Source: Pseudoxanthomonas gei
GTDB lineage: Bacteria > Pseudomonadota > Gammaproteobacteria > Xanthomonadales > Xanthomonadaceae
NCBI RefSeq assembly: GCF_010119615.1
Contig: NZ_QOVG01000001.1
Span: forward strand, 186,001-250,000
DNA length: 64,000 nucleotides
Reading direction: 5' to 3'
The translations under genes and the position numbers were made by a program. The notes beneath the pieces were generated by a model, which saw only the letters and a list, made by a program, of their open reading frames with translations, was not told where the DNA came from and made no database searches. Position 1 is the stretch's first letter; every line of letters starts with the position of its first letter. Of this stretch, positions 1-64,000 are shown one piece after another.

Positions 1-1140
1 CTGCAGGCGGCGGTGGACCTTTCGGTCAAGCATATCGGCGACCGGCTGCTTCCGGACAAGGCCATCGACGTCATCGACGAAGCCGGCGCCCGCCAGCAGC
101 TGTTGCCCGAGGGCGTGCGCAAGAGCCTGATCGACGTCGAGGAAATCGAGACCATCGTTGCCAAGATGGCGCGCATTCCCGCCAAGCAGGTGTCCTCGTC
201 CGACAAGGACGTGCTGCAGCACCTGGAGCGCAACCTGAAGATGGTGATCTTCGGCCAGGATCCGGCCATCGAGACCCTGGCGTCGGCGATCAAGCTGGCC
301 CGCTCTGGCCTGGCCAATCCCGACAAGCCGATCGGCAACTTCCTGTTTGCCGGCCCCACCGGCGTGGGCAAGACCGAGGTGACCAAGCAGCTGGCGCTGC
401 AGCTGGGCATCGAACTGGTGCGCTTCGACATGAGCGAATACATGGAATCGCATTCGGTCAGCCGGCTGATCGGCGCGCCTCCGGGCTATGTGGGTTTCGA
501 CCAGGGCGGCCTGCTGACCGAGAAGATCGTCAAGACCCCGCATTGCGTGCTGCTGCTGGACGAAGTGGAGAAAGCCCACCCGGATATCTTCAACATCCTG
601 CTGCAGGTCATGGACCGCGGCATCCTCACCGATACCAACGGCCGTGAAGCCAACTTCAAGAACGTGATCCTGGTGATGACCACCAATGCCGGGGCCACCC
701 AGGCCGCCCGGCGCACGATTGGTTTTACCCAGCAGGACCACTCCACCGACGCCATGGAAGTGATCCGCAAGAGCTTCACCCCGGAGTTCCGCAACCGCCT
801 GGATGCGGTCGTGCAGTTCCAGGGGCTGGGCTTCGACCACATCCAGCGCGTGGTGGACAAGTTCCTGATCGAGCTGGAGATGCTGTTGCAGGAGAAGCAC
901 GTCAGCCTGTCCAGCACGCCGGCCGCCCGCGACTGGCTGGCCAAGCATGGCTTCGACCCGCTGATGGGCGCGCGCCCGATGGCACGCCTGATCCAGGACA
1001 AGGTCAAGCGCCCACTGGCGGACGAACTGCTTTTCGGCAAGCTGGTCGGCGGTGGCCGCGTCAGCATCGACGTGAAGGACGACGAGCTGGTGGTGGAAGC
1101 ACAGTCCGAACCCGAAAGGTTGCTGCCGGCCACCGTGTGA
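1..1140 (+). CDS. clpA: ATP-dependent Clp protease ATP-binding subunit ClpA, 3' half (5' truncated by window)
   Basis: This is the unfoldase partner of ClpP in cytoplasmic protein degradation. The frame is open from base 1 (LQAAVDLSVK), so the gene starts outside the window; 379 of the usual ~750 residues are present. What remains is the end of the first AAA module (RLLPDKAIDVIDEAGA) and the whole second one: Walker A GPTGVGKTE, Walker B VLLLDEVEK, sensor-type EFRNRLD, and the C-terminal D2-small domain with GARPMARLIQ. These are typical of ClpA rather than ClpB or ClpX. ClpS normally lies upstream of clpA in this group and would be outside the window. The identification is secure. Confidence 0.96.
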   Translation: MQAAVDLSVKHIGDRLLPDKAIDVIDEAGARQQLLPEGVRKSLIDVEEIETIVAKMARIPAKQVSSSDKDVLQHLERNLKMVIFGQDPAIETLASAIKLARSGLANPDKPIGNFLFAGPTGVGKTEVTKQLALQLGIELVRFDMSEYMESHSVSRLIGAPPGYVGFDQGGLLTEKIVKTPHCVLLLDEVEKAHPDIFNILLQVMDRGILTDTNGREANFKNVILVMTTNAGATQAARRTIGFTQQDHSTDAMEVIRKSFTPEFRNRLDAVVQFQGLGFDHIQRVVDKFLIELEMLLQEKHVSLSSTPAARDWLAKHGFDPLMGARPMARLIQDKVKRPLADELLFGKLVGGGRVSIDVKDDELVVEAQSEPERLLPATV

Positions 1141-1162
1141 TCCGGCGCATCGGCTACGCCCG

Positions 1163-1528
1163 CTAGCGACGCTTGCGGGCGTAGACCTCGTATTCGTGCT
1201 CGTCGATGCGCACTACTTCGCGAACCGTGCAGTAGTCGCGCCTGCCTGATACCTCGGTTTCCCTGGGGCACAGGCGGTTGGGCTGCCCGTCGGTGGTTAT
1301 CTTCACGCTTGCGGACATCGCGATTGCGCTGCAACTGCTGCCGAATCCGATGCGGTAGTAGTTGTTGCCGTCCTTGACCAGAAGATACTGGGAGCCGAAA
1401 CGCGCGGCTTCATAGTCTGCAGGCAGGACGACGCACTCGGACAGCGGCTCGGGTTTATCGCGCGAATGGGCCGCAGGGGAGAACGCGATCAGCGTGGCAA
1501 GCGATATCAGGGATGCGGATTTCGGCAT
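1163..1528 (-). CDS. small exported protein, DUF6491-like
   Basis: A 121-aa protein converging on clpA. The ATG at 1528 is chosen because it begins a clean signal peptide (MPKSASLISLATLIAFSPAAHS); an upstream in-frame start at 1552 would add eight residues without improving it. The mature part has four Cys (CVVLP, GSSCSAI, RLCPRE, DYCTV), which could form two disulfides, and an alternating beta-type pattern (YYRIGF, YEVYARK). The spacing of cysteines and the C-x-V-x-x-V end remind me of the DUF6491 lipoprotein/periplasmic family common in xanthomonads, but this was judged by eye only. Function unknown. Confidence 0.7.
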   Translation of the reverse strand: MPKSASLISLATLIAFSPAAHSRDKPEPLSECVVLPADYEAARFGSQYLLVKDGNNYYRIGFGSSCSAIAMSASVKITTDGQPNRLCPRETEVSGRRDYCTVREVVRIDEHEYEVYARKRR

Positions 1529-1673
1529 GGCTGCTGGCCTGTGACGACCCAAGGCGGGCCTGGTGCAGGCTAGGCCAGCCTCCGCGCAATCGAATCTGCC
1601 TGAAGTGCGGGTGACGTTACGCAGGGCGTCGCGACAAACGATGCAAAAGTACCTCGGCCATAACCCTCCAAAG

Positions 1674-1703
1674 CAAAAGGCGACCCTGGGGTCGCCTTCT
1701 TTT
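1674..1703 (-). terminator. rho-independent terminator of infA
   Basis: A perfect 9-bp stem (1677-1685 with 1690-1698) closes a four-base loop. On the minus strand it is followed by a T-rich run (TTTTGCTTT) and it lies 20 bases past the infA stop. T residues also follow it on the plus strand, so it may work in both directions. Confidence 0.8.
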
Positions 1704-1722
1704 GTGCCGGCAGTCGAGCCTG

Positions 1723-1941
1723 CTACTTCATCCGGTAGGTAATACGACCCTTGGTCAGGTCGTACGGCGTCATCTCAACCTTGACCTTGTCGCCGGTGAG
1801 GATGCGGATGTAGTTCTTGCGCATGCGGCCGGAGATGTGGGCGATGATTTCGTGCCCATTCTCCAGTTTCACCCGGAACATGGTATTGGGCAGCGTCTCG
1901 GCAACGGTGCCTTCGAATTCAATTGAGTCGTCTTTCGACAT
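1723..1941 (-). CDS. infA: translation initiation factor IF-1
   Basis: A 72-aa protein of exactly the usual IF-1 length, made of one S1-type OB fold. It binds the ribosomal A site during initiation. Diagnostic stretches are [33 protein letters not shown] and [12 protein letters not shown]. The ATG at 1941 gives the canonical MSKDD start. The order infA-aat on the same strand next to clpA is conserved in gammaproteobacteria. A strong terminator follows. Confidence 0.98.
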
Positions 1942-2024
1942 GTAGACCTGCAGGTAGAGCGGGCGGCGCGGGGCCGTAAGAGCGAGGATTCTACGCGCCG
2001 GCCGGCCTGCATGCAAAAAAAGCG

Positions 2025-2768
2025 TTAACCGGCACTGACTTCGGCCAGTACAGACGCCGGCAGGATGCCGAAGCGATCTGTCCAGGGGCCTTCGATTCCC
2101 GGCATGGCGGTCAACTCCCGGACGCGCGCCAGGAACAGGGGTCGCGGCAGGCTCTCGGCACCGAGGGTCAGCAGGTGGGGGTTCTCCACCTGGGCATCGA
2201 TCAGCGGCCAGCCCCAACTGCGCAGGCGATGTGCCAGCGCGGCCAGGGCAATCTTGGACCCGCCGGAGGCGCCGCTGTACATGCTTTCGCCAAAGAACAT
2301 GCGACCGATCGCCACGCCATAGATGCCGCCGACCAGCTGCTCGCCGTCGAACACCTCAACCGAGTGCGCGTGACCCAGCCGATGAAGTTCCAGGTAGGCG
2401 GCCTGCATCTCCGCCGTGATCCAGGTGCCATCCTGGCCCGGCCGCGGTGCCGTGGCACAGGCCGCGACCACGTTCGCGAATGCGGTGTCGGCACGCACCT
2501 GCCATGGGCTGGATCGCAACCCCCGCCGGAAACGCGAGGAGAGGCGGATGGCTTCAGTGAACAGGACCATGCGTGGATCCGGCGTCCACCAGAGCAGCGG
2601 CTGCCTGTCGGAGTACCAGGGGAAAATGCCATGCCGATAGGCATTGAGCAGCCTTGCAGGACGAAGGTCTCCGCCCATGGCCAGCAACCCCTCCGGTTCA
2701 CGCAGCGCCTGGCTGGCCGGAGGGAAGGGCGAGTCGGGGTCAGGGGACAGGAGAACAGGGCGGCGCAC
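2025..2768 (-). CDS. aat: leucyl/phenylalanyl-tRNA--protein transferase
   Basis: Adds Leu or Phe to proteins with N-terminal Arg or Lys, marking them for ClpAPS in the N-end rule pathway; this fits its position near clpA. The 247-aa product has the family signature [18 protein letters not shown], and the acyltransferase core [18 protein letters not shown] chose the GTG at 2768 because it gives a normal length and follows the upstream gene's stop (2777-2779) by only eight bases. A longer frame continues to 2870 but overlaps the upstream gene and has no family support. Confidence 0.95.
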
Positions 2769-2776
2769 GGGCGAAA

Positions 2777-3916
2777 TCAGTGTGGCGCCTGGGCGGGCGA
2801 CTTGAAAGGAGAGTGCGCCTGCAGCGTGGTCGCATAGCGCTGGATCGAGTGCGCCTCCTCGACGCACCAACGCCGCAATGCATCGGAGAAGTCGCCATCG
2901 GCGATCCAGTGGCGGCTGTGCACGAAATGCGGCAGGAACCCGCGCGCCAGCTTGTGTTCGCCCTGCGCGCCGGGTTCGAATGCGGTCAGGCCCTCACGCA
3001 GGCAGTACTCGATGCCCTGGTAGTAGCAGGTCTCGAAATGCAGTCCCGGTGCGGTTTCGCTGGCGCCCCAGTAGCGTCCATACAGGGTGTCGCCGCCACG
3101 CAGGCACATCGCGCCGGCAATGGCGCGGCCACCGCGTTCGGCCAGGAAGATGACCAGGTTGCGCGGCATGGTATGGGCCAGGTGGCGAACGAATTGCAGC
3201 GTCAGTGCCGGCGAATTCCCGTAGTCGCGGAAGGTCAGCAGGTAGAAGGCGAACATGGTGGCCAGGTCCTCGTCGCTGGCTTCATCCCCGTGCACCACCC
3301 GGAACACGATGCCCTCGCGGGCGACCTTGGCGCGTTCCTGGCGGATGTTCTTGCGATGCTTGTGGTCGAACGCAGCCAGGAATCCGTCGAAGTCGCGCCA
3401 GCCCGACTCGTTGCGCCAGTGGTACTGGATATCGATGCGCGGCAACCATTCCATCCCGAATGCACCTTCCTCGCCGGCGGCATGGAAGTTGATGTGCGCC
3501 GAAGAAGCATGGACCGCCCTGGCCTGCGCGATCACAGCATCCAGCAGGGCCGTGCGGTGGCCGTCGTCGACTGCCAGCAGACGCGGACCGGTCACCGGCG
3601 AGTAGGGCACGGCGCCCAGCCATTTCGGGAAATAGTCCAGGCCGTGCTGCGCGTAGGCGTGGGCCCAGGCATGGTCGAATACGAACTCGCCGTGGGAATT
3701 GGTCTTCATATAGCCCGGTGCCGCCGCAACCAGCCGGTCGGCTTCCCACAGGGTCACGTGACGGGGAGTCCAGCCCCATTCCTCGCGCAGGCAGCCATGC
3801 TGTTCCAGCCCGGACAGGAAGGCGTGCGACACGAACGGATTACGGCCGTCGTGCAACGCATCCCAGCTCGCAGCCGGGAGTTCGGTCAACGCGGCCAGCA
3901 TGCGCACCGAAGCCAT
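2777..3916 (-). CDS. FemAB-like / GNAT-fold acyltransferase (PF04339-type)
   Basis: A 379-aa cytoplasmic protein of the FemAB_like family (formerly DUF482, 'peptidoglycan biosynthesis/recognition'). Family landmarks are NPFVSHAFLSGLE, FDHAWAHAYAQHGLDYFPK, RKNIRQERAKV and FEPGAQGEHKLARGF. Proteins of this family carry a tandem GNAT-like fold; the substrate is not known. Its ATG at 3916 overlaps the stop of the upstream metallophosphoesterase (ATGA), and aat starts eight bases past its own stop, so the three genes are probably one transcript. Confidence 0.88.
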   Translation of the reverse strand: MASVRMLAALTELPAASWDALHDGRNPFVSHAFLSGLEQHGCLREEWGWTPRHVTLWEADRLVAAAPGYMKTNSHGEFVFDHAWAHAYAQHGLDYFPKWLGAVPYSPVTGPRLLAVDDGHRTALLDAVIAQARAVHASSAHINFHAAGEEGAFGMEWLPRIDIQYHWRNESGWRDFDGFLAAFDHKHRKNIRQERAKVAREGIVFRVVHGDEASDEDLATMFAFYLLTFRDYGNSPALTLQFVRHLAHTMPRNLVIFLAERGGRAIAGAMCLRGGDTLYGRYWGASETAPGLHFETCYYQGIEYCLREGLTAFEPGAQGEHKLARGFLPHFVHSRHWIADGDFSDALRRWCVEEAHSIQRYATTLQAHSPFKSPAQAPH

Positions 3917-4806
3917 CAGGGGCGCAGGTACAGCAGGTCGATGGTCGGCGGGTTGAACAAGCGCATGGGCAATCCGATCTCGCCAAGTCCCGTGGTGGTG
4001 AAGACCCGCACATTTCCCTGGGGCGTATGTGCCAGCTGCTCGCCACGGTCGAAGTCGTAGGCGGTGGGAATCACCTTCCGGTACAGCCACGGGATTCGGA
4101 TCTGGCCGCCATGGGTGTGCCCCGCCAGCACCAGCGTCGCATCGGCCGGTGCAAGGCGCATGGCGCTGTCGGGGTTGTGTACGAGCACCACGGTAGGCAG
4201 GGAGCTCGGCGCGGCCTTGAGGAAGGCCGGATCGTCGTTGCCACCCCAATGATCCCCCAACCCGGCCCAGCGGAAACCGGCTCGGGTGTCTGTGATGCGG
4301 CCCTCGATGATCTGGACACCATGGCCCTTCAATGCCTTGCGCAGGGCCCGGTCGATATCCGCGCCGGGAGCCTGCTGGTCATGGTTGCCAAGCACGGCAT
4401 ACACGGGCGTCCGCAGGCGGGCCAGCGGGGAAAACAGGGCCTGCAACGAAGCCGTGCCGGGTTCGTAGGTCAGGTCCCCCGCAATCACAACCGCATCGAC
4501 GGGGAGGGCGTTGAGGCGGGCGACGACGCGCTCCAGGAAGGCGCTGTCCTTGTAGACACCCAGGTGGACGTCGCTGATCAAGGCGATCCGCGCATGCACG
4601 CCGGTGCCGGAGAGCGTGGTTTCCCGCACCCGGATCATCTGCGGTTCGACGAACCGGGACCACGCGAACAGCAGGCTGGCCGCAAGCAGGCAGGCAGCGA
4701 TCGCGCGACTGCCCGGCTTGCTCATTTTCCAGACCAGCCAACCGATGAACGGGAATACGAGATAACTCCCGTAGAACAGGCACTGCTTGATCAGGATCTT
4801 GTCCAC
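3916..4806 (-). CDS. membrane-anchored metallophosphoesterase (YkuE-like)
   Basis: A 296-aa calcineurin-like phosphoesterase. Two N-terminal hydrophobic segments (about residues 10-26 and 33-49) precede the catalytic domain with all metal motifs: SDVHLG (D79, H81), GDLTYEPG, LGNHDQ and GHTHGGQIR. This pattern matches YkuE/YaeI-type enzymes; some act on UDP-diacylglucosamine or phospholipid-like substrates, but the substrate here is not predictable. The start is taken as GTG 4806, which gives the first hydrophobic segment; an alternative further upstream would run into trxB. The stop overlaps the next gene's ATG. Confidence 0.88.
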   Translation of the reverse strand: MDKILIKQCLFYGSYLVFPFIGWLVWKMSKPGSRAIAACLLAASLLFAWSRFVEPQMIRVRETTLSGTGVHARIALISDVHLGVYKDSAFLERVVARLNALPVDAVVIAGDLTYEPGTASLQALFSPLARLRTPVYAVLGNHDQQAPGADIDRALRKALKGHGVQIIEGRITDTRAGFRWAGLGDHWGGNDDPAFLKAAPSSLPTVVLVHNPDSAMRLAPADATLVLAGHTHGGQIRIPWLYRKVIPTAYDFDRGEQLAHTPQGNVRVFTTTGLGEIGLPMRLFNPPTIDLLYLRP

Positions 4807-4837
4807 GCGTAATGCGCCGTTGCCGGGGGACGGTTCT

Positions 4838-5812
<975 letters not shown>

Positions 5813-6093
5813 TCAAAATGAGGGGGAAAAGAACGATGCGCGGGCTTTTTCGGCCCCTCATCGGAGTTGCATAGAGTGGCGGCGGGGCGCAGTTGAAGCA
5901 AGGCACGCACGTGGAACGCGAAGATGCACAGGGGTCACGCGACATGCCGGTCGAGACGCGCATAGCCTGCGACTTTCCACTTGTCCGCAGGCATGGCCAC
6001 TTTCAGCCACACTGCCTTTGATGCTACTGAAATTGCAGCTCGATTCGTTTATTATCAAAGACTAATGAAGCATTCCTAAGGTCTGGTCGATAG

Positions 6094-8469
6094 GTGGCAA
6101 AGCAGGTTCCGGAAACTTCCAAGGCCAAGGGTGCCAATTCGGCCGCCCGCAAGCAGGCGTCGGTGGCCAATCCACGTCGCCAGCGCCTGTGGCGCGACCT
6201 GGCGCTGATCGCCATCGCTCCGCTGCTGCTTTATCTGCTGGCGAGTCTCTTCACTTATTCACCCGATGATCCGAGCTGGTCGCAATCGGGCAGCCTCACC
6301 GCACCCATCCACAACCTGGGTGGCAGGGTAGGGGCCTGGGTCGCCGACATGCTGCTGTACCTGTGCGGCTATGTCGCCTTCCTGCTTCCCATCATGCTGG
6401 GCGTGGTGGCCTGGATCGCCTTGTTCGGCATGGACACCGATGGCGATGGCGAAGCCGACCTGGGGCCGGCGCTGCGCCTGATCGGCATCGTGGGTTTCCT
6501 GATTTCCTCCACCGGCCTGCTGTTCATGCGCGCGGTTCCGGCGGCGGATTTTTCAGCAGGGCCGGGCGGCATCCTGGGCCGCTTGGTGGGCGGCTCGCTC
6601 AACAGCCTGTTTGGCAGCCTGGGCGGCAATCTTTTCCTGCTGGCGCTGTTCCTGGTGTCGGTAACGCTGGCCACGGGCCTGTCCTGGTTCGCGGTGATGG
6701 AACGCATCGGCAAGGGCGTGATGGCGCTGCCGGCGCTGTTCCGTCGCGGCACCCACCAGGCCGCCGAGTGGCAGCAGACCCGGGTTTTGCGCGAGGAACG
6801 CGAGGAAGTGCGCAAGGTCGAAGCGGTCAAGCGCGCACGCCGCGAGCCCGTGCACATCGAACCGCCACCGACGCCAGTCATCGAGAAGAGCGACCGCGCC
6901 AAGCGCGAGCAGCAGATTCCGCTTTTCCACGGCACCGGTGGCGACCAGTCGGGCATTCCGCCGCTGTCGTTGCTGGATGACCCCAAGCCGCAGACCAAGG
7001 GCTATTCCGAGGAAACGCTGGAAACGGTGTCGCGGCAGATCGAGTTCAAGCTCAAGGACTTCCGCATCGACGTCAATGTGGTCGGCGCCTATCCCGGCCC
7101 GGTCATCACCCGCTTCGAGATGCAGCCCGCACCCGGCGTCAAGGTCAGCCAGGTCAATTCGCTGGACAAGGACATCGCCCGCGGACTCAGCGTGAAGTCG
7201 GTGCGCGTGGTCGACGTGATTCCCGGCAAGTCGGTGATCGGCCTGGAAATACCCAACACCAGCCGCGAGATGATCTACCTCAGCGAGCTGTTGCGGTCCA
7301 AGGAATACGACAAGTCGCCCAGCCCGCTGACCATTGCCCTGGGCAAGGACATCGCCGGCCGGCCCACCGTCGCCGACCTGCAGCGCATGCCGCACCTGCT
7401 GGTGGCCGGCACCACCGGTTCGGGCAAGTCGGTTGCGGTCAATGCCATGGTCCTGAGCCTGCTGTACAAGGCCAGCGCCAAGGACGTGCGCATCCTGATG
7501 ATCGACCCGAAGATGCTGGAGCTTTCGGTCTACCAGGGCATCCCACACCTGCTGGCGCCGGTGGTCACCGACATGAAGGAGGCCGCCAACGGCCTGCGCT
7601 GGTGCGTGGCCGAGATGGAGCGCCGTTACAAGCTGATGAGCGCAGTCGGCGTGCGCAACCTGGGCGGCTTCAACAAGAAGGTCAAGGATGCGCAGGACGC
7701 CGGCCAGCCATTGATGGACCCGCTGTTCAAGCCGGGTTCCAACACCGGCTTCGCCGACCTGGGCGATGCGCCGCAGCCGCTGGAAACCCTGCCTTTCATC
7801 GTCATCTTCATCGACGAATTCGCCGACATGATGATGATCGTCGGCAAGAAGGTCGAAGAACTGATCGCCCGCCTGGCGCAGAAATCCCGCGCCGCCGGCA
7901 TGCACCTGATCCTGGCCACGCAGCGTCCGTCGGTGGACGTGATCACCGGCCTGATCAAGGCCAATATCCCCACACGCATCGCGTTCCAGGTTTCCAGCAA
8001 GATCGACTCGCGCACCATCCTGGACCAGTCCGGCGCGGAGACGCTGCTGGGCATGGGCGACATGCTGTACCTGCCTCCCGGTACCGCCATGCCGGAACGC
8101 ATCCACGGCGCCTTCGTCAGCGACGAGGAAGTGCACCGCGTGGTTGAACACCTGAAGGCGACCGGCAAGGCCGACTACATCGAAGGCGTGCTCGAGGAAG
8201 TCCAGACCATGGGCGACGGCACGGTCGTCGGCGCAACCGGCCTGCCGGAAGCTGCCTCTTCCGGTGATGCGGAAAGCGACCCACTCTATGACGAGGCGGT
8301 GAAGATCGTCACCGAAACGCGCCGGGCTTCCATTTCCGGGGTGCAGCGACGGCTGAAGATCGGCTACAACCGGGCCGCGCGACTGGTGGAGGCAATGGAA
8401 GCGGCCGGTGTGGTGACGCCACCGGAACACAACGGTGACCGCAGCGTGCTGGCGCCGCCGCCACGCTGA
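6094..8469 (+). CDS. ftsK: DNA translocase FtsK
   Basis: Septum-located motor that pumps chromosome ends and activates XerCD at dif. The 791-aa product starts at GTG 6094. N-terminal membrane segments lie within residues ~35-210, followed by a short charged linker ([18 protein letters not shown]) rather than the very long E. coli linker. The RecA-like motor has Walker A GTTGSGKS (439-446), Walker [13 protein letters not shown] and the [22 protein letters not shown] signature. A winged-helix gamma domain (about 725-780, [18 protein letters not shown]) reads KOPS sites. The length is typical of FtsK in this family. Confidence 0.97.
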
Positions 8470-8479
8470 CCGGACACCG

Positions 8480-10441
8480 ATGCAACGCATAGCCCTGCTA
8501 TTGCTGGCCGCCCTTGTCGCATTGCCCTCGCAGGCGCAGCAGGCGGCGCAGGCCCAGCCGCAAACGGCGGTGTTGCCTCCCGCGCCCGAAGCCAGCGCGG
8601 CGCAGGAACCGGCCAACAGCTTCAGCATCGTGCGCTATCGCGCCGACCACCAGGTCAAGGCCGATGCCACCAGCGTCGAGACCAGCGAATACGAAATCCT
8701 TATCAAGACCAAGGCCGGCGTCGACAACTTCAGCCAGGTACGGCTGAGCTACAGCGAAAAGATGGAAACGCTGGAGGTGCTCGCCGCCTACACGATCACC
8801 GCGGACGGAACGCGCCACGACGTGGCGGCAGACAAGATCTACACGCAGGAAAGCTATTCCAGCGCCTCGGCGGCCATGTATGCCGACCGCAAGGTCAGGA
8901 TCATCGTATTCCCCAACCTGGCGCCCGGCACCCGGCTGGTCTACCGCTACCGGCAAAGCCAGAACACCGCCTATTTCCCCGGTTATTTCGGCCTGTGGGA
9001 GAACTTCAGCCCATTCGCCCAGTACGACAACGCCGAAGTCACCCTGACCGCTCCGCAGGGTCTGCCTCTGCATCTGTACACACGCGGCGTGCAAGGCAGT
9101 GACCAACCCGTCATCAAGGACGGCATCGCGCACTGGTCGTGGTCGTACAGCCGCAGCCAGCCGATGCAGAACCAGAACTGGACGGCGGCCGCCTGGGAAT
9201 ACGGCCCGACCATCATGGCAAGCACCTACGCCGATTTTTCGGCCATGGGACGCGCTTACCAGTTGAAGGCGGGCGAAGCGGCAAGCGTCACTCCGCCGAT
9301 ACGCGAACTCGCCGCGGAACTCACCCGCGGCATCAGCGGGCGTCGCCAGCAGGCCGCCGCGATCTACGCATGGGTGGCCCGGAATATCCGCTACGTGGCC
9401 GTATACCTGGGCAACGGCGGGCTGGAGCCCAATTCGGCGGGCAGCATCCTCGCCACCCGTTATGGCGACTGCAAGGACCACACCGTTATCCTGCAAGCGT
9501 TGCTGGCAGCCAAAGGCATCGCCAGTTCCCCCGTGTTGATCGGCGCTGACGGCGGACCCACGCTTCCGCCCATCGCGGTGCTGGGCCGCTTCAACCACGC
9601 CATCAACTACCTGCCCGAATTCGATCTGTACGTGGATTCGACCAATCCCTACGCCCGCTTTGGCCAGCTGCCGGCAAGCGACCTGGGCGCACCGGTCGTG
9701 CATACGGCAGATGGCAGGATTGCGCGTACGCCGGCCAACGACCCCAGCGTCAGCGCCTACAGGTCGCAAAGCTTCTATGACTTCAAGACCGACGGCAGCG
9801 TCAGTGGGCGAACCTTGCAGGACAGCGGTGCCTCGGGAGAAATCGGCCTGCGCAGCACCTTCTCGCAACTGACCTCGCAAAACCGTTCGCGCATCGAGGA
9901 ATCGATCATGTCCGCATCCGGGTTCACCGGGTCGGGACGGATCACCATGCAGGGCGACGTAAACGACCTGGAACGGCCATTCGGCTACTCGTTCGATTTC
10001 GATGCAAGCGATTACGTGGACTTTTCGGTCGTGGGCGCAATGATCCTCCCGGACCCGCCCGGCGCCGAGTCCATGCGCAATATCCACGCCACCGCATCCA
10101 GCCCGGCCAATGCCACGCCGTTCTACTGCAACAGCAGCCTGCGCGAAGAAACCTATACGCTCCGATTCCCGGCCAGCGTTCCCCTGATCGCAGTACCCCA
10201 CAACAGCCGCTTCAGCAACCCGGCCGGGCAATACGAAAGCCACTGGAAGCGCCAGGGCGGCCAGGTCGTGGCTACGCACCGGCTCATCCTCAACGCGATC
10301 CACGGCAGCGACAGGTTGTGCCAGCCCGACGATTACCCCGCGTTCCGCGAGCTCTACCAGCACGTGCGCCGTGGCTTCCGTGCACAGATCGTCTATGGCG
10401 ACCTGCGTAAAACCCTCGAAAACACCGGGACCGCGGATTGA
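8480..10441 (+). CDS. exported DUF3857 and transglutaminase-like domain protein
   Basis: A 653-aa secreted protein beginning ten bases after ftsK; ATG 8480 gives a signal peptide ending in SQA. Residues ~50-200 form a DUF3857 domain (the KAGVDNFSQVRLSYSEKMET region) and ~260-400 a transglutaminase-like core with the triad in place: RYGDC (C331), FNHAI (H373), YVDSTNP (D386). The C-terminal beta-rich third has no assignment. Family members are predicted cysteine peptidases or amidases, rarely tested. It sits between ftsK and lolA, where xanthomonads often carry it, and may be co-transcribed with them. Confidence 0.85.
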   Translation: MQRIALLLLAALVALPSQAQQAAQAQPQTAVLPPAPEASAAQEPANSFSIVRYRADHQVKADATSVETSEYEILIKTKAGVDNFSQVRLSYSEKMETLEVLAAYTITADGTRHDVAADKIYTQESYSSASAAMYADRKVRIIVFPNLAPGTRLVYRYRQSQNTAYFPGYFGLWENFSPFAQYDNAEVTLTAPQGLPLHLYTRGVQGSDQPVIKDGIAHWSWSYSRSQPMQNQNWTAAAWEYGPTIMASTYADFSAMGRAYQLKAGEAASVTPPIRELAAELTRGISGRRQQAAAIYAWVARNIRYVAVYLGNGGLEPNSAGSILATRYGDCKDHTVILQALLAAKGIASSPVLIGADGGPTLPPIAVLGRFNHAINYLPEFDLYVDSTNPYARFGQLPASDLGAPVVHTADGRIARTPANDPSVSAYRSQSFYDFKTDGSVSGRTLQDSGASGEIGLRSTFSQLTSQNRSRIEESIMSASGFTGSGRITMQGDVNDLERPFGYSFDFDASDYVDFSVVGAMILPDPPGAESMRNIHATASSPANATPFYCNSSLREETYTLRFPASVPLIAVPHNSRFSNPAGQYESHWKRQGGQVVATHRLILNAIHGSDRLCQPDDYPAFRELYQHVRRGFRAQIVYGDLRKTLENTGTAD

Positions 10442-10526
10442 GCATTCAGCCTCCGGCCGGCATGCTCGGTACGTATTCAGCTTCGGCTGGCGACACTGTC
10501 GCCATTCGATTTACCAGGAAACCCCC

Positions 10527-11150
10527 ATGAAGCAGACCCTCCGCTACGCATTGATCGGCTCGCTCCTGTTCGCGGGCACCGCGTTGGCCGGCGCCCGTGA
10601 CGACCTCAAGACCTTCACCAATGGGCTGAAGGGACTGGACGGCCAGTTCACCCAGCAGGTCTACGATGCCAAGGGCAAGCTGAAGGAATCGTCGAGTGGT
10701 CGCGTAGCACTGTCCGCACCGCGCCTGTTCCGGTGGGAATATGCCAAGCCCTATCCACAGCTGATCGTGGCCGATGGCAGGAAGGTCTGGGTCTATGATC
10801 CGGACCTGCAACAGGTCACGGTGCGCGAGCAGGGAAGCGAGGAGCAGAACAGCCCGCTGTCCGCCCTCATCGACCCGACCAAGCTGGACAAGCAATTCAA
10901 CGTGAAAGAGTCCGGCACCTCCGACGGCCTGCAATGGCTGACGCTGACGCCGAAGAACGAAGGTGATGCCAGCTTCCAGTCCGCGCGTCTGGGCTTCGGC
11001 AAGTCCGGCCTGGCCCGCATGGATGTCGTAGATGCGGTCGGCCAGAACACCCGCATCAGTTTCGTCGGCTGGAAGCGCAATCCGGCCTTCGCGGGTACCA
11101 CGTTCAAGTACACGCCAGCCCGCGGCGTCGATGTGGTCGGCGACATCTGA
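10527..11150 (+). CDS. lolA: outer-membrane lipoprotein carrier protein LolA
   Basis: Periplasmic chaperone that carries lipoproteins from LolCDE to LolB. The 207-aa product has a signal peptide (MKQTLRYALIGSLLFAGTALA) and the family core GLDGQFTQQVYDAKGKLKES, PRLFRWEYAKPYPQLIVADG and VWVYDPDLQQV. AGGAA at 10516-10520 is well placed for the ATG at 10527; the frame is open from 10371 but that stretch overlaps the previous gene. The ftsK-lolA-rarA order is conserved widely. Confidence 0.97.
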   Translation: MKQTLRYALIGSLLFAGTALAGARDDLKTFTNGLKGLDGQFTQQVYDAKGKLKESSSGRVALSAPRLFRWEYAKPYPQLIVADGRKVWVYDPDLQQVTVREQGSEEQNSPLSALIDPTKLDKQFNVKESGTSDGLQWLTLTPKNEGDASFQSARLGFGKSGLARMDVVDAVGQNTRISFVGWKRNPAFAGTTFKYTPARGVDVVGDI

Positions 11151-11208
11151 GCATCGCGGCCCCGGGTTGCTTGCCATGGCCCGGGACCCGGGACGCTAGA
11201 ATGGTGGC

Positions 11209-12573
11209 GTGGCCAAAGCCAAGTCAAAACTGACCGACGAACCCGATCTGCTCAGCGTGGATCGCAGTGCCATGCGTCCGCTGGCCGAACGCATCCGTCC
11301 GCGCAACCTGGATGAAATGGTCGGCCAGCGCCGTCTGCTGGCCCCGGGTACCGCCTTGAGGCGGGCGGTCGAGTCGGGACACGTGCACTCGATGATCCTC
11401 TGGGGCCCGCCGGGGTGTGGGAAGACCACGCTGGCTTTGTTACTGGCCAAGTACGCCGATGCGGAATTCAAGGCGATCTCGGCGGTGCTTTCCGGCTTGC
11501 CCGAAGTGCGCCAGGTGCTTGCCGAAGCCGCGCACCGTTTCGCCGACGGTCGCCACACGGTTCTGTTCGTCGATGAAGTGCACCGCTTCAACAAGGCCCA
11601 GCAGGATGCGTTCCTGCCACATATCGAGCGCGGCACCATCATTTTCGTTGGTGCGACTACCGAGAATCCGTCCTTCGAATTGAATTCTGCCTTGTTGTCG
11701 CGATGCCGCGTGCACGTGATGGAGTCCGTTTCCCGGGACGACATCATGGCGGCCCTGAGGCATGCGCTGAAAGATGGGGAACGCGGTCTGGGCGGGCAGG
11801 GCATACAGGTGCCGGACAACCTGCTGGGCGAGATAGCTGGTGCGGCCGATGGCGACGTGCGCCGTGCGTTGACCCTGCTGGAGATCGCCGCCGAACTGGC
11901 GCTTGGCGAAGGTGGCGAGATCACCGAACAGACGCTGCTGCAGGTGCTGGCCGACCGCACGCGCCGTTTCGACAAGGGTGGCGAACAGTTCTACGACCAG
12001 ATCTCGGCATTGCACAAGTCGGTGCGCAGTTCCAATCCCGATGGCGCGCTGTACTGGCTCACGCGCATGCTAGATGGTGGCTGCGACCCTGGCTACCTGG
12101 CGCGCAGGATGACGCGCATGGCGGTGGAGGATGTGGGCCTGGCCGATCCGCGTGCCCTGCAGATGGCTATCGAAGCCTGGGAAACCTACGACCGCCTTGG
12201 CAGTCCCGAGGGCGAACTTGCACTGGCGCAGTTGGTCATCTACCTGGCGAGCACCGCAAAATCTAATGCCGGGTACAGGGCCTTCGGTGCCGCCAAGCGT
12301 GACGTGCGCGAATACGGAACCCAGGACGTGCCCCTGCACCTGCGCAATGCACCGACCAAGCTGATGAAGGAGCTTGGTTATTCCAAGGGTTACCAGTACG
12401 ACCATGATGCGGAAGGCGGCATCGCCCTGGACCAGACGGCGTTCCCAGATGCCATGGGCGAGCGTGTGTACTACGAACCGGTGGAGCGCGGCATGGAGAT
12501 CAAGTTGAAGGAAAAGATCGATCACCTGCGGGCCGCGCGTGCGCAAGCCGTGCGCAATGCGCGGAAGTCCTGA
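11209..12573 (+). CDS. rarA: replication-associated recombination protein RarA (MgsA)
   Basis: AAA+ clamp-loader-like ATPase that acts at stalled replication forks. The 454-aa product has Walker A WGPPGCGKTT, Walker B LFVDEVHRFNK, sensor 1 GATTENPSF and the C-terminal tetramerisation region RMTRMAVEDVGLADP. GTG 11209 is used because the nearby ATG at 11201 is out of frame; an internal ATG near 11272 (MRPLAERIRPR) is a possible shorter start. The N-terminal 20 residues are not conserved in the family. Confidence 0.96.
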   Translation: MAKAKSKLTDEPDLLSVDRSAMRPLAERIRPRNLDEMVGQRRLLAPGTALRRAVESGHVHSMILWGPPGCGKTTLALLLAKYADAEFKAISAVLSGLPEVRQVLAEAAHRFADGRHTVLFVDEVHRFNKAQQDAFLPHIERGTIIFVGATTENPSFELNSALLSRCRVHVMESVSRDDIMAALRHALKDGERGLGGQGIQVPDNLLGEIAGAADGDVRRALTLLEIAAELALGEGGEITEQTLLQVLADRTRRFDKGGEQFYDQISALHKSVRSSNPDGALYWLTRMLDGGCDPGYLARRMTRMAVEDVGLADPRALQMAIEAWETYDRLGSPEGELALAQLVIYLASTAKSNAGYRAFGAAKRDVREYGTQDVPLHLRNAPTKLMKELGYSKGYQYDHDAEGGIALDQTAFPDAMGERVYYEPVERGMEIKLKEKIDHLRAARAQAVRNARKS

Positions 12574-12576
12574 CGC

Positions 12577-12981
12577 ATGCTGCCAATGGTCTGGTGGCAA
12601 CAGCTTGCCCTGGTGATGGCGGGCGGGGCGCTGGGTGCCGCGGGAAGGTTCTGGTTGAGCGGGCTGTTGCTGCGGCAGCTTGGCCAGGGATTTCCATGGG
12701 GGACGCTGGCGGTCAACCTGATCGGCTCGTTTTTCGCTGGATTCCTGATCATCTGGCTGGAAGCACGCGGTCCTTCGGCGATCTATTGGCGCGCGTTCCT
12801 GCTGGTAGGAATCATGGGCGGACTGACTACTTTCTCGGCGTTGATGGTGGAATGCCTGATGTTCGCGAAGACAGATCGAAATGAGCTGATGCTGCTCTAT
12901 CTCGGCACCAGCCTGATCGCCGGACTGCTGGCGATCTGGATGGGCAGCCGGTTCGCACAGGCTTTCGTGACTTCAATCTGA
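12577..12981 (+). CDS. crcB: fluoride ion channel CrcB/Fluc
   Basis: A 134-aa membrane protein with four predicted helices; Fluc dimers export fluoride. Family motifs are GGALGAAGRFWLSG, GTLAVNLIGSFFAGF and GGLTTFSALM (the TTFS filter region). It begins four bases after the rarA stop, so it is co-transcribed. No fluoride riboswitch is expected or seen, because there is no leader. Confidence 0.95.
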   Translation: MLPMVWWQQLALVMAGGALGAAGRFWLSGLLLRQLGQGFPWGTLAVNLIGSFFAGFLIIWLEARGPSAIYWRAFLLVGIMGGLTTFSALMVECLMFAKTDRNELMLLYLGTSLIAGLLAIWMGSRFAQAFVTSI

Positions 12982-13309
12982 TGGCGCTTCCCGGGCATCT
13001 GCATCATGGTGCAGTGCGATAGTGGTTTACCTGCAGTGGCAACTCCCGATACTTATTTTTTTCGTTAATTTGCCGCCGACCGTTCGGCGGTTTTTTTATC
13101 GGGTTTGTCCTGATTCTTTTTTTTGCGGCGTTCTTGCCGCAATTACGCGGTAATCACCGATACACACGCAATGCCCGCCAAGGCTTTTTTTTCGCTTCTT
13201 TGTTATTAACCATTCGTGGACAGGCCACTAACAAATTCTCTTGTAAATCGGGTGGGCGTCGTCTTCATCAAGCCTCCCCTGGGCTTCTGGCGGCGTGTAG
13301 GAGAACAAA
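12982..13309 (+). other. 328-bp intergenic leader before the Gly-rich cassette
   Basis: No gene is visible here. The stretch is much richer in A+T than its surroundings (many T runs at 13054-13205) and holds two hairpins: a terminator at 13073-13097 and an inverted repeat at 13123-13129/13136-13142 without a T tract downstream. The promoter for the 13310 gene should lie between about 13100 and 13290. I do not see a clear sigma-70 or sigma-54 box. Confidence 0.6.
13073..13097 (+). terminator. rho-independent terminator after crcB
   Basis: A 7-bp GC-rich stem (13073-13079 with 13084-13090) closes a CCGT loop and is followed directly by seven T residues. It lies 91 bases past the crcB stop and separates the housekeeping operon from the Gly-rich cassette. 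Confidence 0.85.
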
Positions 13310-14587
13310 ATGTTTACGAGAAAAACCCTGATCGCGTCGGCGATAGCGTTGGGCCTCGGACTTCTGGGACCAGCCTACGCGGCGGAAAACAACGAGAGCG
13401 GAGATGGCGACGATGTGCTGACCGCAACGGACGCCACTGACAACAGCAATAACAGCGACAACAGTGACAACAGTGACAACAGTGCCAACGGCGTCGCCGG
13501 AGCCGAAGGCTATGGCAACGCTGCCGCGAACAACGGCGGTACGGCCACGGCCAACTTCTCCAATTCCTTCAATCACAGCAAGGCCATCGCCACGACCAAG
13601 CTTGAAGGCTATGTGAGCGATGTCTACGTGCATGACATTGGCAATGTCGCCAAGAACTACGGCGACGCCAATGGAGGAAAGGGCGGTAAAGGCGGTGCTG
13701 GCTATGGTGGTGATGGCTACGGTGGCGAAGGCTACGGCGGCAATGGCGGCGACGGCGGCAACGGCGGCGACGGCGGCAGCGGTGGCGATGCCGACAACGG
13801 CAGCGCATCGGCAGGCGATTCCAGCAATGGCAGTGCCACCATTGGCGATGCCTATGCTGGAAACGGCGGTCGTGGCGGGCGTTCCGACCACAACGACAGC
13901 GGCCGGGGCGGCGATGGCGAAGGCTATGGCGGTCCGGCCGGCAGCGCGAGCGGTGCGGGCGGTGGCGACGGCTACGCAGATGGCGGCCATGGCGGCGGCC
14001 TCAGCGCATCGGCTGGCGGTGACGGCAGCGGCACGAGCGGCGACGACACCTTCGGCGATACCACGGGCACCGGCGGCGCCGGCACATCCGGCGATGGCAC
14101 CGGAACCGGTGGCTCCGGCACTGCAACCGGTGGCGCCGGCACGGCAGGCGCAGCGACTGCAACCGGTGGAGCGGGCAGTGGCACTGCCGGCAACAGCGGC
14201 GACGTGGCAAGCACCGCAGGCAACGGCGGCGATGGCGGATCGGCCACCAATGGCGATGCCACCAATGGCGGTGCGTCCTCCAGTGCAACCAACGGCGATG
14301 CCCTGGCAGGCGACGGCGCGACTGGCGCGGTCGGCGCAGAAGGCGGCGTTGGCGGCGATGGCAACGGTGGCGTCGGCAACGGCGGCGTCGGCAATGGCGC
14401 TACGGGCGGAGCTGGCGGCGGCGGCGGATCGGTTGTCAACGACGCTGGCGCGTTCGACATGTCCAACAACATGACCAGTGTCGGGCAGTCGGCGGCGGGC
14501 ATCATGGTGGCAGCGCAGAACAGCGGCATGGCGTCGCTGATCCAGCAGGGCATCACGGTGCAGGCCAACCTGACCGTAGGTCCGTAA
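13310..14587 (+). CDS. exported Gly-rich repeat protein, putative fibre or matrix subunit
   Basis: A 425-aa protein with AGGAGA seven bases upstream. Layout: signal peptide 1-24 (ends AYA); an acidic Asn/Asp/Ser stretch with NSD repeats (45-58); a non-repetitive head 60-118 containing KLEGYVSDVYVHDIGNVAKN; a Gly/Ala/Asn/Asp/Ser/Thr-rich block ~119-375 built of short units such as GYGGDGYGGEGYGG and NGGDGG; and a conserved-looking tail 376-425 with QNSGMASLIQQG and terminal VGP. No cysteine, no LPXTG, no autotransporter barrel. The tail resembles that of the 143-aa protein encoded next. Such composition suits an amyloid-like, adhesin or matrix protein, but I cannot assign it to a named family. 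Confidence 0.8.
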   Translation: MFTRKTLIASAIALGLGLLGPAYAAENNESGDGDDVLTATDATDNSNNSDNSDNSDNSANGVAGAEGYGNAAANNGGTATANFSNSFNHSKAIATTKLEGYVSDVYVHDIGNVAKNYGDANGGKGGKGGAGYGGDGYGGEGYGGNGGDGGNGGDGGSGGDADNGSASAGDSSNGSATIGDAYAGNGGRGGRSDHNDSGRGGDGEGYGGPAGSASGAGGGDGYADGGHGGGLSASAGGDGSGTSGDDTFGDTTGTGGAGTSGDGTGTGGSGTATGGAGTAGAATATGGAGSGTAGNSGDVASTAGNGGDGGSATNGDATNGGASSSATNGDALAGDGATGAVGAEGGVGGDGNGGVGNGGVGNGATGGAGGGGGSVVNDAGAFDMSNNMTSVGQSAAGIMVAAQNSGMASLIQQGITVQANLTVGP

Positions 14588-14600
14588 AGCGCAGGACGGC

Positions 14601-14633
14601 ATGCATCGGGCCGCCCTTCGCGGCCCGGTGCAT
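14601..14633 (+). other. stable intercistronic hairpin without T tract
   Basis: A 14-bp stem (14601-14614 with 14620-14633, one T-G wobble) closes a five-base loop and begins 13 bases after the stop of the Gly-rich gene. No U run follows, so it is not a canonical terminator. It is more likely an mRNA 3'-end stabiliser or partial attenuator that lets the first gene be made in excess of the downstream genes. Confidence 0.65.
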
Positions 14634-14687
14634 CTCACGGAAAGCCGTAGGGGCGGTGATTACGTGCGGGACGTATGGGAGAAGATC

Positions 14688-15119
14688 ATGAGTATTGCTC
14701 GTACGATTTTTCTGCTTGCGTGCGTCGTGGGATCCAATACCTGCCTTGCCGAGGAAGAAGCGTTCCCTGTACAGGGGCAGGGCGCTGATTCCCTGGAAAT
14801 CCAGGTTGAGGCTCCGGGCCTGCTGCCTTCGGCTGATGCCGGGCCGGTCGCGCTGGAGGATTCCAGCGCCATCGGCATTCCGGTCGATGTCGGGATACTG
14901 CAGGACCTGCGTGGAGGCGAAAGCAGCGTAGACAACAAGGTCCAGATCGACGGATGGGTGGATGGCAACGTGGCCGAGGATGTGGTCACCGGTTCCAACG
15001 CCATCAATGGCGATGCGTTCGCCAATAGCACCGGGATCAGCACCGTAATCCAGAACACCGGGAACAATGTCCTGATCCAGAACGGCATGGTGGTCAACGT
15101 GCAGTTCGTCGGTCCCTGA
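14688..15119 (+). CDS. small secreted protein with DLRGG double-glycine-like motif
   Basis: A 143-aa protein; ATG 14688 has GGGAG just upstream and opens a signal peptide (MSIARTIFLLACVVGSNTCLA). After ~50 residues of acidic linker comes IPVDVGILQDLRGG (64-77), then KVQIDGWVDGNVAEDVV and a tail QNTGNNVLIQNGMVVNVQFVGP shortened here by name only: key residues Q122, N123, G125, L129, I130, Q131, G133 and the terminal VGP. Hydrophobic residues at -4, -7 and -12 from the GG fit the pattern cleaved by C39 peptidases, and a C39 peptidase is the next gene (one base between them). Role proposed: minor or nucleating subunit. No named family recognised. Confidence 0.75.
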   Translation: MSIARTIFLLACVVGSNTCLAEEEAFPVQGQGADSLEIQVEAPGLLPSADAGPVALEDSSAIGIPVDVGILQDLRGGESSVDNKVQIDGWVDGNVAEDVVTGSNAINGDAFANSTGISTVIQNTGNNVLIQNGMVVNVQFVGP

Positions 15120-15120
15120 C

Positions 15121-15810
15121 ATGGACGTTGGCAGGCTGTGCCTGGCCTTGGCCTTGGCCGCGGTAATTGCGGTGCCGACACGGGCCAGGGAGATGTCATT
15201 GCGCGTGCCGCCTGGCGGAAGCTATGCGGTGCGCGTCACCAGCCTGAAGGAGGCGCGGTACCAGACCACCATCGCCCAGCAGTACGACTTCAGCTGCGGC
15301 TCGGCGGCTACCGCCACCTTGCTCACTTACCAGTACGGACACCCGGTGGATGAGCGACAGGTTTTCGTGAAGATGTACCAGAGCGGCGACCAGGCCAAGA
15401 TCCGCCAGCAGGGATTCTCGCTGCTGGACATGCGCAGGTACCTCGAGTCGGAGGGTTTCCAGGCTGATGGTTTCGAACTGCCACTGGAGAAACTCTCGGA
15501 CGAGGGCCTGCCCGCGATCGTCCTGCTCAATGACCGTGGCTACCGGCATTTCGTGGTGGTCAAGGGCCTGCGCAATGGGCGGGTATTGCTGGGAGATCCT
15601 GCACGTGGCACGCGCGCCATGCCGCGTTCGCGTTTCGAGGCCCTGTGGGACAACCGCTTGCTGTTCGTGGTGCACAACCGGCGCGACAGCGCCCGCTTCA
15701 ACCAGGGCGCGGACTGGCGTACCGCGCCGCCGGCACCACTGGAACTTGGCGTCCAGCGCGACGGCCTGCGCAACATTGCGCTGCCCAGGCGCGGCGTGGG
15801 AGATATCTGA
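15121..15810 (+). CDS. periplasmic C39-family cysteine peptidase (FapD-like)
   Basis: A 229-aa protein with a signal peptide (to about residue 22). The papain-like C39 core is complete: oxyanion Gln and catalytic Cys in QQYDFSCG (Q54, C59), His in YRHFVVV (H143) and Asp in LGDPARG (D159). Unlike bacteriocin exporters, no ABC-transporter domain is fused, which matches stand-alone exported C39 proteins such as FapD of the Pseudomonas amyloid operon. It is embedded between two genes whose products carry GG motifs, its likely substrates. ATG 15121 follows the previous stop by one base. Confidence 0.85.
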   Translation: MDVGRLCLALALAAVIAVPTRAREMSLRVPPGGSYAVRVTSLKEARYQTTIAQQYDFSCGSAATATLLTYQYGHPVDERQVFVKMYQSGDQAKIRQQGFSLLDMRRYLESEGFQADGFELPLEKLSDEGLPAIVLLNDRGYRHFVVVKGLRNGRVLLGDPARGTRAMPRSRFEALWDNRLLFVVHNRRDSARFNQGADWRTAPPAPLELGVQRDGLRNIALPRRGVGDI

Positions 15811-15813
15811 GCC

Positions 15814-16326
15814 ATGAACAGAATCCTTTTCCTCGGGTGGCTGGCTGGAATCTGCGCCAGCCCCCCTGCTGTTTCCGCGGATGCTGCGCCGCCTGACGTC
15901 GCTGCCGACGCGCTTGGCAGCGAATGGGTGCCGGTCGATCCCGCCCTCCTTGCCGACATGCGCGGCGGAATGGTGCTGCCTTCGGGACTATCGCTTTCGT
16001 TCGGCATAGACAGGCTGGTCTACGTCAACGGCGACCTGGTCGCCAGCACGCGCCTGCATATCGCCGACATCGCACAGATGACCCAGGAAGACGCGGCGGC
16101 GCTGGTGGCGCTCAACCAAGGCACTGTCATCCAGGTAGGCAGTGGCAACGCCATCAGCCCGGGCCCGGCCACCAATGGGCTGGTGATCCAGAACACGTTG
16201 GACAACCAGGACATCCGCGCCCTCACCAGCCTGCAGGTTGGCGTGGATACGTTGGGGCTGTTGCAGGAAATCAATAGCTACGACGCGCTGCATAACGCCT
16301 TGATCGCGTCGCCCGGTGGCCCATGA
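15814..16326 (+). CDS. small secreted protein with DMRGG double-glycine-like motif
   Basis: A 170-aa protein with a signal peptide (MNRILFLGWLAGICASPPAVSA). The motif VPVDPALLADMRGG (39-52) closely matches that in the 143-aa protein encoded at 14688: shared P-V-D, L at -7, D at -5, L/M at -4, RGG. The remainder (53-170) is predicted beta-rich and includes SLSFGIDRLVYVNGDLV and NQGTVIQVGSGN. It may be a second C39 substrate or an accessory subunit comparable in position to FapE, without FapE's CxxC. ATG 15814 lies three bases past the C39 stop; its own stop overlaps the next ATG. Confidence 0.72.
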   Translation: MNRILFLGWLAGICASPPAVSADAAPPDVAADALGSEWVPVDPALLADMRGGMVLPSGLSLSFGIDRLVYVNGDLVASTRLHIADIAQMTQEDAAALVALNQGTVIQVGSGNAISPGPATNGLVIQNTLDNQDIRALTSLQVGVDTLGLLQEINSYDALHNALIASPGGP

Positions 16327-17672
16327 ACAGGGAGAAGGCTGTGCAACGGAAATCAATTAAGCATGCTGGGACCCTGATTCCGCTTGTCTGCGCCACCATT
16401 TCGTTCTGCTACGGCGCCCATGCCCAGGAGCCTGCCGACACGTGGGATGCGGGTCGGCTGGCGGTCCTTCAGCAGCAGATCAACGAACAATCACAGAAGC
16501 TGGAAGACATGCGCCAGTCGATAGGCGTCCAGGAGGAAAACCTGTTCCGTCTGCAGCGTGCGCTGGATGAAGAGGTGCTGGCCAATGCGCGCGCACGCGG
16601 TATCCAGCCACCGCCGCCGCATCCGATGCTGCAGGCGGCCCCGGCATATGCACAGGCCCAGGGTCGCCCTGCGGAATCGCGGCAACCCGTCGGTCAGGCG
16701 CCGGAAACGGATTCGCGGCCGCCAGAGGTGGCGCAGATCTTCGACCAGCCAGGCGTGTTGACTCCGCCGGGGAAGTTCGTGCTGGAGCCTTCGCTGCAGT
16801 ACGGTTATTCGTCCAACGACCGGGTTGCGCTGGTTGGCTACACCATCATCCCCGCACTGCTCATCGGGCTGATCGACGTGCGCCAGGTGAAGACCACTTC
16901 GGCAACGGCCACGCTGACTGGGCGCTATGGGTTGAACAACCGGTTCGAGCTGGAGGCAAAGATTCCCTACGTCTATGTCAACGGCGACACGGTCAGCCGC
17001 GAGATCTTCACCGGCACGGCGGTGGACAATGTATTCAACTCGCACGGCAGCGGACTGGGAGACGTGGAAATCACCGGGCGTTACCAGCTCAACCGGGGTG
17101 GCCCGGACAAACCGTTCTACGTGGCCTGGCTGCGCTACAAGAGCCGGACAGGCACGGACCTGTTCGAAGTGGTGACCGACTGCATCACCCGTTGCGTCGG
17201 CAACACCACCGGCACCGGCCTGCCATTGGACCTGCCGACCGGCAGTGGCTTCGATGCGATACAGCCGGGCATCACCTGGCTGTTTCCGTCCGACCCGGTG
17301 GTTTTTTTCGGCAGCCTGAGCTACCTGCACAATTTCCCCCGCAACAACGTTTCCCGTACGCTGATCGACGGACAGCGGGAATTCCTCGGCGACGTGGAAG
17401 CCGGTGACATCATCGGCTTCAACATGGGCATGGGCCTGGCCTTGAATGAGAAAGCGGCCATCAGCATCGGCTACGACCAGAACCTGGTGGCCAAGACCAA
17501 GCAGAACGGCGAGGCGGTCGCCGGCTCGGTCAATGTCACCCTGGCCACCCTGTTGCTGGGGGCCACGTACCGCTTCAATGAAAAAGCCTCGCTCAACGTG
17601 GCGCTGGGGGCGGGCCTGACCCGTGATACGCCCGACGTCAGCGTGACGGTGCGCGTGCCGGTTACTTTCTGA
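16323..17672 (+). CDS. outer-membrane beta-barrel with N-terminal coiled coil (FapF-like exporter candidate)
   Basis: A 449-aa protein. A signal sequence ending GAHA is followed by a predicted coiled coil (about 45-90: LAVLQQQINEQSQKLEDMRQ onward), a Pro/Gln-rich linker, and from about residue 140 a beta-barrel with alternating strands (FVLEPSLQYGYSSND, SATATLTGRYGLNNRFELEA, GDVEITGRYQLN) ending in the outer-membrane-type VPVTF. The coiled coil plus barrel plan is that of FapF, the secretion pore of the Fap amyloid system. The barrel resembles generic 'transporter' outer-membrane proteins of xanthomonads. ATGA overlap with the preceding gene supports a shared operon. Confidence 0.8.
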   Translation: MNREKAVQRKSIKHAGTLIPLVCATISFCYGAHAQEPADTWDAGRLAVLQQQINEQSQKLEDMRQSIGVQEENLFRLQRALDEEVLANARARGIQPPPPHPMLQAAPAYAQAQGRPAESRQPVGQAPETDSRPPEVAQIFDQPGVLTPPGKFVLEPSLQYGYSSNDRVALVGYTIIPALLIGLIDVRQVKTTSATATLTGRYGLNNRFELEAKIPYVYVNGDTVSREIFTGTAVDNVFNSHGSGLGDVEITGRYQLNRGGPDKPFYVAWLRYKSRTGTDLFEVVTDCITRCVGNTTGTGLPLDLPTGSGFDAIQPGITWLFPSDPVVFFGSLSYLHNFPRNNVSRTLIDGQREFLGDVEAGDIIGFNMGMGLALNEKAAISIGYDQNLVAKTKQNGEAVAGSVNVTLATLLLGATYRFNEKASLNVALGAGLTRDTPDVSVTVRVPVTF

Positions 17673-17735
17673 GAAGTCGTTCGCGCATAGGCAGGGGCGG
17701 GTGCACACCCACCCTGGATTTGTCGCTGCAACCCG

Positions 17736-18806
17736 TCAACGCTTGAAGCGGTAGTGCGCCACCATCCACTCGTTGCCGTTGTCATAGCCGAACAGCTCGG
17801 CGCATGCCATCCAGAACATGCGCCAGCGCTGGTACCACAACGGCGCGTCGACCATTCCGTACACGCTCTGCAGGACCCGCATGACCTGGTCGCGGTTGTT
17901 GTCCTGGTTCTGCAGCCAGGCGTTGGCGGTCTTCTCGTAGTGCGTTCCCGACAACAGCCAGCGTTGCTCGATGCTGATCTTGTCCTGGAAGGCGAGCAGG
18001 GTGTCAGCCGAGGGCATCAGCCCGCCAGTGAAAAAGTGCCGGCCCATCCAGTTGCCTTCGCCCTTGGCCTCGAACAGGTACAGCAGCTCGCGGTGGCAGA
18101 AGATGTGCACGAAAAGCTTGCCGCCTGGCACCAGCCAGCTGCCGATGCGCGATAGAAGCTCCTGGTAATTGCGCATGTGCTCGAACATTTCCACGGAGAC
18201 CACGCGGTCGAAGCTTTCGTCCTGCAGACGCAGGTTGTTGACGTCGGCGGTGATCACCTCGACGTTGAAGATCGCACGTTCGCGGCAGCGCGCTTCGATG
18301 AACTCGCGTTGCATCTTCGAGTTGGAAACGGCGGTGATCCGGGATTCGGGATACTGCTTGGCCATCCACAAGGTCAAAGACCCCCAGCCACAGCCCAGCT
18401 CCAGGATGCGCTGCCCGTTGCCGAGTTCGGCACGCTCTCCGTACAGGCGCAGCATGTGGTCCTCGGCCATGCTGAGGCTGGTGGTGGCCTCGTCCCAGTA
18501 GCAACTGCTGTATTTCAATTGCCGGCCCAGGCAGAGCTGGAAGAACTCCGGCGGCAGCTCGTAGTGCTGGCGGTTGGCGGCCTGGGTTTCAACGGCGATG
18601 TCGCTGTTGCGCAGGCCTTCCAGCCAGGCCTGCTGGCGGGCGAAGACCTCTTCGGCGCCACCCTTGCGCTCGTCCTTGAGGCGCTGCGCGCATTGCCGAC
18701 GGATACCGAGACGCAGCAGATTGTCGGGCAGGCGACCGGACTCGGCCAGGCGGGTGGCGAAGCTTTCCTTTTCGGTGTCTACGATGAAAGGTGAAGAGGT
18801 TGACAT
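17736..18806 (-). CDS. SAM-dependent methyltransferase of the CFA-synthase family
   Basis: A 356-aa cytoplasmic enzyme. SAM-binding motif I is ILELGCGWGSLTLW, with further motifs AVSNSKMQREFI and VVSVEMFEHMRNY; the C-terminal part has YLFEAKGEGNWMGRHFFTGG. It differs from the classical CFA synthase encoded at 20145 and matches the second, shorter methyltransferase found in these lipid clusters, which in furan fatty acid loci is a candidate for methylating an unsaturated acyl chain. ATG 18806 has GGAG upstream; longer frames overlap the DUF1295 gene. Substrate inferred from context only. Confidence 0.85.
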   Translation of the reverse strand: MSTSSPFIVDTEKESFATRLAESGRLPDNLLRLGIRRQCAQRLKDERKGGAEEVFARQQAWLEGLRNSDIAVETQAANRQHYELPPEFFQLCLGRQLKYSSCYWDEATTSLSMAEDHMLRLYGERAELGNGQRILELGCGWGSLTLWMAKQYPESRITAVSNSKMQREFIEARCRERAIFNVEVITADVNNLRLQDESFDRVVSVEMFEHMRNYQELLSRIGSWLVPGGKLFVHIFCHRELLYLFEAKGEGNWMGRHFFTGGLMPSADTLLAFQDKISIEQRWLLSGTHYEKTANAWLQNQDNNRDQVMRVLQSVYGMVDAPLWYQRWRMFWMACAELFGYDNGNEWMVAHYRFKR

Positions 18807-18826
18807 GCAGGCTCCAGGGATGGACA

Positions 18827-19606
18827 TCAATGCTTCGGGGGAAGCGGTACGAAAGGACTGGTGGTGCGCTGGTACTCGGCGTAATCCGCACCGCGCGTGC
18901 GCAAGGCCTGCGCCTCGGTGTAGGGAATGCCGGTGACCCGATACAGGAACGCCAGCATCAGCGCCGGCCCGATGAGACTGACGGCCACCCAGCCCGTGCC
19001 CATGCCGATGGACAGGAACACATAGGTGAACCAGTGCAGGAATTCGAAGAAGTAGTTCGGGTGCCGCGAATAGCGCCACAGGCCACTGCGGCAGGTCTTG
19101 CCGCGGTTGGCAGGATCCATGCGGTGCGCGGCCAACTGGCTGTCGGCCATGCCTTCACCCATCACTGCGACCAGCCAGACCACGACGGCGATTGCCTTCC
19201 ACAACGTCCAATGCGCAACCGGGTTGTGTGCGGCAATCCAGAACGGCAGGGAGAACAGCACCACGAATCCCGCCTGTGCCTGGAAGAACAGGAAGAAATT
19301 GCGTTGATTGCCGCTCCAGCGCACACGCAGGTTGCGGTAGCGCCCGTCTTCCTCTTCGCTGAAGACGCGCCTGGCCAGATGCAAGGCCAGGCGCGCGCCC
19401 CACAGGCCGCCCATCAGGGCCACCAGCACGCGGGGCAGGGCGGCGCCCGGCAACACCAACGCGTAATAGACCGCGGCCACGGCCATGCCGGCCGACCACA
19501 ACACGTCAACGATGCCAGCGTTGGCCGTCTTCCGTTGCCACAGCCAGCCACCGCCCATCAGCACGGACGCAGCCAGCAATACCCAGAGCAAGGGCCACGC
19601 GTTCAT
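18827..19606 (-). CDS. DUF1295 integral membrane protein (steroid 5-alpha-reductase-like fold)
   Basis: A 259-aa membrane protein with about six helices. The C-terminal signature SGLWRYSRHPNYFFEFLHW and RTRGADYAEYQRTTSPFVPL places it in DUF1295, related to NADPH-dependent sterol and enoyl reductases. It probably reduces or modifies a lipid; in similar operons it accompanies CFA-type methyltransferases. Its ATG at 19606 overlaps the stop of the upstream DUF2878 gene (ATGA). Confidence 0.88.
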   Translation of the reverse strand: MNAWPLLWVLLAASVLMGGGWLWQRKTANAGIVDVLWSAGMAVAAVYYALVLPGAALPRVLVALMGGLWGARLALHLARRVFSEEEDGRYRNLRVRWSGNQRNFFLFFQAQAGFVVLFSLPFWIAAHNPVAHWTLWKAIAVVVWLVAVMGEGMADSQLAAHRMDPANRGKTCRSGLWRYSRHPNYFFEFLHWFTYVFLSIGMGTGWVAVSLIGPALMLAFLYRVTGIPYTEAQALRTRGADYAEYQRTTSPFVPLPPKH

Positions 19607-20148
19607 CCTGGAACTCCGCTGGACGAGGGTAGGGGGGTTCTCGCGAGGCGCAGCGTGGCATAACTCAACAGCCCCATTGCCGCTCCCCACAGCGCAGCCA
19701 AAGGTACCAGTACCGCCGCACAATAATCTGTGAATTGAACCGCACCCCACGTACGCGACGCAATCCAGTACGAGAGCGCTCCGCCCAGCGCGCCAAAGGC
19801 GATGGCCAGCAACGGGCGGCGCATGATGCCGGACATCGAATGATTGAAGGTCAGGGCAAAGCCCATCCAGAGCGACAGTATCCACACGGGGGCGAGCGCG
19901 GCAGATGGGACGGGCGAGGCATAGCGCAGCAAACCGCTGGCCGCCATGGTCGTATCGACCACGAGGCCCACCGGCAGGGCAAGCAGCATCAGGCCCACGT
20001 CACCGCGGGCGCGGAATCGGGGCAAGAGCTGGACCGCGGCAAACAGCAACAGGCACAGCGGGCCCAGCCAGGCAAGTCCACGTGCCGCACCCCCTACCGC
20101 TGCCATCCATAGCAGTTGCGAGGCAATGAAATTCAGCCAATTGCTCAC
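19603..20148 (-). CDS. DUF2878 membrane protein
   Basis: A 181-aa protein with about six hydrophobic segments (e.g. FIASQLLWMAAVGG, LMLLALPVGLVVDT, PVWILSLWMGFALTFNHS). The NHSMSG and LPVGLVVDT stretches fit DUF2878, a family of unknown function regularly found in CFA/DUF1365 clusters. GTG 20148 is preferred because it overlaps the stop of the upstream gene (GTGA) and starts the first helix. Confidence 0.8.
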   Translation of the reverse strand: MSNWLNFIASQLLWMAAVGGAARGLAWLGPLCLLLFAAVQLLPRFRARGDVGLMLLALPVGLVVDTTMAASGLLRYASPVPSAALAPVWILSLWMGFALTFNHSMSGIMRRPLLAIAFGALGGALSYWIASRTWGAVQFTDYCAAVLVPLAALWGAAMGLLSYATLRLARTPLPSSSGVPG

Positions 20149-21437
20149 GCCGCCGCCATTGCATACGGATATTGCGGCGGGCGCGCATCCGGACGCGTCA
20201 GCCACAGGTGCACGTCGCCGATGGAACGTTCGCGGAACCCGCCCTCGCAATAGGCCAGGTAGAAGTTCCACATGCGCACGAAGCGGGTGTCGTAACCCAG
20301 CGCCCTGACCCGGGGCAAGTTCGCATGGAAGCGCTCGCGCCAGGCCTTGAGCGTCAACGCGTAACTGGGGCCGATGTCCTCCAGGTTGAACACGCGCAGG
20401 TCACTGGCCCGCCCAATGGCGCCAGCCATCGCCGACACGCTGGGTATGAAGCTGCCCGGGAAGATGAAACGCTTGATGAAGTCGACCGACTTCAGGGCCT
20501 GCAGGTAGCGGTGGTCCTCGATGGTGATCGCCTGCACCAGGGCCTCGCCGTCGGGCTTGAGCAGGCCGGCGACCTTGGCGAAGTAGGTGTCCAGGTACTG
20601 GTGGCCGATGGCTTCGATCATCTCGATCGAGACCAGCCGATCGTACTGCCCGTCCAGGTCACGGTAGTCCTTGAGCATCACCTCGACGCGGTCTCCCAGC
20701 CCTGCCTGCTGGATGCGCTGGCAGGCCAGCTCGTGCTGCTCGCGGGAGATGGTGGTGGTGGTGACGTGGCAGCCATGCTCACGGGCGGCATGCAGCGCGA
20801 ACCCGCCCCAGCCCGTGCCGATCTCCACCACGTGGTGCTGTGGGCCCAGGCGCAGTTTCTCGCATATGCGCGCCAGCTTTCGTGTCGAAGCAACTTCCAG
20901 GGTCTCGTCCTCGCTCTCGAATATCGCGGAGGAATACATGAGGTTGTCGTCCAGGAACAGCTGGAACAGCGGATTCCCCAGGTCATAGTGCGCGGCGATG
21001 TTGCGGCGGCTGCCCCTGCGCGTATTGCGGGCAAGCGCATGCATGGCCTGCATCGCCCAGCCGCCCAGTTTTGCCAGCCCGGAGTCCATTGCGTCCAGGC
21101 GTTCCCGATTGCGTACCAGGATACGCACGAGGGCGACCAGGTCGTCGCAGTCCCACAAGCCCTCCAGATAGGCCTCGCCTGCGCCAACGCTGCCGTTGAG
21201 CGCGGCCATGCGGTAGAAGGCCGGGTCGTGGATCCGCAGGTGCGCGTGCAGCGTTGCATCGGCATGGGCCGCGGGTGTGCCAAGGACCATGGTTTCGCCG
21301 CTTTCCTCGATCGACAGTCGGCAGTCGCGCAACTCGCCCAGCGTTGCAAGCAAGCGCTTGCGCAGTACCTTTTCAACCATCGAAGATGCAGCCTGCTGGG
21401 TGGCGCCATCGAGCACGGGCACATGCGGACGATTCAC
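20145..21437 (-). CDS. cfa: cyclopropane-fatty-acyl-phospholipid synthase
   Basis: Uses SAM to methylenate unsaturated acyl chains of membrane phospholipids. The 430-aa protein has the N-terminal lipid-binding domain and the catalytic domain with AHYDLGNPLFQLFLDD, MYSSAIFE, SAM motif VVEIGTGWGGFALHA, MIEAIGHQYLDTYF, and FIKRFIFPGSFIPS. Length and motifs are those of true CFA synthases. It sits mid-operon; its ATG at 21437 overlaps the stop of the upstream DUF1365 gene. Confidence 0.93.
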   Translation of the reverse strand: MNRPHVPVLDGATQQAASSMVEKVLRKRLLATLGELRDCRLSIEESGETMVLGTPAAHADATLHAHLRIHDPAFYRMAALNGSVGAGEAYLEGLWDCDDLVALVRILVRNRERLDAMDSGLAKLGGWAMQAMHALARNTRRGSRRNIAAHYDLGNPLFQLFLDDNLMYSSAIFESEDETLEVASTRKLARICEKLRLGPQHHVVEIGTGWGGFALHAAREHGCHVTTTTISREQHELACQRIQQAGLGDRVEVMLKDYRDLDGQYDRLVSIEMIEAIGHQYLDTYFAKVAGLLKPDGEALVQAITIEDHRYLQALKSVDFIKRFIFPGSFIPSVSAMAGAIGRASDLRVFNLEDIGPSYALTLKAWRERFHANLPRVRALGYDTRFVRMWNFYLAYCEGGFRERSIGDVHLWLTRPDARPPQYPYAMAAA

Positions 21438-22282
21438 GGGGATATCCTTTTCTGTGGATGGTCATGGACGGGATTGCCGCGTAGCCAAAGGCGCAGGGCT
21501 TGCCAGTGGATGGCGGCCAGCACTTGCAGCGTCATCAGCGGGAAGCGGAGCAGCGCCGCTGCCAGGTGGCGTGAATCGATGGGAGCCCGCCGCAGGACCA
21601 GGGTGGCGTCGAACTCACGATCTGTTGGATCACCTTGCGACTCCGGCGACAACACATCCATGTGCACGTGCAAGCTGTCACCAGGAACGTCTAATCGCCA
21701 TGCGTAGGCGTGTTGCATCGCCATGAAGGGCGAGACATGGAATCGCTTTTCGAATTTCCAGGCGTGCATCCTGCCGTGGGGATTGGCGTCAGCGGCCGCA
21801 AGCACATAGACATATCGCTGCTTCCAGGGCGTGTTGGTGATTTCAGCCACCACGGTATCCAGCGTCTGTCCGTCTTCGGCGAAGCAGTAATAGAAGCTGA
21901 CCGGATTGAAGCACTTGCCGAAGTAGCGCAGGTGGGCAAGCAGGCGTATCGGACCGCGCGGCCGTGGGTGGCCGTGCTGCTCCACGCAGTCACGCACGGC
22001 CAAGTCCAGTGGCACTGCAGGGTCGCCCAGGTAGTCACTGCGCCTGAATTCGGCCACGTTGCGCCGCCCCACCGACCACAGCCAGCGACCCGCGAACACC
22101 TGCTCGACTTCGGCAAGGTCCAGGTAGGCCATGAACAGGCGATAGCGGAACGCATGCGGATGGGGTGCATGGCGTCGATGCCGCACCCAGCCCGTGTAGA
22201 GCCCGCTCGCAAGGTCCGCGGCGCGCGGGCATGCATTGATTTCACTGTGCTGCGGATCCGCCGCAGGGCGCAACAGGGTCAT
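21434..22282 (-). CDS. DUF1365 family protein
   Basis: A 282-aa protein with the family signature RHRRHAPHPHAFRYRLFMAYLDL (quoted only in part: RHAPHPHAFRY), LAHLRYFGKCFNPVSFYYCF and VAEITNTPWKQRYVYVL. DUF1365 proteins nearly always sit beside a COG2907-type oxidoreductase and a CFA synthase, as here, and belong to loci induced by light or singlet oxygen in several proteobacteria; their activity is unknown. ATG 22282 overlaps the stop of the upstream gene; a GTG six bases earlier is possible. Confidence 0.9.
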   Translation of the reverse strand: MTLLRPAADPQHSEINACPRAADLASGLYTGWVRHRRHAPHPHAFRYRLFMAYLDLAEVEQVFAGRWLWSVGRRNVAEFRRSDYLGDPAVPLDLAVRDCVEQHGHPRPRGPIRLLAHLRYFGKCFNPVSFYYCFAEDGQTLDTVVAEITNTPWKQRYVYVLAAADANPHGRMHAWKFEKRFHVSPFMAMQHAYAWRLDVPGDSLHVHMDVLSPESQGDPTDREFDATLVLRRAPIDSRHLAAALLRFPLMTLQVLAAIHWQALRLWLRGNPVHDHPQKRISP

Positions 22283-23526
22283 GGCCACTGCACTCCCAGT
22301 CCACGTGCGACCTCCACTCCGCTGCGCAATCCATCTTCGTGGAAACCGAACCCCCAGCCCGCACCGGCGAACCAGGTGTGCGCAAGCCCCTGGATTTCCT
22401 GCTTGCGTGCCTGTGCCGCTACCGAGGCATGATCCTGCAGCGGATGGCGGTAGTGCAGCCGCCGATGGATCCGTGCCGGGTCAATGTCGGCGTGCCGGTT
22501 GAGCGAGACGATGAACTGCTGCGGCGCCTGCAGCGACTGCAACGCATTCATCCAATAGCTGACACTGCAGGGCGCGTTTTTGTCCGCAGGCACCCAGGCG
22601 TTCCACGCCGCCCAGGCGCCACGGCGCGTGGGCAGTACGCGGATATCCGAATGCAGGATGGCCTCGTTGTCCTGGTACTGGATCGCGCCGAGGATTTCCC
22701 GTTCCCGGGCGGTCGCATCGACAAGCAGGGACAGCGCATCGTCGGCATGGCAGGCAAGCACCACTTCGTCGAAAAATTCGCTGCCAAGCCTGCTGGTCAC
22801 GCTGGCACCGCCGGTCACCCGACGTACCGAAGTCACTGGCGTCGCCAGTCGTTCCTGCACCGTCCAGCGCGAGCGCAGCGCGCGTACATACGATTGCGAG
22901 CCGCCACCGACCACCCGCCATTGCGGCCGGCCCGTCAGTTGCAGCATGTCGTGGTTGGCCATGAAGGCGACCAGGTGCTTCATGGGAAACCCGAGGATGC
23001 CGCGCGCGGGCGACGACCACAGCGCCGACGCCATCGGGATGAGGTGGTTGTCGCGGAACATGGCCGAATACCGGTTCGATGCGAGGTACTCGCCCAGCGT
23101 GGGGCCTGGAGTACCCGTGCCCAGCACGGCCGGCGCATCGCGGTAGAAGCCCCGAAGCTCGGCCAGCATCCGCCAGAACGACGGGTTCAGCAGGTTGCCG
23201 GGCTGGCAGAACAGGCCGCGGACGCTACCGGCGTTGTATTCCAGCCCACTGGCTTCATCGTGGACCGAGAAGCTCATCGTGGTGGGCTGTGATACGACGC
23301 CAAGCTCGGCGAACATCGCAGTCAGCAGCGGATAGTGCGCCTGGTTGAAGACAATGAAGCCCGAATCCACCAGGTGGTGCCGGCCATCGACTTCAATGTC
23401 GTGGGTGTGGGTATGGCCGCCAAGGTAATCGCCGCTTTCGAACAGCACGACCTGGTGCTGGCGCGAAAGCAGCCATGCCGCGCCCAGCCCCGCAATGCCG
23501 GAGCCCACCACTGCAATGCGACTCAT
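22279..23526 (-). CDS. FAD/NAD-binding amine-oxidase-fold oxidoreductase (COG2907 type)
   Basis: A 415-aa flavoprotein. The Rossmann motif VVGSGIAGLGAA (GxGxxG at 8-13) opens the protein, followed by LVDSGFIVFNQAHYPLL and the C-terminal FAD-contact WFAGAGWGFGFHEDG. Related enzymes include squalene and carotenoid desaturases; in the furan fatty acid pathway a flavin-dependent desaturase (UfaD) acts on methylated acyl chains, and this gene is a candidate for such a role. Overlaps both neighbours by ATGA. Confidence 0.88.
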   Translation of the reverse strand: MSRIAVVGSGIAGLGAAWLLSRQHQVVLFESGDYLGGHTHTHDIEVDGRHHLVDSGFIVFNQAHYPLLTAMFAELGVVSQPTTMSFSVHDEASGLEYNAGSVRGLFCQPGNLLNPSFWRMLAELRGFYRDAPAVLGTGTPGPTLGEYLASNRYSAMFRDNHLIPMASALWSSPARGILGFPMKHLVAFMANHDMLQLTGRPQWRVVGGGSQSYVRALRSRWTVQERLATPVTSVRRVTGGASVTSRLGSEFFDEVVLACHADDALSLLVDATAREREILGAIQYQDNEAILHSDIRVLPTRRGAWAAWNAWVPADKNAPCSVSYWMNALQSLQAPQQFIVSLNRHADIDPARIHRRLHYRHPLQDHASVAAQARKQEIQGLAHTWFAGAGWGFGFHEDGLRSGVEVARGLGVQWP

Positions 23527-24503
23527 GCCGGGCGGCGCCCCGGTCGCGACAGTCCTGCAGGCACCGGTTTAAGGTCGCGCACCAGGCCGAGCCAGGACAT
23601 CAGTTTCAGGCCATACCAGGTGACGTCGACTTCCCACCAGCGGAAACCCTGGCGTGCCGAGCCTGGGAAATGGTGGTGGTTGTTGTGCCAGCCTTCGCCA
23701 AAGGTGATCAGCGCCAGCCACAGGTTGTTGCGGCTGTCGTCCCTGGTGTCGAAGCGGCGGCTGCCGAACACGTGTGCCAGCGAGTTGATGGTGACGGTGG
23801 CGTGGAACAGCACGATGGTGGAGATGAAGAATCCCCACACCAGCAGTTGCGGGCCGTTGGTGGCCAATGCCGGATGCGCGTGCTGCAGCCAGTTGCCGCA
23901 CTGGAAAAGGCCCACGGCCAGCAGTAGCGGCAGAACGATGTCGAAGCGGTCCAGCAACCTGAGTTCGGGAAACTTGCGCAGGTCGGGAATTGCGTCCCAG
24001 TCGGTGCGGAAGCCGCGCGGGGTCAGGAACCAGCCCATGTGGCTCCACCAGAAGCCGTGCTGGCGCGGCGAGTGCGGATCGGCCGGGGTATCGGTATGGC
24101 GGTGGTGCTGGCGATGGTGCGCGGCCCACCACAACGGCCCGCGCTGCACGCAGGTGGCTCCGATCGCCGCGAACACGAACTGCACCACGCGCGAGGTACG
24201 GAACGACTTGTGCGAAAAATAACGGTGGTAGAAGCCGGTCAGCGCGAACATCCGCAGCCCGTACAGCGCCACTGCCACGCCCAGTGCGAACCAGGAGAAA
24301 CCCACCCAGACCACGGCCAAGCAGGCCAGGTGCATGGCGACGAAGGGCGCGGTGCGCAGCCAATCGATGCGATCGGCGTGTTCTCCGCATTCGGCCGGCG
24401 ATCCCTCCACGCTGGAATCAAACCAGCTGAGCAGCGTGCGCAACCCGGCGTGGCGCTCGTCGGCAGGCCCGGGGGCAGGAGAAACGGGCGGTGGGCACGG
24501 CAC
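23523..24503 (-). CDS. membrane acyl-CoA (fatty acid) desaturase
   Basis: A 326-aa di-iron membrane desaturase with the three histidine boxes HRYFSH (93-98), HHRQHH (129-134) and HNNHHH (273-278) and the GEGWHNNHHHFP stretch of delta-9 acyl-CoA desaturases. It would supply the unsaturated acyl chains that the methyltransferases downstream modify. GTG 24503 is the start; the first 40 residues are Pro-rich and unconserved. First gene of the seven-gene minus-strand operon ending at 17736. Confidence 0.93.
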   Translation of the reverse strand: MPCPPPVSPAPGPADERHAGLRTLLSWFDSSVEGSPAECGEHADRIDWLRTAPFVAMHLACLAVVWVGFSWFALGVAVALYGLRMFALTGFYHRYFSHKSFRTSRVVQFVFAAIGATCVQRGPLWWAAHHRQHHRHTDTPADPHSPRQHGFWWSHMGWFLTPRGFRTDWDAIPDLRKFPELRLLDRFDIVLPLLLAVGLFQCGNWLQHAHPALATNGPQLLVWGFFISTIVLFHATVTINSLAHVFGSRRFDTRDDSRNNLWLALITFGEGWHNNHHHFPGSARQGFRWWEVDVTWYGLKLMSWLGLVRDLKPVPAGLSRPGRRPA

Positions 24504-24536
24504 GGCGTGGACTCTCGGAGAAGGGATGCTCCGACC

Positions 24537-24564
24537 TATACGTTCCGCACCTTGTTATGGATGC
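24537..24564 (-). promoter_or_regulatory. candidate ECF-type promoter of the lipid operon
   Basis: On the minus strand GCATCC (24564-24559) and CGTATA (24542-24537) are separated by 16 bases, about 34 bases before the GTG of the desaturase. The ATCC/CG-T-A layout resembles promoters read by SigK/RpoE-type ECF factors, and an ECF sigma gene lies just upstream. Read by eye; no second copy was found before the sigma gene. Confidence 0.35.
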
Positions 24565-24608
24565 AGCTGGCCCGACGCAACTTCGCCGGGGCCGAGGGCG
24601 TCATGCGC

Positions 24609-25382
24609 TCAGAGCATTGCGATCGAACCCTTGGCCGTGACCGGGCCGCTGGGATTGCCACCCGGTCCTCCGCCTGGCGGTTCCAGCGTGATCGCGAGAA
24701 TCGCGCGCGCGTCGAGCAGAGCCAGCCACTTCTCCGGTACCTGGGCCGATTGCGCGCGCTCGGCGCTGACGAGGCCGAGCGAACGCGGGGTGCCGTCGGC
24801 CGGGATCAGCCACAGTTCCTGCACGCGCCCCGGCTCGACCACCGGATCGAGCGGGGTGATGGTCATGCGACCACTGCGCTGGTCGACGGTGGCGACGAAT
24901 CCAGGCCGACCGTCATCGCGAGCCAGGGTGGATGCCATCGGAACCGGTGTCGGGATCGGCGGCGCAACCACGACCGGAGGTGCCGGCGCGGTGTCGGGCA
25001 TGCGTACGGAATTCAAGAGTGCCAGCAAACATACGGCCGCGGTGACGAAACCACCCACGCCCAACCAGCGCCAGAATCCAAGGCTGTTCCAGAACGGGCC
25101 GCGCTCGGCGGCGACCACGCTGCGGGGCGAGGGACCGAATCCGAGCGCGCTGCCGATCCGCGCCCAGACATAGTCGGGGACCGGAACGGGAGCGATCTGT
25201 GCGGCCAGCGCCATGAAGCCCTGTTCCCAGCCGGCGACCTCGTCGGCGAAGGCGGGCTCGCGGGCAATGCGCGACTCGACAGCGCGTCGCTGCGCGGTAT
25301 CGAGCACGCCCAGGACATATTCGCCGGCCAGCACGTCGTCCTCGGGTGGCATCTGATCCATCGGCAGGGAGGGTGTGTTCAT
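24609..25382 (-). CDS. RskA-type anti-sigma factor
   Basis: A 257-aa membrane protein. Residues 1-80 are a cytosolic anti-sigma domain (EDDVLAGEYVLGVLDTAQRRAVESR style), one helix spans 106-126, and the periplasmic part is an RskA domain (RMTITPLDPV, QELWLIPADGTPRSLG, ending SGPVTAKGSI). It should hold the adjacent sigma factor inactive until a membrane or periplasmic signal triggers proteolysis. ATG 25382 overlaps the sigma stop (ATGA). Confidence 0.9.
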   Translation of the reverse strand: MNTPSLPMDQMPPEDDVLAGEYVLGVLDTAQRRAVESRIAREPAFADEVAGWEQGFMALAAQIAPVPVPDYVWARIGSALGFGPSPRSVVAAERGPFWNSLGFWRWLGVGGFVTAAVCLLALLNSVRMPDTAPAPPVVVAPPIPTPVPMASTLARDDGRPGFVATVDQRSGRMTITPLDPVVEPGRVQELWLIPADGTPRSLGLVSAERAQSAQVPEKWLALLDARAILAITLEPPGGGPGGNPSGPVTAKGSIAML

Positions 25383-25951
25383 CGTTCCAGGCACGCCTTC
25401 AGTTTTACCAGGCTGCGCCTGATCCAGCTCTTGACCGTGCCGAGCGGCGTGCCGCTGCGCTGGGCCAGTTCCTCATAGGTAATGCCTTCGAAAAATGCAG
25501 TGCGCACCAGTTGCTGGCGTGGCACTTCCAGCTCGCCAAGGCAGACATCCAGCCGATGTCCTTCGAGCATGGCCTCCGCGGCGCCCTGGGCATCGGGCGC
25601 GGCGTCCACCAGTTCCTCGGCCAGGTCGATCGGGACCGACTGGCGGCTGGCGCGGCCCGAACGGATATGGTCGATGGCGCGATTGCGCGCCATCATCGTC
25701 AGCCAGGTAAGGCCGCTTGCGCGTGCCGGATCGAACTGGGTCGCCTTGCGCCAGACGTTGGTGAACACTTCCTGCAGCACGTCCTCGGCCTCGGCACGCT
25801 GCGGAATGATGCGCATGCAGACTCCGAACAGGCGCGGCGAGGTGCTGCGGTAAAGTCTCTCGAAAGCGGCGCGGTCGCCGTTGGCGGTCGCCAGCAGCAG
25901 TTGGCCGGGCTCGTCGTGGTCGGACGTGTCTGCGAATCGGGGGACCGGCAT
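25379..25951 (-). CDS. RNA polymerase ECF sigma factor (SigK/RpoE type)
   Basis: A 190-aa sigma-70 family ECF protein. Region 2: AAFERLYRSTSPRLFGVCMRI and AEDVLQEVFTNVWRKA (each a known sigma2 stretch), LTWLTMMARNRAIDHIR; region 4: FFEGITYEELAQRSGTPLGTVKSWIRRSL. Paired by overlap with an RskA-type anti-sigma factor. The convergence in position with the lipid operon (105 bp from the anti-sigma stop to the desaturase start) suggests that operon is a target. Confidence 0.93.
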   Translation of the reverse strand: MPVPRFADTSDHDEPGQLLLATANGDRAAFERLYRSTSPRLFGVCMRIIPQRAEAEDVLQEVFTNVWRKATQFDPARASGLTWLTMMARNRAIDHIRSGRASRQSVPIDLAEELVDAAPDAQGAAEAMLEGHRLDVCLGELEVPRQQLVRTAFFEGITYEELAQRSGTPLGTVKSWIRRSLVKLKACLER

Positions 25952-26018
25952 GCGTGGGCCTGTGGCGCGGGAGGGTGGACTGACCACCGATGCTACCCCA
26001 CGCGAGATCGCTGCGTTT

Positions 26019-26396
26019 TCACTTGCGCGGCCGCGATATCTTCCATAGCAGGACCGCGGCAATGAGCAGCATCCATTCGAGCAGGGCAAGCAGCAGCGTG
26101 GCCGGCTCCAGCGGCCACAGTCGCGCCATGCTGACGGCGCGGTACAGCACGATGGGTATGTAGAAGGCCAGCGCCAGCACGACCCCGTTGCGCGGCTGCC
26201 GCGTCCGCGCGAAGTAGGCGAACAGGAACGCCATGCCGAGTTGCAGGCCTCCGTAGATGACCAGGTATTCGGACTGCCCGGACCTGCTGAGCACCTGGTA
26301 ACCCACAGCGGATGCCGTGGTCCCGGGAAACAGCGTGCACCAGAGTGCCAGCAGGGCGTAGAGCACGGCATTGAGGTAGAGATAGGCGTTGACCAT
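26019..26396 (-). CDS. small membrane protein, DUF4345-like
   Basis: A 125-aa protein with four hydrophobic segments (LYLNAVLYALLALWC, YGGLQLGMAFLFAYFA, VVLALAFYIPIVLY, LLLALLEWMLLIAAVLLW). The GYQVL...SEYLVIYGGLQLG pattern is that of DUF4345-type integral membrane proteins of unknown function. ATG 26396 (MVNAYLYL) is chosen; a start at 26429 would add eleven residues. No clear ribosome binding site. Confidence 0.7.
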   Translation of the reverse strand: MVNAYLYLNAVLYALLALWCTLFPGTTASAVGYQVLSRSGQSEYLVIYGGLQLGMAFLFAYFARTRQPRNGVVLALAFYIPIVLYRAVSMARLWPLEPATLLLALLEWMLLIAAVLLWKISRPRK

Positions 26397-26499
26397 GCAA
26401 GGCTCACTGGCTGGGGTAGGGGAAGACATCTCATAAGCCGGCACAGCTCTTGACTGCGGATGGATCCATTGGGTGGGTCTTGTCCGCGGGGATCATGCA

Positions 26500-26679
26500 A
26501 TGGCGGCCCAGAACGGCCACATGGCCCGGCTGCGAGAGGGCGAATACGTCATTCCTGCGGATCCGTCCGCGCAGGAAGTTCGGTCGCCAGCGGACGGCCC
26601 GCTGCCCGAATGCAGCGCCTGTGCAGGCAGTGGGCAGGAAACGAATGCATGTGGCGGGTCCGTTGACGGGCTTCACTGA
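26500..26679 (+). CDS. possible small ORF with CxxCxGxG motif
   Basis: A 59-codon frame (ATG 26500, stop 26677-26679) inside the 395-bp gap between 26397 and 26791. It encodes REGEYVIPADPSAQE and then CSACAGSG, which fits the CxxCxGxG zinc-binding pattern of DnaJ. Weak upstream signal (GGGG at 26488-26491). This could be chance in GC-rich DNA; otherwise I see nothing in this gap. Confidence 0.25.
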   Translation: MAAQNGHMARLREGEYVIPADPSAQEVRSPADGPLPECSACAGSGQETNACGGSVDGLH

Positions 26680-26791
26680 CCATTACGTGAGGCGCCGTCC
26701 TACGGATGCACGCGATGCAGCCCGCTTTGCCGCAGCCGTGCAATCGGACACGCTTGCTGCCATGCCGGCACCGGTGCTGAAGGACCAGTCG

Positions 26792-27184
26792 ATGCGCTTG
26801 ACGATGCTGTTGTTGCTGCTTTCCACCACTGCGTCCGTGCAGGCGCAGCAGGTATACAAATGCGCCGGAACCACCGGCGTGGCCTATCAGTCGCAGCCCT
26901 GCCTGCCGTCGCAACGCACGCTGAAGCAATGGGACGCTGCACCGGATCCACCGCCTGCCCCGACAAAGGGCAAGGCCGTCGCTTCCGCCAGGGTGAAACC
27001 GCCGTCGAAACCGGCGCGCCGGTCCAGGGGCCCCAATAACATGCGGCAACGCGCCGATCCTGCGGAGGCGCGCTGCAATGCGGCCAAGGCCCGCCGCGTG
27101 TCGAAGCTCGAAGCGGTGGGGCTGAAGCGGACCTTCGACCTGCTGCGGAAGCTGGACGACGCCGTGCACCTGGCTTGCCGTTAG
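26792..27184 (+). CDS. exported DUF4124-type protein
   Basis: A 130-aa secreted protein. ATG 26792 has AAGGA seven bases upstream and starts a signal peptide ending VQAQ; an upstream ATG at 26762 lacks one. DUF4124 signature: VYKC (C24), AYQSQPC (C37). The middle is Pro/Lys/Arg-rich, and the C-terminal stretch AVGLKRTFDLLRKLDDAVHLAC nearly matches that of the 55665 gene product, its paralogue in this window. Function unknown; periplasmic. Confidence 0.82.
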   Translation: MRLTMLLLLLSTTASVQAQQVYKCAGTTGVAYQSQPCLPSQRTLKQWDAAPDPPPAPTKGKAVASARVKPPSKPARRSRGPNNMRQRADPAEARCNAAKARRVSKLEAVGLKRTFDLLRKLDDAVHLACR

Positions 27185-27217
27185 CGGACCGGCTGCTGGC
27201 GGCTGCCAACGCTCAGC

Positions 27218-28984
27218 CTATTTGATCCCCACGGCCGCAAATGCGCTTGCCACTGCGGCAACCTTGTACTTCAAGGTTGCGGGCGGGTCTTTGCGGAACA
27301 GCGATCGGGTGGCGGCCAGCACGGCGCGGCGGCTGGCAGCGAAATCCGAGGTGCGGGACAGGTGGATGGTAAGGGCCAGGAAAAACATCGCCGCCACCTG
27401 TTCGGGGCTGAACAGGAATTTCGAACCGCGCTTCCTGGTCAGGATCTTGTAGGCGGCGAAATTATGGATGCCGCTGTTGTCGTGGACCCAGCCATAGTCG
27501 TTGCGCTCGTAGGTGTACGGCGGCACGGACCTGCGGAAATTGCGCATGTGCCTGGGCTGGTCGAAGCGCGTCGGGTCGGCCAGGCTGCGCAGGAACGTGC
27601 CAGGCCCGTTGAAATCACGGCCGACTTCCCAGGTCCACTTGCCGACCGGCTTGCCGCGGTTGCTGATGATCACGCCGAAGATGTCCGAGTAGGATTCATT
27701 GAGCGCGCCGGCCTGGCTCTGGTATTCCAGGCGCGAAGTTGCCTCGGTCACGCCATGGAACAGCTCGTGCGCCACCACGTCCAGCATCGAGGCGATCGAC
27801 AGCATCGAGCCATCGGGAAAGGCGACCTGGCCATACACCATCTGTTCGCCATTCCAGTAGGCGTTGCGCCATTCGCGATCGGTGCCGGTGCTTTCCTCGC
27901 GATCCCAGCAGTTGACCGTGGAAACCACTTCGCCGCCGCGGTTGTCGATGTTGTTGCGTTTGAGCACGTCGCGCAGGAAACGCACGGTTTCAGCGACGTT
28001 TGCATGTGCTCCGATCGCCTCCAGCGGCCAGGGCTTCGGCGGATTTTTATACAGGCTGCCAGGCAGCTTGTCGGCGTCAGCGGTCGGGTCGCGGAAGCGG
28101 AAGCCGTAGGTGGTCAGGTTCAGCGTGCTGTCGTGCATCCGGCGCCTGCTGCCGGTTTTCTCGACCGCAATGGTCCGCGCGCGGCCCAGCGCGTCGACCA
28201 CGGTTTCGTGCACTGCCGACATGGCGGGAATACGGGGCAGGGCGGCGAGCAGGCTACCGGTCAAGGCATCGACGACATAGTCCTTGACGCTGGCGTCGAC
28301 GCCGCGCCTGCCCGCCTTGGTCACTGGCTGCCTGACGTCTTCCACGATGTAGACGAGTTTCCAACTGGCCCGTCGCTGGTCGAAGTAGTAGTTCAGCCTG
28401 GGGGTCTGCGCCAGTCGCGAGACCGCGACGCCAGCCGCCTTCGCCGCGACCGCCAATGCCTCGGCGGGTGCCACCTTGGCCACGTTGGCCACCGCCTTGG
28501 GCGTGCCGATGGAAGAATTGATGGCCAGGCACTGGTTGTCGGCACCCAGCTCCACCACCACCAGCGAGCCATAGACCGGAATCTTGTTGAGATGCTGGCG
28601 GAACTTGACCAGCGTGGTCCCGGTGAGCGGGCTCACTTCGGTGCCCAGGCTCTTGAAATCACTGGGCACGCCACCGGCGACCGGGCGCGAGAATTTCCGC
28701 ACCTCCCTGCTTTCAAGCGCCTGGTCCAGGTAATGGCTCGCAGCGGTCTCCGGGTCGAGCCTGCCTAAGTCCAGAGCCGGCCCCGAGGCCACGCGCATTG
28801 CACTGCGCGTGCGGGGCAGGGCCGCCAGCTTCGCCCGCTCGCCGGCTGCCGACAGGTCGATGGAAAACCCACTCATGCCGTTCTCCGGCAGCAGCGCCTT
28901 GCGCGCCGTGGGCTTGCTGGCGGCGGCGGGCGCTGGCTTCGCGGCACGCTTGGGGGCGGCTCTGGGTGACTTGGACGCCGTCAT
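27218..28984 (-). CDS. M4-family (thermolysin-like) metallopeptidase without signal peptide
   Basis: A 588-aa zinc protease. The catalytic core has HELFH (H406, E407, H410), third ligand in ALNESYSD (E430) and the downstream GIHNFAAYKIL His. About 270 residues of propeptide precede it, including an FTP-like region (TTLVKFRQHLNKIPVYGS) and a PepSY-like region. Oddly, the N-terminus (residues 1-35) is Lys/Ala/Pro-rich like a histone H1 tail and shows no hydrophobic signal sequence. Either export is Sec-independent or the enzyme acts inside the cell or after lysis, as protealysins do, although those have far shorter propeptides. Confidence 0.88.
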   Translation of the reverse strand: MTASKSPRAAPKRAAKPAPAAASKPTARKALLPENGMSGFSIDLSAAGERAKLAALPRTRSAMRVASGPALDLGRLDPETAASHYLDQALESREVRKFSRPVAGGVPSDFKSLGTEVSPLTGTTLVKFRQHLNKIPVYGSLVVVELGADNQCLAINSSIGTPKAVANVAKVAPAEALAVAAKAAGVAVSRLAQTPRLNYYFDQRRASWKLVYIVEDVRQPVTKAGRRGVDASVKDYVVDALTGSLLAALPRIPAMSAVHETVVDALGRARTIAVEKTGSRRRMHDSTLNLTTYGFRFRDPTADADKLPGSLYKNPPKPWPLEAIGAHANVAETVRFLRDVLKRNNIDNRGGEVVSTVNCWDREESTGTDREWRNAYWNGEQMVYGQVAFPDGSMLSIASMLDVVAHELFHGVTEATSRLEYQSQAGALNESYSDIFGVIISNRGKPVGKWTWEVGRDFNGPGTFLRSLADPTRFDQPRHMRNFRRSVPPYTYERNDYGWVHDNSGIHNFAAYKILTRKRGSKFLFSPEQVAAMFFLALTIHLSRTSDFAASRRAVLAATRSLFRKDPPATLKYKVAAVASAFAAVGIK

Positions 28985-29017
28985 GTCTGCATGCTCCGGT
29001 AGGACTTCGTCGACTTG

Positions 29018-30631
29018 CTAATCGTAGGCCTTGAGCAGGGCAATCCTGAAATCGGGGGGCAGGTTCGGCTGCGCCCGCAGACGATCCAGGAAGCTGCGGT
29101 CGCCCGCGACCGTCAGCGGATCCAGCGTCAGCGGCCCCAGTAATTTCGACAGCGGCGTGGCCAGCGCCTCGCTCGCAACCATGGCCGAAATCCTGCGGGG
29201 AGCATCGGGCTCGCCGCGAAAGCGCGTGCGGAGGGACAGTCCGGCCGGCTCCTCATGTTCCAGTTCCAGGAACCAGCGCGGCCTGGCCTTGGCAGCCGCG
29301 GTACGCAAGCGCTGCGGCGGGTGCTCGATTGCATGGGCCAGGGCAGGCAAATCCTTCAGGCCAGCCTGCAGGCGATCCACCGCCTGGCGCAAGGTCAGCC
29401 GCGAAGCAGAAGCCAGCGGATCGGCAATCCGCAGGTCCAGGCGCCTGCGCAGTCCGGCCACTTTCCAGTCTTCCAGCCGCGCTTCATCGGGCATGAGCCT
29501 GGGCAGGCCGTAACGTCGTATTCCGTCGATCACGACCAGGCTGAGGTCGGTTTCGCTGGCTTTGATCAGCTGCAGGTAGGGATCGGCCTCGACCCCGCGC
29601 ACCACGATCAGGTCGGCGCGCTTGCCCGCTTCCAGCGAACCCAGGCCCTGGTCCCACTTGAGCATTTTCGCCGCGTTGCGCGTGGCCATGGCGACGATGT
29701 CCCTGGCCGGAAACAGCCCCCCGTTCTGCTCGCTGTAGGCATGGGCGGCCTTGAGTTCGCCGAGCAGGCTCTTGCTGCCACTGGGTGACCAGTCCGAGCC
29801 CAGGCCGATGGTCACGCCTTCGGCCTGGGCAGCGGCCATGTCCGCAGTCTTGCCATACAGCAGCAGGTTGCTGAGCGGGGACCACACCATGCCGCCGCCA
29901 TGCGCGGCCAGCAGCTTGAAATCGGCGCGCTGCAGGGCCACGCAGTGGATGCCGACCAGGGCATCGGTGATGGCGACCCGGCCGTCTGGAAGGCTGAGGC
30001 TGTGGAAGTGGTTGCGCGCTCGTGCATCGGTGCCTTCGCTCAGGTGCAGCAAGAGGCAAGTGCAGGTCTGCAGATGGGCCAGGAACCGGGTGGCGGATTT
30101 CGCCTCGACGTCGCCAATGCGTGCCTTGGCCGCGGGCAGGTCCGGCCCGTCGGAGATCTCGACGTTGCGCAGCAGGCCATCGTAATAGCGGCGTATGCCG
30201 GAGTTGCTGAAAAGGGCGATGCCCTGCGAGGTCGTGACGCCGCCGAGCAGGCTCTTGCATTCGGCGAAACGCGCGATGGCCTCCGGAAAACCGTCGGTCT
30301 GTCCAAGCACGTTCATCGGGCCGCTGATCAGCCGCCGATAGTCCGCGTGCGCACCCCAGTCGTCCCGGTTGGTGTACTGCTTCGGCACCTGCCACAACGC
30401 CAATGCGTCATAGCTGAGGTGGTTGTGCAGGTCCATCAATCCGGGATACAGCGTGCCGCCGGTAGCAAGCACCTTGATGCTTTCGAAGCCAGGCGGAGGC
30501 GGCGCAGCGGCCGGCGCGATGGCCGTAATCCTGTTTGCATCGATATAGACGACTGCGTTGGCGTGCACACGATCGCCTGCATCCATGCTGACCACGCGGC
30601 CCTTGAGTGCAAGCTTCGCTGCTTCGGGCAT
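29018..30631 (-). CDS. metal-dependent amidohydrolase (imidazolonepropionase-like)
   Basis: A 537-aa TIM-barrel amidohydrolase. Metal site DLHNH (H69, H71), later GIHCVALQ and the SDWSPSGSKSLLGELKAAH region; the C-terminal TRNAAKMLKWDQGLGSLEAGKRADLIVV is typical of the superfamily. About 170 C-terminal residues follow the usual domain and are unassigned. ATG 30631 has GGAGAG upstream; the frame is open to 30727. It lies 33 bp upstream of the M4 peptidase on the same strand, so the two may be co-transcribed. Substrate unknown; no signal peptide. Confidence 0.86.
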   Translation of the reverse strand: MPEAAKLALKGRVVSMDAGDRVHANAVVYIDANRITAIAPAAAPPPPGFESIKVLATGGTLYPGLMDLHNHLSYDALALWQVPKQYTNRDDWGAHADYRRLISGPMNVLGQTDGFPEAIARFAECKSLLGGVTTSQGIALFSNSGIRRYYDGLLRNVEISDGPDLPAAKARIGDVEAKSATRFLAHLQTCTCLLLHLSEGTDARARNHFHSLSLPDGRVAITDALVGIHCVALQRADFKLLAAHGGGMVWSPLSNLLLYGKTADMAAAQAEGVTIGLGSDWSPSGSKSLLGELKAAHAYSEQNGGLFPARDIVAMATRNAAKMLKWDQGLGSLEAGKRADLIVVRGVEADPYLQLIKASETDLSLVVIDGIRRYGLPRLMPDEARLEDWKVAGLRRRLDLRIADPLASASRLTLRQAVDRLQAGLKDLPALAHAIEHPPQRLRTAAAKARPRWFLELEHEEPAGLSLRTRFRGEPDAPRRISAMVASEALATPLSKLLGPLTLDPLTVAGDRSFLDRLRAQPNLPPDFRIALLKAYD

Positions 30632-30920
30632 GGCGTGCGGCTCTCCAGACCAGTCCGGTCGATGGCGCGGGTAAGGGAATGCATTGGCAAGGCCGGCGAA
30701 AACAACGCGTCGTTTCCAGCCGTGCAAAGGCCAACCCAGTAGTCAACGCCAGTAGCGAAATTCTGCGGACACTCGTTTGCCTGTGCGGTGGCTTGCCCAT
30801 GACTGCAGTGGCACCTAGTGCAGGAATTGCGCAGCGGCGGCCGGCATGACGTCGCAGCTGCAGCCTGAGCAGCTGGTCGCGCCTTACCGGCCATCGCGCT
30901 TCATGGCATCATTATCGGCA

Positions 30921-31685
30921 ATGAGCGAACCCATCCCCCTGGACCTTGCGCATCTGCGCAAGAGTTGCGCGCATTGCTCGCTGCAACAGTTGTGCCTGCC
31001 TGCCGGCATCGATGCGGAAGAACTGGCGCGGCTGGACCAGATCGTCAAGCTGCGGCGCCCCACCCAGCGCAACGAACGCCTGTTCCGCATCTCCGATCCC
31101 CTGGTTTCCCTGTACATCGCGCGCGATGGCGCCTTCAAGACGGTCAGCATCAGCGAGGAAGGCGAAGAGCAGATCGTCGGCTTCCATCTTCCCGGCGAGC
31201 TGATCGGACTGGATGCGCTGGGTCATGGCGTCCACCGCTGCGAAGCGATCGCGTTGACCACGGCCAGCGTATGCGAAGTGCCGCTGGTGCAACTCACTGC
31301 GGTGGCCGCGCAACTCCCGCGACTGCAGCAGCAACTGCTGCGCGTCATCGGGCAGGGCATGGGCCGCGACCAGGACCATCTCAATATCCTGGTGAAGCGC
31401 CAGGCCAACGAACGCATCGCGCTGTTCCTGCACGGGCTCGGCGAGCGCTACCAGCTGATCGGGCAATCCGGCCTGCAGTTCAAGCTGCCGATGAGCCGCG
31501 AAGACATCGCCAACTACCTGGGGCTGGCGCTGGAAACGGTGAGTCGCGGTTTCACCCGGCTGCAGGAAGACGGTGTCATTTCAGTGCATGGACGCCTGAT
31601 CGAAATCAGCGATCCCGGCCAGCTCAACCGCCTGGCGCATGTCCGCGAAGCAGCGCCTCTGCCGTTGCGCGGCTCGGCCGGCTGA
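30921..31685 (+). CDS. fnr: FNR-type oxygen-sensing transcription regulator
   Basis: A 254-aa CRP/FNR-family protein. The N-terminal KSCAHCSLQQLC (C16, C19, C25) plus HRC (C107) are the four ligands of the oxygen-labile [4Fe-4S] cluster of FNR. The cAMP-like fold has GEEQIVGFHLPGELIGLD; the C-terminal helix-turn-helix has DIANYLGLALETVSR, with E-x-x-S-R that reads TTGAT half-sites. Start uncertain: 30921, 30903 or 30846 are all in frame. It converges on the cbb3 assembly genes, whose structural operon carries a perfect FNR box. Confidence 0.93.
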   Translation: MSEPIPLDLAHLRKSCAHCSLQQLCLPAGIDAEELARLDQIVKLRRPTQRNERLFRISDPLVSLYIARDGAFKTVSISEEGEEQIVGFHLPGELIGLDALGHGVHRCEAIALTTASVCEVPLVQLTAVAAQLPRLQQQLLRVIGQGMGRDQDHLNILVKRQANERIALFLHGLGERYQLIGQSGLQFKLPMSREDIANYLGLALETVSRGFTRLQEDGVISVHGRLIEISDPGQLNRLAHVREAAPLPLRGSAG

Positions 31686-31702
31686 GCAGTTCGGCGAGCA
31701 TC

Positions 31703-32428
31703 TCAGCCAGGCAGGCTGGCGCAGCCCAGGGCAGTCAGCAGTGCGTGTGCAGCAGGCACGTGCATGAGCCACGGCGCGGCCACGGTAAGCAGTCCGGCAA
31801 GCAGGATCACGGCGGCGGCAGTGCCGCGCCAGGCCGGTCTTTGCAGCCACCGTCCCAGGCGCTGACCCGACCAGGTCAGCGGCAGCATCACCGGCAGGGT
31901 CGCCAGGCCGAAGGCGGCCATGGTCAGACCGCCATTCACCGCATCGGCCTGCAGCCATGCTGCCGCCAGCAGCGTGGTGCTCAGTCCGCACGGCATCCAG
32001 CCCCACAGCATGCCCAGCGCAATGCGTTTGCCGCGCGTGTCGGCCGGCAGCAGGCGCCGCTGCAGCGGCTGCAGTTTCCGCCAGACGCCCGCGCCGGGGC
32101 GTGACAGGAAGCCGAGCCGGCCGCGGCGGTCGAGCAGGCGCAGCGCGGCAAGTATCAGCACCAGTCCAACGGTTGCCCGCAACGCAGTGCTGAGCCATTC
32201 GACGCGTGCCAGGTTGAGGATGCTGCTGCCAAACGCGCCCGCGATCACCCCGGCCAGCGTGTAGCCGAGGATGCGGCCGAGGTTGGGTTCCAGCGCTGCC
32301 ATCCAGCCGCCGCGCGGCGCCATTGCCGAGAAGCCGGTGGCAATGCCGCCGCACATCGCCGCGCAGTGCACGCCGCCCATCAATCCGGTCAGCGCGGCCG
32401 CGCCCAGGGTCAGCCAGTCAATCGGCAT
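31703..32428 (-). CDS. sulfite exporter TauE/SafE-family membrane protein of the cbb3 cluster
   Basis: A 241-aa protein with six to seven helices. The N-terminal GGVHCAAMCGGIATGFS and WGWMPCGLSTT motifs define the Cys-containing TauE/SafE subgroup that often follows ccoS. In cbb3 loci this subgroup is linked to oxidase maturation, probably copper handling, but the role is not settled. ATG 32428; overlaps the end of ccoS by 11 bp. Confidence 0.85.
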   Translation of the reverse strand: MPIDWLTLGAAALTGLMGGVHCAAMCGGIATGFSAMAPRGGWMAALEPNLGRILGYTLAGVIAGAFGSSILNLARVEWLSTALRATVGLVLILAALRLLDRRGRLGFLSRPGAGVWRKLQPLQRRLLPADTRGKRIALGMLWGWMPCGLSTTLLAAAWLQADAVNGGLTMAAFGLATLPVMLPLTWSGQRLGRWLQRPAWRGTAAAVILLAGLLTVAAPWLMHVPAAHALLTALGCASLPG

Positions 32429-32642
32429 CTGGGTTCTGGTCGTTGCCTGCGGCGTCCACATGGGTCGCCGCCGGTGTTGACGGCGCATGGCGCGGCCGCT
32501 CGTGCGGATCATCGCGCAGGATGTCGAGTGCGGGCGTGTCCATGTCGTCGAACTGGCCGCGCCGGACCGCCCACACGAATGCCCAGGCGGCGGCGGCCAG
32601 CAGGACCAGGCTGAGCGGAATCAGGAACAGCAGGATGTTCAT
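32418..32642 (-). CDS. ccoS: cbb3-type oxidase assembly protein CcoS
   Basis: A 74-aa single-span protein: helix MNILLFLIPLSLVLLAAAAW, then FVWAVRRGQFDDMDTPALD, the diagnostic CcoS stretch. Needed for haem b and copper insertion in CcoN in other bacteria. The tail (HAPSTPAATHVDAAGNDQNP) is a little longer than usual. ATG 32642 overlaps the ccoI stop (ATGA). Confidence 0.93.
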   Translation of the reverse strand: MNILLFLIPLSLVLLAAAAWAFVWAVRRGQFDDMDTPALDILRDDPHERPRHAPSTPAATHVDAAGNDQNPDAD

Positions 32643-35074
32643 GGCGACATGGCCGCAGGCGCGCAGGTCAGGCGCAAGGCATTCAACGTGACGATCAGCG
32701 AAGACACCGCCATGCCCAGCGCAGCGACCCAAGGCGTCACCATGCCGGCGGCAGCCAAAGGCAACGCCAACAGGTTGTAGCCCAGGGCCCAGCCCAGGTT
32801 CTGGCGGATCACCTGGCGGGTACGCCGCGCCACGATGACAGCCTGGGGGATGCGCATGAGCGAGGCGCCGGTCAGCACCAGGTCGGCGGCACGCTGGGCC
32901 AGGGCCGCGCCTTCGCCCATGGCCAGGGAGACATCGGCGCCGGCCAGCACGGGAGCGTCATTGAGGCCGTCGCCGACCATGGCTACGCGGCGGCCGAGGC
33001 CCTGCAGTTCGTGGACGTAGGCGAGCTTGTCCTCGGGCGACTGTCGCGCACGTGCGTGATCGATACCCACCTGCGCGGCAAAGTGGCCCACGGCGGCTTC
33101 GCCATCACCGCTCGACAGATGCACGCACAGGCCCTGTGCGCGCAGCGCGTCAATGGCCATGCATGCGTCCTTGCGTTGCGATTCCTGCAGGATGAAACGG
33201 GCCGACGGGCGCGTGCCGTCGCCCAGCCAGATGCAGCCATCATCGGCGGCCGCCGCGGCGAAGCCGGCCTGGCCCAGTCGCCAGTGGCGTCCGTCGACCA
33301 TGCCCTCGATTCCCTGTCCGGCCACGGCTCGCACGGACTGCACGTCCATGCCGGCATCAGTGCCAGCGCCGGCGGCGGCGAGGGCCCGCGCGATCGGATG
33401 GCCGCCGTCGCGTTCCAGTGCAGCAGCGACGCGCAGCGCCTGCGCTTCGTCCATGCCGGGGAAGGCCTCGATCCTGACCAGCACCGGCTTGCCGTCGCTC
33501 AGCGTGCCGGTCTTGTCGAAAACGATGTCGGTGGCGCCAGCCAGTCGTTCCAGCGCGTTGTCGCGCAGCGGCAGCACGCCCAGCTTCGCCAGCGCGCCGT
33601 GCGCGGCGGCCAGTGCGGCGGGCACGGCCAGCGACAGCGCGCAGGGACAGCTGATCACCAGCAACGCCAGGGTGACTTCGAAGGCGCGCGCAGGATCATG
33701 CACGCGCCAGAACAGGTATACCGCCACGGCGACCACCAGCAGGACGGTGACGAAGTGGCGGGCAATGCGCTCGGCGCCACGGGCCAGGGCCGGGCGTTGC
33801 GCCTGGGCCTGGCCAACCAGTCGCGCCAGTTGCGACAGCCGCGTGGCGCTGCCGGTTTCGGTGACGCGCAGGCGCGCCGGTTGTTCACGGCATACGGTGC
33901 CGGCGAATACCCGGTCGCCGGCGGCTTTTTCCATGGGATGCGATTCACCGGTAAGCAGTGCTTCCTCGAAGCGCGCCGGCTCCAGCAGCACGCCATCGGC
34001 CGGCACCACCTCGCCCACTGCCACGCAGGCAACGTCGTCGGCAAGCAGTGCACTGATCGGCACGGTTTCACGGCTGCCATCGCCGCGCTGGCGGGTGGCG
34101 AAGGCGGGACGGGCGCGGGCCAGGGCGTCCACCTGGGAAGTGGCGATGCGGCGGGCGCGCTGTTCCAGCATGCGCGCGCCCAGCAGCAGGAACACGAACA
34201 TCACCGCCGCGTCGTACCAGACGTGGGCGCCGCCGCGCATGGTTTCGAACACGCTGGCGAAATAGGCCAGCAAGGTTGAGCCGCCGATCAGCGTGTCCAT
34301 GCCGGGCTGGCGCTGGCGCAGCTCGCGCCAGGCCCCGGCCAGGAACGGCCAGCCGGCGTAGAACACCACCGGCGTGGACACCAGGAACGTGATCCAGCGG
34401 AAAAAATCGCGGGTCGGTACCGACATGGTGTTGCCGAAGTCCAGATACAGCGCCTCGGCGAACATCATGGCCTGCATCGATCCCAGCCCGGCGATGCCGA
34501 TACGGGCCAGGGCACGGTTGCGTTCGCGGCGGCGTTCGCGCTCGCTGGCCTCGCCACCACCCAGGTAGGGCCGGTAGCCCAAGGTCACCAGGCGCTGCAG
34601 CGGCTGCGAGAGGGTAGTGCGGGCGGGATCCCAGGCCAGGCGGATGCGGCCGGTCATCGCATTGGCCCCGGCTTCGATCACACCGGGCTCGCGCGCCAGC
34701 ACGCGATCGATTAGCCAGGCGCAGGCCGCGCAGCGCATGCCGTCGGTGAGCAGGGTGATCTCGCGGCCGCCTTCCACTTCGTAGGCATGCTCGGCCAGTA
34801 CCTCGTCGCGATCCCACACCGAAAGGTCGACCGGTTCGGTGCCCACGCGCGCAGCCAGCTGGCTGCGCAACCGGTAGTAGTCGTCCAGGTCGGCTTCGCC
34901 GATCCACTGCGCGGCAGCGGCGCAGCCATCGCAGCAGAACTGGCGCCAGCTGCCGTCGACCAGCACGCGCGCGGGCAGGGCGGGCAGGGGTTCGCCGCAA
35001 TGATGGCAACCCGGGTGGGTGCCCAGGAGCCCGTCATCGCGCGCAGGCACGCCGGGGGTCAGCGCCACCGCCAT
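32639..35074 (-). CDS. ccoI: copper-translocating P-type ATPase CcoI
   Basis: An 811-aa P1B-type ATPase that supplies copper for cbb3 oxidase. N-terminal CHHCGEPLP and FCCDGCAAA zinc/copper-type cysteines, a heavy-metal domain with MRCAACAWL, the membrane motif ISCPCALSL (CPC), phosphorylation site FDKTGTLSDG, ERDGGHPIARAL and the hinge GDGLNDAPVLAGADVS. The Cys-rich N-terminus is characteristic of CcoI/FixI rather than CopA. Starts eight bases past the ccoH stop. Confidence 0.95.
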   Translation of the reverse strand: MAVALTPGVPARDDGLLGTHPGCHHCGEPLPALPARVLVDGSWRQFCCDGCAAAAQWIGEADLDDYYRLRSQLAARVGTEPVDLSVWDRDEVLAEHAYEVEGGREITLLTDGMRCAACAWLIDRVLAREPGVIEAGANAMTGRIRLAWDPARTTLSQPLQRLVTLGYRPYLGGGEASERERRRERNRALARIGIAGLGSMQAMMFAEALYLDFGNTMSVPTRDFFRWITFLVSTPVVFYAGWPFLAGAWRELRQRQPGMDTLIGGSTLLAYFASVFETMRGGAHVWYDAAVMFVFLLLGARMLEQRARRIATSQVDALARARPAFATRQRGDGSRETVPISALLADDVACVAVGEVVPADGVLLEPARFEEALLTGESHPMEKAAGDRVFAGTVCREQPARLRVTETGSATRLSQLARLVGQAQAQRPALARGAERIARHFVTVLLVVAVAVYLFWRVHDPARAFEVTLALLVISCPCALSLAVPAALAAAHGALAKLGVLPLRDNALERLAGATDIVFDKTGTLSDGKPVLVRIEAFPGMDEAQALRVAAALERDGGHPIARALAAAGAGTDAGMDVQSVRAVAGQGIEGMVDGRHWRLGQAGFAAAAADDGCIWLGDGTRPSARFILQESQRKDACMAIDALRAQGLCVHLSSGDGEAAVGHFAAQVGIDHARARQSPEDKLAYVHELQGLGRRVAMVGDGLNDAPVLAGADVSLAMGEGAALAQRAADLVLTGASLMRIPQAVIVARRTRQVIRQNLGWALGYNLLALPLAAAGMVTPWVAALGMAVSSLIVTLNALRLTCAPAAMSP

Positions 35075-35082
35075 TGCATCGC

Positions 35083-35640
35083 CTACCGTGCTTCCAGCCG
35101 CGGCTGCAGGTTGGTGGCCAATTGGCCGCGGGGCAGGCGGCCCTGCAGGCGCCAGTGGCCGTCGGCCGGGCCCAGGCGGATGTTCCAGTCATGGCTGGCG
35201 TCCAGGTCGGCGGCCGCGCGCCAACCCAGCTCGGTGGGCTGCAGCAGCAGGGCAACATCCAGTTCCGCACGGGTCGGGTGCGCCAGGGCCAGCCGCAGCG
35301 GGACGTTGCGCTCGAAGTCGCCGCTCACCGGCAGCACTTCCACCAGTTTTCGCTCAGGGTCCAGCCGCACGATCGCACTGAGCCTGGCCGCGCCCGCGGC
35401 TTCGTCCGGGCCCAGGTCGGTGGTCTGGATCTGCGCGGTGCGCCTGACCTGGTCGGGCGAGGTGTCAATGGCGTCACTGCCGCCGGCCACGATGACCATG
35501 ATGATGCCCGCCACCACCGAGGCCAGCGGCAGGCCGATCACCAGCCACATCACCGGCTGCCGCCAGGGCGACGTCCGCGGCCTGTCATGCGCGGGCTTGC
35601 CTTGCGGGGTCGGGTCTTGCGTGGGCTTGGGGGAATTCAT
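35083..35640 (-). CDS. ccoH: FixH/CcoH family protein
   Basis: A 185-aa single-span protein (helix about 32-53, MWLVIGLPLASVVAGIIMVI) with a periplasmic beta domain (LRLALAHPTRAELDVALLL, WNIRLGPADGHWRLQGRLP). FixH stabilises the cbb3 complex late in assembly. The ccoG stop and this ATG overlap as TGATG (35642-35638), a sign of coupled translation. Confidence 0.9.
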   Translation of the reverse strand: MNSPKPTQDPTPQGKPAHDRPRTSPWRQPVMWLVIGLPLASVVAGIIMVIVAGGSDAIDTSPDQVRRTAQIQTTDLGPDEAAGAARLSAIVRLDPERKLVEVLPVSGDFERNVPLRLALAHPTRAELDVALLLQPTELGWRAAADLDASHDWNIRLGPADGHWRLQGRLPRGQLATNLQPRLEAR

Positions 35641-37187
35641 CACAGGGGTCCGAAGAAACTGCTTTCAACCGTCTTGCGGGTCTTGCCGTCGGTGGTCTGG
35701 ATGATGAAGCGCAGATCGTGGCGGCCGTGGATGGTTTCCGGGGCGGTCACTTCCAGCGGCATCGACAGGACCTGCTCGGCGGCGGCGGTGATCGTGGCCG
35801 GTGTCGCTGGCGCCAGGGCGATGCCTGGCGTGGCCGACTCCAGCACGATGCGGTAATGCTGCACGGCATCGGTCTTGTTGACCAGCTTGAGCGTGTAGCC
35901 GTTCTCGATGCCGTCGGCGCCAACCCGGTACAGCGCATTGCGGTCGCGCAGCACTTCGGCGATCAGCGGGCTGCGGGTGCCGACGCCCCAGATGAAGGCG
36001 GCGATCAGCCCCAGCAACAGCAGGCCGTACATGATGATGCGCGGCCGCAGGACCCGCGACGGCTTGCCGTCGATGGCGTTCTGGGTGGAATAGCGGATCA
36101 GCCCGCGCCGGAATCCCATCAGGTCCATGACGTTGTCGCAGGCATCGATGCACAGGCCGCAGGCGATGCATTCGTATTGCAGGCCGTTGCGGATATCGAT
36201 GCCGACCGGGCACACCTGCACGCACATCGTACAATCGATGCAGTCGCCCAGCTGTTCGGCCGCGAACTTCGGCAACGGCTCGACCACCGTGCTGGACGCA
36301 TCGAAGGTGATGGTGCCGCGCGCCTGGGCGCGCGAATCGGCGGCGCTGGGGTGGTGGGCCGCGCGGAACACGTAGTCGTAAGCGGTGAACTTGTCCAGCA
36401 GGCCGCGGCCGCGTTCGATCACGTCACCCAGGCCGCGCTTGCGCGGGCCGCGCGGTTCGCCGCGCATCGGGTCGTAGGCGATGATCAGCGTGTTGCGGTC
36501 GAACATCGCGCTCTGGAAGCGCGCGTACGGGCACATGTACTTGCACATCTGCTCGCGCAGGATGCCGGCCCACATCCAGGTGGCGAAGGAATAGAACAGC
36601 ACCCAGAAGGTTTCCCAGCCATTCCACGAAAACGGCCACAGGCGCGCGCCCAGGCCGGTGATCGGGGTGAAGAAGCCGACGAAGGTGAAACCGGTCCACA
36701 ACGCGAACACCAGCCACAGCAGGTGCTTGCTGCCCTTGCGCAGCACCTTTTCGCGATTCCACGGGCCCGCATCCAGCTTCATCCGCTTGGTGCGGTCGCC
36801 TTCGGTCCAGCGCTCCATCCACAGGAAGGTTTCAGTCCACACCGTCTGCGGGCAGGCGAAGCCGCACCACAGGCGGCCGCCCAGCGCAGTGACGAAGAAC
36901 AGCACCAGGGCCAGGATCACCAGCAACATGGCCAGGAAACTGAAATCCTGCGGCCAGAAGGTCAGGCCGAAGATGTAGAACTTGCGCGCCGGCAGGTCGA
37001 ACAACACGGCCTGGCGGGCGTCCCAGTTCAACCACGGAAACAGGTAGTACATCCCCAGCAGCCAGAACACCGACGCCTTGCGCAGCTTGTCCATGCGCCC
37101 GGACACATCGCGCGGATAGACCTTGCGCTCCTTGGTGTAATGCGACCCGCCGTCATCCAGCAGGTCTATGTCGATTTTCCTGGTCAC
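35640..37187 (-). CDS. ccoG: cytochrome c oxidase accessory protein CcoG (ferredoxin-like)
   Basis: A 515-aa membrane protein with two [4Fe-4S] sites, CIDCTMCVQVCP (C316, 319, 322, 326) and CIACGLCIDAC (C340, 343, 346, 350), and a C-terminal Ig-like domain. CcoG reduces copper for oxidase assembly. Compared with the shortest homologues, about 50-65 extra residues lie between GEPRGPRKRG and GDCIDC. Starts at GTG 37187. Confidence 0.95.
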   Translation of the reverse strand: MTRKIDIDLLDDGGSHYTKERKVYPRDVSGRMDKLRKASVFWLLGMYYLFPWLNWDARQAVLFDLPARKFYIFGLTFWPQDFSFLAMLLVILALVLFFVTALGGRLWCGFACPQTVWTETFLWMERWTEGDRTKRMKLDAGPWNREKVLRKGSKHLLWLVFALWTGFTFVGFFTPITGLGARLWPFSWNGWETFWVLFYSFATWMWAGILREQMCKYMCPYARFQSAMFDRNTLIIAYDPMRGEPRGPRKRGLGDVIERGRGLLDKFTAYDYVFRAAHHPSAADSRAQARGTITFDASSTVVEPLPKFAAEQLGDCIDCTMCVQVCPVGIDIRNGLQYECIACGLCIDACDNVMDLMGFRRGLIRYSTQNAIDGKPSRVLRPRIIMYGLLLLGLIAAFIWGVGTRSPLIAEVLRDRNALYRVGADGIENGYTLKLVNKTDAVQHYRIVLESATPGIALAPATPATITAAAEQVLSMPLEVTAPETIHGRHDLRFIIQTTDGKTRKTVESSFFGPL

Positions 37188-37193
37188 GAACGT

Positions 37194-37490
37194 CTACTCG
37201 GGCGGCAATGCCCGGTTGAAGCGGCTGGCCGGGCGCAGCAGCAGCCAGGTGAACAGGCTGGACGAGGCCGTGGCCAGCCAGAACATGAAGAAGGCAATGG
37301 TGTAGCCCATGCTGCGGCTGATGTCGACGTCCGGGAAGGTGATGTCACGCAGGTCCAGTGGATCGACGAAAGCGAAGAACACCATCGAGGCCACGCATGC
37401 GGCGAAAAAGCTGGGCCAGGCAATGGCCCCGATCCGCTGGGCCAGCGGACGCGGGGGATGGTCGAACGGCGGTGGCGCGAACACGCTCAA
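37194..37490 (-). CDS. small two-helix membrane protein of the cbb3 cluster
   Basis: A 98-aa protein with two helices (about 24-44 and 61-85: PSFFAACVASMVFFAFV, MGYTIAFFMFWLATASSS). It sits between ccoP and ccoG, a place where xanthomonads carry a small unnamed membrane protein. The start is probably TTG 37490, overlapping the ccoP stop (TTGA); GTG 37484 is an alternative. Perhaps an assembly or stability factor; this is inferred from position only. Confidence 0.75.
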   Translation of the reverse strand: MSVFAPPPFDHPPRPLAQRIGAIAWPSFFAACVASMVFFAFVDPLDLRDITFPDVDISRSMGYTIAFFMFWLATASSSLFTWLLLRPASRFNRALPPE

Positions 37491-38449
37491 TGCGCGCTAC
37501 CGGCAGGTGCGGATGCGGGCACAGGCTTCTTGCCGCCTGGCGGGTTGGACAGCGACCAGACGTAGGCCGCGACCAGGCGCGCACGGGTTTCACCCAGCAT
37601 TGCGCGGTGCGCCGGCATGACTCCGTGGCGGCCCTTGGCGATGCTCTGGCGCAGGGCTTCCTTGCTGCTGCCGTACAGCCAGTAGCGGTCGGTCAGGTCG
37701 GGTGCGCCCAGTTCACGGTTGCCCTTGCCCTCGACGCCATGGCAGGCCACGCAGACGCCGTCATAGAGCTTCTTGCCCTGTGAGGCCAGGTAGTCGTTCT
37801 GCAGCGACTGGCCGGGCGTGCCCAGTGCGCGCACGTAGGCCACGGTGTAGTCGATGGCGTTGTCGCCGCCCATGCTGGTCAGCACCGGTCCCCATTCGGG
37901 CATCACACCTTCGCGTCCGTCCAGCACGGTCTGGAGGATGGTCTGCGGTTCGCCGCCCCAGTGCCAGATGTCGTCGGTCAGGTTGGGATAACCGATCGCA
38001 CCCTGGGCCGAGGAGCCATGGCAGGTGGCGCAGGTGTTGGCGAAGATCGAAGCGCCCAGCTTGCGTGCTTCGGGCTCCGCGGCCAGCCGATCGATCGGCT
38101 GGCCATCGTAGGGACGGAAGGTCTCGGCCAGGTTGGCGTCCGAGGCGGCCTTGTCGATCTCGTGTTCCTTTTGCGAAGTCCAGCCGCTGTAGCCGGCGTA
38201 GTGGCCCATGCCGCCGTACCACGCCACGTAGGCGATGGCGAAGACGATGGTCAGGTAGAAGCCCTGGATCCACCAGCGTGGCATCGGCTTGTTGTATTCG
38301 GTGATGTCGCCATCCCAGTAGTGGCTGGTTTCCTCCGGCTTGGGATCGCCCGGCCGGCGCCTGGCCGTGTACCAGAGCAGCCAGACCAGGCCAAGGATGT
38401 TGAGGGCCGACAGGGCGATGACGAACCATGACCACGCAGTCGAGATCAT
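37487..38449 (-). CDS. ccoP: cbb3-type cytochrome c oxidase subunit III (dihaem)
   Basis: A 320-aa membrane-bound dihaem c protein that passes electrons to CcoO/CcoN. Two helices (5-26, 61-79) and two haem c sites: CATCH (C140, C143, H144) and CVACH (C233, C236, H237), with the axial-type MPEWG and MPAHR. The IDEYNKPMPRWW-like region reads ITEYNKPMPRWW here. ATG 38449 overlaps the ccoQ stop. Confidence 0.96.
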   Translation of the reverse strand: MISTAWSWFVIALSALNILGLVWLLWYTARRRPGDPKPEETSHYWDGDITEYNKPMPRWWIQGFYLTIVFAIAYVAWYGGMGHYAGYSGWTSQKEHEIDKAASDANLAETFRPYDGQPIDRLAAEPEARKLGASIFANTCATCHGSSAQGAIGYPNLTDDIWHWGGEPQTILQTVLDGREGVMPEWGPVLTSMGGDNAIDYTVAYVRALGTPGQSLQNDYLASQGKKLYDGVCVACHGVEGKGNRELGAPDLTDRYWLYGSSKEALRQSIAKGRHGVMPAHRAMLGETRARLVAAYVWSLSNPPGGKKPVPASAPAGSAH

Positions 38450-38604
38450 GGGCGCTGCCCTTCGTGGTCGCCAGCGGCTTCCAGGTCATCCAGCGGCAGG
38501 CGTGCCGCCGCGTCGAAGCCGGCCTTGCGCGCCGGTCGCCATGCCCAGATCCAGCCGCCCACGAACAGCACCAGCAGGGCCAGGGTAATAATTCCCGAAA
38601 GCAT
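38446..38604 (-). CDS. ccoQ: cbb3-type oxidase small subunit CcoQ
   Basis: A 52-aa protein with one helix (MLSGIITLALLVLFVGGW) followed by AWRPARKAGFDAAARLPLDD, the typical CcoQ/FixQ pattern. It fills the gap between ccoO and ccoP, starting three bases after the ccoO stop and overlapping the ccoP start by ATGA. FixQ-type subunits stabilise CcoP in the complex. Confidence 0.92.
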   Translation of the reverse strand: MLSGIITLALLVLFVGGWIWAWRPARKAGFDAAARLPLDDLEAAGDHEGQRP

Positions 38605-38607
38605 GTC

Positions 38608-39222
38608 TCAGCCCCCCTTGGGTGCGTGCTTGCCGAGGCCTTGCAGGTAGGCGACCACGGCGTCCAGTTCGGTGCTGTCGACCACGTCCTTCGGCGCCTG
38701 CGCGATCTCCGCATCGGTATAGGGGTCGCCCATGCCCTGCAGGGTGCGCATCTTGTGGGCCAGCTGCGCGCCGTCGATGGAGTTGCGCGACAGCCACGGG
38801 AAGGCGGGCATGTTCGATTCGGGCACCACCGCACGCGGATCGTCCAGGTGGACGCGATGCCAGTCGTCGGAATAGCGACCGCCGATGCGCGCCAGGTCAG
38901 GCCCGGTGCGCTTGGAACCCCACAGGAACGGGCGGTCGTAGACCGATTCGCCGGCCAGCGAATAATGGCCGTAGCGTTCGGTCTCGAAGCGCAAGGTGCG
39001 CACCATCTGCGAATGGCAGTTGCCGCAGCCTTCGCGCACGTAGACGTCACGTCCGGCCAGTTGCAGGGCCGGGTAGGGCTTCACCCCGGGCAACGGGGTG
39101 ACCGCTTCGGCCTGGTGCATCAGCGGCACGATCTCGGCCAGCCCGCCCAGGGAAACCGCGACCGCAATCAATACGATCAGCAGGCCGACGTTCTTCTCGA
39201 TTTTTTCGTGTCCAAGGCTCAT
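38608..39222 (-). CDS. ccoO: cbb3-type cytochrome c oxidase subunit II (monohaem)
   Basis: A 204-aa membrane-anchored cytochrome c. N-terminal helix ([19 protein letters not shown]), haem site CGNCH (C66, C69, H70), and the CcoO stretches [22 protein letters not shown] and [21 protein letters not shown] precedes the ATG. Ten bases separate the ccoN stop from its start. Confidence 0.96.
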
Positions 39223-39232
39223 CCGTGTCTCC

Positions 39233-40708
39233 TCAAGCCCGCGCCGCTGCGGCTTCGGGGGCCAGCACCGGCATCGGTGCGGCTTCCCGGCCCAGTTCCC
39301 AGGTACGCCAGAAATTCCATGCCATCACGAACATGCCCGCCAGCACCAGCAACCCACCAGCCAGCCGGCCGAGGTAATAGGGATAGGTGGCGTTGAGCGC
39401 TTCGACGAAGGCATAGGTGAGGGTGCCGTCGGCATTGGTGGCCCGCCACATCAGGCCCTGGGTGACGCCGGCGATCCACATCGCGCAGATGTAGAACACC
39501 ACGCCTATGGTGTGCATCCAGAAGTGCAGGTCGATCAGCCGGGTCGAGAACATGCCCTGCAGGCCCAGCGTGCGCGGATACATCGAGTACAGCGAGCCGA
39601 TGGTGATCATTGCCACCCAGCCCAGCGCACCAGCGTGCACATGGCCCACGGTCCAGTCGGTGTAGTGGCTCAGCGAATTGACGGTCTTGATCGAAAGCAG
39701 TGGGCCTTCGAAGGTCGCGATCATGTAGAAGCTCAGCGCGACGATCAGGAACTTCAGGATCGGGTCGGTGCGCAGCTTATGCCACACGCCCGACAGGGTC
39801 ATGATGCCGTTGATAGCACCACCCCACGACGGCGCCAGCAGCACGATCGAGAACACCATGCCCACCGACTGCACCCAGTCGGGCAGGGCGGTGTAGTGGA
39901 GGTGATGCGGGCCGGCCCACATGTACACCGAGATCAGCGCCCAGAAGTGCACGATCGAAAGGCGGTAGGAATAGATCGGGCGCCCGGCCTGCTTGGGCAC
40001 GAAGTAATACATCATGCCCAGGTAGCTGGTGGTCAGCATGAAGCCGACCGCGTTGTGGCCGTACCACCATTGCGCCATCGCATCGACCGCGCCGGTGTAG
40101 ATCGAGTAGGACTTGGTCAGGCTGACCGGGATCGCCAGGTTGTTGACGATGTGCAGCAGGGCGATGGTGACGATGTAGGCGGCGAAGAACCAGTTGGCCA
40201 CGTAGATGTGCTTGACCTTGCGCTTGGCGATCGTGCCGAAGAACAGCACCGCATAGGCCACCCAGACGATGGTGATCAGCAGGTCCACCGGCCATTCCAT
40301 CTCGGCGTATTCCTTGCCCTGGGTCATGCCGCCGGCCAGCGTCACCACCGCCAGCACCAGGCAAAGCTGCCAGCCCCAGAACACGAACGCGGCCAGCTTG
40401 TCCGACATCAGCCGCACGTGGCAGGTGCGCTGGACGATGTACAGGCTGGTGGCGAACAGTGCCGAACCACCGAAAGCGAAGATCACGCCATTGGTGTGGA
40501 TGGGTCGCAGGCGACCGAAGCTGAGCCAGGCGGTATCGAAGTTCAGTGCCGGCCAATACAGCTGCGCGGCGATCAGTGCGCCCACCGCCATGCCGACGAT
40601 GCCCCAGAAGATCGAGGCGATGGTGAACTGGCGCACCACCTTGTCGTTGTAGAAGCCGGCCAGGCCGGTGTCACCGCTGGCTGCCGGCCGAATGCCTTGC
40701 TCGCTCAT
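39233..40708 (-). CDS. ccoN: cbb3-type cytochrome c oxidase subunit I
   Basis: The 491-aa catalytic subunit with about 12 helices, haem b and the haem b3-CuB oxygen-reducing centre. Diagnostic stretches: [73 protein letters not shown] 40708 gives MSEQGIRP; the frame is open further upstream but that part has no homologous character and covers the promoter. A perfect FNR box lies 55 bp upstream. Confidence 0.96.
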
Positions 40709-40762
40709 GATCTGCCTTTGAATGTTCTGGGGTGCATTTTCCGGACACGGGCGCCGGATGAC

Positions 40763-40776
40763 TTGATCTGGATCAA
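40763..40776 (-). promoter_or_regulatory. FNR box of the ccoNOQP operon
   Basis: TTGATCTGGATCAA is a perfect FNR/Anr palindrome (TTGAT-N4-ATCAA), 55 bp before the ccoN start. It predicts induction of the high-affinity oxidase when oxygen falls. Identical in sequence to the box at 47311. Confidence 0.88.
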
Positions 40777-40963
40777 ACCAGCTCCGGTATCGCCATGCCT
40801 GCCGCACAGGGTACGCGCCCATCCCGCTTCGTGCCTGTCGCAGGACACGAGCGGAGCCGGTGGATTCGGGACCGCAACAGCAACGCAAGTCGCGAAGCCC
40901 GTGGCAATCCAGACATTGAGAGCTTCGCGACTCGCTTCGCTCATGCAGTGAAAGCCATCACGC

Positions 40964-41293
40964 TCATTCCTGCCGCGGAACGGCCGCGGCCTGTTGCAGC
41001 CAGGCCCAGCGCAGCATCACCGCGATCGTCATGACCATCAGGAATCCGCCATACGCCATCATCGTGGCCAGGATCTGCTGCCACATGTGGCCGTAGCCGG
41101 GTTCGGCGTTGTGCACGCTCCATTGCATGCCGGCAGTGGCGACGCCGGTGGCAAGCAGCAGGGAGGCGATGTCGAAGGCCTTGCGGGCGCCGCCGCGCGG
41201 CTGCCGCGGGAACATCCAGAACAGCACAGCCAGGATAGAGAACCACGGGATGAACAGGATCATCGCCAGGTTGAGTTCCACTACGGGATTCAC
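40964..41293 (-). CDS. small membrane protein beside the cbb3 operon
   Basis: A 109-aa protein with three hydrophobic segments (LAMILFIPWFSILAVLFWMF, IASLLLATGVATAGM, ATMMAYGGFLMVMTIAVML). I chose GTG 41293, with AGAGG eight bases before; an ATG at 41326 or 41329 would add a polar 11-12-residue head. No family recognised. It lies upstream of ccoN on the same strand and divergent from the MocR gene, so the direct repeats at 41341-41386 may control it. Confidence 0.65.
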   Translation of the reverse strand: MNPVVELNLAMILFIPWFSILAVLFWMFPRQPRGGARKAFDIASLLLATGVATAGMQWSVHNAEPGYGHMWQQILATMMAYGGFLMVMTIAVMLRWAWLQQAAAVPRQE

Positions 41294-41340
41294 GGCCGCG
41301 CCTCTAGGCTCATTGGACCCGCCCATCATCGGCGGACCGT

Positions 41341-41386
41341 ATCAGTTTTAGTAGAATCAGTTCCCGTGTAAAAAACCAGATCAGTT
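41341..41386 (+). promoter_or_regulatory. putative MocR operator (three ATCAGTT direct repeats)
   Basis: ATCAGTT occurs at 41341-41347, 41356-41362 and 41380-41386, in the same orientation, spaced 15 and 24 bp start to start, in the short region between the divergent genes 41293 (minus) and 41392 (plus). MocR/GabR-type regulators are known to bind direct repeats near their own promoters, so this is a probable autoregulatory site. Confidence 0.55.
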
Positions 41387-41391
41387 CAGGC

Positions 41392-42798
41392 ATGAAGCGC
41401 TACGAGTCGCTGGCGGGGGATATCGCCCGCTCCATCCACGAGGGCCTGCTGAAGCCAGGCCAGCGGCTGCCTTCGGTGCGCCAGGCTGCGGCCACCCGCC
41501 AGGTCAGCCCGTCCACGGTGTTCCAGGCCTATTACCTGCTGGAGGCGCGCGGGCTGGTGCAGTCGCGGCCGCGATCCGGTTATTACGTCGCCACGCATGC
41601 CAGGCCGCTGCCGCTGGAACCGGAAACCGCCTCACGTCCCGATGGCGAATCACGCGACGTGGATGTAAGCGAGCTGGTATTCGAAGTCCTGCAATCGGCC
41701 ATGGCCCTCAACGTGGTCCCCCTGGGATCCGCATTCCCCAGTCCGCTGCTGTTCCCATTGGACCGGATCGGCCGCGCGGTGGCCTCTGCAGCGGTGCACC
41801 TGGATCCGTGGAGCACGGTCGACGACCTGACTCCGGGCAACGCGGCGCTGCGGCGGCAGATCGCGCTGCGCTACCAGATGGCCGGCATGGACGTGGGCAT
41901 CGACGAGATCGTCATCACCAACGGCGCGCTGGAGGCATTGAACCTGTGCGTGGCGGCGGTGACCCGGCCCGGCGACGCGGTGCTGGTCGAATCGCCGTGC
42001 TTTTATGCCACCTTGCAGGCGCTGGAGCGCAACGGCCTGCGCGCCGTCGAAGTACAGACCCACCCACGCGACGGCATCGACCTCGATGCGCTGGAAATGG
42101 CGATCGCGCGACATGCGCCGCGCGCCTGCTGGCTGATGCCGACCTTCCACAACCCGCTCGGCAGCAGCATGCCGGAGGAGCGCAAGCGCGCACTGGTGAC
42201 GCTGCTGGCGCGGCATGCCATTCCTCTGATCGAGGACGATGTCTACGCCGAGCTGCATTACGCCAGCCAGCGCGCCTTGCCGGCCAAGGCCTTCGATCGC
42301 GAAGGACTGGTGATGCATTGCTCTTCGTTTTCCAAGAGCCTGGCGCCCGGCTATCGCATCGGCTGGGTGGCGGCCGGGCGCGAGGCTCGCAAGGTGGCCC
42401 GGCTGAAGTTGACCACGACCCTGAACAGCAACGTGCCGACCCAGATCGGTCTTGCCCACTACCTGGAACGCGGCGGATTCGATCGCCACCTGCGACGCCT
42501 GCGCGCCACGCTTGCCGCCCAGCAGCAACAGTACGTCGCCGCCATCGGCGAGGCTTTTCCGCCGGGTACGCGGGTCACGCGCCCGGCCGGCGGTTATTTC
42601 CTCTGGATCGAACTGGACCACGGCGTGGATGCGATCCAGCTGCAGCGCGCCGCATCGCAACTGGGCATCAGCATTGCACCGGGGCCGATGTTCTCGGCCA
42701 GCCGTGGTTTCCGCCATTGCCTGCGACTGAACTACGGCCACCCGCTGGATGCGCGCATGCAGGCCGGCCTGGCCACGCTGGGACGACTGGCCGCCTAG
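41392..42798 (+). CDS. MocR-type transcription regulator (GntR HTH fused to PLP aminotransferase fold)
   Basis: A 468-aa protein. Residues 1-70 are a GntR winged helix (GLLKPGQRLPSVRQAAATRQVSPSTVFQAY region, quoted by parts); 90-460 are a class-I aminotransferase fold with PLP features: ITNGALEALNLCV, PTFHNPLG, IEDDVYAEL and the Schiff-base Lys in SSFSKSLAPGYRIGW (K315). MocR proteins bind PLP or an aldimine and act as regulators, not transaminases. The target is not certain; direct repeats lie just upstream of its ATG. Confidence 0.93.
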   Translation: MKRYESLAGDIARSIHEGLLKPGQRLPSVRQAAATRQVSPSTVFQAYYLLEARGLVQSRPRSGYYVATHARPLPLEPETASRPDGESRDVDVSELVFEVLQSAMALNVVPLGSAFPSPLLFPLDRIGRAVASAAVHLDPWSTVDDLTPGNAALRRQIALRYQMAGMDVGIDEIVITNGALEALNLCVAAVTRPGDAVLVESPCFYATLQALERNGLRAVEVQTHPRDGIDLDALEMAIARHAPRACWLMPTFHNPLGSSMPEERKRALVTLLARHAIPLIEDDVYAELHYASQRALPAKAFDREGLVMHCSSFSKSLAPGYRIGWVAAGREARKVARLKLTTTLNSNVPTQIGLAHYLERGGFDRHLRRLRATLAAQQQQYVAAIGEAFPPGTRVTRPAGGYFLWIELDHGVDAIQLQRAASQLGISIAPGPMFSASRGFRHCLRLNYGHPLDARMQAGLATLGRLAA

Positions 42799-43328
42799 AG
42801 CGTGGCCACGACCTCGTCGCTGTACTGCTTGAGGAATTCCGCTGCCTTCGCGTTCTGCTCGCGCGAGAACGAATGCACCACCACCGCAGTGCGGCCCAGC
42901 TCAAGCGCTGCGTAGACACGGGTGATGTAGGGATCGTGGTCGGGCCGCAGGGTAAACAGGCCGCCGAGGAACAGGCCTGCCACGGCGCCGAAGGACACGA
43001 TCACCGCCCCGGCCATCACCGCGGAATTGACGATGTACGGGATGCCCCGGGCATACAGCACCGCGAACAGCACCGCGCCGGCCACCGCGCCCAGCAGCCC
43101 CAGGCGCAGGTGCGCGCGCAGCATGGTGCGGAAGATGCCGCGGCTTTCCGGTTCCAGCTTGCTGCCGGGGCGTGGGTCGCCCGGGGCGATCACCTGCACC
43201 TGCGCGTCCGCCAGCTCCAGGGACTGGCGCAGACGGGCGGCGGCCTCACGCGCCGATGCGGGGTCGGCAAAGATCGCCGCCACCTTGCTGTTGGACAGTT
43301 CCGCGGAAAACGGGCTCTCGTTGGCCAT
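42795..43328 (-). CDS. membrane-hairpin stress-type protein, unassigned
   Basis: A 177-aa protein. A cytosolic N-terminal alpha/beta part (KVAAIFADPASAREAAARLRQ, ADAQVQVIAPGD) is followed by two helices (about 76-95, 100-125) rich in Gly/Ala and a C-terminal domain (GRTAVVVHSFSREQNAKAAEFL). The arrangement resembles general-stress membrane proteins with a glycine-zipper hairpin; xanthomonads carry many copies of such proteins, sometimes misannotated as RibA. Its stop overlaps the MocR stop tail to tail. Function unknown. Confidence 0.75.
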   Translation of the reverse strand: MANESPFSAELSNSKVAAIFADPASAREAAARLRQSLELADAQVQVIAPGDPRPGSKLEPESRGIFRTMLRAHLRLGLLGAVAGAVLFAVLYARGIPYIVNSAVMAGAVIVSFGAVAGLFLGGLFTLRPDHDPYITRVYAALELGRTAVVVHSFSREQNAKAAEFLKQYSDEVVATL

Positions 43329-43438
43329 GGCGACTTGCTCCGTGTGGGTCCAGGCATTCTGTCGCGGCCCGGGTTGCGACCGCGTGCAGGCAGGCCCTGC
43401 GGACCTTCGCAGCGCAACGCCTGCGCCGCATGCGGCGG

Positions 43439-43897
43439 TCAGGGAGTGACCACCAGCTTGCCTTTCATGATCCCCGAGTGGCCCGGGAATGAGCAGAAGA
43501 AGCTGTAGTCGCCACCGGCCTTGAGCCTGGCGCCAGCGAACTTGGCCGTGGTCTTGCCGCCGCCGCCCACCAGTGGCGTGGCCGCGATGACGCGGGCATC
43601 GCCCTTGGGCAGGTAGCCGCCAGCCACGCCGGCCTTCATGCCGGCCGTGGCGATGGCAGCCAGGTCGGCGGTCTTGCTGATCACCACGTTGTGGCCCATC
43701 GCGGCGACCGGCAGCTTGCCGGTGTGGCTCAGCTGGATGTTGATGGTGGCGCAGGAAGCGGACACGGTCGCGGTTTTCAGGTCGTACTGCATCTGGTCGT
43801 TTGCCTGCAGCTTCAGCGTGCAGTTGGGGGCCGCGCTGGCGTGGGCGGCGACGCCAAGCAGGGCCAGGCCAAGGGCGAGGGCAGGGAGGTGCTTCAT
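43439..43897 (-). CDS. azurin
   Basis: A 152-aa periplasmic blue copper protein with a signal peptide ending ASA. Type 1 copper ligands are present: MGHNVV (H69) and FFCSFPGHSGIM (C135, H140, M144); a structural disulfide (C26/C49) is likely. Azurin donates electrons to nitrite reductase and cbb3-type oxidases, which fits the neighbourhood. GGAG lies before ATG 43897. It is 37 bp downstream of the SCO gene and probably in the same transcript. Confidence 0.94.
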   Translation of the reverse strand: MKHLPALALGLALLGVAAHASAAPNCTLKLQANDQMQYDLKTATVSASCATINIQLSHTGKLPVAAMGHNVVISKTADLAAIATAGMKAGVAGGYLPKGDARVIAATPLVGGGGKTTAKFAGARLKAGGDYSFFCSFPGHSGIMKGKLVVTP

Positions 43898-43934
43898 GTG
43901 GTTTGCTCCATGGAGTGGCTTAAGGGTTGTGGCT

Positions 43935-44510
43935 TCAGGGGCCGGCGGTGGCGTGGCGCACGGCGGCGAAGAATTCGGGATCGGGCTGGCTGCCCATTTT
44001 TTCGGTGCGCGCGAGGATGCGGCCGTTTGCGTCGAGCAGGACCAGCGCACTGGTGTGGTTGAACTCGCCGTCGGCCAGGGCGCGATAGCGGATTCCCAGC
44101 ACGCCAGCGACTTCCCGCACGTCGGCAGGGGACGGACTGGCCAGCGTCCAGCGTGCGCGATCCAGCTTGCGTTTGGCGACGATGGAAGTCAGCGCTGCCG
44201 GCGTGTCGCGCTTCGGATCCATGCTGACCAGCAGGATGCCAAGGCGCGCGCGTTCGGCCGGGGTCAGCTGCCGTTCCACTGCCTTGCCGCTGTCGACGAT
44301 CAGCGGGCAGATGTACTGGCAGGAGGTGTAGAACATGGCGACCAGCTGCACCTTGCCGCGACGGCTGGCCCAGGCGAATTGCCTGCCGTCCTGGTCGGTC
44401 AGCTGCACCGGCAGCTGGTAGACCGAATCACGCGGCAACGGCACGGGCTTGCTGGCGGCGAGCACGGGCGTGCACGCAACGAGCAGCAGCAGACACAGCA
44501 GTCTTTTCAT
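43935..44510 (-). CDS. SCO1/SenC-family copper chaperone or thiol reductase
   Basis: A 191-aa exported thioredoxin-fold protein (signal peptide ending VLAAS). Copper/redox site SCQYIC (C64, C68) and the distal His in FNHTS (H152). SCO proteins load CuA or act as disulfide reductases; beside nirK and cbb3 genes, where CuA is absent, a role in delivering copper to nitrite reductase or oxidase is more likely. ATG overlaps the nirV stop (ATGA). Confidence 0.9.
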   Translation of the reverse strand: MKRLLCLLLLVACTPVLAASKPVPLPRDSVYQLPVQLTDQDGRQFAWASRRGKVQLVAMFYTSCQYICPLIVDSGKAVERQLTPAERARLGILLVSMDPKRDTPAALTSIVAKRKLDRARWTLASPSPADVREVAGVLGIRYRALADGEFNHTSALVLLDANGRILARTEKMGSQPDPEFFAAVRHATAGP

Positions 44511-45277
44511 TTCAGGTCCTTGGCGCAGCGGAAACCCATGTTGGCGGTGGTGTCTTCCGCATTGAGCGAGGACAGCATCGCCACCCGCATCAGCACCGCA
44601 TAGTTGTCGCGGTCATCCATCGACAGCGCGCCGGCGCCGCAGAACTTCGCGTTGTCGGCATCGCCCTGGTTGCGGTTGTCGCCAGCCACCAGCAACGAGG
44701 AAAAATCCTCGGTCCATTCCCACACCAGCCCGTGCAGGTCCTGCACGCCGTAGGCGTTGGGCGCCTGCAGCCCCGTGCGTGCCAGGGCCTGGTTGGAGGG
44801 GTGCGAATACCAGCGCAGGATACGCTCGCGCCACGCTGGGTCGCGGCGCGCGTCGCGCCGTGTTTCATCGGCCGCCGCCGCGTATTCCCATTCGTCCCAG
44901 CTCGGCAGCCTTGCGTCCTGGGCCTCGCAATAGGCCTGGGCTGCGAACCAGCTGACCTGGACCACCGGCTGTTGCGGCAGGGCCTTGGCGCCCAGCGCAT
45001 CGGCGCTTGTCCAGTGCGAGAGATAGCGTGGTTCGGCGAACACCCGCGCCACCCGATCGCGACGCCATTGCGGCTGCGAGCGCACGAAGGCCAGGAATTC
45101 GGCATTGGTGACCGGCTTGCGCATCAGCGCGAACGGGGCGATGCGGGTGGCGCCCTTGCGGTCCTCGTACTTCAGCGCGGTGCGGAAGTTGCCGCCCGGC
45201 AGCTGCGCGTAGTCCGCGGCGCCGACCGCCAGGCCGGCGAGGGGAATCAGCAGCAGCACTGCCGCCAGGCGGCGCAT
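44507..45277 (-). CDS. nirV: NirV-like formylglycine-generating-enzyme-fold protein
   Basis: A 256-aa exported protein (signal peptide to about residue 20) of the FGE-sulfatase/SUMF1 fold: LMRKPVTNAEFLAFVRS, PVVQVSWFAAQAYCEAQ, RLPSWDEWEYAAAAD, GLVWEWTEDFSS and the terminal NMGFRCAKD. Genes of this type adjacent to nirK are called nirV; their function is not established. It follows nirK by three bases. Confidence 0.88.
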   Translation of the reverse strand: MRRLAAVLLLIPLAGLAVGAADYAQLPGGNFRTALKYEDRKGATRIAPFALMRKPVTNAEFLAFVRSQPQWRRDRVARVFAEPRYLSHWTSADALGAKALPQQPVVQVSWFAAQAYCEAQDARLPSWDEWEYAAAADETRRDARRDPAWRERILRWYSHPSNQALARTGLQAPNAYGVQDLHGLVWEWTEDFSSLLVAGDNRNQGDADNAKFCGAGALSMDDRDNYAVLMRVAMLSSLNAEDTTANMGFRCAKDLK

Positions 45278-45280
45278 TGC

Positions 45281-46792
45281 CTAGTGACCTTCCGAGGCGT
45301 TGGCGGGCTTGGCCTTGCGGGCCGCTGCGGCCTCTTCCTTGGTCACGTGGCCGCCGGGGTTGCCCCAGCTGTTGAGGACGTAGGTGGCCAGTTGCGCGAC
45401 CTCGTCATCGGTCAGCTGGTTCATCGGCGGCATGATCGAGTTGTAGTCCTTGCCGTTGACGGTCACCGGTCCCTGCAGTCCATGCAGCATCACGCTGGGC
45501 AGGCGCTTGGTGTCCGCGGCGATGTAGTCGGACTTGGCCAGCGGCGGGAACACCCCCGGCATGCCTTCGCCATTGGGCTGGTGGCAGGTGGCGCAGGTAC
45601 CGTTGAACAGGTCCTTGCCGGCGGCGATCTGCTCGGCCACGGTGAGTTCGCCGGCGTGCGCGGACTTGGCTGCCGTCGCCACGGCCGCCATGTTCGGCTG
45701 CGCGCGATTGCCCAGGTAGACGTAGTCCACTTCCTTGCCGGAGTAGATTGATTTGTTCTCGGGCCCATCGGCCTTGAGGATCGCCAGCGCACCCTTGTTG
45801 AAGGCGCGGAAGATGCTGTGGTCGACCAGCACGTAGCTGCCGGGCACCTCGAGGTGGAATTCCATCATCGCCGCGCCGCCCGAGGGAATCAGCGTGGTCT
45901 GCACATTTTCCTGGTAGTGCCGGCCGCCCTCGTACCAGACCTTGTCGAAGATCTCGCCGATGACGTGGAAGCTGGACACCAGGTTGGGGCCGCCGTTGCC
46001 CACGTACAGGCGCACGTTGTCGCCGACATGTGCGGTCAAGGCGCTGTCGCCGGTGAGCGAACCTTCCTTGCCGTTGAACAGCACGTAGGTCGGGTGCTCG
46101 TCGATGGCTTTTTCCATGTCGAACGGTTGCAGGCCCTTCTCACGGTATTTGCCGGTGGTGTAGAAGTCGCCCTGCATCACGTAGTACTCCTTGTCGACCG
46201 GCGGCAGGCCCTCCGGCGGTTCGATCAGGATCAGGCCGTACATGCCGTTGGCGATGTGCATGCCGACCGGCGCGGTGGCGCAGTGGTACACATAAAGGCC
46301 GGCATTGAGCGCCTTGAAGGTGAAGCGCGAGGAATGACCCGGCGCGGTGAAGCTGGAGGCCGCGCCGCCACCGGGACCGGTGACGCCATGCAGGTCGATG
46401 TTATGCGGCATCTTCGATTCGGGCATGTTGCGCAGGTGGAATTCCACCGTGTCGCCCTGGCGCACGCGGATGAAGCTGCCCGGCACGGTGCCGCCGAAGG
46501 TCCAGAAGGTGTAGCTGACGCCTTCTGAAATCTCCATCTCCTTTTCGATCACGTCCAGGGTGACGATGACCTTGGCCGGCGCGGTACGCCCGGTGGCCGG
46601 TGGCACGTGCGGCGGCGAGGTCAGGATCGCGTCGACCGGCTTGCCCTGTGGCGGGCCGAAGTCGCCCTTGCGCGAGCCTCCGGAGTCGGTGGACGCCGTG
46701 GTGGTCGCAGGCTTGTCGTCGCCGCGGCACGCCGACAGCGTGAGTACGGTTGCGGCCAGGACCAGCGCCAGGTAGCGGCTAGCGTGCTTCAT
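45281..46792 (-). CDS. nirK: copper nitrite reductase NirK with C-terminal cytochrome c domain
   Basis: A 503-aa enzyme reducing nitrite to NO in the periplasm. Two cupredoxin domains hold type 1 copper ligands H130, C171, H179, M184, type 2 ligands H135, H170, H325, and the catalytic D133 and H276. A C-terminal cytochrome c domain (about 380-480) has CATCH (C400, C403, H404) and IMPPM. This three-domain plan is that of the Ralstonia-type haem-fused NirK. The signal sequence ends in LTLSAC, a lipobox, so the protein is probably lipid-anchored. ATG overlaps the upstream cupin stop. Confidence 0.96.
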
Positions 46793-47208
46793 GCGGATTC
46801 CCCTTGGAGTTTGCGATGCTTGCTGGCCTTTGCGTGCGCGTGCCCGGCAGCGAGCGCATCGGCCTTGGTGGCGTGAACTGTGCCCGGCGCGGTTTCCGGC
46901 GGGGCATAGACGGTGTACAGGCGCATCGGCTTGTCGCCGGTGTTGACCAGGTTGTGGCGGGTGCCGGCGGGAACCGAGATCAGCGACCCTTTCGCGACCG
47001 CAGATGCCACGCCTTTCAGTTGCACCTGGCCCTTGCCCTTCACCAGGACCAGCAACTGGTCGTTGCCGGCATGGGCCTCCTCGCCGATGTCCTCACCCGG
47101 CTGCAGGCACATCACCACCACCTGCGAATGGGCATTGGTGAGCACTTCGCGGCGGAAGTCGTTGTTGGTTTTCGCCAGCTTCCTGATGTCTTTGTTGAAC
47201 AGGGGCAT
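46789..47208 (-). CDS. cupin-domain protein, first gene of the nirK operon
   Basis: A 139-aa cytosolic protein with one cupin barrel: [48 protein letters not shown]. Possible metal ligands are the H in EEAHAGNDQ and the H in TRHNL. AAGGAG sits seven bases before ATG 47208. No enzyme activity can be assigned; its overlap with nirK suggests a role tied to nitrite reduction, perhaps sensing or protection. Confidence 0.85.
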
Positions 47209-47310
47209 GTCGGGCTCCTTGTCGGGCCGTCGAGGTGGCCGGGATGGTCGCTTCACACGGTGCGGGCACAGCCTGCAGTGGCAAGGTACTGCCACCGGGC
47301 ACGGCCGCCT

Positions 47311-47324
47311 TTGATCTGGATCAA
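47311..47324 (-). promoter_or_regulatory. FNR box upstream of the cupin-nirK operon
   Basis: TTGATCTGGATCAA, perfect FNR palindrome, 103 bp before the cupin start. Same 14 bases as the ccoN box. Confidence 0.85.
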
Positions 47325-47369
47325 GCCCCGCCAGTCAATCGCGGCAGGCAGGTCCTGGCTGCGCCCGGC

Positions 47370-47383
47370 TTGACCCAGGTCAA
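47370..47383. promoter_or_regulatory. DNR/NNR-type box
   Basis: TTGACCCAGGTCAA, a perfect palindrome whose inner base pair (TTGAC/GTCAA) departs from FNR (TTGAT/ATCAA) toward the variant associated with NO-responsive Dnr/Nnr regulators. Could serve either divergent gene. Confidence 0.65.
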
Positions 47384-47425
47384 CCGCCGGACGCCTTTCA
47401 CGAAGGTGCAATGCACCCTGCAGGC

Positions 47426-47439
47426 TTGACCTGGGTCAT
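47426..47439. promoter_or_regulatory. second DNR/NNR-type box
   Basis: TTGACCTGGGTCAT, one mismatch from a perfect TTGAC-N4-GTCAA palindrome, 56 bp from the box at 47370. It lies about 84 bp before a possible ATG at 47510 and 232 bp before ATG 47658 on the plus strand. Confidence 0.55.
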
Positions 47440-47509
47440 GGCCTGCGCAGCTGCCCGGTGGTCTGCTGGTGCCGCACATTGAATGCCAGTGGCGAGCGAG
47501 GGCAGGGCG

Positions 47510-47677
47510 ATGACAGACGAGTTGTGTTGGGAAGGCTTCGCATGGATGGCCGGGTCGGGTATCCGCGAAGCTCTTGATGCCGCCGGCGTCGACTGCGTCG
47601 CCATGGATGGCAGCCCTGCATTCACGCACTCGGGAATTCCTGCGGAGGACGATGCGCATGAGCCGGCCCGCTCTTGA
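47510..47677 (+). CDS. possible 55-aa ORF ahead of the DUF6522-like gene
   Basis: ATG 47510 to a TGA at 47675-47677, overlapping the next gene by 20 bp. It encodes MTDELCWEGFAWMAGSG and ends in an acidic tail. Acceptable position behind two DNR-type boxes, but no homology that I recognise and only a weak ribosome binding site. May be untranslated leader. Confidence 0.25.
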   Translation: MTDELCWEGFAWMAGSGIREALDAAGVDCVAMDGSPAFTHSGIPAEDDAHEPARS

Positions 47678-47930
47678 GCGCGCCATGCTGGGGCGTACCG
47701 GACCGGGTGCCGGCGGACGGGAAATGGAGATCGATGCCGGCATCATTGCCACCGGGATGGGGCTGGAACCGGCCCGGGTGCAAGCCTTGATGCAGAGCGG
47801 GAAGATTACCGTGCTGTGCGAGCGCGGCACCGGCGAGGACCTGGGCTGTCACCGCATCACCTTCCATCATGGCGGGCGACGTTTCCGCATCCTCATCGAT
47901 GCCTCGGGACGCATTTTCGCCTCAGCATGA
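47658..47930 (+). CDS. small DUF6522-like protein
   Basis: A 90-aa protein; GGAGG lies nine bases upstream of ATG 47658. The segment MEIDAGIIATGMGLEPARVQ, LMQSGKITVLCERGTGEDLGCHRITF and FRILIDASGRI matches my recollection of DUF6522, small proteins found near NO and nitrite genes in alphaproteobacteria and others. Two cysteines (CERG, LGCH) and a His are possible metal ligands. Regulated probably by the DNR-type boxes upstream. Function unknown. Confidence 0.7.
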   Translation: MSRPALERAMLGRTGPGAGGREMEIDAGIIATGMGLEPARVQALMQSGKITVLCERGTGEDLGCHRITFHHGGRRFRILIDASGRIFASA

Positions 47931-47948
47931 AGCCGCCTTCGTGGTGGC

Positions 47949-48350
47949 TCACGCCTGCCAGTAATGCAGCCACCCCAGCGGGTGATGGGCCAGTGCGATG
48001 CCGATGATCGCCAGGTAGACCAGGGTGGCCGCGGCAAGGCAGCAGGCCCGGGTGCGACGGGTGCGGCCGCGCTTCAAGGCCATGCTGCCCAGCACCACGT
48101 ACACGACCAGCAATACCAGCTTGGTGCCTAGCCAGCCATTGCCGAACATCGCCCAGGGCAGGACCGTGAGCAGCATCATCGCCGCGGTCAACAGGGTGGT
48201 GTCGATGGCATAACTGGTCCAGCGCACCGGCAGCGACTGCGGCCAGCGCGCGCCGGCCATCACGCCGACGCCACGCAATGCAAACAGGGCGCCACTCAGC
48301 ACGATCATCAGTACGTGCACGTATTTGATCTGCGGATAGAACTCGATCAT
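47949..48350 (-). CDS. SirB2-family membrane protein
   Basis: A 133-aa four-helix membrane protein. IKYVHVLMIVLSGALFALRG, TSYAIDTTLLTAAMMLLTVLP and LGTKLVLLVVYVVLGSMAL fit the SirB/invasion-gene-expression-upregulator (SirB2) family, whose buried H-V-x-x-v motif resembles haem-ligating membrane proteins. Despite the name, no role in invasion is implied. ATG 48350. It lies between nnrS and the DUF6522-like gene, suggesting a role in NO or redox handling. Confidence 0.8.
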   Translation of the reverse strand: MIEFYPQIKYVHVLMIVLSGALFALRGVGVMAGARWPQSLPVRWTSYAIDTTLLTAAMMLLTVLPWAMFGNGWLGTKLVLLVVYVVLGSMALKRGRTRRTRACCLAAATLVYLAIIGIALAHHPLGWLHYWQA

Positions 48351-48469
48351 TGCTTTAAAGAAACTCCTGGATTTGTTCTGTGTGCCCGTTTGTCTGAGCA
48401 TCGATAGCAGGACCAGGAAGGCGGGAGGCGGAGGCGGAAGTCATAAGCATTCACAGCCTGCCGTCGCCC

Positions 48470-49693
48470 TCACCCCGGCTTCCCATCCGCGCGTGGGCTC
48501 AGGTAGATGCGGCCGATGCGCACCAGCCAAGGCAGGAAGGCGAGGAGCCAGCCGCACGCGGCCAATGCCTGCCAGGCGCCGGTATCGGCTGATATTTCGG
48601 CGGCCACGCGCATCACCGCCACCAGCTGGATGGCCGCGAACGCGAACCACGCCGCGGCGGGCATCTGCAGCGGCCTGCCGGAATGGCCCTGGGTGACCCG
48701 GGTGACCATGGCGATGAGGATGCTGCCGAAAAATCCTATGAAAAGCGCATGCGCCGGGCCGCGGCCCAGCCAGTACACGCCGGTCATCGCGTAGGCGATG
48801 CTCTGGGTCGAATACAGCCAGAACGCCAGCGGCAACCAGGCCAGTCCGATGAACAACACGCCAAGCAGCCCGGGTTTGGGTCCCCGCGGCCACCAGCGCC
48901 AGCACATCGTCGCGAACAGCATCAACAAGGGGACGTCCACCAGCCACGACCACGCATAGGCGTGGGTCAGTTCCAGCACCAGGTGCGCCAGGCACAACGG
49001 CCAGAACGCCGCCAGCAACCACAGCGGCCGCCAAGGCGTGTAGCCGGCCACCGAGCCGCCAGCGAAGAACGGGAACATGCGATGGGCCACGGTCACGTAG
49101 ACCGGCAGCAGCAGGCCGAAAGTGCCGAGCTTGATGCTGGCGAACACCCACAGTGGCGAGCCGCCGAACACGAACAACACGAAGCCCACCAGGCCCGCAT
49201 AGCCAAGCACCAGGGCCGCGAAGCACGAGCGTGCATGCCAGGTGGCTCCGCGTTCGCGCCACAGCAACGGCGCCAGCGTCACCAGACCGGCGCTCCAGCC
49301 GGCGATCGTCATCAGCAGTCCGACCACGATGCCTGCTTCCCAGCCCATTGCGCCCAGCAGCGTTGCCAGCTGGCCACCGAACAGGCCGATGCCAACCGGC
49401 AGGTAACGCCAGCGTTCGAACTCCGGCAATCCCATCCAGCGCGGGAACGTCGTCAGCAGGAAGCCGAAGATGAAACTGGGCAGCACCTGGTACTGCATCA
49501 CGAACGCATGCAGCCATCCCGCATACGGCGCGGGCTGCGGCATCGCCAGCACCGGCCAGCGCGCGGCGACCAGCCAGGCGCTCCACCACAGCATCGCCAG
49601 AAGCAGGTTGCTGGCGCCGACGAAGAACATCAGCCGGTGTGGTGCCTGCGCCAGCAGGCGTGGCGACAGTGCGGCCGCCGCTGAATCAGCCAC
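48470..49693 (-). CDS. nnrS: NnrS-family membrane protein
   Basis: A 407-aa haem- and copper-containing membrane protein with about 12 helices, linked in other bacteria to resistance against nitric oxide-derived damage to iron. Family stretches: HRLMFFVGASNLLLAMLWW, HAFVMQYQVLPSFIFGFLLT, PVYVTVAHRMFPFFAGG, GPAHALFIGFFGSILIAMVTRV. GTG 49693 overlaps the stop of the small gene upstream by eight bases (GTGGCTGA), so the two are translationally coupled. Confidence 0.92.
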   Translation of the reverse strand: MADSAAAALSPRLLAQAPHRLMFFVGASNLLLAMLWWSAWLVAARWPVLAMPQPAPYAGWLHAFVMQYQVLPSFIFGFLLTTFPRWMGLPEFERWRYLPVGIGLFGGQLATLLGAMGWEAGIVVGLLMTIAGWSAGLVTLAPLLWRERGATWHARSCFAALVLGYAGLVGFVLFVFGGSPLWVFASIKLGTFGLLLPVYVTVAHRMFPFFAGGSVAGYTPWRPLWLLAAFWPLCLAHLVLELTHAYAWSWLVDVPLLMLFATMCWRWWPRGPKPGLLGVLFIGLAWLPLAFWLYSTQSIAYAMTGVYWLGRGPAHALFIGFFGSILIAMVTRVTQGHSGRPLQMPAAAWFAFAAIQLVAVMRVAAEISADTGAWQALAACGWLLAFLPWLVRIGRIYLSPRADGKPG

Positions 49694-49922
49694 CGCAGCC
49701 GCCGCAGCATTCCGAAGGCACGCGCACGAGCTGATCCTGTGCACCGCCGACGCCTGCCTGGCGCAGGCAGGCCAGCAACTCGGCTTCGGTGGCCACCGAG
49801 GAAATCCTCAGCGCCGAGGCAGCCTGGTCGAAATCCACGACCATGGCCGGGTCAAGTTCGGCGATGGCGCGCTCTATCGCGGCGATATCCGGCGTGCCCT
49901 GGGTGCTGAGTGTGTACTGCAT
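49686..49922 (-). CDS. small HMA-like protein with CCGGCGG tail, coupled to nnrS
   Basis: A 78-aa protein; AGGAGA precedes ATG 49922. The body (DIAAIERAIAELDPAMVVDF, ALRISSVATEAELLACLRQAG) reads like a beta-alpha-beta-beta-alpha-beta ferredoxin fold of the heavy-metal-associated type, but without the usual MxCxxC loop; instead the metal-binding cysteines are at the end, CCGGCGG, plus ACLRQ. Suggested role: copper or iron handling for NnrS or NO reductase. I know of no name for it. Confidence 0.8.
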   Translation of the reverse strand: MQYTLSTQGTPDIAAIERAIAELDPAMVVDFDQAASALRISSVATEAELLACLRQAGVGGAQDQLVRVPSECCGGCGG

Positions 49923-49951
49923 GCTCTGGTTCTCCTGTTGCGGAAAGTTTG

Positions 49952-49996
49952 AAAAAAAAGGCGCTCGACGGCCCGGGCGAACCGGGCCATCGCCCG
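49952..49996 (-). terminator. probable terminator after norB
   Basis: On the minus strand a 7-bp stem (49990-49996 with 49974-49980) begins two bases after the norB stop, and eight T residues (49959-49952) follow after a further GC-rich stretch. If active, the 78-aa gene and nnrS need a separate promoter or read-through. Confidence 0.5.
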
Positions 49997-49997
49997 G

Positions 49998-52325
49998 TCA
50001 GGGATCGCCAGCCTCGACCTCGCCGCCCAACGCCACTTCACGTGTCGGCGCGATCCACAGCCGCAGCACGAACCAGGCCAGGGCCACGGCGCCGATGCTG
50101 AAGATGGTGTCGCCCGGGACCCGCATCCACACCAGCATCTCCACGATCGGCCGCTGCATGAACTCGGCCGAACGCGCGTAGGCATAGCCGTGTTCCAGCG
50201 TGGCCAGCAGTTGCATGATGCCGAGCGGCAACAGGGTCAGCAGGGCCATCAGGGTCAGGCCGATGTTGAGGCTCCAGAAGGCGACCTTGAGCGGCCTCGA
50301 ATCCCAGACCATCTGTCCACGCAGCCCGCGCAGGCAGAACAGCATCAGCGCGATGCCGAGCATGCCGTACACGCCGAACATCGCCGTGTGCCCGTGCAGC
50401 GGGGTCAGGTTGAGGCCCTGCATGTAGTAAAGCGACAGCGGCGGGTTGATCAGGAATCCGAACAATCCGGCGCCGACCAGGTTCCAGAACGACACCGCGA
50501 TGAAGAACATCACCGGCCAGCGGTAACGCGCCATCCACGGCGTCGACTTGCCCAGCTTGAAGCTGTGGTAGGCCTCGAAGCCGATATAGGCCAGCGGCAC
50601 CACTTCCAGCGCACTGAAACTCGCACCCAGCGCCACCACCGCCGTCGGCGTGCCGACGAAGTAGAGGTGATGCAGGGTGCCGAGCACGCCACCAGCCATG
50701 AATACGATGGTCGCGAACAGCACGGCGGCCGAGGCGGTGCTTGCCTTGATCAGGCCCAGGCGGCTGAAGATCAGTCCCATCACTGCGGTGGCGAAAACTT
50801 CGAAGAAGCCTTCGACCCACAGGTGCACCAGCCACCAGCGCCAGTATTCGACTTCGGAGATATGGGTGTGTTCGCCCCACATCAGCGCCGCGCCGAAGAA
50901 CAGGCCGATGGCGGCGGTGGATGCGAACAGCAGGGCGATGATCGGCTTGGAATCGGTGGCCGGACCACGCAGCACCGGCCACAGCGCACGGCCCACCATG
51001 ACCACCCAGAGCAGCAGACCCACGAACAGGAACCACTGCCAGAAACGGCCCATGTCGGCGTATTCCCAGCCCTGGTGGCCGAACCAGAAGTTGTTTTGCA
51101 GGCCCAGCTTCTGCATCACCGCGAACCACTGGCCGGTGAACGAGCCCACCACGATCACCAGCAGCGAGACGAACAGGAAGTTGACCCCGAAGCGCTGGAA
51201 TTTCGGTTCATGCCCCGACAACGCAGGAGCGATGTACAGGCCCGTGGCCAGCCAGGCCACCGCGATCCACAGTACCGCCAGTTGCGTATGCCAGGTGCGC
51301 GACAGGGAGTAGGGCAGGTATTCTGAAAGCGCGAAGCCGTAGGCCACCTGGCCTTCGACCTGGTAGTGCGCGGTGATCGCGCCCAGCAGGATCTGGCCCA
51401 GGAACAGCGCCAGCACCAGCCAGAAATACTTGGCCACCGCGCGCATCGACGGCGTGATGCGCAGGGTCGCCAGCGGGTCGCTGGCCGGAAGCTGGTGCGG
51501 TGCTTCCTCGCGGCTGTGGGTCACGGCGTAATGCCAGCCCAGCAGAGCGATGCCGGCAATCAGGAACAGCACGCTGAAGGCCGACCAGGCGAACAGCGGG
51601 GCAGGGGGGGTGTTGCCGACCAGCGGCTCGCTGGGCCAGTTGTTGGTGTAGGTCACGCGCTTGCTGGTGGCCGCATCGGCCGGAGAGGCCGCAGCGGCGC
51701 TGTCGCCGGCGCGTTCGGTGGTCGCCGCCCAGGCGGTCCACCAGAAGAACGCGGTCAGGGCGCGCCGGTGTTCCAGCGTGTCCACCGTGTCCTGCTTCAT
51801 GGCATAGGCTTCGCGCAGTTCCAGCGTGGCCGGGTCGTTGCCGAACAGGCTTTCGTAATGCGCGGCGACATTGGACAGCGCGGCGACGCGATCCTGGGTC
51901 AGGGTGATGGTCTGCGTTGCCGGGTCATAGGTGTTGACCCGGATCATCGCCTGCAGGCGGCTGCGCAAAGCGCCTTGCTCCTCGGCCGGCAACTGCGAGT
52001 AGGTGGCCATGCCGCCGTCGCGGCGCGCCCAGATATCCAGCACGCCCATCGCTTCGCGATGCAGCCAGTCGGCGCTCCAGTCCGGCGCGACGTAGCCGCC
52101 ATGGCCCCAGATGGAGCCCAGTTGCATGCCGCCCATGGATTGCCAGACCTGGCGGCCCTGCTCGATGTCGGCACGGGTGTAGATGACCGTGCCGTCTTCG
52201 GCAACGACGTTCTCCGGTACGGGCGGCGCGGCGCGGAAGATCTCGCCGCCGGCCCACAACAGCACGCTGAAGGATGCGATGAGCAGGACCACCAGGCCCA
52301 GCCATAGCTTGCGGGTATTGCCCAT
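49998..52325 (-). CDS. norB: quinol-dependent nitric oxide reductase (qNor)
   Basis: A 775-aa fused enzyme (also called NorZ) reducing two NO to N2O with electrons from quinol. The N-terminal periplasmic domain (about 35-240, YTRADIEQGRQVWQSMGGM, GHGGYVAPDWSADW) lacks the haem c of NorC; the rest is the 12-helix haem-copper-oxidase-like core with SRTWHTQLAVLWIAVAW, WGEHTHISEVEYWRWWLVHLWVEGF (given by parts) and GTLHHLYFVGTP. ATG 52325 has GGGAGAG upstream. An FNR/DNR-type box lies 57 bp before it. Completes nitrite to N2O reduction with NirK. Confidence 0.96.
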   Translation of the reverse strand: MGNTRKLWLGLVVLLIASFSVLLWAGGEIFRAAPPVPENVVAEDGTVIYTRADIEQGRQVWQSMGGMQLGSIWGHGGYVAPDWSADWLHREAMGVLDIWARRDGGMATYSQLPAEEQGALRSRLQAMIRVNTYDPATQTITLTQDRVAALSNVAAHYESLFGNDPATLELREAYAMKQDTVDTLEHRRALTAFFWWTAWAATTERAGDSAAAASPADAATSKRVTYTNNWPSEPLVGNTPPAPLFAWSAFSVLFLIAGIALLGWHYAVTHSREEAPHQLPASDPLATLRITPSMRAVAKYFWLVLALFLGQILLGAITAHYQVEGQVAYGFALSEYLPYSLSRTWHTQLAVLWIAVAWLATGLYIAPALSGHEPKFQRFGVNFLFVSLLVIVVGSFTGQWFAVMQKLGLQNNFWFGHQGWEYADMGRFWQWFLFVGLLLWVVMVGRALWPVLRGPATDSKPIIALLFASTAAIGLFFGAALMWGEHTHISEVEYWRWWLVHLWVEGFFEVFATAVMGLIFSRLGLIKASTASAAVLFATIVFMAGGVLGTLHHLYFVGTPTAVVALGASFSALEVVPLAYIGFEAYHSFKLGKSTPWMARYRWPVMFFIAVSFWNLVGAGLFGFLINPPLSLYYMQGLNLTPLHGHTAMFGVYGMLGIALMLFCLRGLRGQMVWDSRPLKVAFWSLNIGLTLMALLTLLPLGIMQLLATLEHGYAYARSAEFMQRPIVEMLVWMRVPGDTIFSIGAVALAWFVLRLWIAPTREVALGGEVEAGDP

Positions 52326-52381
52326 TGCAGCTCTCTCCCATGAGGTTTGCGGCATGGTCGGCCGGCGGCCCTCTGCGCGCC

Positions 52382-52395
52382 CTGACCTGGATCAA
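52382..52395 (-). promoter_or_regulatory. FNR/DNR-type box of norB
   Basis: CTGACCTGGATCAA: right half ATCAA perfect, left half CTGAC with a first-base mismatch to the TTGAC variant. Placed 57 bp before the norB start, like the ccoN box before its gene. Confidence 0.65.
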
Positions 52396-52469
52396 GTGCG
52401 CCGGTGACGGGGCCGATCGATGCCCCGGATGCCGCACCCTGCCGCTGGGGCTGACATCGCAAGTCAGGC

Positions 52470-52600
52470 GCAAGGCTCCGGATCCCGGCCGCAAGGCTCC
52501 AGAGCCTTGCGTGCGAGTCTTTTTCCTTGCGCGCGAGTCTTTTTGCCTTGCGCACGGTGCTCGGGAACCTTGCGCGCAAGGCTCGGCGCCTTGGAGGGCA
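52470..52600. repeat. GCAAGG/CCTTGC repeat array
   Basis: Within the 375-bp gap before norB, GCAAGGCTCC recurs near 52479 and 52491, and CCTTGCGYGCGAGTCTTTTT recurs at 52505 and 52525, with degenerate copies at 52546 and 52568 (spacing 20, 21, 22 bp). It includes an inverted pair at 52491-52510 (9-bp arms) and a perfect 14-bp palindrome CCTTGCGCGCAAGG at 52568-52581. No gene explains it. The rest of 52326-52700 shows only the norB promoter region. Confidence 0.75.
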
Positions 52601-52700
52601 GCTGTGGGGTGCAGCCCGCAAAGAGTTCCGCAGACTGCATGGCGGCTGGGGGAGCAGGCTCGGGCGTGGATTCGCCGATACCGCCAGTTGCACTATCGGC

Positions 52701-53258
52701 TCAGTTGCACCATTGCTGTTCGCAGGGCTCGCCGTCGCCATTACCGTCCATCTGGGTACCGGGACAGTGCTGCAGGAAATAGGTGGCCTCGGCGCAGGAG
52801 TTCATTTGCGAACAATGGGTGCGGCCATCGCAGCTGAAGGCCGGGGCGGGTGCAACCATCGTCGCCCGGTCCGGGATACTCGCAGCCCGGCTCCCGGAAT
52901 CGGCGGGCGCCGGGGTTATCTGCCCGGAAAGGAACGAATAGCCATAGGTCCCCAGGGCGCCGACCGCCAGCAAGCCGAGCAAGGCCCTGCCCAGTCCCCT
53001 AGCCGGCGCAGGCGAGTGCAGCCGTTGGGATTGGCGCGGCGTGGCGCGAGCGCCCGGACGCATCACGCGCACCGCGCGTGACTTTCCATCACTGCCGGCC
53101 TCGATTTCGAAGGATATGACCTCGTTGAGCCGTGGGCGCTGGCCATCCTTCGGGAATGCCGAAACATGGACGAACAGTTCATCGCTCCCTCCCGCGGGCG
53201 TGATGAACCCGAATCCCCGATCGTCGTTCCACTTGCTCAGCGTGCCATGGGTTCGCAT
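52701..53258 (-). CDS. cold-shock-domain protein with membrane helix and Excalibur domain
   Basis: A 185-aa three-part protein: cold-shock domain 1-67 (GTLSKWNDDRGFGFITP with RNP1-like GFGFI, and FVHVSAF), Arg/Pro-rich linker, one helix (about 90-108, ALLGLLAVGALGTYGYSF), and a C-terminal Excalibur calcium-binding domain with DGNGDGEPCE and conserved cysteines. The helix should put the nucleic-acid-binding domain inside and Excalibur outside the cytoplasmic membrane. DUF1294-linked relatives exist, but the role is unknown. Confidence 0.88.
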   Translation of the reverse strand: MRTHGTLSKWNDDRGFGFITPAGGSDELFVHVSAFPKDGQRPRLNEVISFEIEAGSDGKSRAVRVMRPGARATPRQSQRLHSPAPARGLGRALLGLLAVGALGTYGYSFLSGQITPAPADSGSRAASIPDRATMVAPAPAFSCDGRTHCSQMNSCAEATYFLQHCPGTQMDGNGDGEPCEQQWCN

Positions 53259-53299
53259 GCCTGGATCCTAGAGGAGGCTGCATCCGCAGCTCGGGTTGC

Positions 53300-54052
53300 C
53301 TAACTGCGCAGGATGGGCGCGGCCAGTTCCTGCAGGCGCTCGCGGCCGGACAGTTCTACTTCCCGACGGTCGATCTTCAACAGACCTTCGTCCTGGAACC
53401 GCTTGAGCACGCGGCTCACGGTTTCCGGCGCCAGGCGCAGGTAATTGGCGATGTCAGTGCGGGCCATGGTCAGCTGGAAGCGGTCCGGCGAGAAACCGCG
53501 CGCGGCCAGGCGTCGCGACAGCCCCAGCACGAAGGCGGCCATGCGCTGGTCCGCGGTCCAGTCGCCGGCCAGCAGCGTGGCCGTGCCAATGTCGCGGCTC
53601 ATCAGCCGGAACAGGTGCTGCTGCAGCCCAGGCAGGCGGGCGGCAAGCACCGAGATCTTCGGGAACGAAAACCGGCACAGCATCGCCGTATCCAGCGCCA
53701 CCGCATTGCACGGGTAGCGGTCGCCATCGATGGCGTTGAGCCCGATCACTTCGCCCGGCAGGTGGAATCCCAGCACATGCTCGTGGCCGTCGCGGTCGAT
53801 GGTGTAGGTCTTGACCGTCCCGGCGCGCACAGCGGCGATGGCTTCGAACGCGTCGCCTTCGCGGAACACGTGTTCGCCGGCGTGCAGAGGACCCACGTGT
53901 TCGACCAGCATGTGCAGGTCCATCAACGCGGCCTTGTCCATGCCCTGCGCCAGGCAGGCCTGGGAAAATGCGCAGGTCGAGCAGAATTTCAGCGCGTCGC
54001 CGTTGTCGGCGAGGATGCTCGGGTCGAGACGCGGGAATGCCGTGCCGTTCAT
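53300..54052 (-). CDS. second FNR/Anr-type Fe-S transcription regulator
   Basis: A 250-aa CRP/FNR protein with FCSTCAFSQAC (C24, C27, C33) and PC (C115), the four [4Fe-4S] ligands of FNR, plus helix-turn-helix DIANYLRLAPETVSRVLKRF with E-x-x-S-R. Similar in plan to the 30921 gene product but only distantly similar in sequence. With hemN just upstream on the same strand (19 bp) the pair matches the anr-hemN arrangement of pseudomonads. It may be the main anaerobic regulator or a specialised one for denitrification. Confidence 0.92.
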   Translation of the reverse strand: MNGTAFPRLDPSILADNGDALKFCSTCAFSQACLAQGMDKAALMDLHMLVEHVGPLHAGEHVFREGDAFEAIAAVRAGTVKTYTIDRDGHEHVLGFHLPGEVIGLNAIDGDRYPCNAVALDTAMLCRFSFPKISVLAARLPGLQQHLFRLMSRDIGTATLLAGDWTADQRMAAFVLGLSRRLAARGFSPDRFQLTMARTDIANYLRLAPETVSRVLKRFQDEGLLKIDRREVELSGRERLQELAAPILRS

Positions 54053-54071
54053 CGCGCCGCGCCCGCCCGTG

Positions 54072-55478
54072 TCAGATTGCGCGCGAGAACCGTGCCGGAG
54101 CGAGGTCGGTGGGGATGGCTGGCGTTTGCAGGTAGTGGTCGAAGCACATGGCGATGTTACGCAACAACAGCCGGCCCTGCTGCGTTGCCACGATGCGGCC
54201 GGGCTCGACGCGCACCAGGCCGTCTTCGCGCAAGGGCTCCAGGCGCTGCAGCGAATCGGCGAAATAGCGATGGAAATCGATGGCATGGCGCCGCTCCAGC
54301 GCCTCGATCTGGATTTCGCCCTGGCACATCAACTGCTGGATCAGGTCGGCGCGCAGGATGTCGTCATCGGACAGGCGCATGCCGCGGAATACCGGAAGGC
54401 GACCTTCGTCCAGAGCGATCTGCCAGCTCGGCAGGTCGCGCGGGTTCTGGCTGAAGCTGTCGCCGATGTGGCTGATGGCGCTCACGCCCATGCCGACCAG
54501 ATCGGTCTCGGCATGGGTGGTGTAGCCCATGAAATTGCGATGCAGGCTGCCGCGTTGCTGGGCCAGCGCCAGCTCGTCGTCGGGCAGGGCGAAATGGTCC
54601 ATGCCGATGTACACGTAGCCGGCCGCGGTCAGTTTCTCGATCGCCAGGCACAGCAGCTGCAGCTTGGCTTCGGCCGCCGGCAGGTCTTCCGCGTCGAGCT
54701 GGCGCTGGGCCTTGAACATGGCCGGCAGATGCGCGTAGCCATATACGGCCAGGCGGTTCGGACGCATGTCGATGACCGTATCAAGGGTGCGCGCAAAACC
54801 CTGCAGGCTCTGCTTCGGCAAGCCATAGATAAGGTCGACGTTGACCGAGCGCATGCCGTGCGTACGGCAGGCCTCGATGATGGCACGGGTTTCGTCAACT
54901 CCCTGGACGCGGTTGACTGCTTCCTGCACAGCGGGATCGAAGTCCTGCACGCCCAGGCTGGCGCGATTGAAGCCGGCCGCGGCAAGTTCGCCCACGTCAT
55001 CCGGTTTCAGGAAGCGCGGGTCCAGTTCAATGGAAATATCGCGATGGCTGGAATCGCTGAAACGGAACTGGCCGCGCAGCACGTCCACGACCTCGGCCAG
55101 CTGGGCCGGCGACAGGAAGTTGGGCGTGCCGCCGCCGAAATGCAGCTGCACCACTTCACGGTCGCGGTCGAACAGGGCGGACACCAGTTCGATCTCGCGA
55201 TAGAGCCGCGCCAGGTAGATCTCGCCGCGCGCCAGGTCGCGGGTGATGATGCGGTTGCAGCCGCAGTAGAAGCACGGGCTCATGCAGAACGGCACATGCA
55301 GGTACAGCGACAGGCGGCGCGGGATCGGGTCGCCATTGCTGAGTTGCACGGCTTCGCGCAACTGCGTTTCGCCGAAGCTCTCGCTGAATTGCGGCGCCGT
55401 GGGGTAAGAGGTGTAGCGCGGTCCCGGGCGGTCGTACCGCCGCAGCAATTGCGCCTCGGGCATGGAATCACTGGTCAT
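54072..55478 (-). CDS. hemN: oxygen-independent coproporphyrinogen III oxidase
   Basis: A 468-aa radical-SAM enzyme that makes protoporphyrinogen IX without oxygen, needed for haem under the low-oxygen life seen in this window. CMSPCFYCGC holds the cluster cysteines (C65, C69, C72), with YLHVPFC, HFGGGTPNFL and GFNRASLGVQDF. A C-terminal HemN domain follows. ATG 55478; a perfect FNR box lies 35 bp upstream. Confidence 0.96.
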   Translation of the reverse strand: MTSDSMPEAQLLRRYDRPGPRYTSYPTAPQFSESFGETQLREAVQLSNGDPIPRRLSLYLHVPFCMSPCFYCGCNRIITRDLARGEIYLARLYREIELVSALFDRDREVVQLHFGGGTPNFLSPAQLAEVVDVLRGQFRFSDSSHRDISIELDPRFLKPDDVGELAAAGFNRASLGVQDFDPAVQEAVNRVQGVDETRAIIEACRTHGMRSVNVDLIYGLPKQSLQGFARTLDTVIDMRPNRLAVYGYAHLPAMFKAQRQLDAEDLPAAEAKLQLLCLAIEKLTAAGYVYIGMDHFALPDDELALAQQRGSLHRNFMGYTTHAETDLVGMGVSAISHIGDSFSQNPRDLPSWQIALDEGRLPVFRGMRLSDDDILRADLIQQLMCQGEIQIEALERRHAIDFHRYFADSLQRLEPLREDGLVRVEPGRIVATQQGRLLLRNIAMCFDHYLQTPAIPTDLAPARFSRAI

Positions 55479-55512
55479 GCGCTACAGGATATGGAGGCTT
55501 CCGGGGCCTGCC

Positions 55513-55526
55513 TTGATCCTGATCAA
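55513..55526 (-). promoter_or_regulatory. FNR box of hemN
   Basis: TTGATCCTGATCAA, a perfect FNR palindrome (TTGAT-N4-ATCAA) 35 bp before the hemN ATG. The short distance suggests a short leader. Confidence 0.85.
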
Positions 55527-55664
55527 GTAGCGGACCCGGCCGAGTGTTCCGCCTGGAGCTTCCCCTCCAAGCTCCGCCCATTGCCTGGTCGCAGTGGCCT
55601 GCTCGCGCATGGAGTACGGACCAGCTTGGGCGAAGGTGCTATACCCTGGGCCAGGGGAGACATC

Positions 55665-56090
55665 ATGAAAATCATACTTGTGGCGATCATGCTGCTGGCT
55701 GGGTCGACTGCCGGCATGCCGGCCGCAGCGGAGCAGGTCTACAAATGCGTCGACGGCAAGGGCAGGGCTTCGTACCAGTCGGCGCCGTGCGCTCCTACGC
55801 ACACAGTGACCCGCACCTGGGATGCCGCGCCCGAGGCACCGCCAACCAACGCCGAACTCTGGCGCCAATACCACGCCAAGAAGCGCGGCCAGCAGGAATC
55901 GGCCTATCTACGGTCGCTCGCCGGGCGTGGTAGCACGGCGTCCGGAGCCTCCATTGGAACCACCCAGAGCGGTGACTCCTGCGCCGCGGCAAAGCAACAC
56001 CGGCAGGCCACATTGAACGCGGTCGGTTTGAACCGAACCTATGACTTGCTGCAGCGCCTGGACGCGATGGTCAACGCTGCCTGCAAGTGA
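55665..56090 (+). CDS. exported DUF4124-type protein (paralogue of 26792 gene)
   Basis: A 141-aa protein. GGGGAG precedes ATG 55665; signal peptide ends AAA at about residue 22. DUF4124 core QVYKCVDGKGRASYQSAPC (C28, C42), a variable middle with KKRGQQESAYLRSLAG, and a C-terminal part LNAVGLNRTYDLLQRLDAM. The C-terminal block is shared with the 26792 product, showing common ancestry. Function unknown; periplasmic. Confidence 0.85.
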   Translation: MKIILVAIMLLAGSTAGMPAAAEQVYKCVDGKGRASYQSAPCAPTHTVTRTWDAAPEAPPTNAELWRQYHAKKRGQQESAYLRSLAGRGSTASGASIGTTQSGDSCAAAKQHRQATLNAVGLNRTYDLLQRLDAMVNAACK

Positions 56091-56348
56091 GGCTGGTCGA
56101 CATGGCTGCTGCCATCCGCCTTGCGGAAGCCGGGTGTTGGGTCGTGCGCCCAGATTCGAAAGTCGAGTGAAGTGCAGGAGATCAGTCGAAGCAGGGAGCC
56201 AATGTGGCCATTTAGCGTTGGCTGAGGCCCTGCAACGTATTGCCTGCCATTTCGCATAATGCATATTATGTAAAGCGATATCTGACCAGCAGAGGTTATC
56301 GAGCTGATTTCTGATCGCCTGGGAATCTCCCCAGCCCTGCAGCTGGCC

Positions 56349-56888
56349 TCAGCCCTCCTGCTTCTGAAGCTCTCTCATTGCCCGCAGGAGTTCGATCAGG
56401 CTGGCGGCATCGCGAGGACCGTCGTAACGCTCGCCGTTGATGAAGAGGCTCGGCGTGCCGTTGACGCCGCTGCGCACGCCGGTCAGGAAATCGTGGCGCA
56501 CGCGGCCTGCGTACGCTTCGTCCAGCACGGTCTGGAACAGATCGTCGTCCACGCCCAGCGCCCTGGCGTGACCGGCCAGGCCGTTGTCGTCCAGCGTCGA
56601 CTGGTGCTCATACAGGCGGTCGTGCATCTCCCAGAACTTGCCGACCGTATCGGCGGCCTCGGTCAGTTCGGCCGCATGTTCGGCGTGCGGATGGGCTTCG
56701 GCCAGAGGAAAATGACGGAACACGAAGCACAGATCCTTTCCCATCGCTTGCTGGACGGCCTTGATCTGCGGGTACTGCTCGCCGCAGTACGGACACTGGA
56801 AGTCGCCGTATTCGACCAGTACCAGGGGCGCGTCCCGGGGGCCCTGCGCATGGTCCGAAGTTCCAACGTCGGGCTTGAGCTGGCTCAT
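56349..56888 (-). CDS. DsbA-family thioredoxin-fold protein
   Basis: A 179-aa protein with the active site QCPYCGEQ (C32, C35), cis-proline loop VNGTPSLFING and a helical insertion (about 70-130). It has no signal peptide, so it is cytosolic; related proteins act as disulfide isomerases or glutathione-linked reductases. ATG 56888 overlaps the peroxiredoxin stop, so the pair is one unit for thiol-based peroxide or disulfide control. Confidence 0.88.
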   Translation of the reverse strand: MSQLKPDVGTSDHAQGPRDAPLVLVEYGDFQCPYCGEQYPQIKAVQQAMGKDLCFVFRHFPLAEAHPHAEHAAELTEAADTVGKFWEMHDRLYEHQSTLDDNGLAGHARALGVDDDLFQTVLDEAYAGRVRHDFLTGVRSGVNGTPSLFINGERYDGPRDAASLIELLRAMRELQKQEG

Positions 56889-57379
56889 GACCGGGCTCCA
56901 TTGGTCGGCGACAGTGCTTCCAGCGCTTCGAGGATCCCGTCGGCACCCGGATTGATGCCGCTGGGCGACACGTAACTCCAGCGCACGATGCCTTCCGCAT
57001 CGATCACGAACAGGGCCCGCTCGCTGATGCCTTCCGGCAGCTGGTAGACGCCGTAACGACGCGAAACCTCGCCCTTGGGTTCGAAATCAGCCAGCAAGGG
57101 GAAATGCAGCTTGCGGTCCAGCGCAAACGCGGCATGGCACCACGGCCCATCGACGGATATGCCGATGACCGTCGCATGGAATCGCCTGAATTCCGGCATC
57201 AGCTCGTTGTACAGCGCCATCTGATCGCCACAGACGGGGCTCCAGTCCGCCGGATAGAACGCCAGCACCACCGGGTGACCGCGCAATTGCGAGAGTGAAA
57301 GCGTCTGGTCGGGTGTCGAGTGCAAGGTGAAGTCGGGTGCGGGCTCACCGACTGCGGGCATGGCGGATGCTTCAGGCAT
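56885..57379 (-). CDS. peroxiredoxin (AhpC/TSA family)
   Basis: A 164-aa protein with the thioredoxin-like peroxiredoxin core: PAPDFTLHSTPDQTLSLSQL, AFYPADWSPVCGDQ (peroxidatic C50) and IGISVDGPWCHAAFA (second Cys, possibly resolving). The usual PxxxTxxC reads PADWSPVC, with Ser instead of Thr, a known variant. Reduces hydroperoxides; its partner may be the adjacent DsbA-like protein. Confidence 0.9.
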   Translation of the reverse strand: MPEASAMPAVGEPAPDFTLHSTPDQTLSLSQLRGHPVVLAFYPADWSPVCGDQMALYNELMPEFRRFHATVIGISVDGPWCHAAFALDRKLHFPLLADFEPKGEVSRRYGVYQLPEGISERALFVIDAEGIVRWSYVSPSGINPGADGILEALEALSPTNGARS

Positions 57380-57625
57380 GGGGGTGCTCCAGCGTGTCGT
57401 TCAGCAGGACTTGCCCTGCGGCGTGGGCCTGCGCACGCAGGCGGGCGAGACTCGCGGAGTCCAGGTGCCCTGCTCCGCAGCCCCGAAGGTAATGCGATCT
57501 GCGCTGTCAATCAATCGGCAGGCAAACCCCCGGATAGACGTGACCAGCGCCAGTGTCGGCGTGAAACGAAGCCAGGGCCGGCAACACATTGCACCGGCGC
57601 AGCGACCATGGTCTGATCGCCCGTG

Positions 57626-58903
57626 ATGACTACTGATGCACACCGCGCAATCGATGCCGTGTGGCGGGCCGAATCTGCCCGGCTCATCGCTGGCCTGGCG
57701 CGCATGGTTCGCGATGTCGGCCTTGCCGAGGAACTGGCGCAGGACGCGCTGGTCATCGCGCTGGAAAAATGGCCTGCAACGGGCGTCCCCGACAACCCCG
57801 GCGCCTGGCTGATGGCAACGGCCAAGCATCGTGCCATTGACCGCCTGCGTCGCGGCAAGCTGCAGCAGCGCAAGCACGAGGAGCTGGGGCATGAACTGGA
57901 ACGCGAATGGGCCGATGCGACCGCGAAGCTGGAAGCGCGGATGGACGACGATATTGGCGACGACCTGCTGCGCCTGGTGTTCACCGCCTGCCATCCGCTG
58001 CTTTCCATGGATGCGCGGGTCGCGTTGACGCTGCGCCTGCTGGGCGGACTGACCACCGACGAAATCGCCCGCGCCTATCTGGTTGCGGAATCCACCGTGG
58101 CCCAGCGCATCGTCCGGGCCAAGCGCACGCTCTCCGAAGCACAGGTGCCGTTCGAAGTGCCACGTGGCGAAGAGCTGCACGAGCGAATCGGCGCCGTGCT
58201 CGGTGTCATCTACCTGATCTTCAACGAGGGCTATTCCGCCACCGCCGGCGATGACCTGATGCGCCCTGCCCTGTGCGAAGAGGCATTGCGGCTTGGGCGG
58301 CTTGTCGCGGAGTTGACGCCCGCGGAACCGGAAGCGCACGGGCTGGTCGCGTTGATGGAGATCCAGGCATCCCGTGCCCGCGCGCGCACCGGCAGCGATG
58401 GCAAGCCCGTGCTGCTGCCTGATCAGGATCGATCGCTCTGGGACCGGCAGTCGATCGAGCGTGGGTTCGCGGCCCTGGCGCGCGCGTATGCACTCGGCGG
58501 TGCAGCCGGGCCCTACGTGATGCAGGGCGCAATCGCCGCCTGCCACGCACGGGCCGCCAAGGCGGAAGATACCGACTGGCATACCATTGCGGCCATGTAC
58601 GCGGCACTGGCGCAAATGGCGCCCTCCCCCGTCGTGCAGCTCAATCGTGCGGTGGCGGTGTCGATGGCCTCGGGCGCCGCGGCGGGCCTCGAGCTCGTCG
58701 ATACCCTGGTGGCGGAACCTGCGCTCGCCCAGTACCACCTGCTGCCCAGCGTGCGTGGCGACCTGCTGTTCAAGCTGGGCCGCCATCGTGAAGCGCAGGC
58801 AGAGTTCACGCGGGCCGCTTCACTGACACGCAACAGTCGCGAGCAGGATTTCCTGCTGGATCGTGCGCGTCTTTGCGAACAGGGCAACGCGCCCCTGGAA
58901 TAG
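57626..58903 (+). CDS. ECF42-type RNA polymerase sigma factor with C-terminal DUF6596/TPR-like domain
   Basis: A 425-aa sigma-70 family protein. The N-terminal 190 residues have ECF regions 2 and 4 (AEELAQDALVIALEKWP, AWLMATAKHRAIDRLRRGK, GGLTTDEIARAYLVAESTVAQRIVRAK); the remaining 230 form a helical domain (FNEGYSATAGDDLMRP, CEEALRLGRLVAELTP, VQLNRAVAVSM, HLLPSVRGDLLFKLGRHREAQ by parts) typical of ECF42. Such factors are usually next to a YCII/DGPF gene; none is seen here. Start ATG 57626 or GTG 57623. Confidence 0.93.
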   Translation: MTTDAHRAIDAVWRAESARLIAGLARMVRDVGLAEELAQDALVIALEKWPATGVPDNPGAWLMATAKHRAIDRLRRGKLQQRKHEELGHELEREWADATAKLEARMDDDIGDDLLRLVFTACHPLLSMDARVALTLRLLGGLTTDEIARAYLVAESTVAQRIVRAKRTLSEAQVPFEVPRGEELHERIGAVLGVIYLIFNEGYSATAGDDLMRPALCEEALRLGRLVAELTPAEPEAHGLVALMEIQASRARARTGSDGKPVLLPDQDRSLWDRQSIERGFAALARAYALGGAAGPYVMQGAIAACHARAAKAEDTDWHTIAAMYAALAQMAPSPVVQLNRAVAVSMASGAAAGLELVDTLVAEPALAQYHLLPSVRGDLLFKLGRHREAQAEFTRAASLTRNSREQDFLLDRARLCEQGNAPLE

Positions 58904-58922
58904 GCGCAGCCGCAGCTGCAGG

Positions 58923-59513
58923 TTATGGAGCCGTCCCGCCCTGCACGGCTTCCATCTGGATGCGCAGGCCCACGTCCATGCTGAAACCGTAGTCCTTGCC
59001 CGCGGTCAATCCGAAGGCATCGCGGCGGAAGCTTGCAGAGGCATCGGCGCCGCACAATTCCCGCTTGAGCATGGGGTGCGGAATGCATTTGAATCGATGG
59101 ATGACCAGGTCCACAGGCTTCGCAATTCCGTGCAGGGTCAGTTCCCCGATTACACGTGTGGGTACGCCGTCGACGAAATCGGCGAGCTTGCCCTTGTACG
59201 TGGCATGCGGGTATTTCGCGATGTCGAAGAACGCTGGCGAAACGGCCTGTTCGTGCATGGATTCAAGTCCGAAATCAACGCTGTCAATGTCAATGCTCAC
59301 TGTTACGCTGCCAGACGATGCCGCCTTGTCCAGCACAAGAGTGCCGGTGGTGCGATTGAATTTTCCGCGCCAGAACGACAGGCCCATGTGATCGGCCTCG
59401 AAGCTGGGGAAGGTATGTGCGGGGTCCATTTCGTAGGTCACCGGCGCGGCATTCGCTGCGCAGGACACGGCCGCAAGCGTGGCCATGCAGAGTGTGCGTT
59501 TGAATGAATTCAT
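58923..59513 (-). CDS. YceI-family periplasmic protein
   Basis: A 196-aa lipocalin-like protein with signal peptide (ends ANA). YceI landmarks: YEMDPAHTFPSFEADHMGLS, GKFNRTTGTLVLDK, VDFGLESMHEQ, FFDIAKYPHATY, and the Cys-containing CIPHPMLKRELCGADASA. Members bind isoprenoid or polyprenyl lipids. No linked operon partner. Confidence 0.93.
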   Translation of the reverse strand: MNSFKRTLCMATLAAVSCAANAAPVTYEMDPAHTFPSFEADHMGLSFWRGKFNRTTGTLVLDKAASSGSVTVSIDIDSVDFGLESMHEQAVSPAFFDIAKYPHATYKGKLADFVDGVPTRVIGELTLHGIAKPVDLVIHRFKCIPHPMLKRELCGADASASFRRDAFGLTAGKDYGFSMDVGLRIQMEAVQGGTAP

Positions 59514-59553
59514 TGCTGATCCTCGGTCTGGTTACGGCGGCTGGCACAGCGGG

Positions 59554-60201
59554 TCAAGCGGGAAACAGGTGGAAATAAGGTCGTGCCTCCGCCAGCGCCC
59601 GCGCGTACGAGGGTCGCCGCATCAACCGTTCCAGGTAGGCTGCCAGGCGCGGATTATGGTCGGCCAGCGGCATGACCTTGTTGGCATAGAACAGCGCTGG
59701 TGCCGCTGCGCAATCGGCCAGGCTGAAGCCGTGTCCGTTGGCCCAGGTGGGACCCTCCAGTTCGCTTTCGAGCAGGTCCAGCGCCGTGCGCATGGTGTGG
59801 CGAGCCTCTTCCACGCCGTGCGGGTCATGGCCCTCTTCCGGACGCAACCGGTCACCGACGATCTTCTGCATGGGCAGGTGCACGTAGAGGTCGAACAGGC
59901 GATCCAGCCTGCGCGTCGCCAGCGCCGCGTCCGCTTGTGTTGGAACCAGTTCCTGGCTGCCCGGGTAGTGATGCTGCAGGTATTCGATGATGATCGTGGA
60001 CTCGGCAACCGTCACTCCCCTGCCCTCGTCCCGCAACACAGGGAACTTGCCGATCGGCCACATGCGCCTGAACGAGGCGCGCTGCGCCGCATCCCCCAGG
60101 TCCACCAGGTGGGGCGTGAATGGCACCTCGTTCTCGTACAGGGCGATCAGCGCCTTGTGGCAGAACGAGGACAAGGGGTGGTAATGCAAGGTCAGCGACA
60201 T
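59554..60201 (-). CDS. glutathione S-transferase family protein
   Basis: A 215-aa protein with an N-terminal thioredoxin-like GST domain (LTLHYHPLSSFCHKALIAL, IGKFPVLRDEG, VAESTIIIEYLQHH) and an all-helical C-terminal domain (FSLADCAAAPALFYANKV, RLAAYLERLMRRPSYARAL). Ser/Cys in SSFCHK could be the catalytic residue. ATG 60201; a TTG two codons earlier is in frame. Substrate unknown. Confidence 0.92.
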   Translation of the reverse strand: MSLTLHYHPLSSFCHKALIALYENEVPFTPHLVDLGDAAQRASFRRMWPIGKFPVLRDEGRGVTVAESTIIIEYLQHHYPGSQELVPTQADAALATRRLDRLFDLYVHLPMQKIVGDRLRPEEGHDPHGVEEARHTMRTALDLLESELEGPTWANGHGFSLADCAAAPALFYANKVMPLADHNPRLAAYLERLMRRPSYARALAEARPYFHLFPA

Positions 60202-60329
60202 GGGCAAGTTTCCACTTCTGGCGAATTACGATTGCGTCGAACCGGAAAGCGCTGGTTCGACAAACGCACGGTCCCCGGCGGGCACGGTCGACCCGGTGAC
60301 CAGCAAGACGTGCGGCTGGCTGCAGATCC

Positions 60330-61232
60330 CTAACCCCTGAGCGCCGCTTCCAGCTGCTGGCGCAGCTCGGGCTTGTGTGCGAACGGATCGGTCGGATTGC
60401 GCAGCGCCATGATGTCCTCGGCTCCCTGGCGCACGCCGTCCAGCGCATCAGGATGCGAGACCACATAGAAGCTGCCCGCGCGTATTGCATCGAAGGTGCG
60501 CTGGGCGATATCGGCGGCAGAGAGCTTGCCCGAGGTGACCGCCTTGCTGATCATGGCCTGGGCGATCATCTGCGAACGCGTGGCCGGGGATGCATTGGCC
60601 AGGTCCGCCGGACGGTTGCGATGCGACTTGTGGATGCCGGTGGGTACGAAGTACGGGCACAGCACCGAGCAACGCACCTGGTCGCTGACCAGCGACAGGT
60701 CATGGAACAGGGTTTCGCTGAGCGACACCACCGCGTGCTTGGACACGTTGTAGGCACCCAGGTTGGGCTGGTTGAGCAGGCCGGCCATGGAGGCAGTGTT
60801 GACGATGTGGCCGCGGTAGGACGGGTCGGCCTTGGCGGCGGCCAGCATCAACGGCGTGAACACGCGCACGCCATGGATCACGCCCCACAGGTTGACGCCC
60901 AGCGCCCATTCCCAGTCGCGCACGCTGTTTTCCCAGATCAGCCCCGCCGTGCCGATACCCGCATTGTTGAACAGCAGGTGCACTTCCCCGAACCGCTCCA
61001 TGGTCGCTGCGGCAAGCGCCTCGATCTGCGCACCACTGGAAACGTCAACGACGCTTGCCAGTACCTGCGCCCCGGCGGCCGCGACCTCGGCCCGTGTTTC
61101 TTCCAGCGCATCGAGCTGGATGTCGGCCAGCACCAGATGCATGCCGAGCGACGCGCCGATACGCGCGAATTCGCGACCGAAGCCCGAACCGGCGCCGGTG
61201 ATGACCGCAACCTTGCCCTTGAAATCGTCCAT
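60330..61232 (-). CDS. short-chain dehydrogenase/reductase
   Basis: A 300-aa Rossmann oxidoreductase: cofactor motif VITGAGSGFGREFAR (TGxxxGxG), NNAG at the beta4 end, catalytic IVNTASMAGLLNQPNLGAYNVSKHA (Ser, Tyr, Lys; cited in parts as NTASMAG and YNVSKHA). GGGAG lies before ATG 61232. Grouped with another SDR and an acyl-CoA dehydrogenase; likely acts on acyl-CoA, steroid or alcohol substrates. Confidence 0.92.
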   Translation of the reverse strand: MDDFKGKVAVITGAGSGFGREFARIGASLGMHLVLADIQLDALEETRAEVAAAGAQVLASVVDVSSGAQIEALAAATMERFGEVHLLFNNAGIGTAGLIWENSVRDWEWALGVNLWGVIHGVRVFTPLMLAAAKADPSYRGHIVNTASMAGLLNQPNLGAYNVSKHAVVSLSETLFHDLSLVSDQVRCSVLCPYFVPTGIHKSHRNRPADLANASPATRSQMIAQAMISKAVTSGKLSAADIAQRTFDAIRAGSFYVVSHPDALDGVRQGAEDIMALRNPTDPFAHKPELRQQLEAALRG

Positions 61233-61270
61233 CTGCCCTCCCAGGCCGTGCGGTAGTGGGTGCTGCTGAA

Positions 61271-62050
61271 TCAGACCGCGCTGTACCCGCCGTCGACGGC
61301 CAGGATCTGGCCGGTGATGTGCTTGCCTGCATTCGAGGCGAACAGCAGCGCTGCGCCCTTCAGGTCTTCGTCGTCGCCCAGGCGCTGCAGCGGCGAGTTG
61401 CCGATCAGCGCTTCCTCGCCCAGCGTCTTGATCAGCACGTTCGACATCTTCGACGGGAAGAAGCCCGGCGCCAGCGCGTTGACGGTAATGCCATGCCGCC
61501 CCCATTCGCCCGCCAGCGCGCGGGTGAAATTGACCAGCGCGCCCTTGCTGGTGTTGTAGGCGATGGTCTGCATGGCGCCGGGCGGATTGCCGCGCAGCCC
61601 GGCGATGGAAGCAATGTTGATGATGCGCCCGTACTTGCGGGGGATCATCGAGCGTTTGCCGATCTGCTGGCTCAGCAGGAACAGGCCTCGGATATTGAGG
61701 TTGAAAACCTTGTCCCAGGCTTCGACCGGATAATCCTCGGCCGGCGCGCCCCAGCTGGCGCCGGCGTTGTTGACCAGGATGTCCACGTGGCCCAGCTTTT
61801 CAATGGCCGCGTCGGCCAGGCCGGCCACGTCCGCGTCTTTCGAGGCGTCCGCCGCGACCCAGTCCGCGTCGATGCCCATCGCCTGCAGGTGCGCCTGCGC
61901 CTGCTGCAGCTCGTCGGCCTTGCGCGCCGACAGCACCAGCCTGGCGCCATAGCTGCCCAATGCTTCGGCCATCTGCAGTCCCAGCCCGCGGGAACCGCCG
62001 GTGATCAGTGCGGTCCTGCCGGTGAGGTCGAATAGGTTGCGGTCGGTCAT
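61271..62050 (-). CDS. short-chain dehydrogenase/reductase (FabG-like)
   Basis: A 259-aa SDR: LITGGSRGLGLQMAEAL, VNNAG, NIASIAGLRG and YNTSKGALVNFTRALAGEWG, ending GQILAVDGGYSAV as classical SDRs do. Together with the acyl-CoA dehydrogenase it fits a beta-oxidation-like path as a 3-hydroxyacyl-CoA or similar dehydrogenase. ATG 62050; 38 bp upstream of the previous gene's start region. Confidence 0.92.
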   Translation of the reverse strand: MTDRNLFDLTGRTALITGGSRGLGLQMAEALGSYGARLVLSARKADELQQAQAHLQAMGIDADWVAADASKDADVAGLADAAIEKLGHVDILVNNAGASWGAPAEDYPVEAWDKVFNLNIRGLFLLSQQIGKRSMIPRKYGRIINIASIAGLRGNPPGAMQTIAYNTSKGALVNFTRALAGEWGRHGITVNALAPGFFPSKMSNVLIKTLGEEALIGNSPLQRLGDDEDLKGAALLFASNAGKHITGQILAVDGGYSAV

Positions 62051-62108
62051 GTTGCCTGCCTTGGTCGTATGTAGTTTTACAAAAGGATGAGTGGGCGTGC
62101 ATGCGTGT

Positions 62109-63935
62109 TCAGAAGAACGCGTCCTGCATGTCCAGCGTGGTCCGGTCCAGGCTGGCCAGCAGTTCCAGCTGCGGATCCACCTTGGGCAGTTCCCACAGGA
62201 AGAAGTAACGCGCTGCACTGCGCTTGCCGTCATAGAAGTCGCCGCTCTTTTCCTCCGCCGCGAATGCCTGTTCCAGCCAGATCCAGGCAATGGCGATGTG
62301 ACCGAAGGCTTCCAGATACACGCTGGCATTGGCCAGCGTCAGTTGCGGATCGCCCGCAGCCCACAGGGTGCCGGTCACTTCGGCCAGCCGCAGGAAGCGC
62401 TGTTCCAGCAGGTCTGCGTAAGTGGAGAGGCTCGCATGCGCCCTGGCCTTGCCGATGGTCTGTGCAACGCGGCCGGCGAACAGTTTGTAGGCGGCGCCGT
62501 GTTCCATCACCACCTTGCGACCCAGCAGGTCCAGCGCCTGGATGCCGTGGGTGCCTTCATGGATGGGGTTGAGCCTGTTGTCGCGGTAGAACTGCTCCAC
62601 CTTGTATTCGCGGGTATAGCCGTAACCGCCATGCACCTGGATGGCCAGGTCATTGGCAGCCAGGCACCACTGCGAGGGCCAGCTCTTGGCGATGGGAGTC
62701 AGGATGTCGAGCAGCAGGGTGAGCTGCGCGCGGTCGTGTTCGTCCGTTGCAATGCGCGCTTCGTCTACCAGGCGCGCGCAATACAGGTTCAAGGCCAGTC
62801 CGCCTTCCACGTAAGACTTCTGCGCCAGCAACATGCGCCTCACATCCGCATGCTGGATGATGCGCGCCTGCGGGCTGGACGGATCCTTGCCCTCGGCACC
62901 GATGGGCCGGCCCTGCGGGCGGTTGCGCGCATAGTCCAGTGCATGCAGGTAGCCGGTGTAGCCAAGTGCCACCGCACCCAGGCCGACGCCGATGCGCGCC
63001 TCGTTCATCATGTGGAACATGCAGGCCAGTCCCTGGTGCGGCTTGCCGACCAGGTAACCGATCGCCCCACCCCGCCCCTGGGGCCGATGCTGCGTGCCTT
63101 CGCCGAAGTTGAGCAGGCAGTTCACCGCGCCGCGATACCCCATCTTGTGGTTGATACCGGCCAGCTGCACGTCGTTGCGCTCACCCAGTGAACCATCCGG
63201 GTTGACCAGGAATTTGGGGACCAGCAGCAGCGAGATCCCCTTCACCCCCGGAATCAGCCGGCCGTCCGGGCCGGGGATCTTCGCCAGCACCAGGTGCACG
63301 ATGTTCTCGGACAGTTCGTGGTCGCCTCCCGAAATCCACATCTTGTTGCCGGCCACCCGGTACTGCGGACCGAATGGCGACTCGCCTTCGTAGTCGGCGC
63401 GTGTACTGATGTCGGACAGCGACGAACCTGCTTGCGGTTCCGAAAGGCACATGGTGCCGAAATAGCGGCCTTCCAGCTCGGCCTTGGCGAAGGTGTCGAT
63501 CTGCGCCTGGTTGCCGTGCGCCAGCAACAGGTTGGCGTTGCCGATGGTCAGCAGCGGATAGGCGCTGGTACCGATATTGGCGGCGTAGAAGTAACTCAGT
63601 CCAGCTTGCGAAACGACCGTGGGCAGCTGCATGCCGCCCATCGCATAGTCATTGCCGCTGGCGATCAGGCCCGCGTCGGCGAACGCCTGCAAGGCAGGTT
63701 TCACGTCATCGATCAGGCTGACGGTGTTGCCGTCGAAATGCGGTTCGTTCTGGTCGGCCTTCTGGTTGTGCGGGGCGAACCGTTCGGTGGCGATGCGTTC
63801 GCAGGTATCCAGCACCGCATCGAAGGTTTCGCGATTGTGGTCGGCATAACGCCCGGTCTGGGTCAGCGCGGCCACGTCCAGCCATTCGTACAGCATGAAT
63901 TCCAGGTCGCGCCGCGACAGCAGCAGCGAACTCAT
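62109..63935 (-). CDS. acyl-CoA dehydrogenase (long, ~600-aa type)
   Basis: A 608-aa flavoprotein of the DmdC/FadE-like long class. FGTMCLSEPQAGSSLSDIST and YRVAGNKMWISGGDHELSEN are the flavin-binding and middle domains; VHGGYGYTREYKVEQFYRDN and NPIHEGTHGIQALDLLGRK hold the catalytic-type Glu. A C-terminal acyl-CoA dehydrogenase extension (about 470-608) follows. Catalyses the first oxidation of an acyl-CoA. ATG 63935 overlaps the stop of the gene upstream. Confidence 0.95.
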   Translation of the reverse strand: MSSLLLSRRDLEFMLYEWLDVAALTQTGRYADHNRETFDAVLDTCERIATERFAPHNQKADQNEPHFDGNTVSLIDDVKPALQAFADAGLIASGNDYAMGGMQLPTVVSQAGLSYFYAANIGTSAYPLLTIGNANLLLAHGNQAQIDTFAKAELEGRYFGTMCLSEPQAGSSLSDISTRADYEGESPFGPQYRVAGNKMWISGGDHELSENIVHLVLAKIPGPDGRLIPGVKGISLLLVPKFLVNPDGSLGERNDVQLAGINHKMGYRGAVNCLLNFGEGTQHRPQGRGGAIGYLVGKPHQGLACMFHMMNEARIGVGLGAVALGYTGYLHALDYARNRPQGRPIGAEGKDPSSPQARIIQHADVRRMLLAQKSYVEGGLALNLYCARLVDEARIATDEHDRAQLTLLLDILTPIAKSWPSQWCLAANDLAIQVHGGYGYTREYKVEQFYRDNRLNPIHEGTHGIQALDLLGRKVVMEHGAAYKLFAGRVAQTIGKARAHASLSTYADLLEQRFLRLAEVTGTLWAAGDPQLTLANASVYLEAFGHIAIAWIWLEQAFAAEEKSGDFYDGKRSAARYFFLWELPKVDPQLELLASLDRTTLDMQDAFF

Positions 63936-64000
63936 GCGGACCGAGCCTGTCCGGCGAAGCGGCAGCCCAGTTCGGCCAGCGGCTGTACCTGCCGGCCATA
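63932..64000 (-). CDS. 3' end of an upstream gene (cut by window)
   Basis: The frame ending at TGA 63934-63932 is open to the window edge and reads YGRQVQPLAELGCRFAGQAR plus two residues. The ATGA overlap with the acyl-CoA dehydrogenase start indicates a coupled gene of the same operon. Too short to identify. Confidence 0.45.
   Translation of the reverse strand, partial: YGRQVQPLAELGCRFAGQARSA

Follow-up and report, generated by a model that had tools for sequence, protein, structure and literature searches.

Among described systems, Fap, the functional amyloid system of Pseudomonas and other bacteria (fapABCDEF), comes closest to the locus analysed here. Its gene content varies, FapA being missing from 6 of the 16 genera with Fap in the account of PMC3792158. 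Secretion of FapC was reported to need the catalytic cysteine of the C39 peptidase FapD, and mass spectrometry of FapE to yield no peptides from its first ~70 residues (PMC5557850). The substrate of FapD was described as unclear in 2017 (PMC5557850) and as undetermined in 2018 (PMC6173800), and a 2025 review goes no further than to say that FapD is 'thought to' process FapF and the N-terminus of FapE (PMC12822426). The Neisseria nap island (NapP, NapF, NapA-C) also combines, as here, a C39 peptidase and a FapF homologue with products containing a GG motif; it differs in yielding small cationic peptides that promote autolysis, and its description includes neither a Gly-rich partner nor a Fap-like repeat (PMC11798529). 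The protease and barrel of the Acinetobacter Fil putative pilus are related by profile to those of the locus (FilB 8.9e-35, FilC 5e-12), but the latter match FapD and FapF better; FilB and FilC alone were matched among FilA-F, under cut-off, and no Fil model in NCBIfam matched A, B or D.

The window, that is, the whole stretch of 64,000 nucleotides of Pseudoxanthomonas gei DNA that was analysed, carries a cassette in which a FapD-type C39 peptidase, a gene at the fapE position and a FapF-type barrel follow one another in the same order as in Fap. With a probability of roughly two in three, we take this operon to serve secretion and assembly in the manner of Fap and to belong to a separate lineage; of the proteins exported by Sec, B and D would be cut by the C39 peptidase, and the barrel would export the subunits.

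Layout and conservation of the cassette

Five genes on the + strand, A, B, the C39 peptidase, D and the barrel, extend across 13310-17672 in the ORF calls (Table 1). The gaps in this order are 100, 1, 3 and -4 bp, in agreement with the first-pass annotation, which had described five genes spaced by -4 to about 100 bp, and the signal peptides that it had assigned to all of them agree with Sec-like N-termini, as judged by eye, on each of the five proteins. Many Betaproteobacteria share the intact cassette with Pseudoxanthomonas, Lysobacter and Luteimonas. Among 67 loci, namely the 66 in which a search found a barrel relative and the window's own, a C39 relative occurs in 65, a B relative in 63 and a D relative in 63. 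In 61 of 64 cases the gene immediately 5' of B is an A (17-37% Gly) with the conserved C-terminus; the remaining three B genes lie within ~450 bases of a contig end. The five-gene grouping is beyond chance. A lack of co-occurrence between protease and barrel, named beforehand as a refuting observation, was not borne out, since 35 of 38 FapF matches have a FapD-type C39 gene at a distance of 8 kb or less. The promoter and terminator consensus scan found no sigma-70-like promoter ahead of the operon, and a candidate sigma-54 site upstream is weak, its pattern occurring 47 times in the window against 45.8 by chance.

Table 1. Position of the cassette, its genes and predicted elements in the window
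Feature	Coordinates	Strand	Basis
Terminator-like hairpin before the operon	13072..13091	+	Consensus scan alone
Gene A, secreted Gly-rich protein, 425 aa	13310..14587	+	ORF and translation
C-terminal Fap-like repeat of A (AAGIMVAAQNSGMASLIQQGITVQANL)	14462..14584	+	B-repeat HMM matches this segment in A of related loci
Gene B, 143 aa, small and secreted; double-glycine-type leader plus a single Fap-like repeat	14688..15119	+	ORF; 64 intact homologues
B leader, RGG codons (IPVDVGILQDLRGG / ESSVDNK); C39 cut predicted behind GG	14910..14918	+	Conservation
Fap-like repeat of B (SNAINGDAFANSTGISTVIQNTGNNVLIQNGMVVNVQF)	14994..15107	+	Canonical FapB/C repeat HMM
Gene C, C39 peptidase, Sec-like signal, FapD homologue, Q53/C59/H143/D159, 229 aa	15121..15810	+	Profiles, alignment
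Gene D, secreted, 170 aa, fapE position, double-glycine-type leader	15814..16326	+	ORF, homologues, alignment
D leader, RGG codons (VPVDPALLADMRGG / MVLPSG); C39 cut predicted behind GG	15961..15969	+	Conservation
Gene E, outer-membrane barrel, N-terminal coiled-coil-like region, FapF homologue, 449 aa	16323..17672	+	NCBIfam, PDB

Relation of the five proteins to Fap

The description of the locus as Fap-like, made from the letters alone, was upheld by protease and barrel. The peptidase matches NCBIfam C39_FapD at 1.8e-41 (142 bits, equivalog cut-off 330) and the barrel matches FapF at 7.4e-47 (160 bits), under a cut-off of 700 that no match in 274 class genomes passed, canonical Fap loci included; against FapF in the PDB the barrel reached about 1e-29. 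The profile search that had been proposed against Fap families succeeded for FapD and FapF, below the equivalog cut-offs, and failed for the subunits, NCBIfam giving no Fap subunit match for any of the five genes. The C39 fold matches PDB 6mpz at 1.8e-8, and the catalytic residues were assigned with an alignment to this structure. Q53, C59, H143 and D159 are invariant in all 54 aligned C39 proteins and the column of Q54 holds Q in only 28 of 54, so that C59, H143 and D159 stand as first proposed, and of the two glutamines Q53 is the likelier catalytic residue.

The system was also claimed to be distinct from canonical Fap, and two observations uphold this. In a midpoint-rooted tree of C39 proteins from 53 hand-picked loci and the window, all 12 canonical Fap proteins form a clade (99/93) from which the window type is absent, and 17 of 18 window-type rows form a clade of their own (96/85). 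Moreover, the contig of locus L035 holds a window-type and a canonical Fap system ~89 kb apart. With this rooting, canonical Fap joins the standalone C39 types and not the window-type system; the tree does not show the latter to be a sister lineage of Fap. The window system further differs from Fap in having RGG leaders in two proteins and no fapA among its five genes, and in place of FapC and FapB it has A, Gly-rich with a single repeat, and B, with a single repeat. Fap-like repeats in secreted subunits are common to both systems, as is a leader-like site, found in FapE and in D.

The subunits had been called unfamiliar, which holds only in part: a weakly Fap-like repeat closes both A and B, and D, at the fapE position, resembles FapE at its N-terminal junction. 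The statement that the repeats differ from those of FapB and FapC was accordingly too strong, a single such repeat ending each protein; what is absent is the three-repeat architecture of FapC, A and B having one C-terminal repeat each. With an HMM of canonical FapB/C repeats, B proteins fill the top 21 places among 5874 ORFs, although single B matches are non-significant (best E 0.064). The absence of CxxC, also offered as a distinction, had to be abandoned: CxxC is present in 3 of 11 canonical FapC proteins (L098, L106 and L107, in a count that leaves out the FapC of L110) and missing from the other 8, and cysteine content was rejected as a Fap discriminator. Beyond residue 25, no cysteine occurs in A, B or D of the window.

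Protein A holds 130 Gly in 425 residues and is rich in GGx/GxG in its middle part, at about residues 112-375 as read by eye; it had no match in Pfam or NCBIfam at E<=1 or in PHROG at E<=0.01. The predicted model of B is poor (pLDDT 60, alignment of 42 sequences), and no second B was found in the same genome. The AlphaFold model of D (alignment of 37 sequences) has a mean pLDDT of 71.7, with a helix at 43-49 followed by low confidence at 49-54, and had no match in the PDB at E<=0.001; no second D was found in this genome either, the sole other match to the D profile being B itself (E 0.54). Profile alignment shows that D resembles FapE at the N-terminal junction, a match located almost entirely in the leader region (probability 60 with the leader and 1.7 without it), and the curated FapE model matches neither D nor the D-like segment of locus L112.

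Leaders of B and D and their candidate cut site

Double-glycine leaders have hydrophobic residues at about -4, -7 and -12 and GG at -2/-1, and are the kind of site cut by C39 peptidases. B and D each carry a leader of this type, V-D-x3-L-x2-[LM]-R-G-G, behind the Sec-like signal, a feature that the first-pass annotation had overlooked. Among 64 intact B homologues, RGG is found in 63 and RGA in one, position -7 is Leu throughout, and hydrophobic residues occupy -4 in 44, -7 in 64 and -12 in 53; L71, R75 and G76 are invariant and G77 is kept in at least 90% of the 42 aligned sequences. D has RGG in 65 of 65 homologues, Leu at -7 in 63 (hydrophobic in all 65) and hydrophobic residues at -4 in 61 and at -12 in 62; R50, G51 and G52 are invariant in the alignment of 37 sequences and make up three of its seven invariant columns. 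The segment before RGG varies widely in length among loci, with start codons as called. Bacteriocins with double-glycine leaders, handled by C39 ABC transporters, have the leader pattern and the C39 fold in common with this locus, but the window peptidase is free-standing and not part of an ABC transporter; since precursors and peptidase carry Sec-like signals, cutting would be periplasmic. The protease of this operon thus has a conserved candidate cut site in two neighbouring proteins, which suggests what the target of the family may be. In A, the largest subunit, no double-glycine leader was seen, so that cleavage cannot account for its export.

A comparable site occurs in Fap. In all 12 canonical Fap loci, assigned by eye, FapE carries [LM]-x3-R-G-[RK]-[FY], the proteins (Pseudomonas FapE not among them) having been selected by this very pattern and their identity as FapE confirmed for 3 of 3 in one check and for 5 of 5 segments in another. 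These segments, of 43-44 residues around the site in five canonical proteins, score 1e-9 to 8e-6 with the curated FapE model. FapD would be expected by homology to cut FapE at this site, the exact bond being uncertain because the R or K after RG is unusual for a C39 cut.

Beyond these families, a leader matrix trained on B and D of L001-L067 only was run on 446 genes from 43 further loci, L102 being omitted as a duplicate of L035. Its top 22 genes were all C39-adjacent (base rate 174 of 446), and the top gene of a locus was C39-adjacent in 28 of 43 loci against 18.0 expected; these 22 include B/D-type homologues from L111, L112, L118, L120 and L165, two barrels (L118, L165) and at least three non-leader sites (L109, FapB of L119, L164). 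A textbook-like double-glycine pattern, fixed after the sequences had been read, was present in 16 of 174 C39-adjacent genes versus 2 of 272 others, and the count of L-x3-RGG in L002-L067 takes in the B and D families themselves. Similar leaders are present next to standalone C39 genes, in proteins with no other likeness to B and D; at most such loci the matrix fails, and the leaders there were read by eye. Taken broadly, the balance tips slightly towards a general rule by which FapD/FilB-like periplasmic C39 peptidases would mature Sec-exported proteins at a second leader of double-glycine type, RGG in B and D and RG[RK] in FapE; the same tandem of Sec signal and double-glycine-type leader would mark proteins, bacteriocin-like or with toxin domains, that are encoded next to standalone C39 genes of Pseudomonadota and of a Deinococcus plasmid.

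Function of the locus and competing readings

It is unlikely that we are dealing with nothing more than a canonical fap operon that has diverged, with A and B as FapC and FapB, D as FapE, fapA lost and the mechanism unchanged. The FapD and FapF homology, the shared order of protease, FapE-position gene and barrel and the weak Fap-like repeats are what such an operon would show, and Fap operons are known to vary both by the absence of fapA and by a fapF split off from the rest, in the account of PMC3792158. The C39 tree argues against it, since the canonical clade (12 of 12) excludes the window type, as does the presence of both systems on the L035 contig; A combines a single repeat with a Gly-rich body, whereas FapC is described with three repeats, and a B-type leader was not seen by eye in the canonical FapB and FapC examined. 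A little less probable again is that RGG in B and D is a structural or barrel-docking motif and that the peptidase has its target somewhere else, such as the barrel linker. FapF has been proposed as a substrate of FapD (PMC5557850), and barrel linkers are enriched in a leader-like site (shuffle p<0.05 in 28 of 64 and p<0.01 in 14 of 64), a count that overstates the support because the barrels are related to one another; the best site of the window barrel is non-significant (p 0.14). The full pattern of B and D, with a hydrophobic residue at -12, L at -7, a hydrophobic residue at -4 and GG, fits double-glycine leaders, like leaders stand beside standalone C39 genes in otherwise dissimilar proteins, and the variable length of the segment before the motif also speaks against a structural role.

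Export of bacteriocin-like peptides as in Neisseria nap, B and D being the active products, is improbable by a wide margin. The same pair of protease and barrel with GG-containing products (PMC11798529) and the small leader-bearing proteins that adjoin many standalone C39 genes would fit it. However, NapA-C are described as cationic, whereas the net charge of the mature proteins is -8 to 0 for B (at or below zero in 64 of 64) and -7 to +3 for D across 65 homologues (negative in 54), on which ground a cationic bacteriocin role for B and D was rejected; mature B also bears a Fap-like repeat, and a Gly-rich A is found in each of the 61 cases where there is space for it ahead of B.

In the preferred reading of a separate Fap-type lineage, the signal peptides would direct A, B and D through Sec, and the FapD-like peptidase would cut B and D in the periplasm after ..LxxMRGG|. 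Removal of the pro-segments would leave a B of 66 residues, which bears the Fap-like repeat, and a FapE-like D of 118 residues, and the FapF-like barrel would export the subunits, which would build a Gly-rich fibre. Gly-rich, leaderless and ending in a Fap-like repeat, A would be the likely bulk subunit of the fibre or matrix, B a likely nucleator or co-subunit, and D probably a FapE-like gating, tip or anchor protein.

Since the precursors of this related system have an evident RGG site of C39 type, matched by a conserved position in FapE, the question of the FapD substrate becomes directly testable by peptide cleavage. If the general rule proposed above is true, the substrate of FapD and its cut site would be named and a general route of periplasmic maturation defined. 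Fap fibres, Nap peptides and the small secreted proteins encoded beside standalone C39 genes may have a common periplasmic maturation logic.

Gene content, linkage and distribution of the cassette

The operon comprises five genes (see the table below), designated A to E in order, with D at the fapE position. The first-pass annotation had described them as a tightly spaced Fap-like export cassette, and the spacing was borne out, with A-B, B-C, C-D and D-E gaps of 100, 1, 3 and -4 bp. Upstream lies what we take to be a crcB/rarA-like pair, and the operon is followed on the - strand by a presumed cfa-like gene, in a group (17736-22288, - strand) that presumably includes two cfa-like methyltransferases together with other membrane and unknown proteins.

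Genes of the operon and their positions in the window
Gene	Product	Position	Strand
A	Gly-rich protein, 425 residues	13310-14587	+
B	143 residues	14688-15119	+
C	C39 peptidase	15121-15810	+
D	170 residues	15814-16326	+
E	outer-membrane barrel	16323-17672	+

Searches against NCBIfam matched the peptidase to C39_FapD (1.8e-41) and FilB (8.9e-35), and the barrel to FapF (7.4e-47) and FilC (5e-12), the latter protein also matching solved FapF chains in PDB (about 1e-29). The FapD and FapF scores fall below the equivalog cut-offs, as does every FapD/FapF match in the 274 class genomes, including those of canonical Fap (fapABCDEF-type) loci. Among the catalytic residues initially proposed, C59, H143 and D159 are correct, while Q54 should give way to Q53 as the likelier catalytic glutamine, since Q53 aligns with the PDB C39 domain 6mpz and is invariant in 54/54 aligned C39 proteins. 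Neither Pfam nor NCBIfam gave a match for A at E<=1; for B (0.06) and D (0.042), the strongest matches in these databases were chance-like and below cut-off. None of A, B and D matched PHROG at E<=0.01.

A lack of co-occurrence of barrel and peptidase across genomes had been set beforehand as the first refuting condition for the Fap-like reading. A FapD-type match (E<=1e-10) was found in 40/274 class genomes, a FapF match (E<=1e-5) in 32/274 and both in 30/274 (Fisher p 4e-29), with a FapD-type C39 within 8 kb of 35/38 FapF matches; the test thus fails to refute that reading. In four of the 10 C39-only genomes, the matches are part of open frames 705-1052 residues long, which is the situation in ABC transporters. 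Scanning with the barrel as query yielded 66 loci in Pseudoxanthomonas, Lysobacter, Luteimonas, Massilia, Variovorax, Polaromonas, Rhodoferax, Aromatoleum, Thauera and other genera. Together with the own-genome locus, a C39 relative occurred in 65/67, B in 63/67 and D in 63/67. Members are missing near a contig end in L040, L042, L056 and L065; no D was detected in L064, nor in L041, where the C39 is represented by a fragment alone. Directly upstream of B, a gene with 17-37% Gly and a conserved C-terminus was present in 61/64 cases (59 by pattern, L054 and L058 by eye), the remaining three (L008, L029, L037) being cut by contig ends. The barrel lies on the strand opposite to the other cassette genes in many betaproteobacterial loci. 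Within the family, the distribution of D is patchy (42/198 genomes, 12/54 genera). B and D are each single copy in the genome of the window; two Massilia loci (L046, L050) carry the B-C39-D set in two copies ~7 kb apart.

Placement relative to Fap

Canonical Fap, with 12 rows in a tree of 54 C39 proteins, formed one clade (99/93), and 17/18 rows of the window type formed another (96/85), with the intermediate-type loci L111, L112, L121 and L165, as well as L120 and the long-branched L122, on the window-type side. Under midpoint rooting, in which the root position is assumed, Fap grouped with standalone C39 types and not with the window type (92/99). On this sequence evidence, we call the window type a separate lineage that is not Fap, and do not claim that it is sister to Fap. 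The L035 contig, which corresponds to one of Pseudoxanthomonas daejeonensis, carries both kinds of locus, canonical fap and window type, separated by about 89 kb.

An HMM of 36 canonical FapB/FapC repeats ranked B in all top 21 places among 5874 ORFs (best E 0.064), a single profile comparison of this repeat with the B repeat gave a probability of 62 (E 7.8e-5), and in related loci the B-repeat HMM picked up the A C-terminus. A and B thus each carry one weak Fap-like repeat; the middle part of A abounds in GGx and GxG.

Double-glycine-type leaders in B and D and the corresponding site in FapE

C39 peptidases recognize double-glycine leaders of the pattern L-S-x-x-E-L-x-x-I-x-G-G. The leaders of B (IPVDVGILQDLRGG/ESSVDNK, with a slash at the predicted cut) and D (VPVDPALLADMRGG/MVLPSG) fit this pattern, and both sit after a Sec-like signal. 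The site reads RGG in 63/64 B homologues (65 ORFs less the L001 fragment) and RGA in the other, and RGG in 65/65 D homologues. Position -7 is Leu in 64/64 B and 63/65 D (Met in the other two), and hydrophobic residues occupy position -4 in 44/64 B and 61/65 D and position -12 in 53/64 and 62/65, respectively. R, G and G make up three of just seven invariant columns in the D alignment (37 sequences); in that of B (42 sequences), L, R and the first G do not vary, and the second G is kept in at least 90%. In the other columns of the 16 ahead of the cut, the commonest residue accounts for about 10-79% of the sequences. In the AlphaFold model of D, a predicted helix (43-49) ends at the site, followed by a low-confidence stretch (49-54) and better order from about 61 to 140; the model of B is poor, with a putative helix at 68-74.

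In 12/12 loci that we judged to be canonical Fap, the protease gene is directly followed by a gene whose product has [LM]-x-x-x-R-G-[RK]-[FY] after its signal peptide, as in LTDGELSGMRGRF, LSDEELGGLRGRY and VSDPVLAQMRGKF. Aeromonas caviae has LADGELAHLRGRY. All three such proteins tested were assigned to FapE in NCBIfam, at scores below cut-off (6.6e-33 to 2.3e-12). Segments of 43-44 residues around the site matched the FapE model alone in 5/5 cases (1e-9 to 8e-6, model positions 23-64 of 247), and this stretch is therefore part of curated FapE. Neither D of the window nor the D-like segment of L112 matched that model. A single comparison of the D and FapE profiles gave a probability of 60 (E 8.5e-5) over 29 columns at the site, and of 1.7 with the site removed. 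With a FapE-protein HMM, ranks 1-62 among the 5874 ORFs were all B or D, with weak single E-values (0.003 to 2).

A leader matrix built from 111 distinct B/D windows was applied to 446 genes of 43 non-training loci. The best 22 genes (score >=4.7) were all encoded on the protease strand and no more than 2.5 kb from a C39 gene (base rate 174/446), a partly non-independent set that includes five loci with B/D-type homologues, two barrels and at least three non-leader sites. The per-locus test was weaker: in 28/43 loci, compared with 18.0 expected, the top gene was C39-adjacent. A textbook-like double-glycine pattern, fixed like its variants after the sequences had been read, occurred in 16/174 C39-adjacent and 2/272 other genes (p 1.2e-5), the latter two being a further cassette-protein copy in L123 and a 96-residue gene in L161. 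For the 24 standalone-C39 loci, the counts were 9/89 and 2/140 (p 0.004).

In genome G046, with seven C39 matches, a protein with a Sec-like signal and leader adjoins the C39 in 6/6 loci by eye (L154-L159); signals are similar, leaders resemble FLSEEEMQKITGEA and tails differ; these look like a bacteriocin-like or effector family matured in the periplasm. On a plasmid of Acinetobacter sp. SAAs474 (L123, 3447-6637), a C39 peptidase gene is preceded by three ORFs that have a common signal and leader, LELSRQEMKDTQGA, and different tails. On a Deinococcus sp. NW-56 plasmid (L122, 4883-7277), a Sec-like protein that combines leader LSDAELDEVKGE with a toxin-33 domain (Pfam 3.7e-23) is encoded near the genes of a C39 peptidase and of an annotated outer-membrane barrel. 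Some small secreted proteins encoded beside canonical fap genes combine a leader-like motif with an 'ILWDE' segment (L098 8749-9168, L099 9267-9581, L105 5030-5368); we know of no named Fap member of this kind. In other small secreted proteins, encoded beside a C39 gene (L160, L166, L171), the leader is a variant that ends in MD-x-[VI]-[TSA]-A-G; the L171 protein weakly matches the DUF6160 N-terminus (E 0.013, below cut-off). Some FapF-type barrels, such as those of L165, L118 and L050, show a leader-like L-x3-RG site at the coiled-coil end; such linker sites reached shuffle p<0.05 in 28/64 barrels, that of the window not being significant, and agree with the suggestion that FapF, too, undergoes cleavage.

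Proposed processing and export

FapD must have its catalytic Cys for FapC to be secreted (Rouse et al. 2017, PMC5557850). That study calls the FapD target unclear, describes canonical C39 sites as absent from Fap proteins, reports no peptides from the first ~70 residues of FapE and mentions GG/GA motifs in FapE and ahead of the FapF barrel. Later reviews state that the FapD substrate was still to be determined in 2018, with adjoining fapD-fapF homologues in five further phyla (PMC6173800), and by 2025 that processing of FapE and FapF is attributed tentatively to FapD (PMC12822426). FapD and FapF likely belong to larger families (Dueholm 2013, PMC3792158). The nap island has a C39 NapP, a FapF homologue NapF and GG peptides (PMC11798529). 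Our literature search, covering few subscription papers, found no stated FapE/FapD cut site or periplasmic C39 leader class.

Gene content, linkage, the near-invariant site, the intact protease residues and barrel homology are established. A, B and D would be exported by Sec, their signals having been judged by eye, B and D would be cut by the C39 peptidase at RGG, and the subunits would leave through the barrel to build a fibre, in which A, B and D may have individual roles. In FapE, the cut bond may fall on either side of R/K, since one of these directly follows RG. As A has no leader and none was seen by eye in FapB and FapC, cleavage would affect part of the subunits only, and may serve as a licence for secretion.
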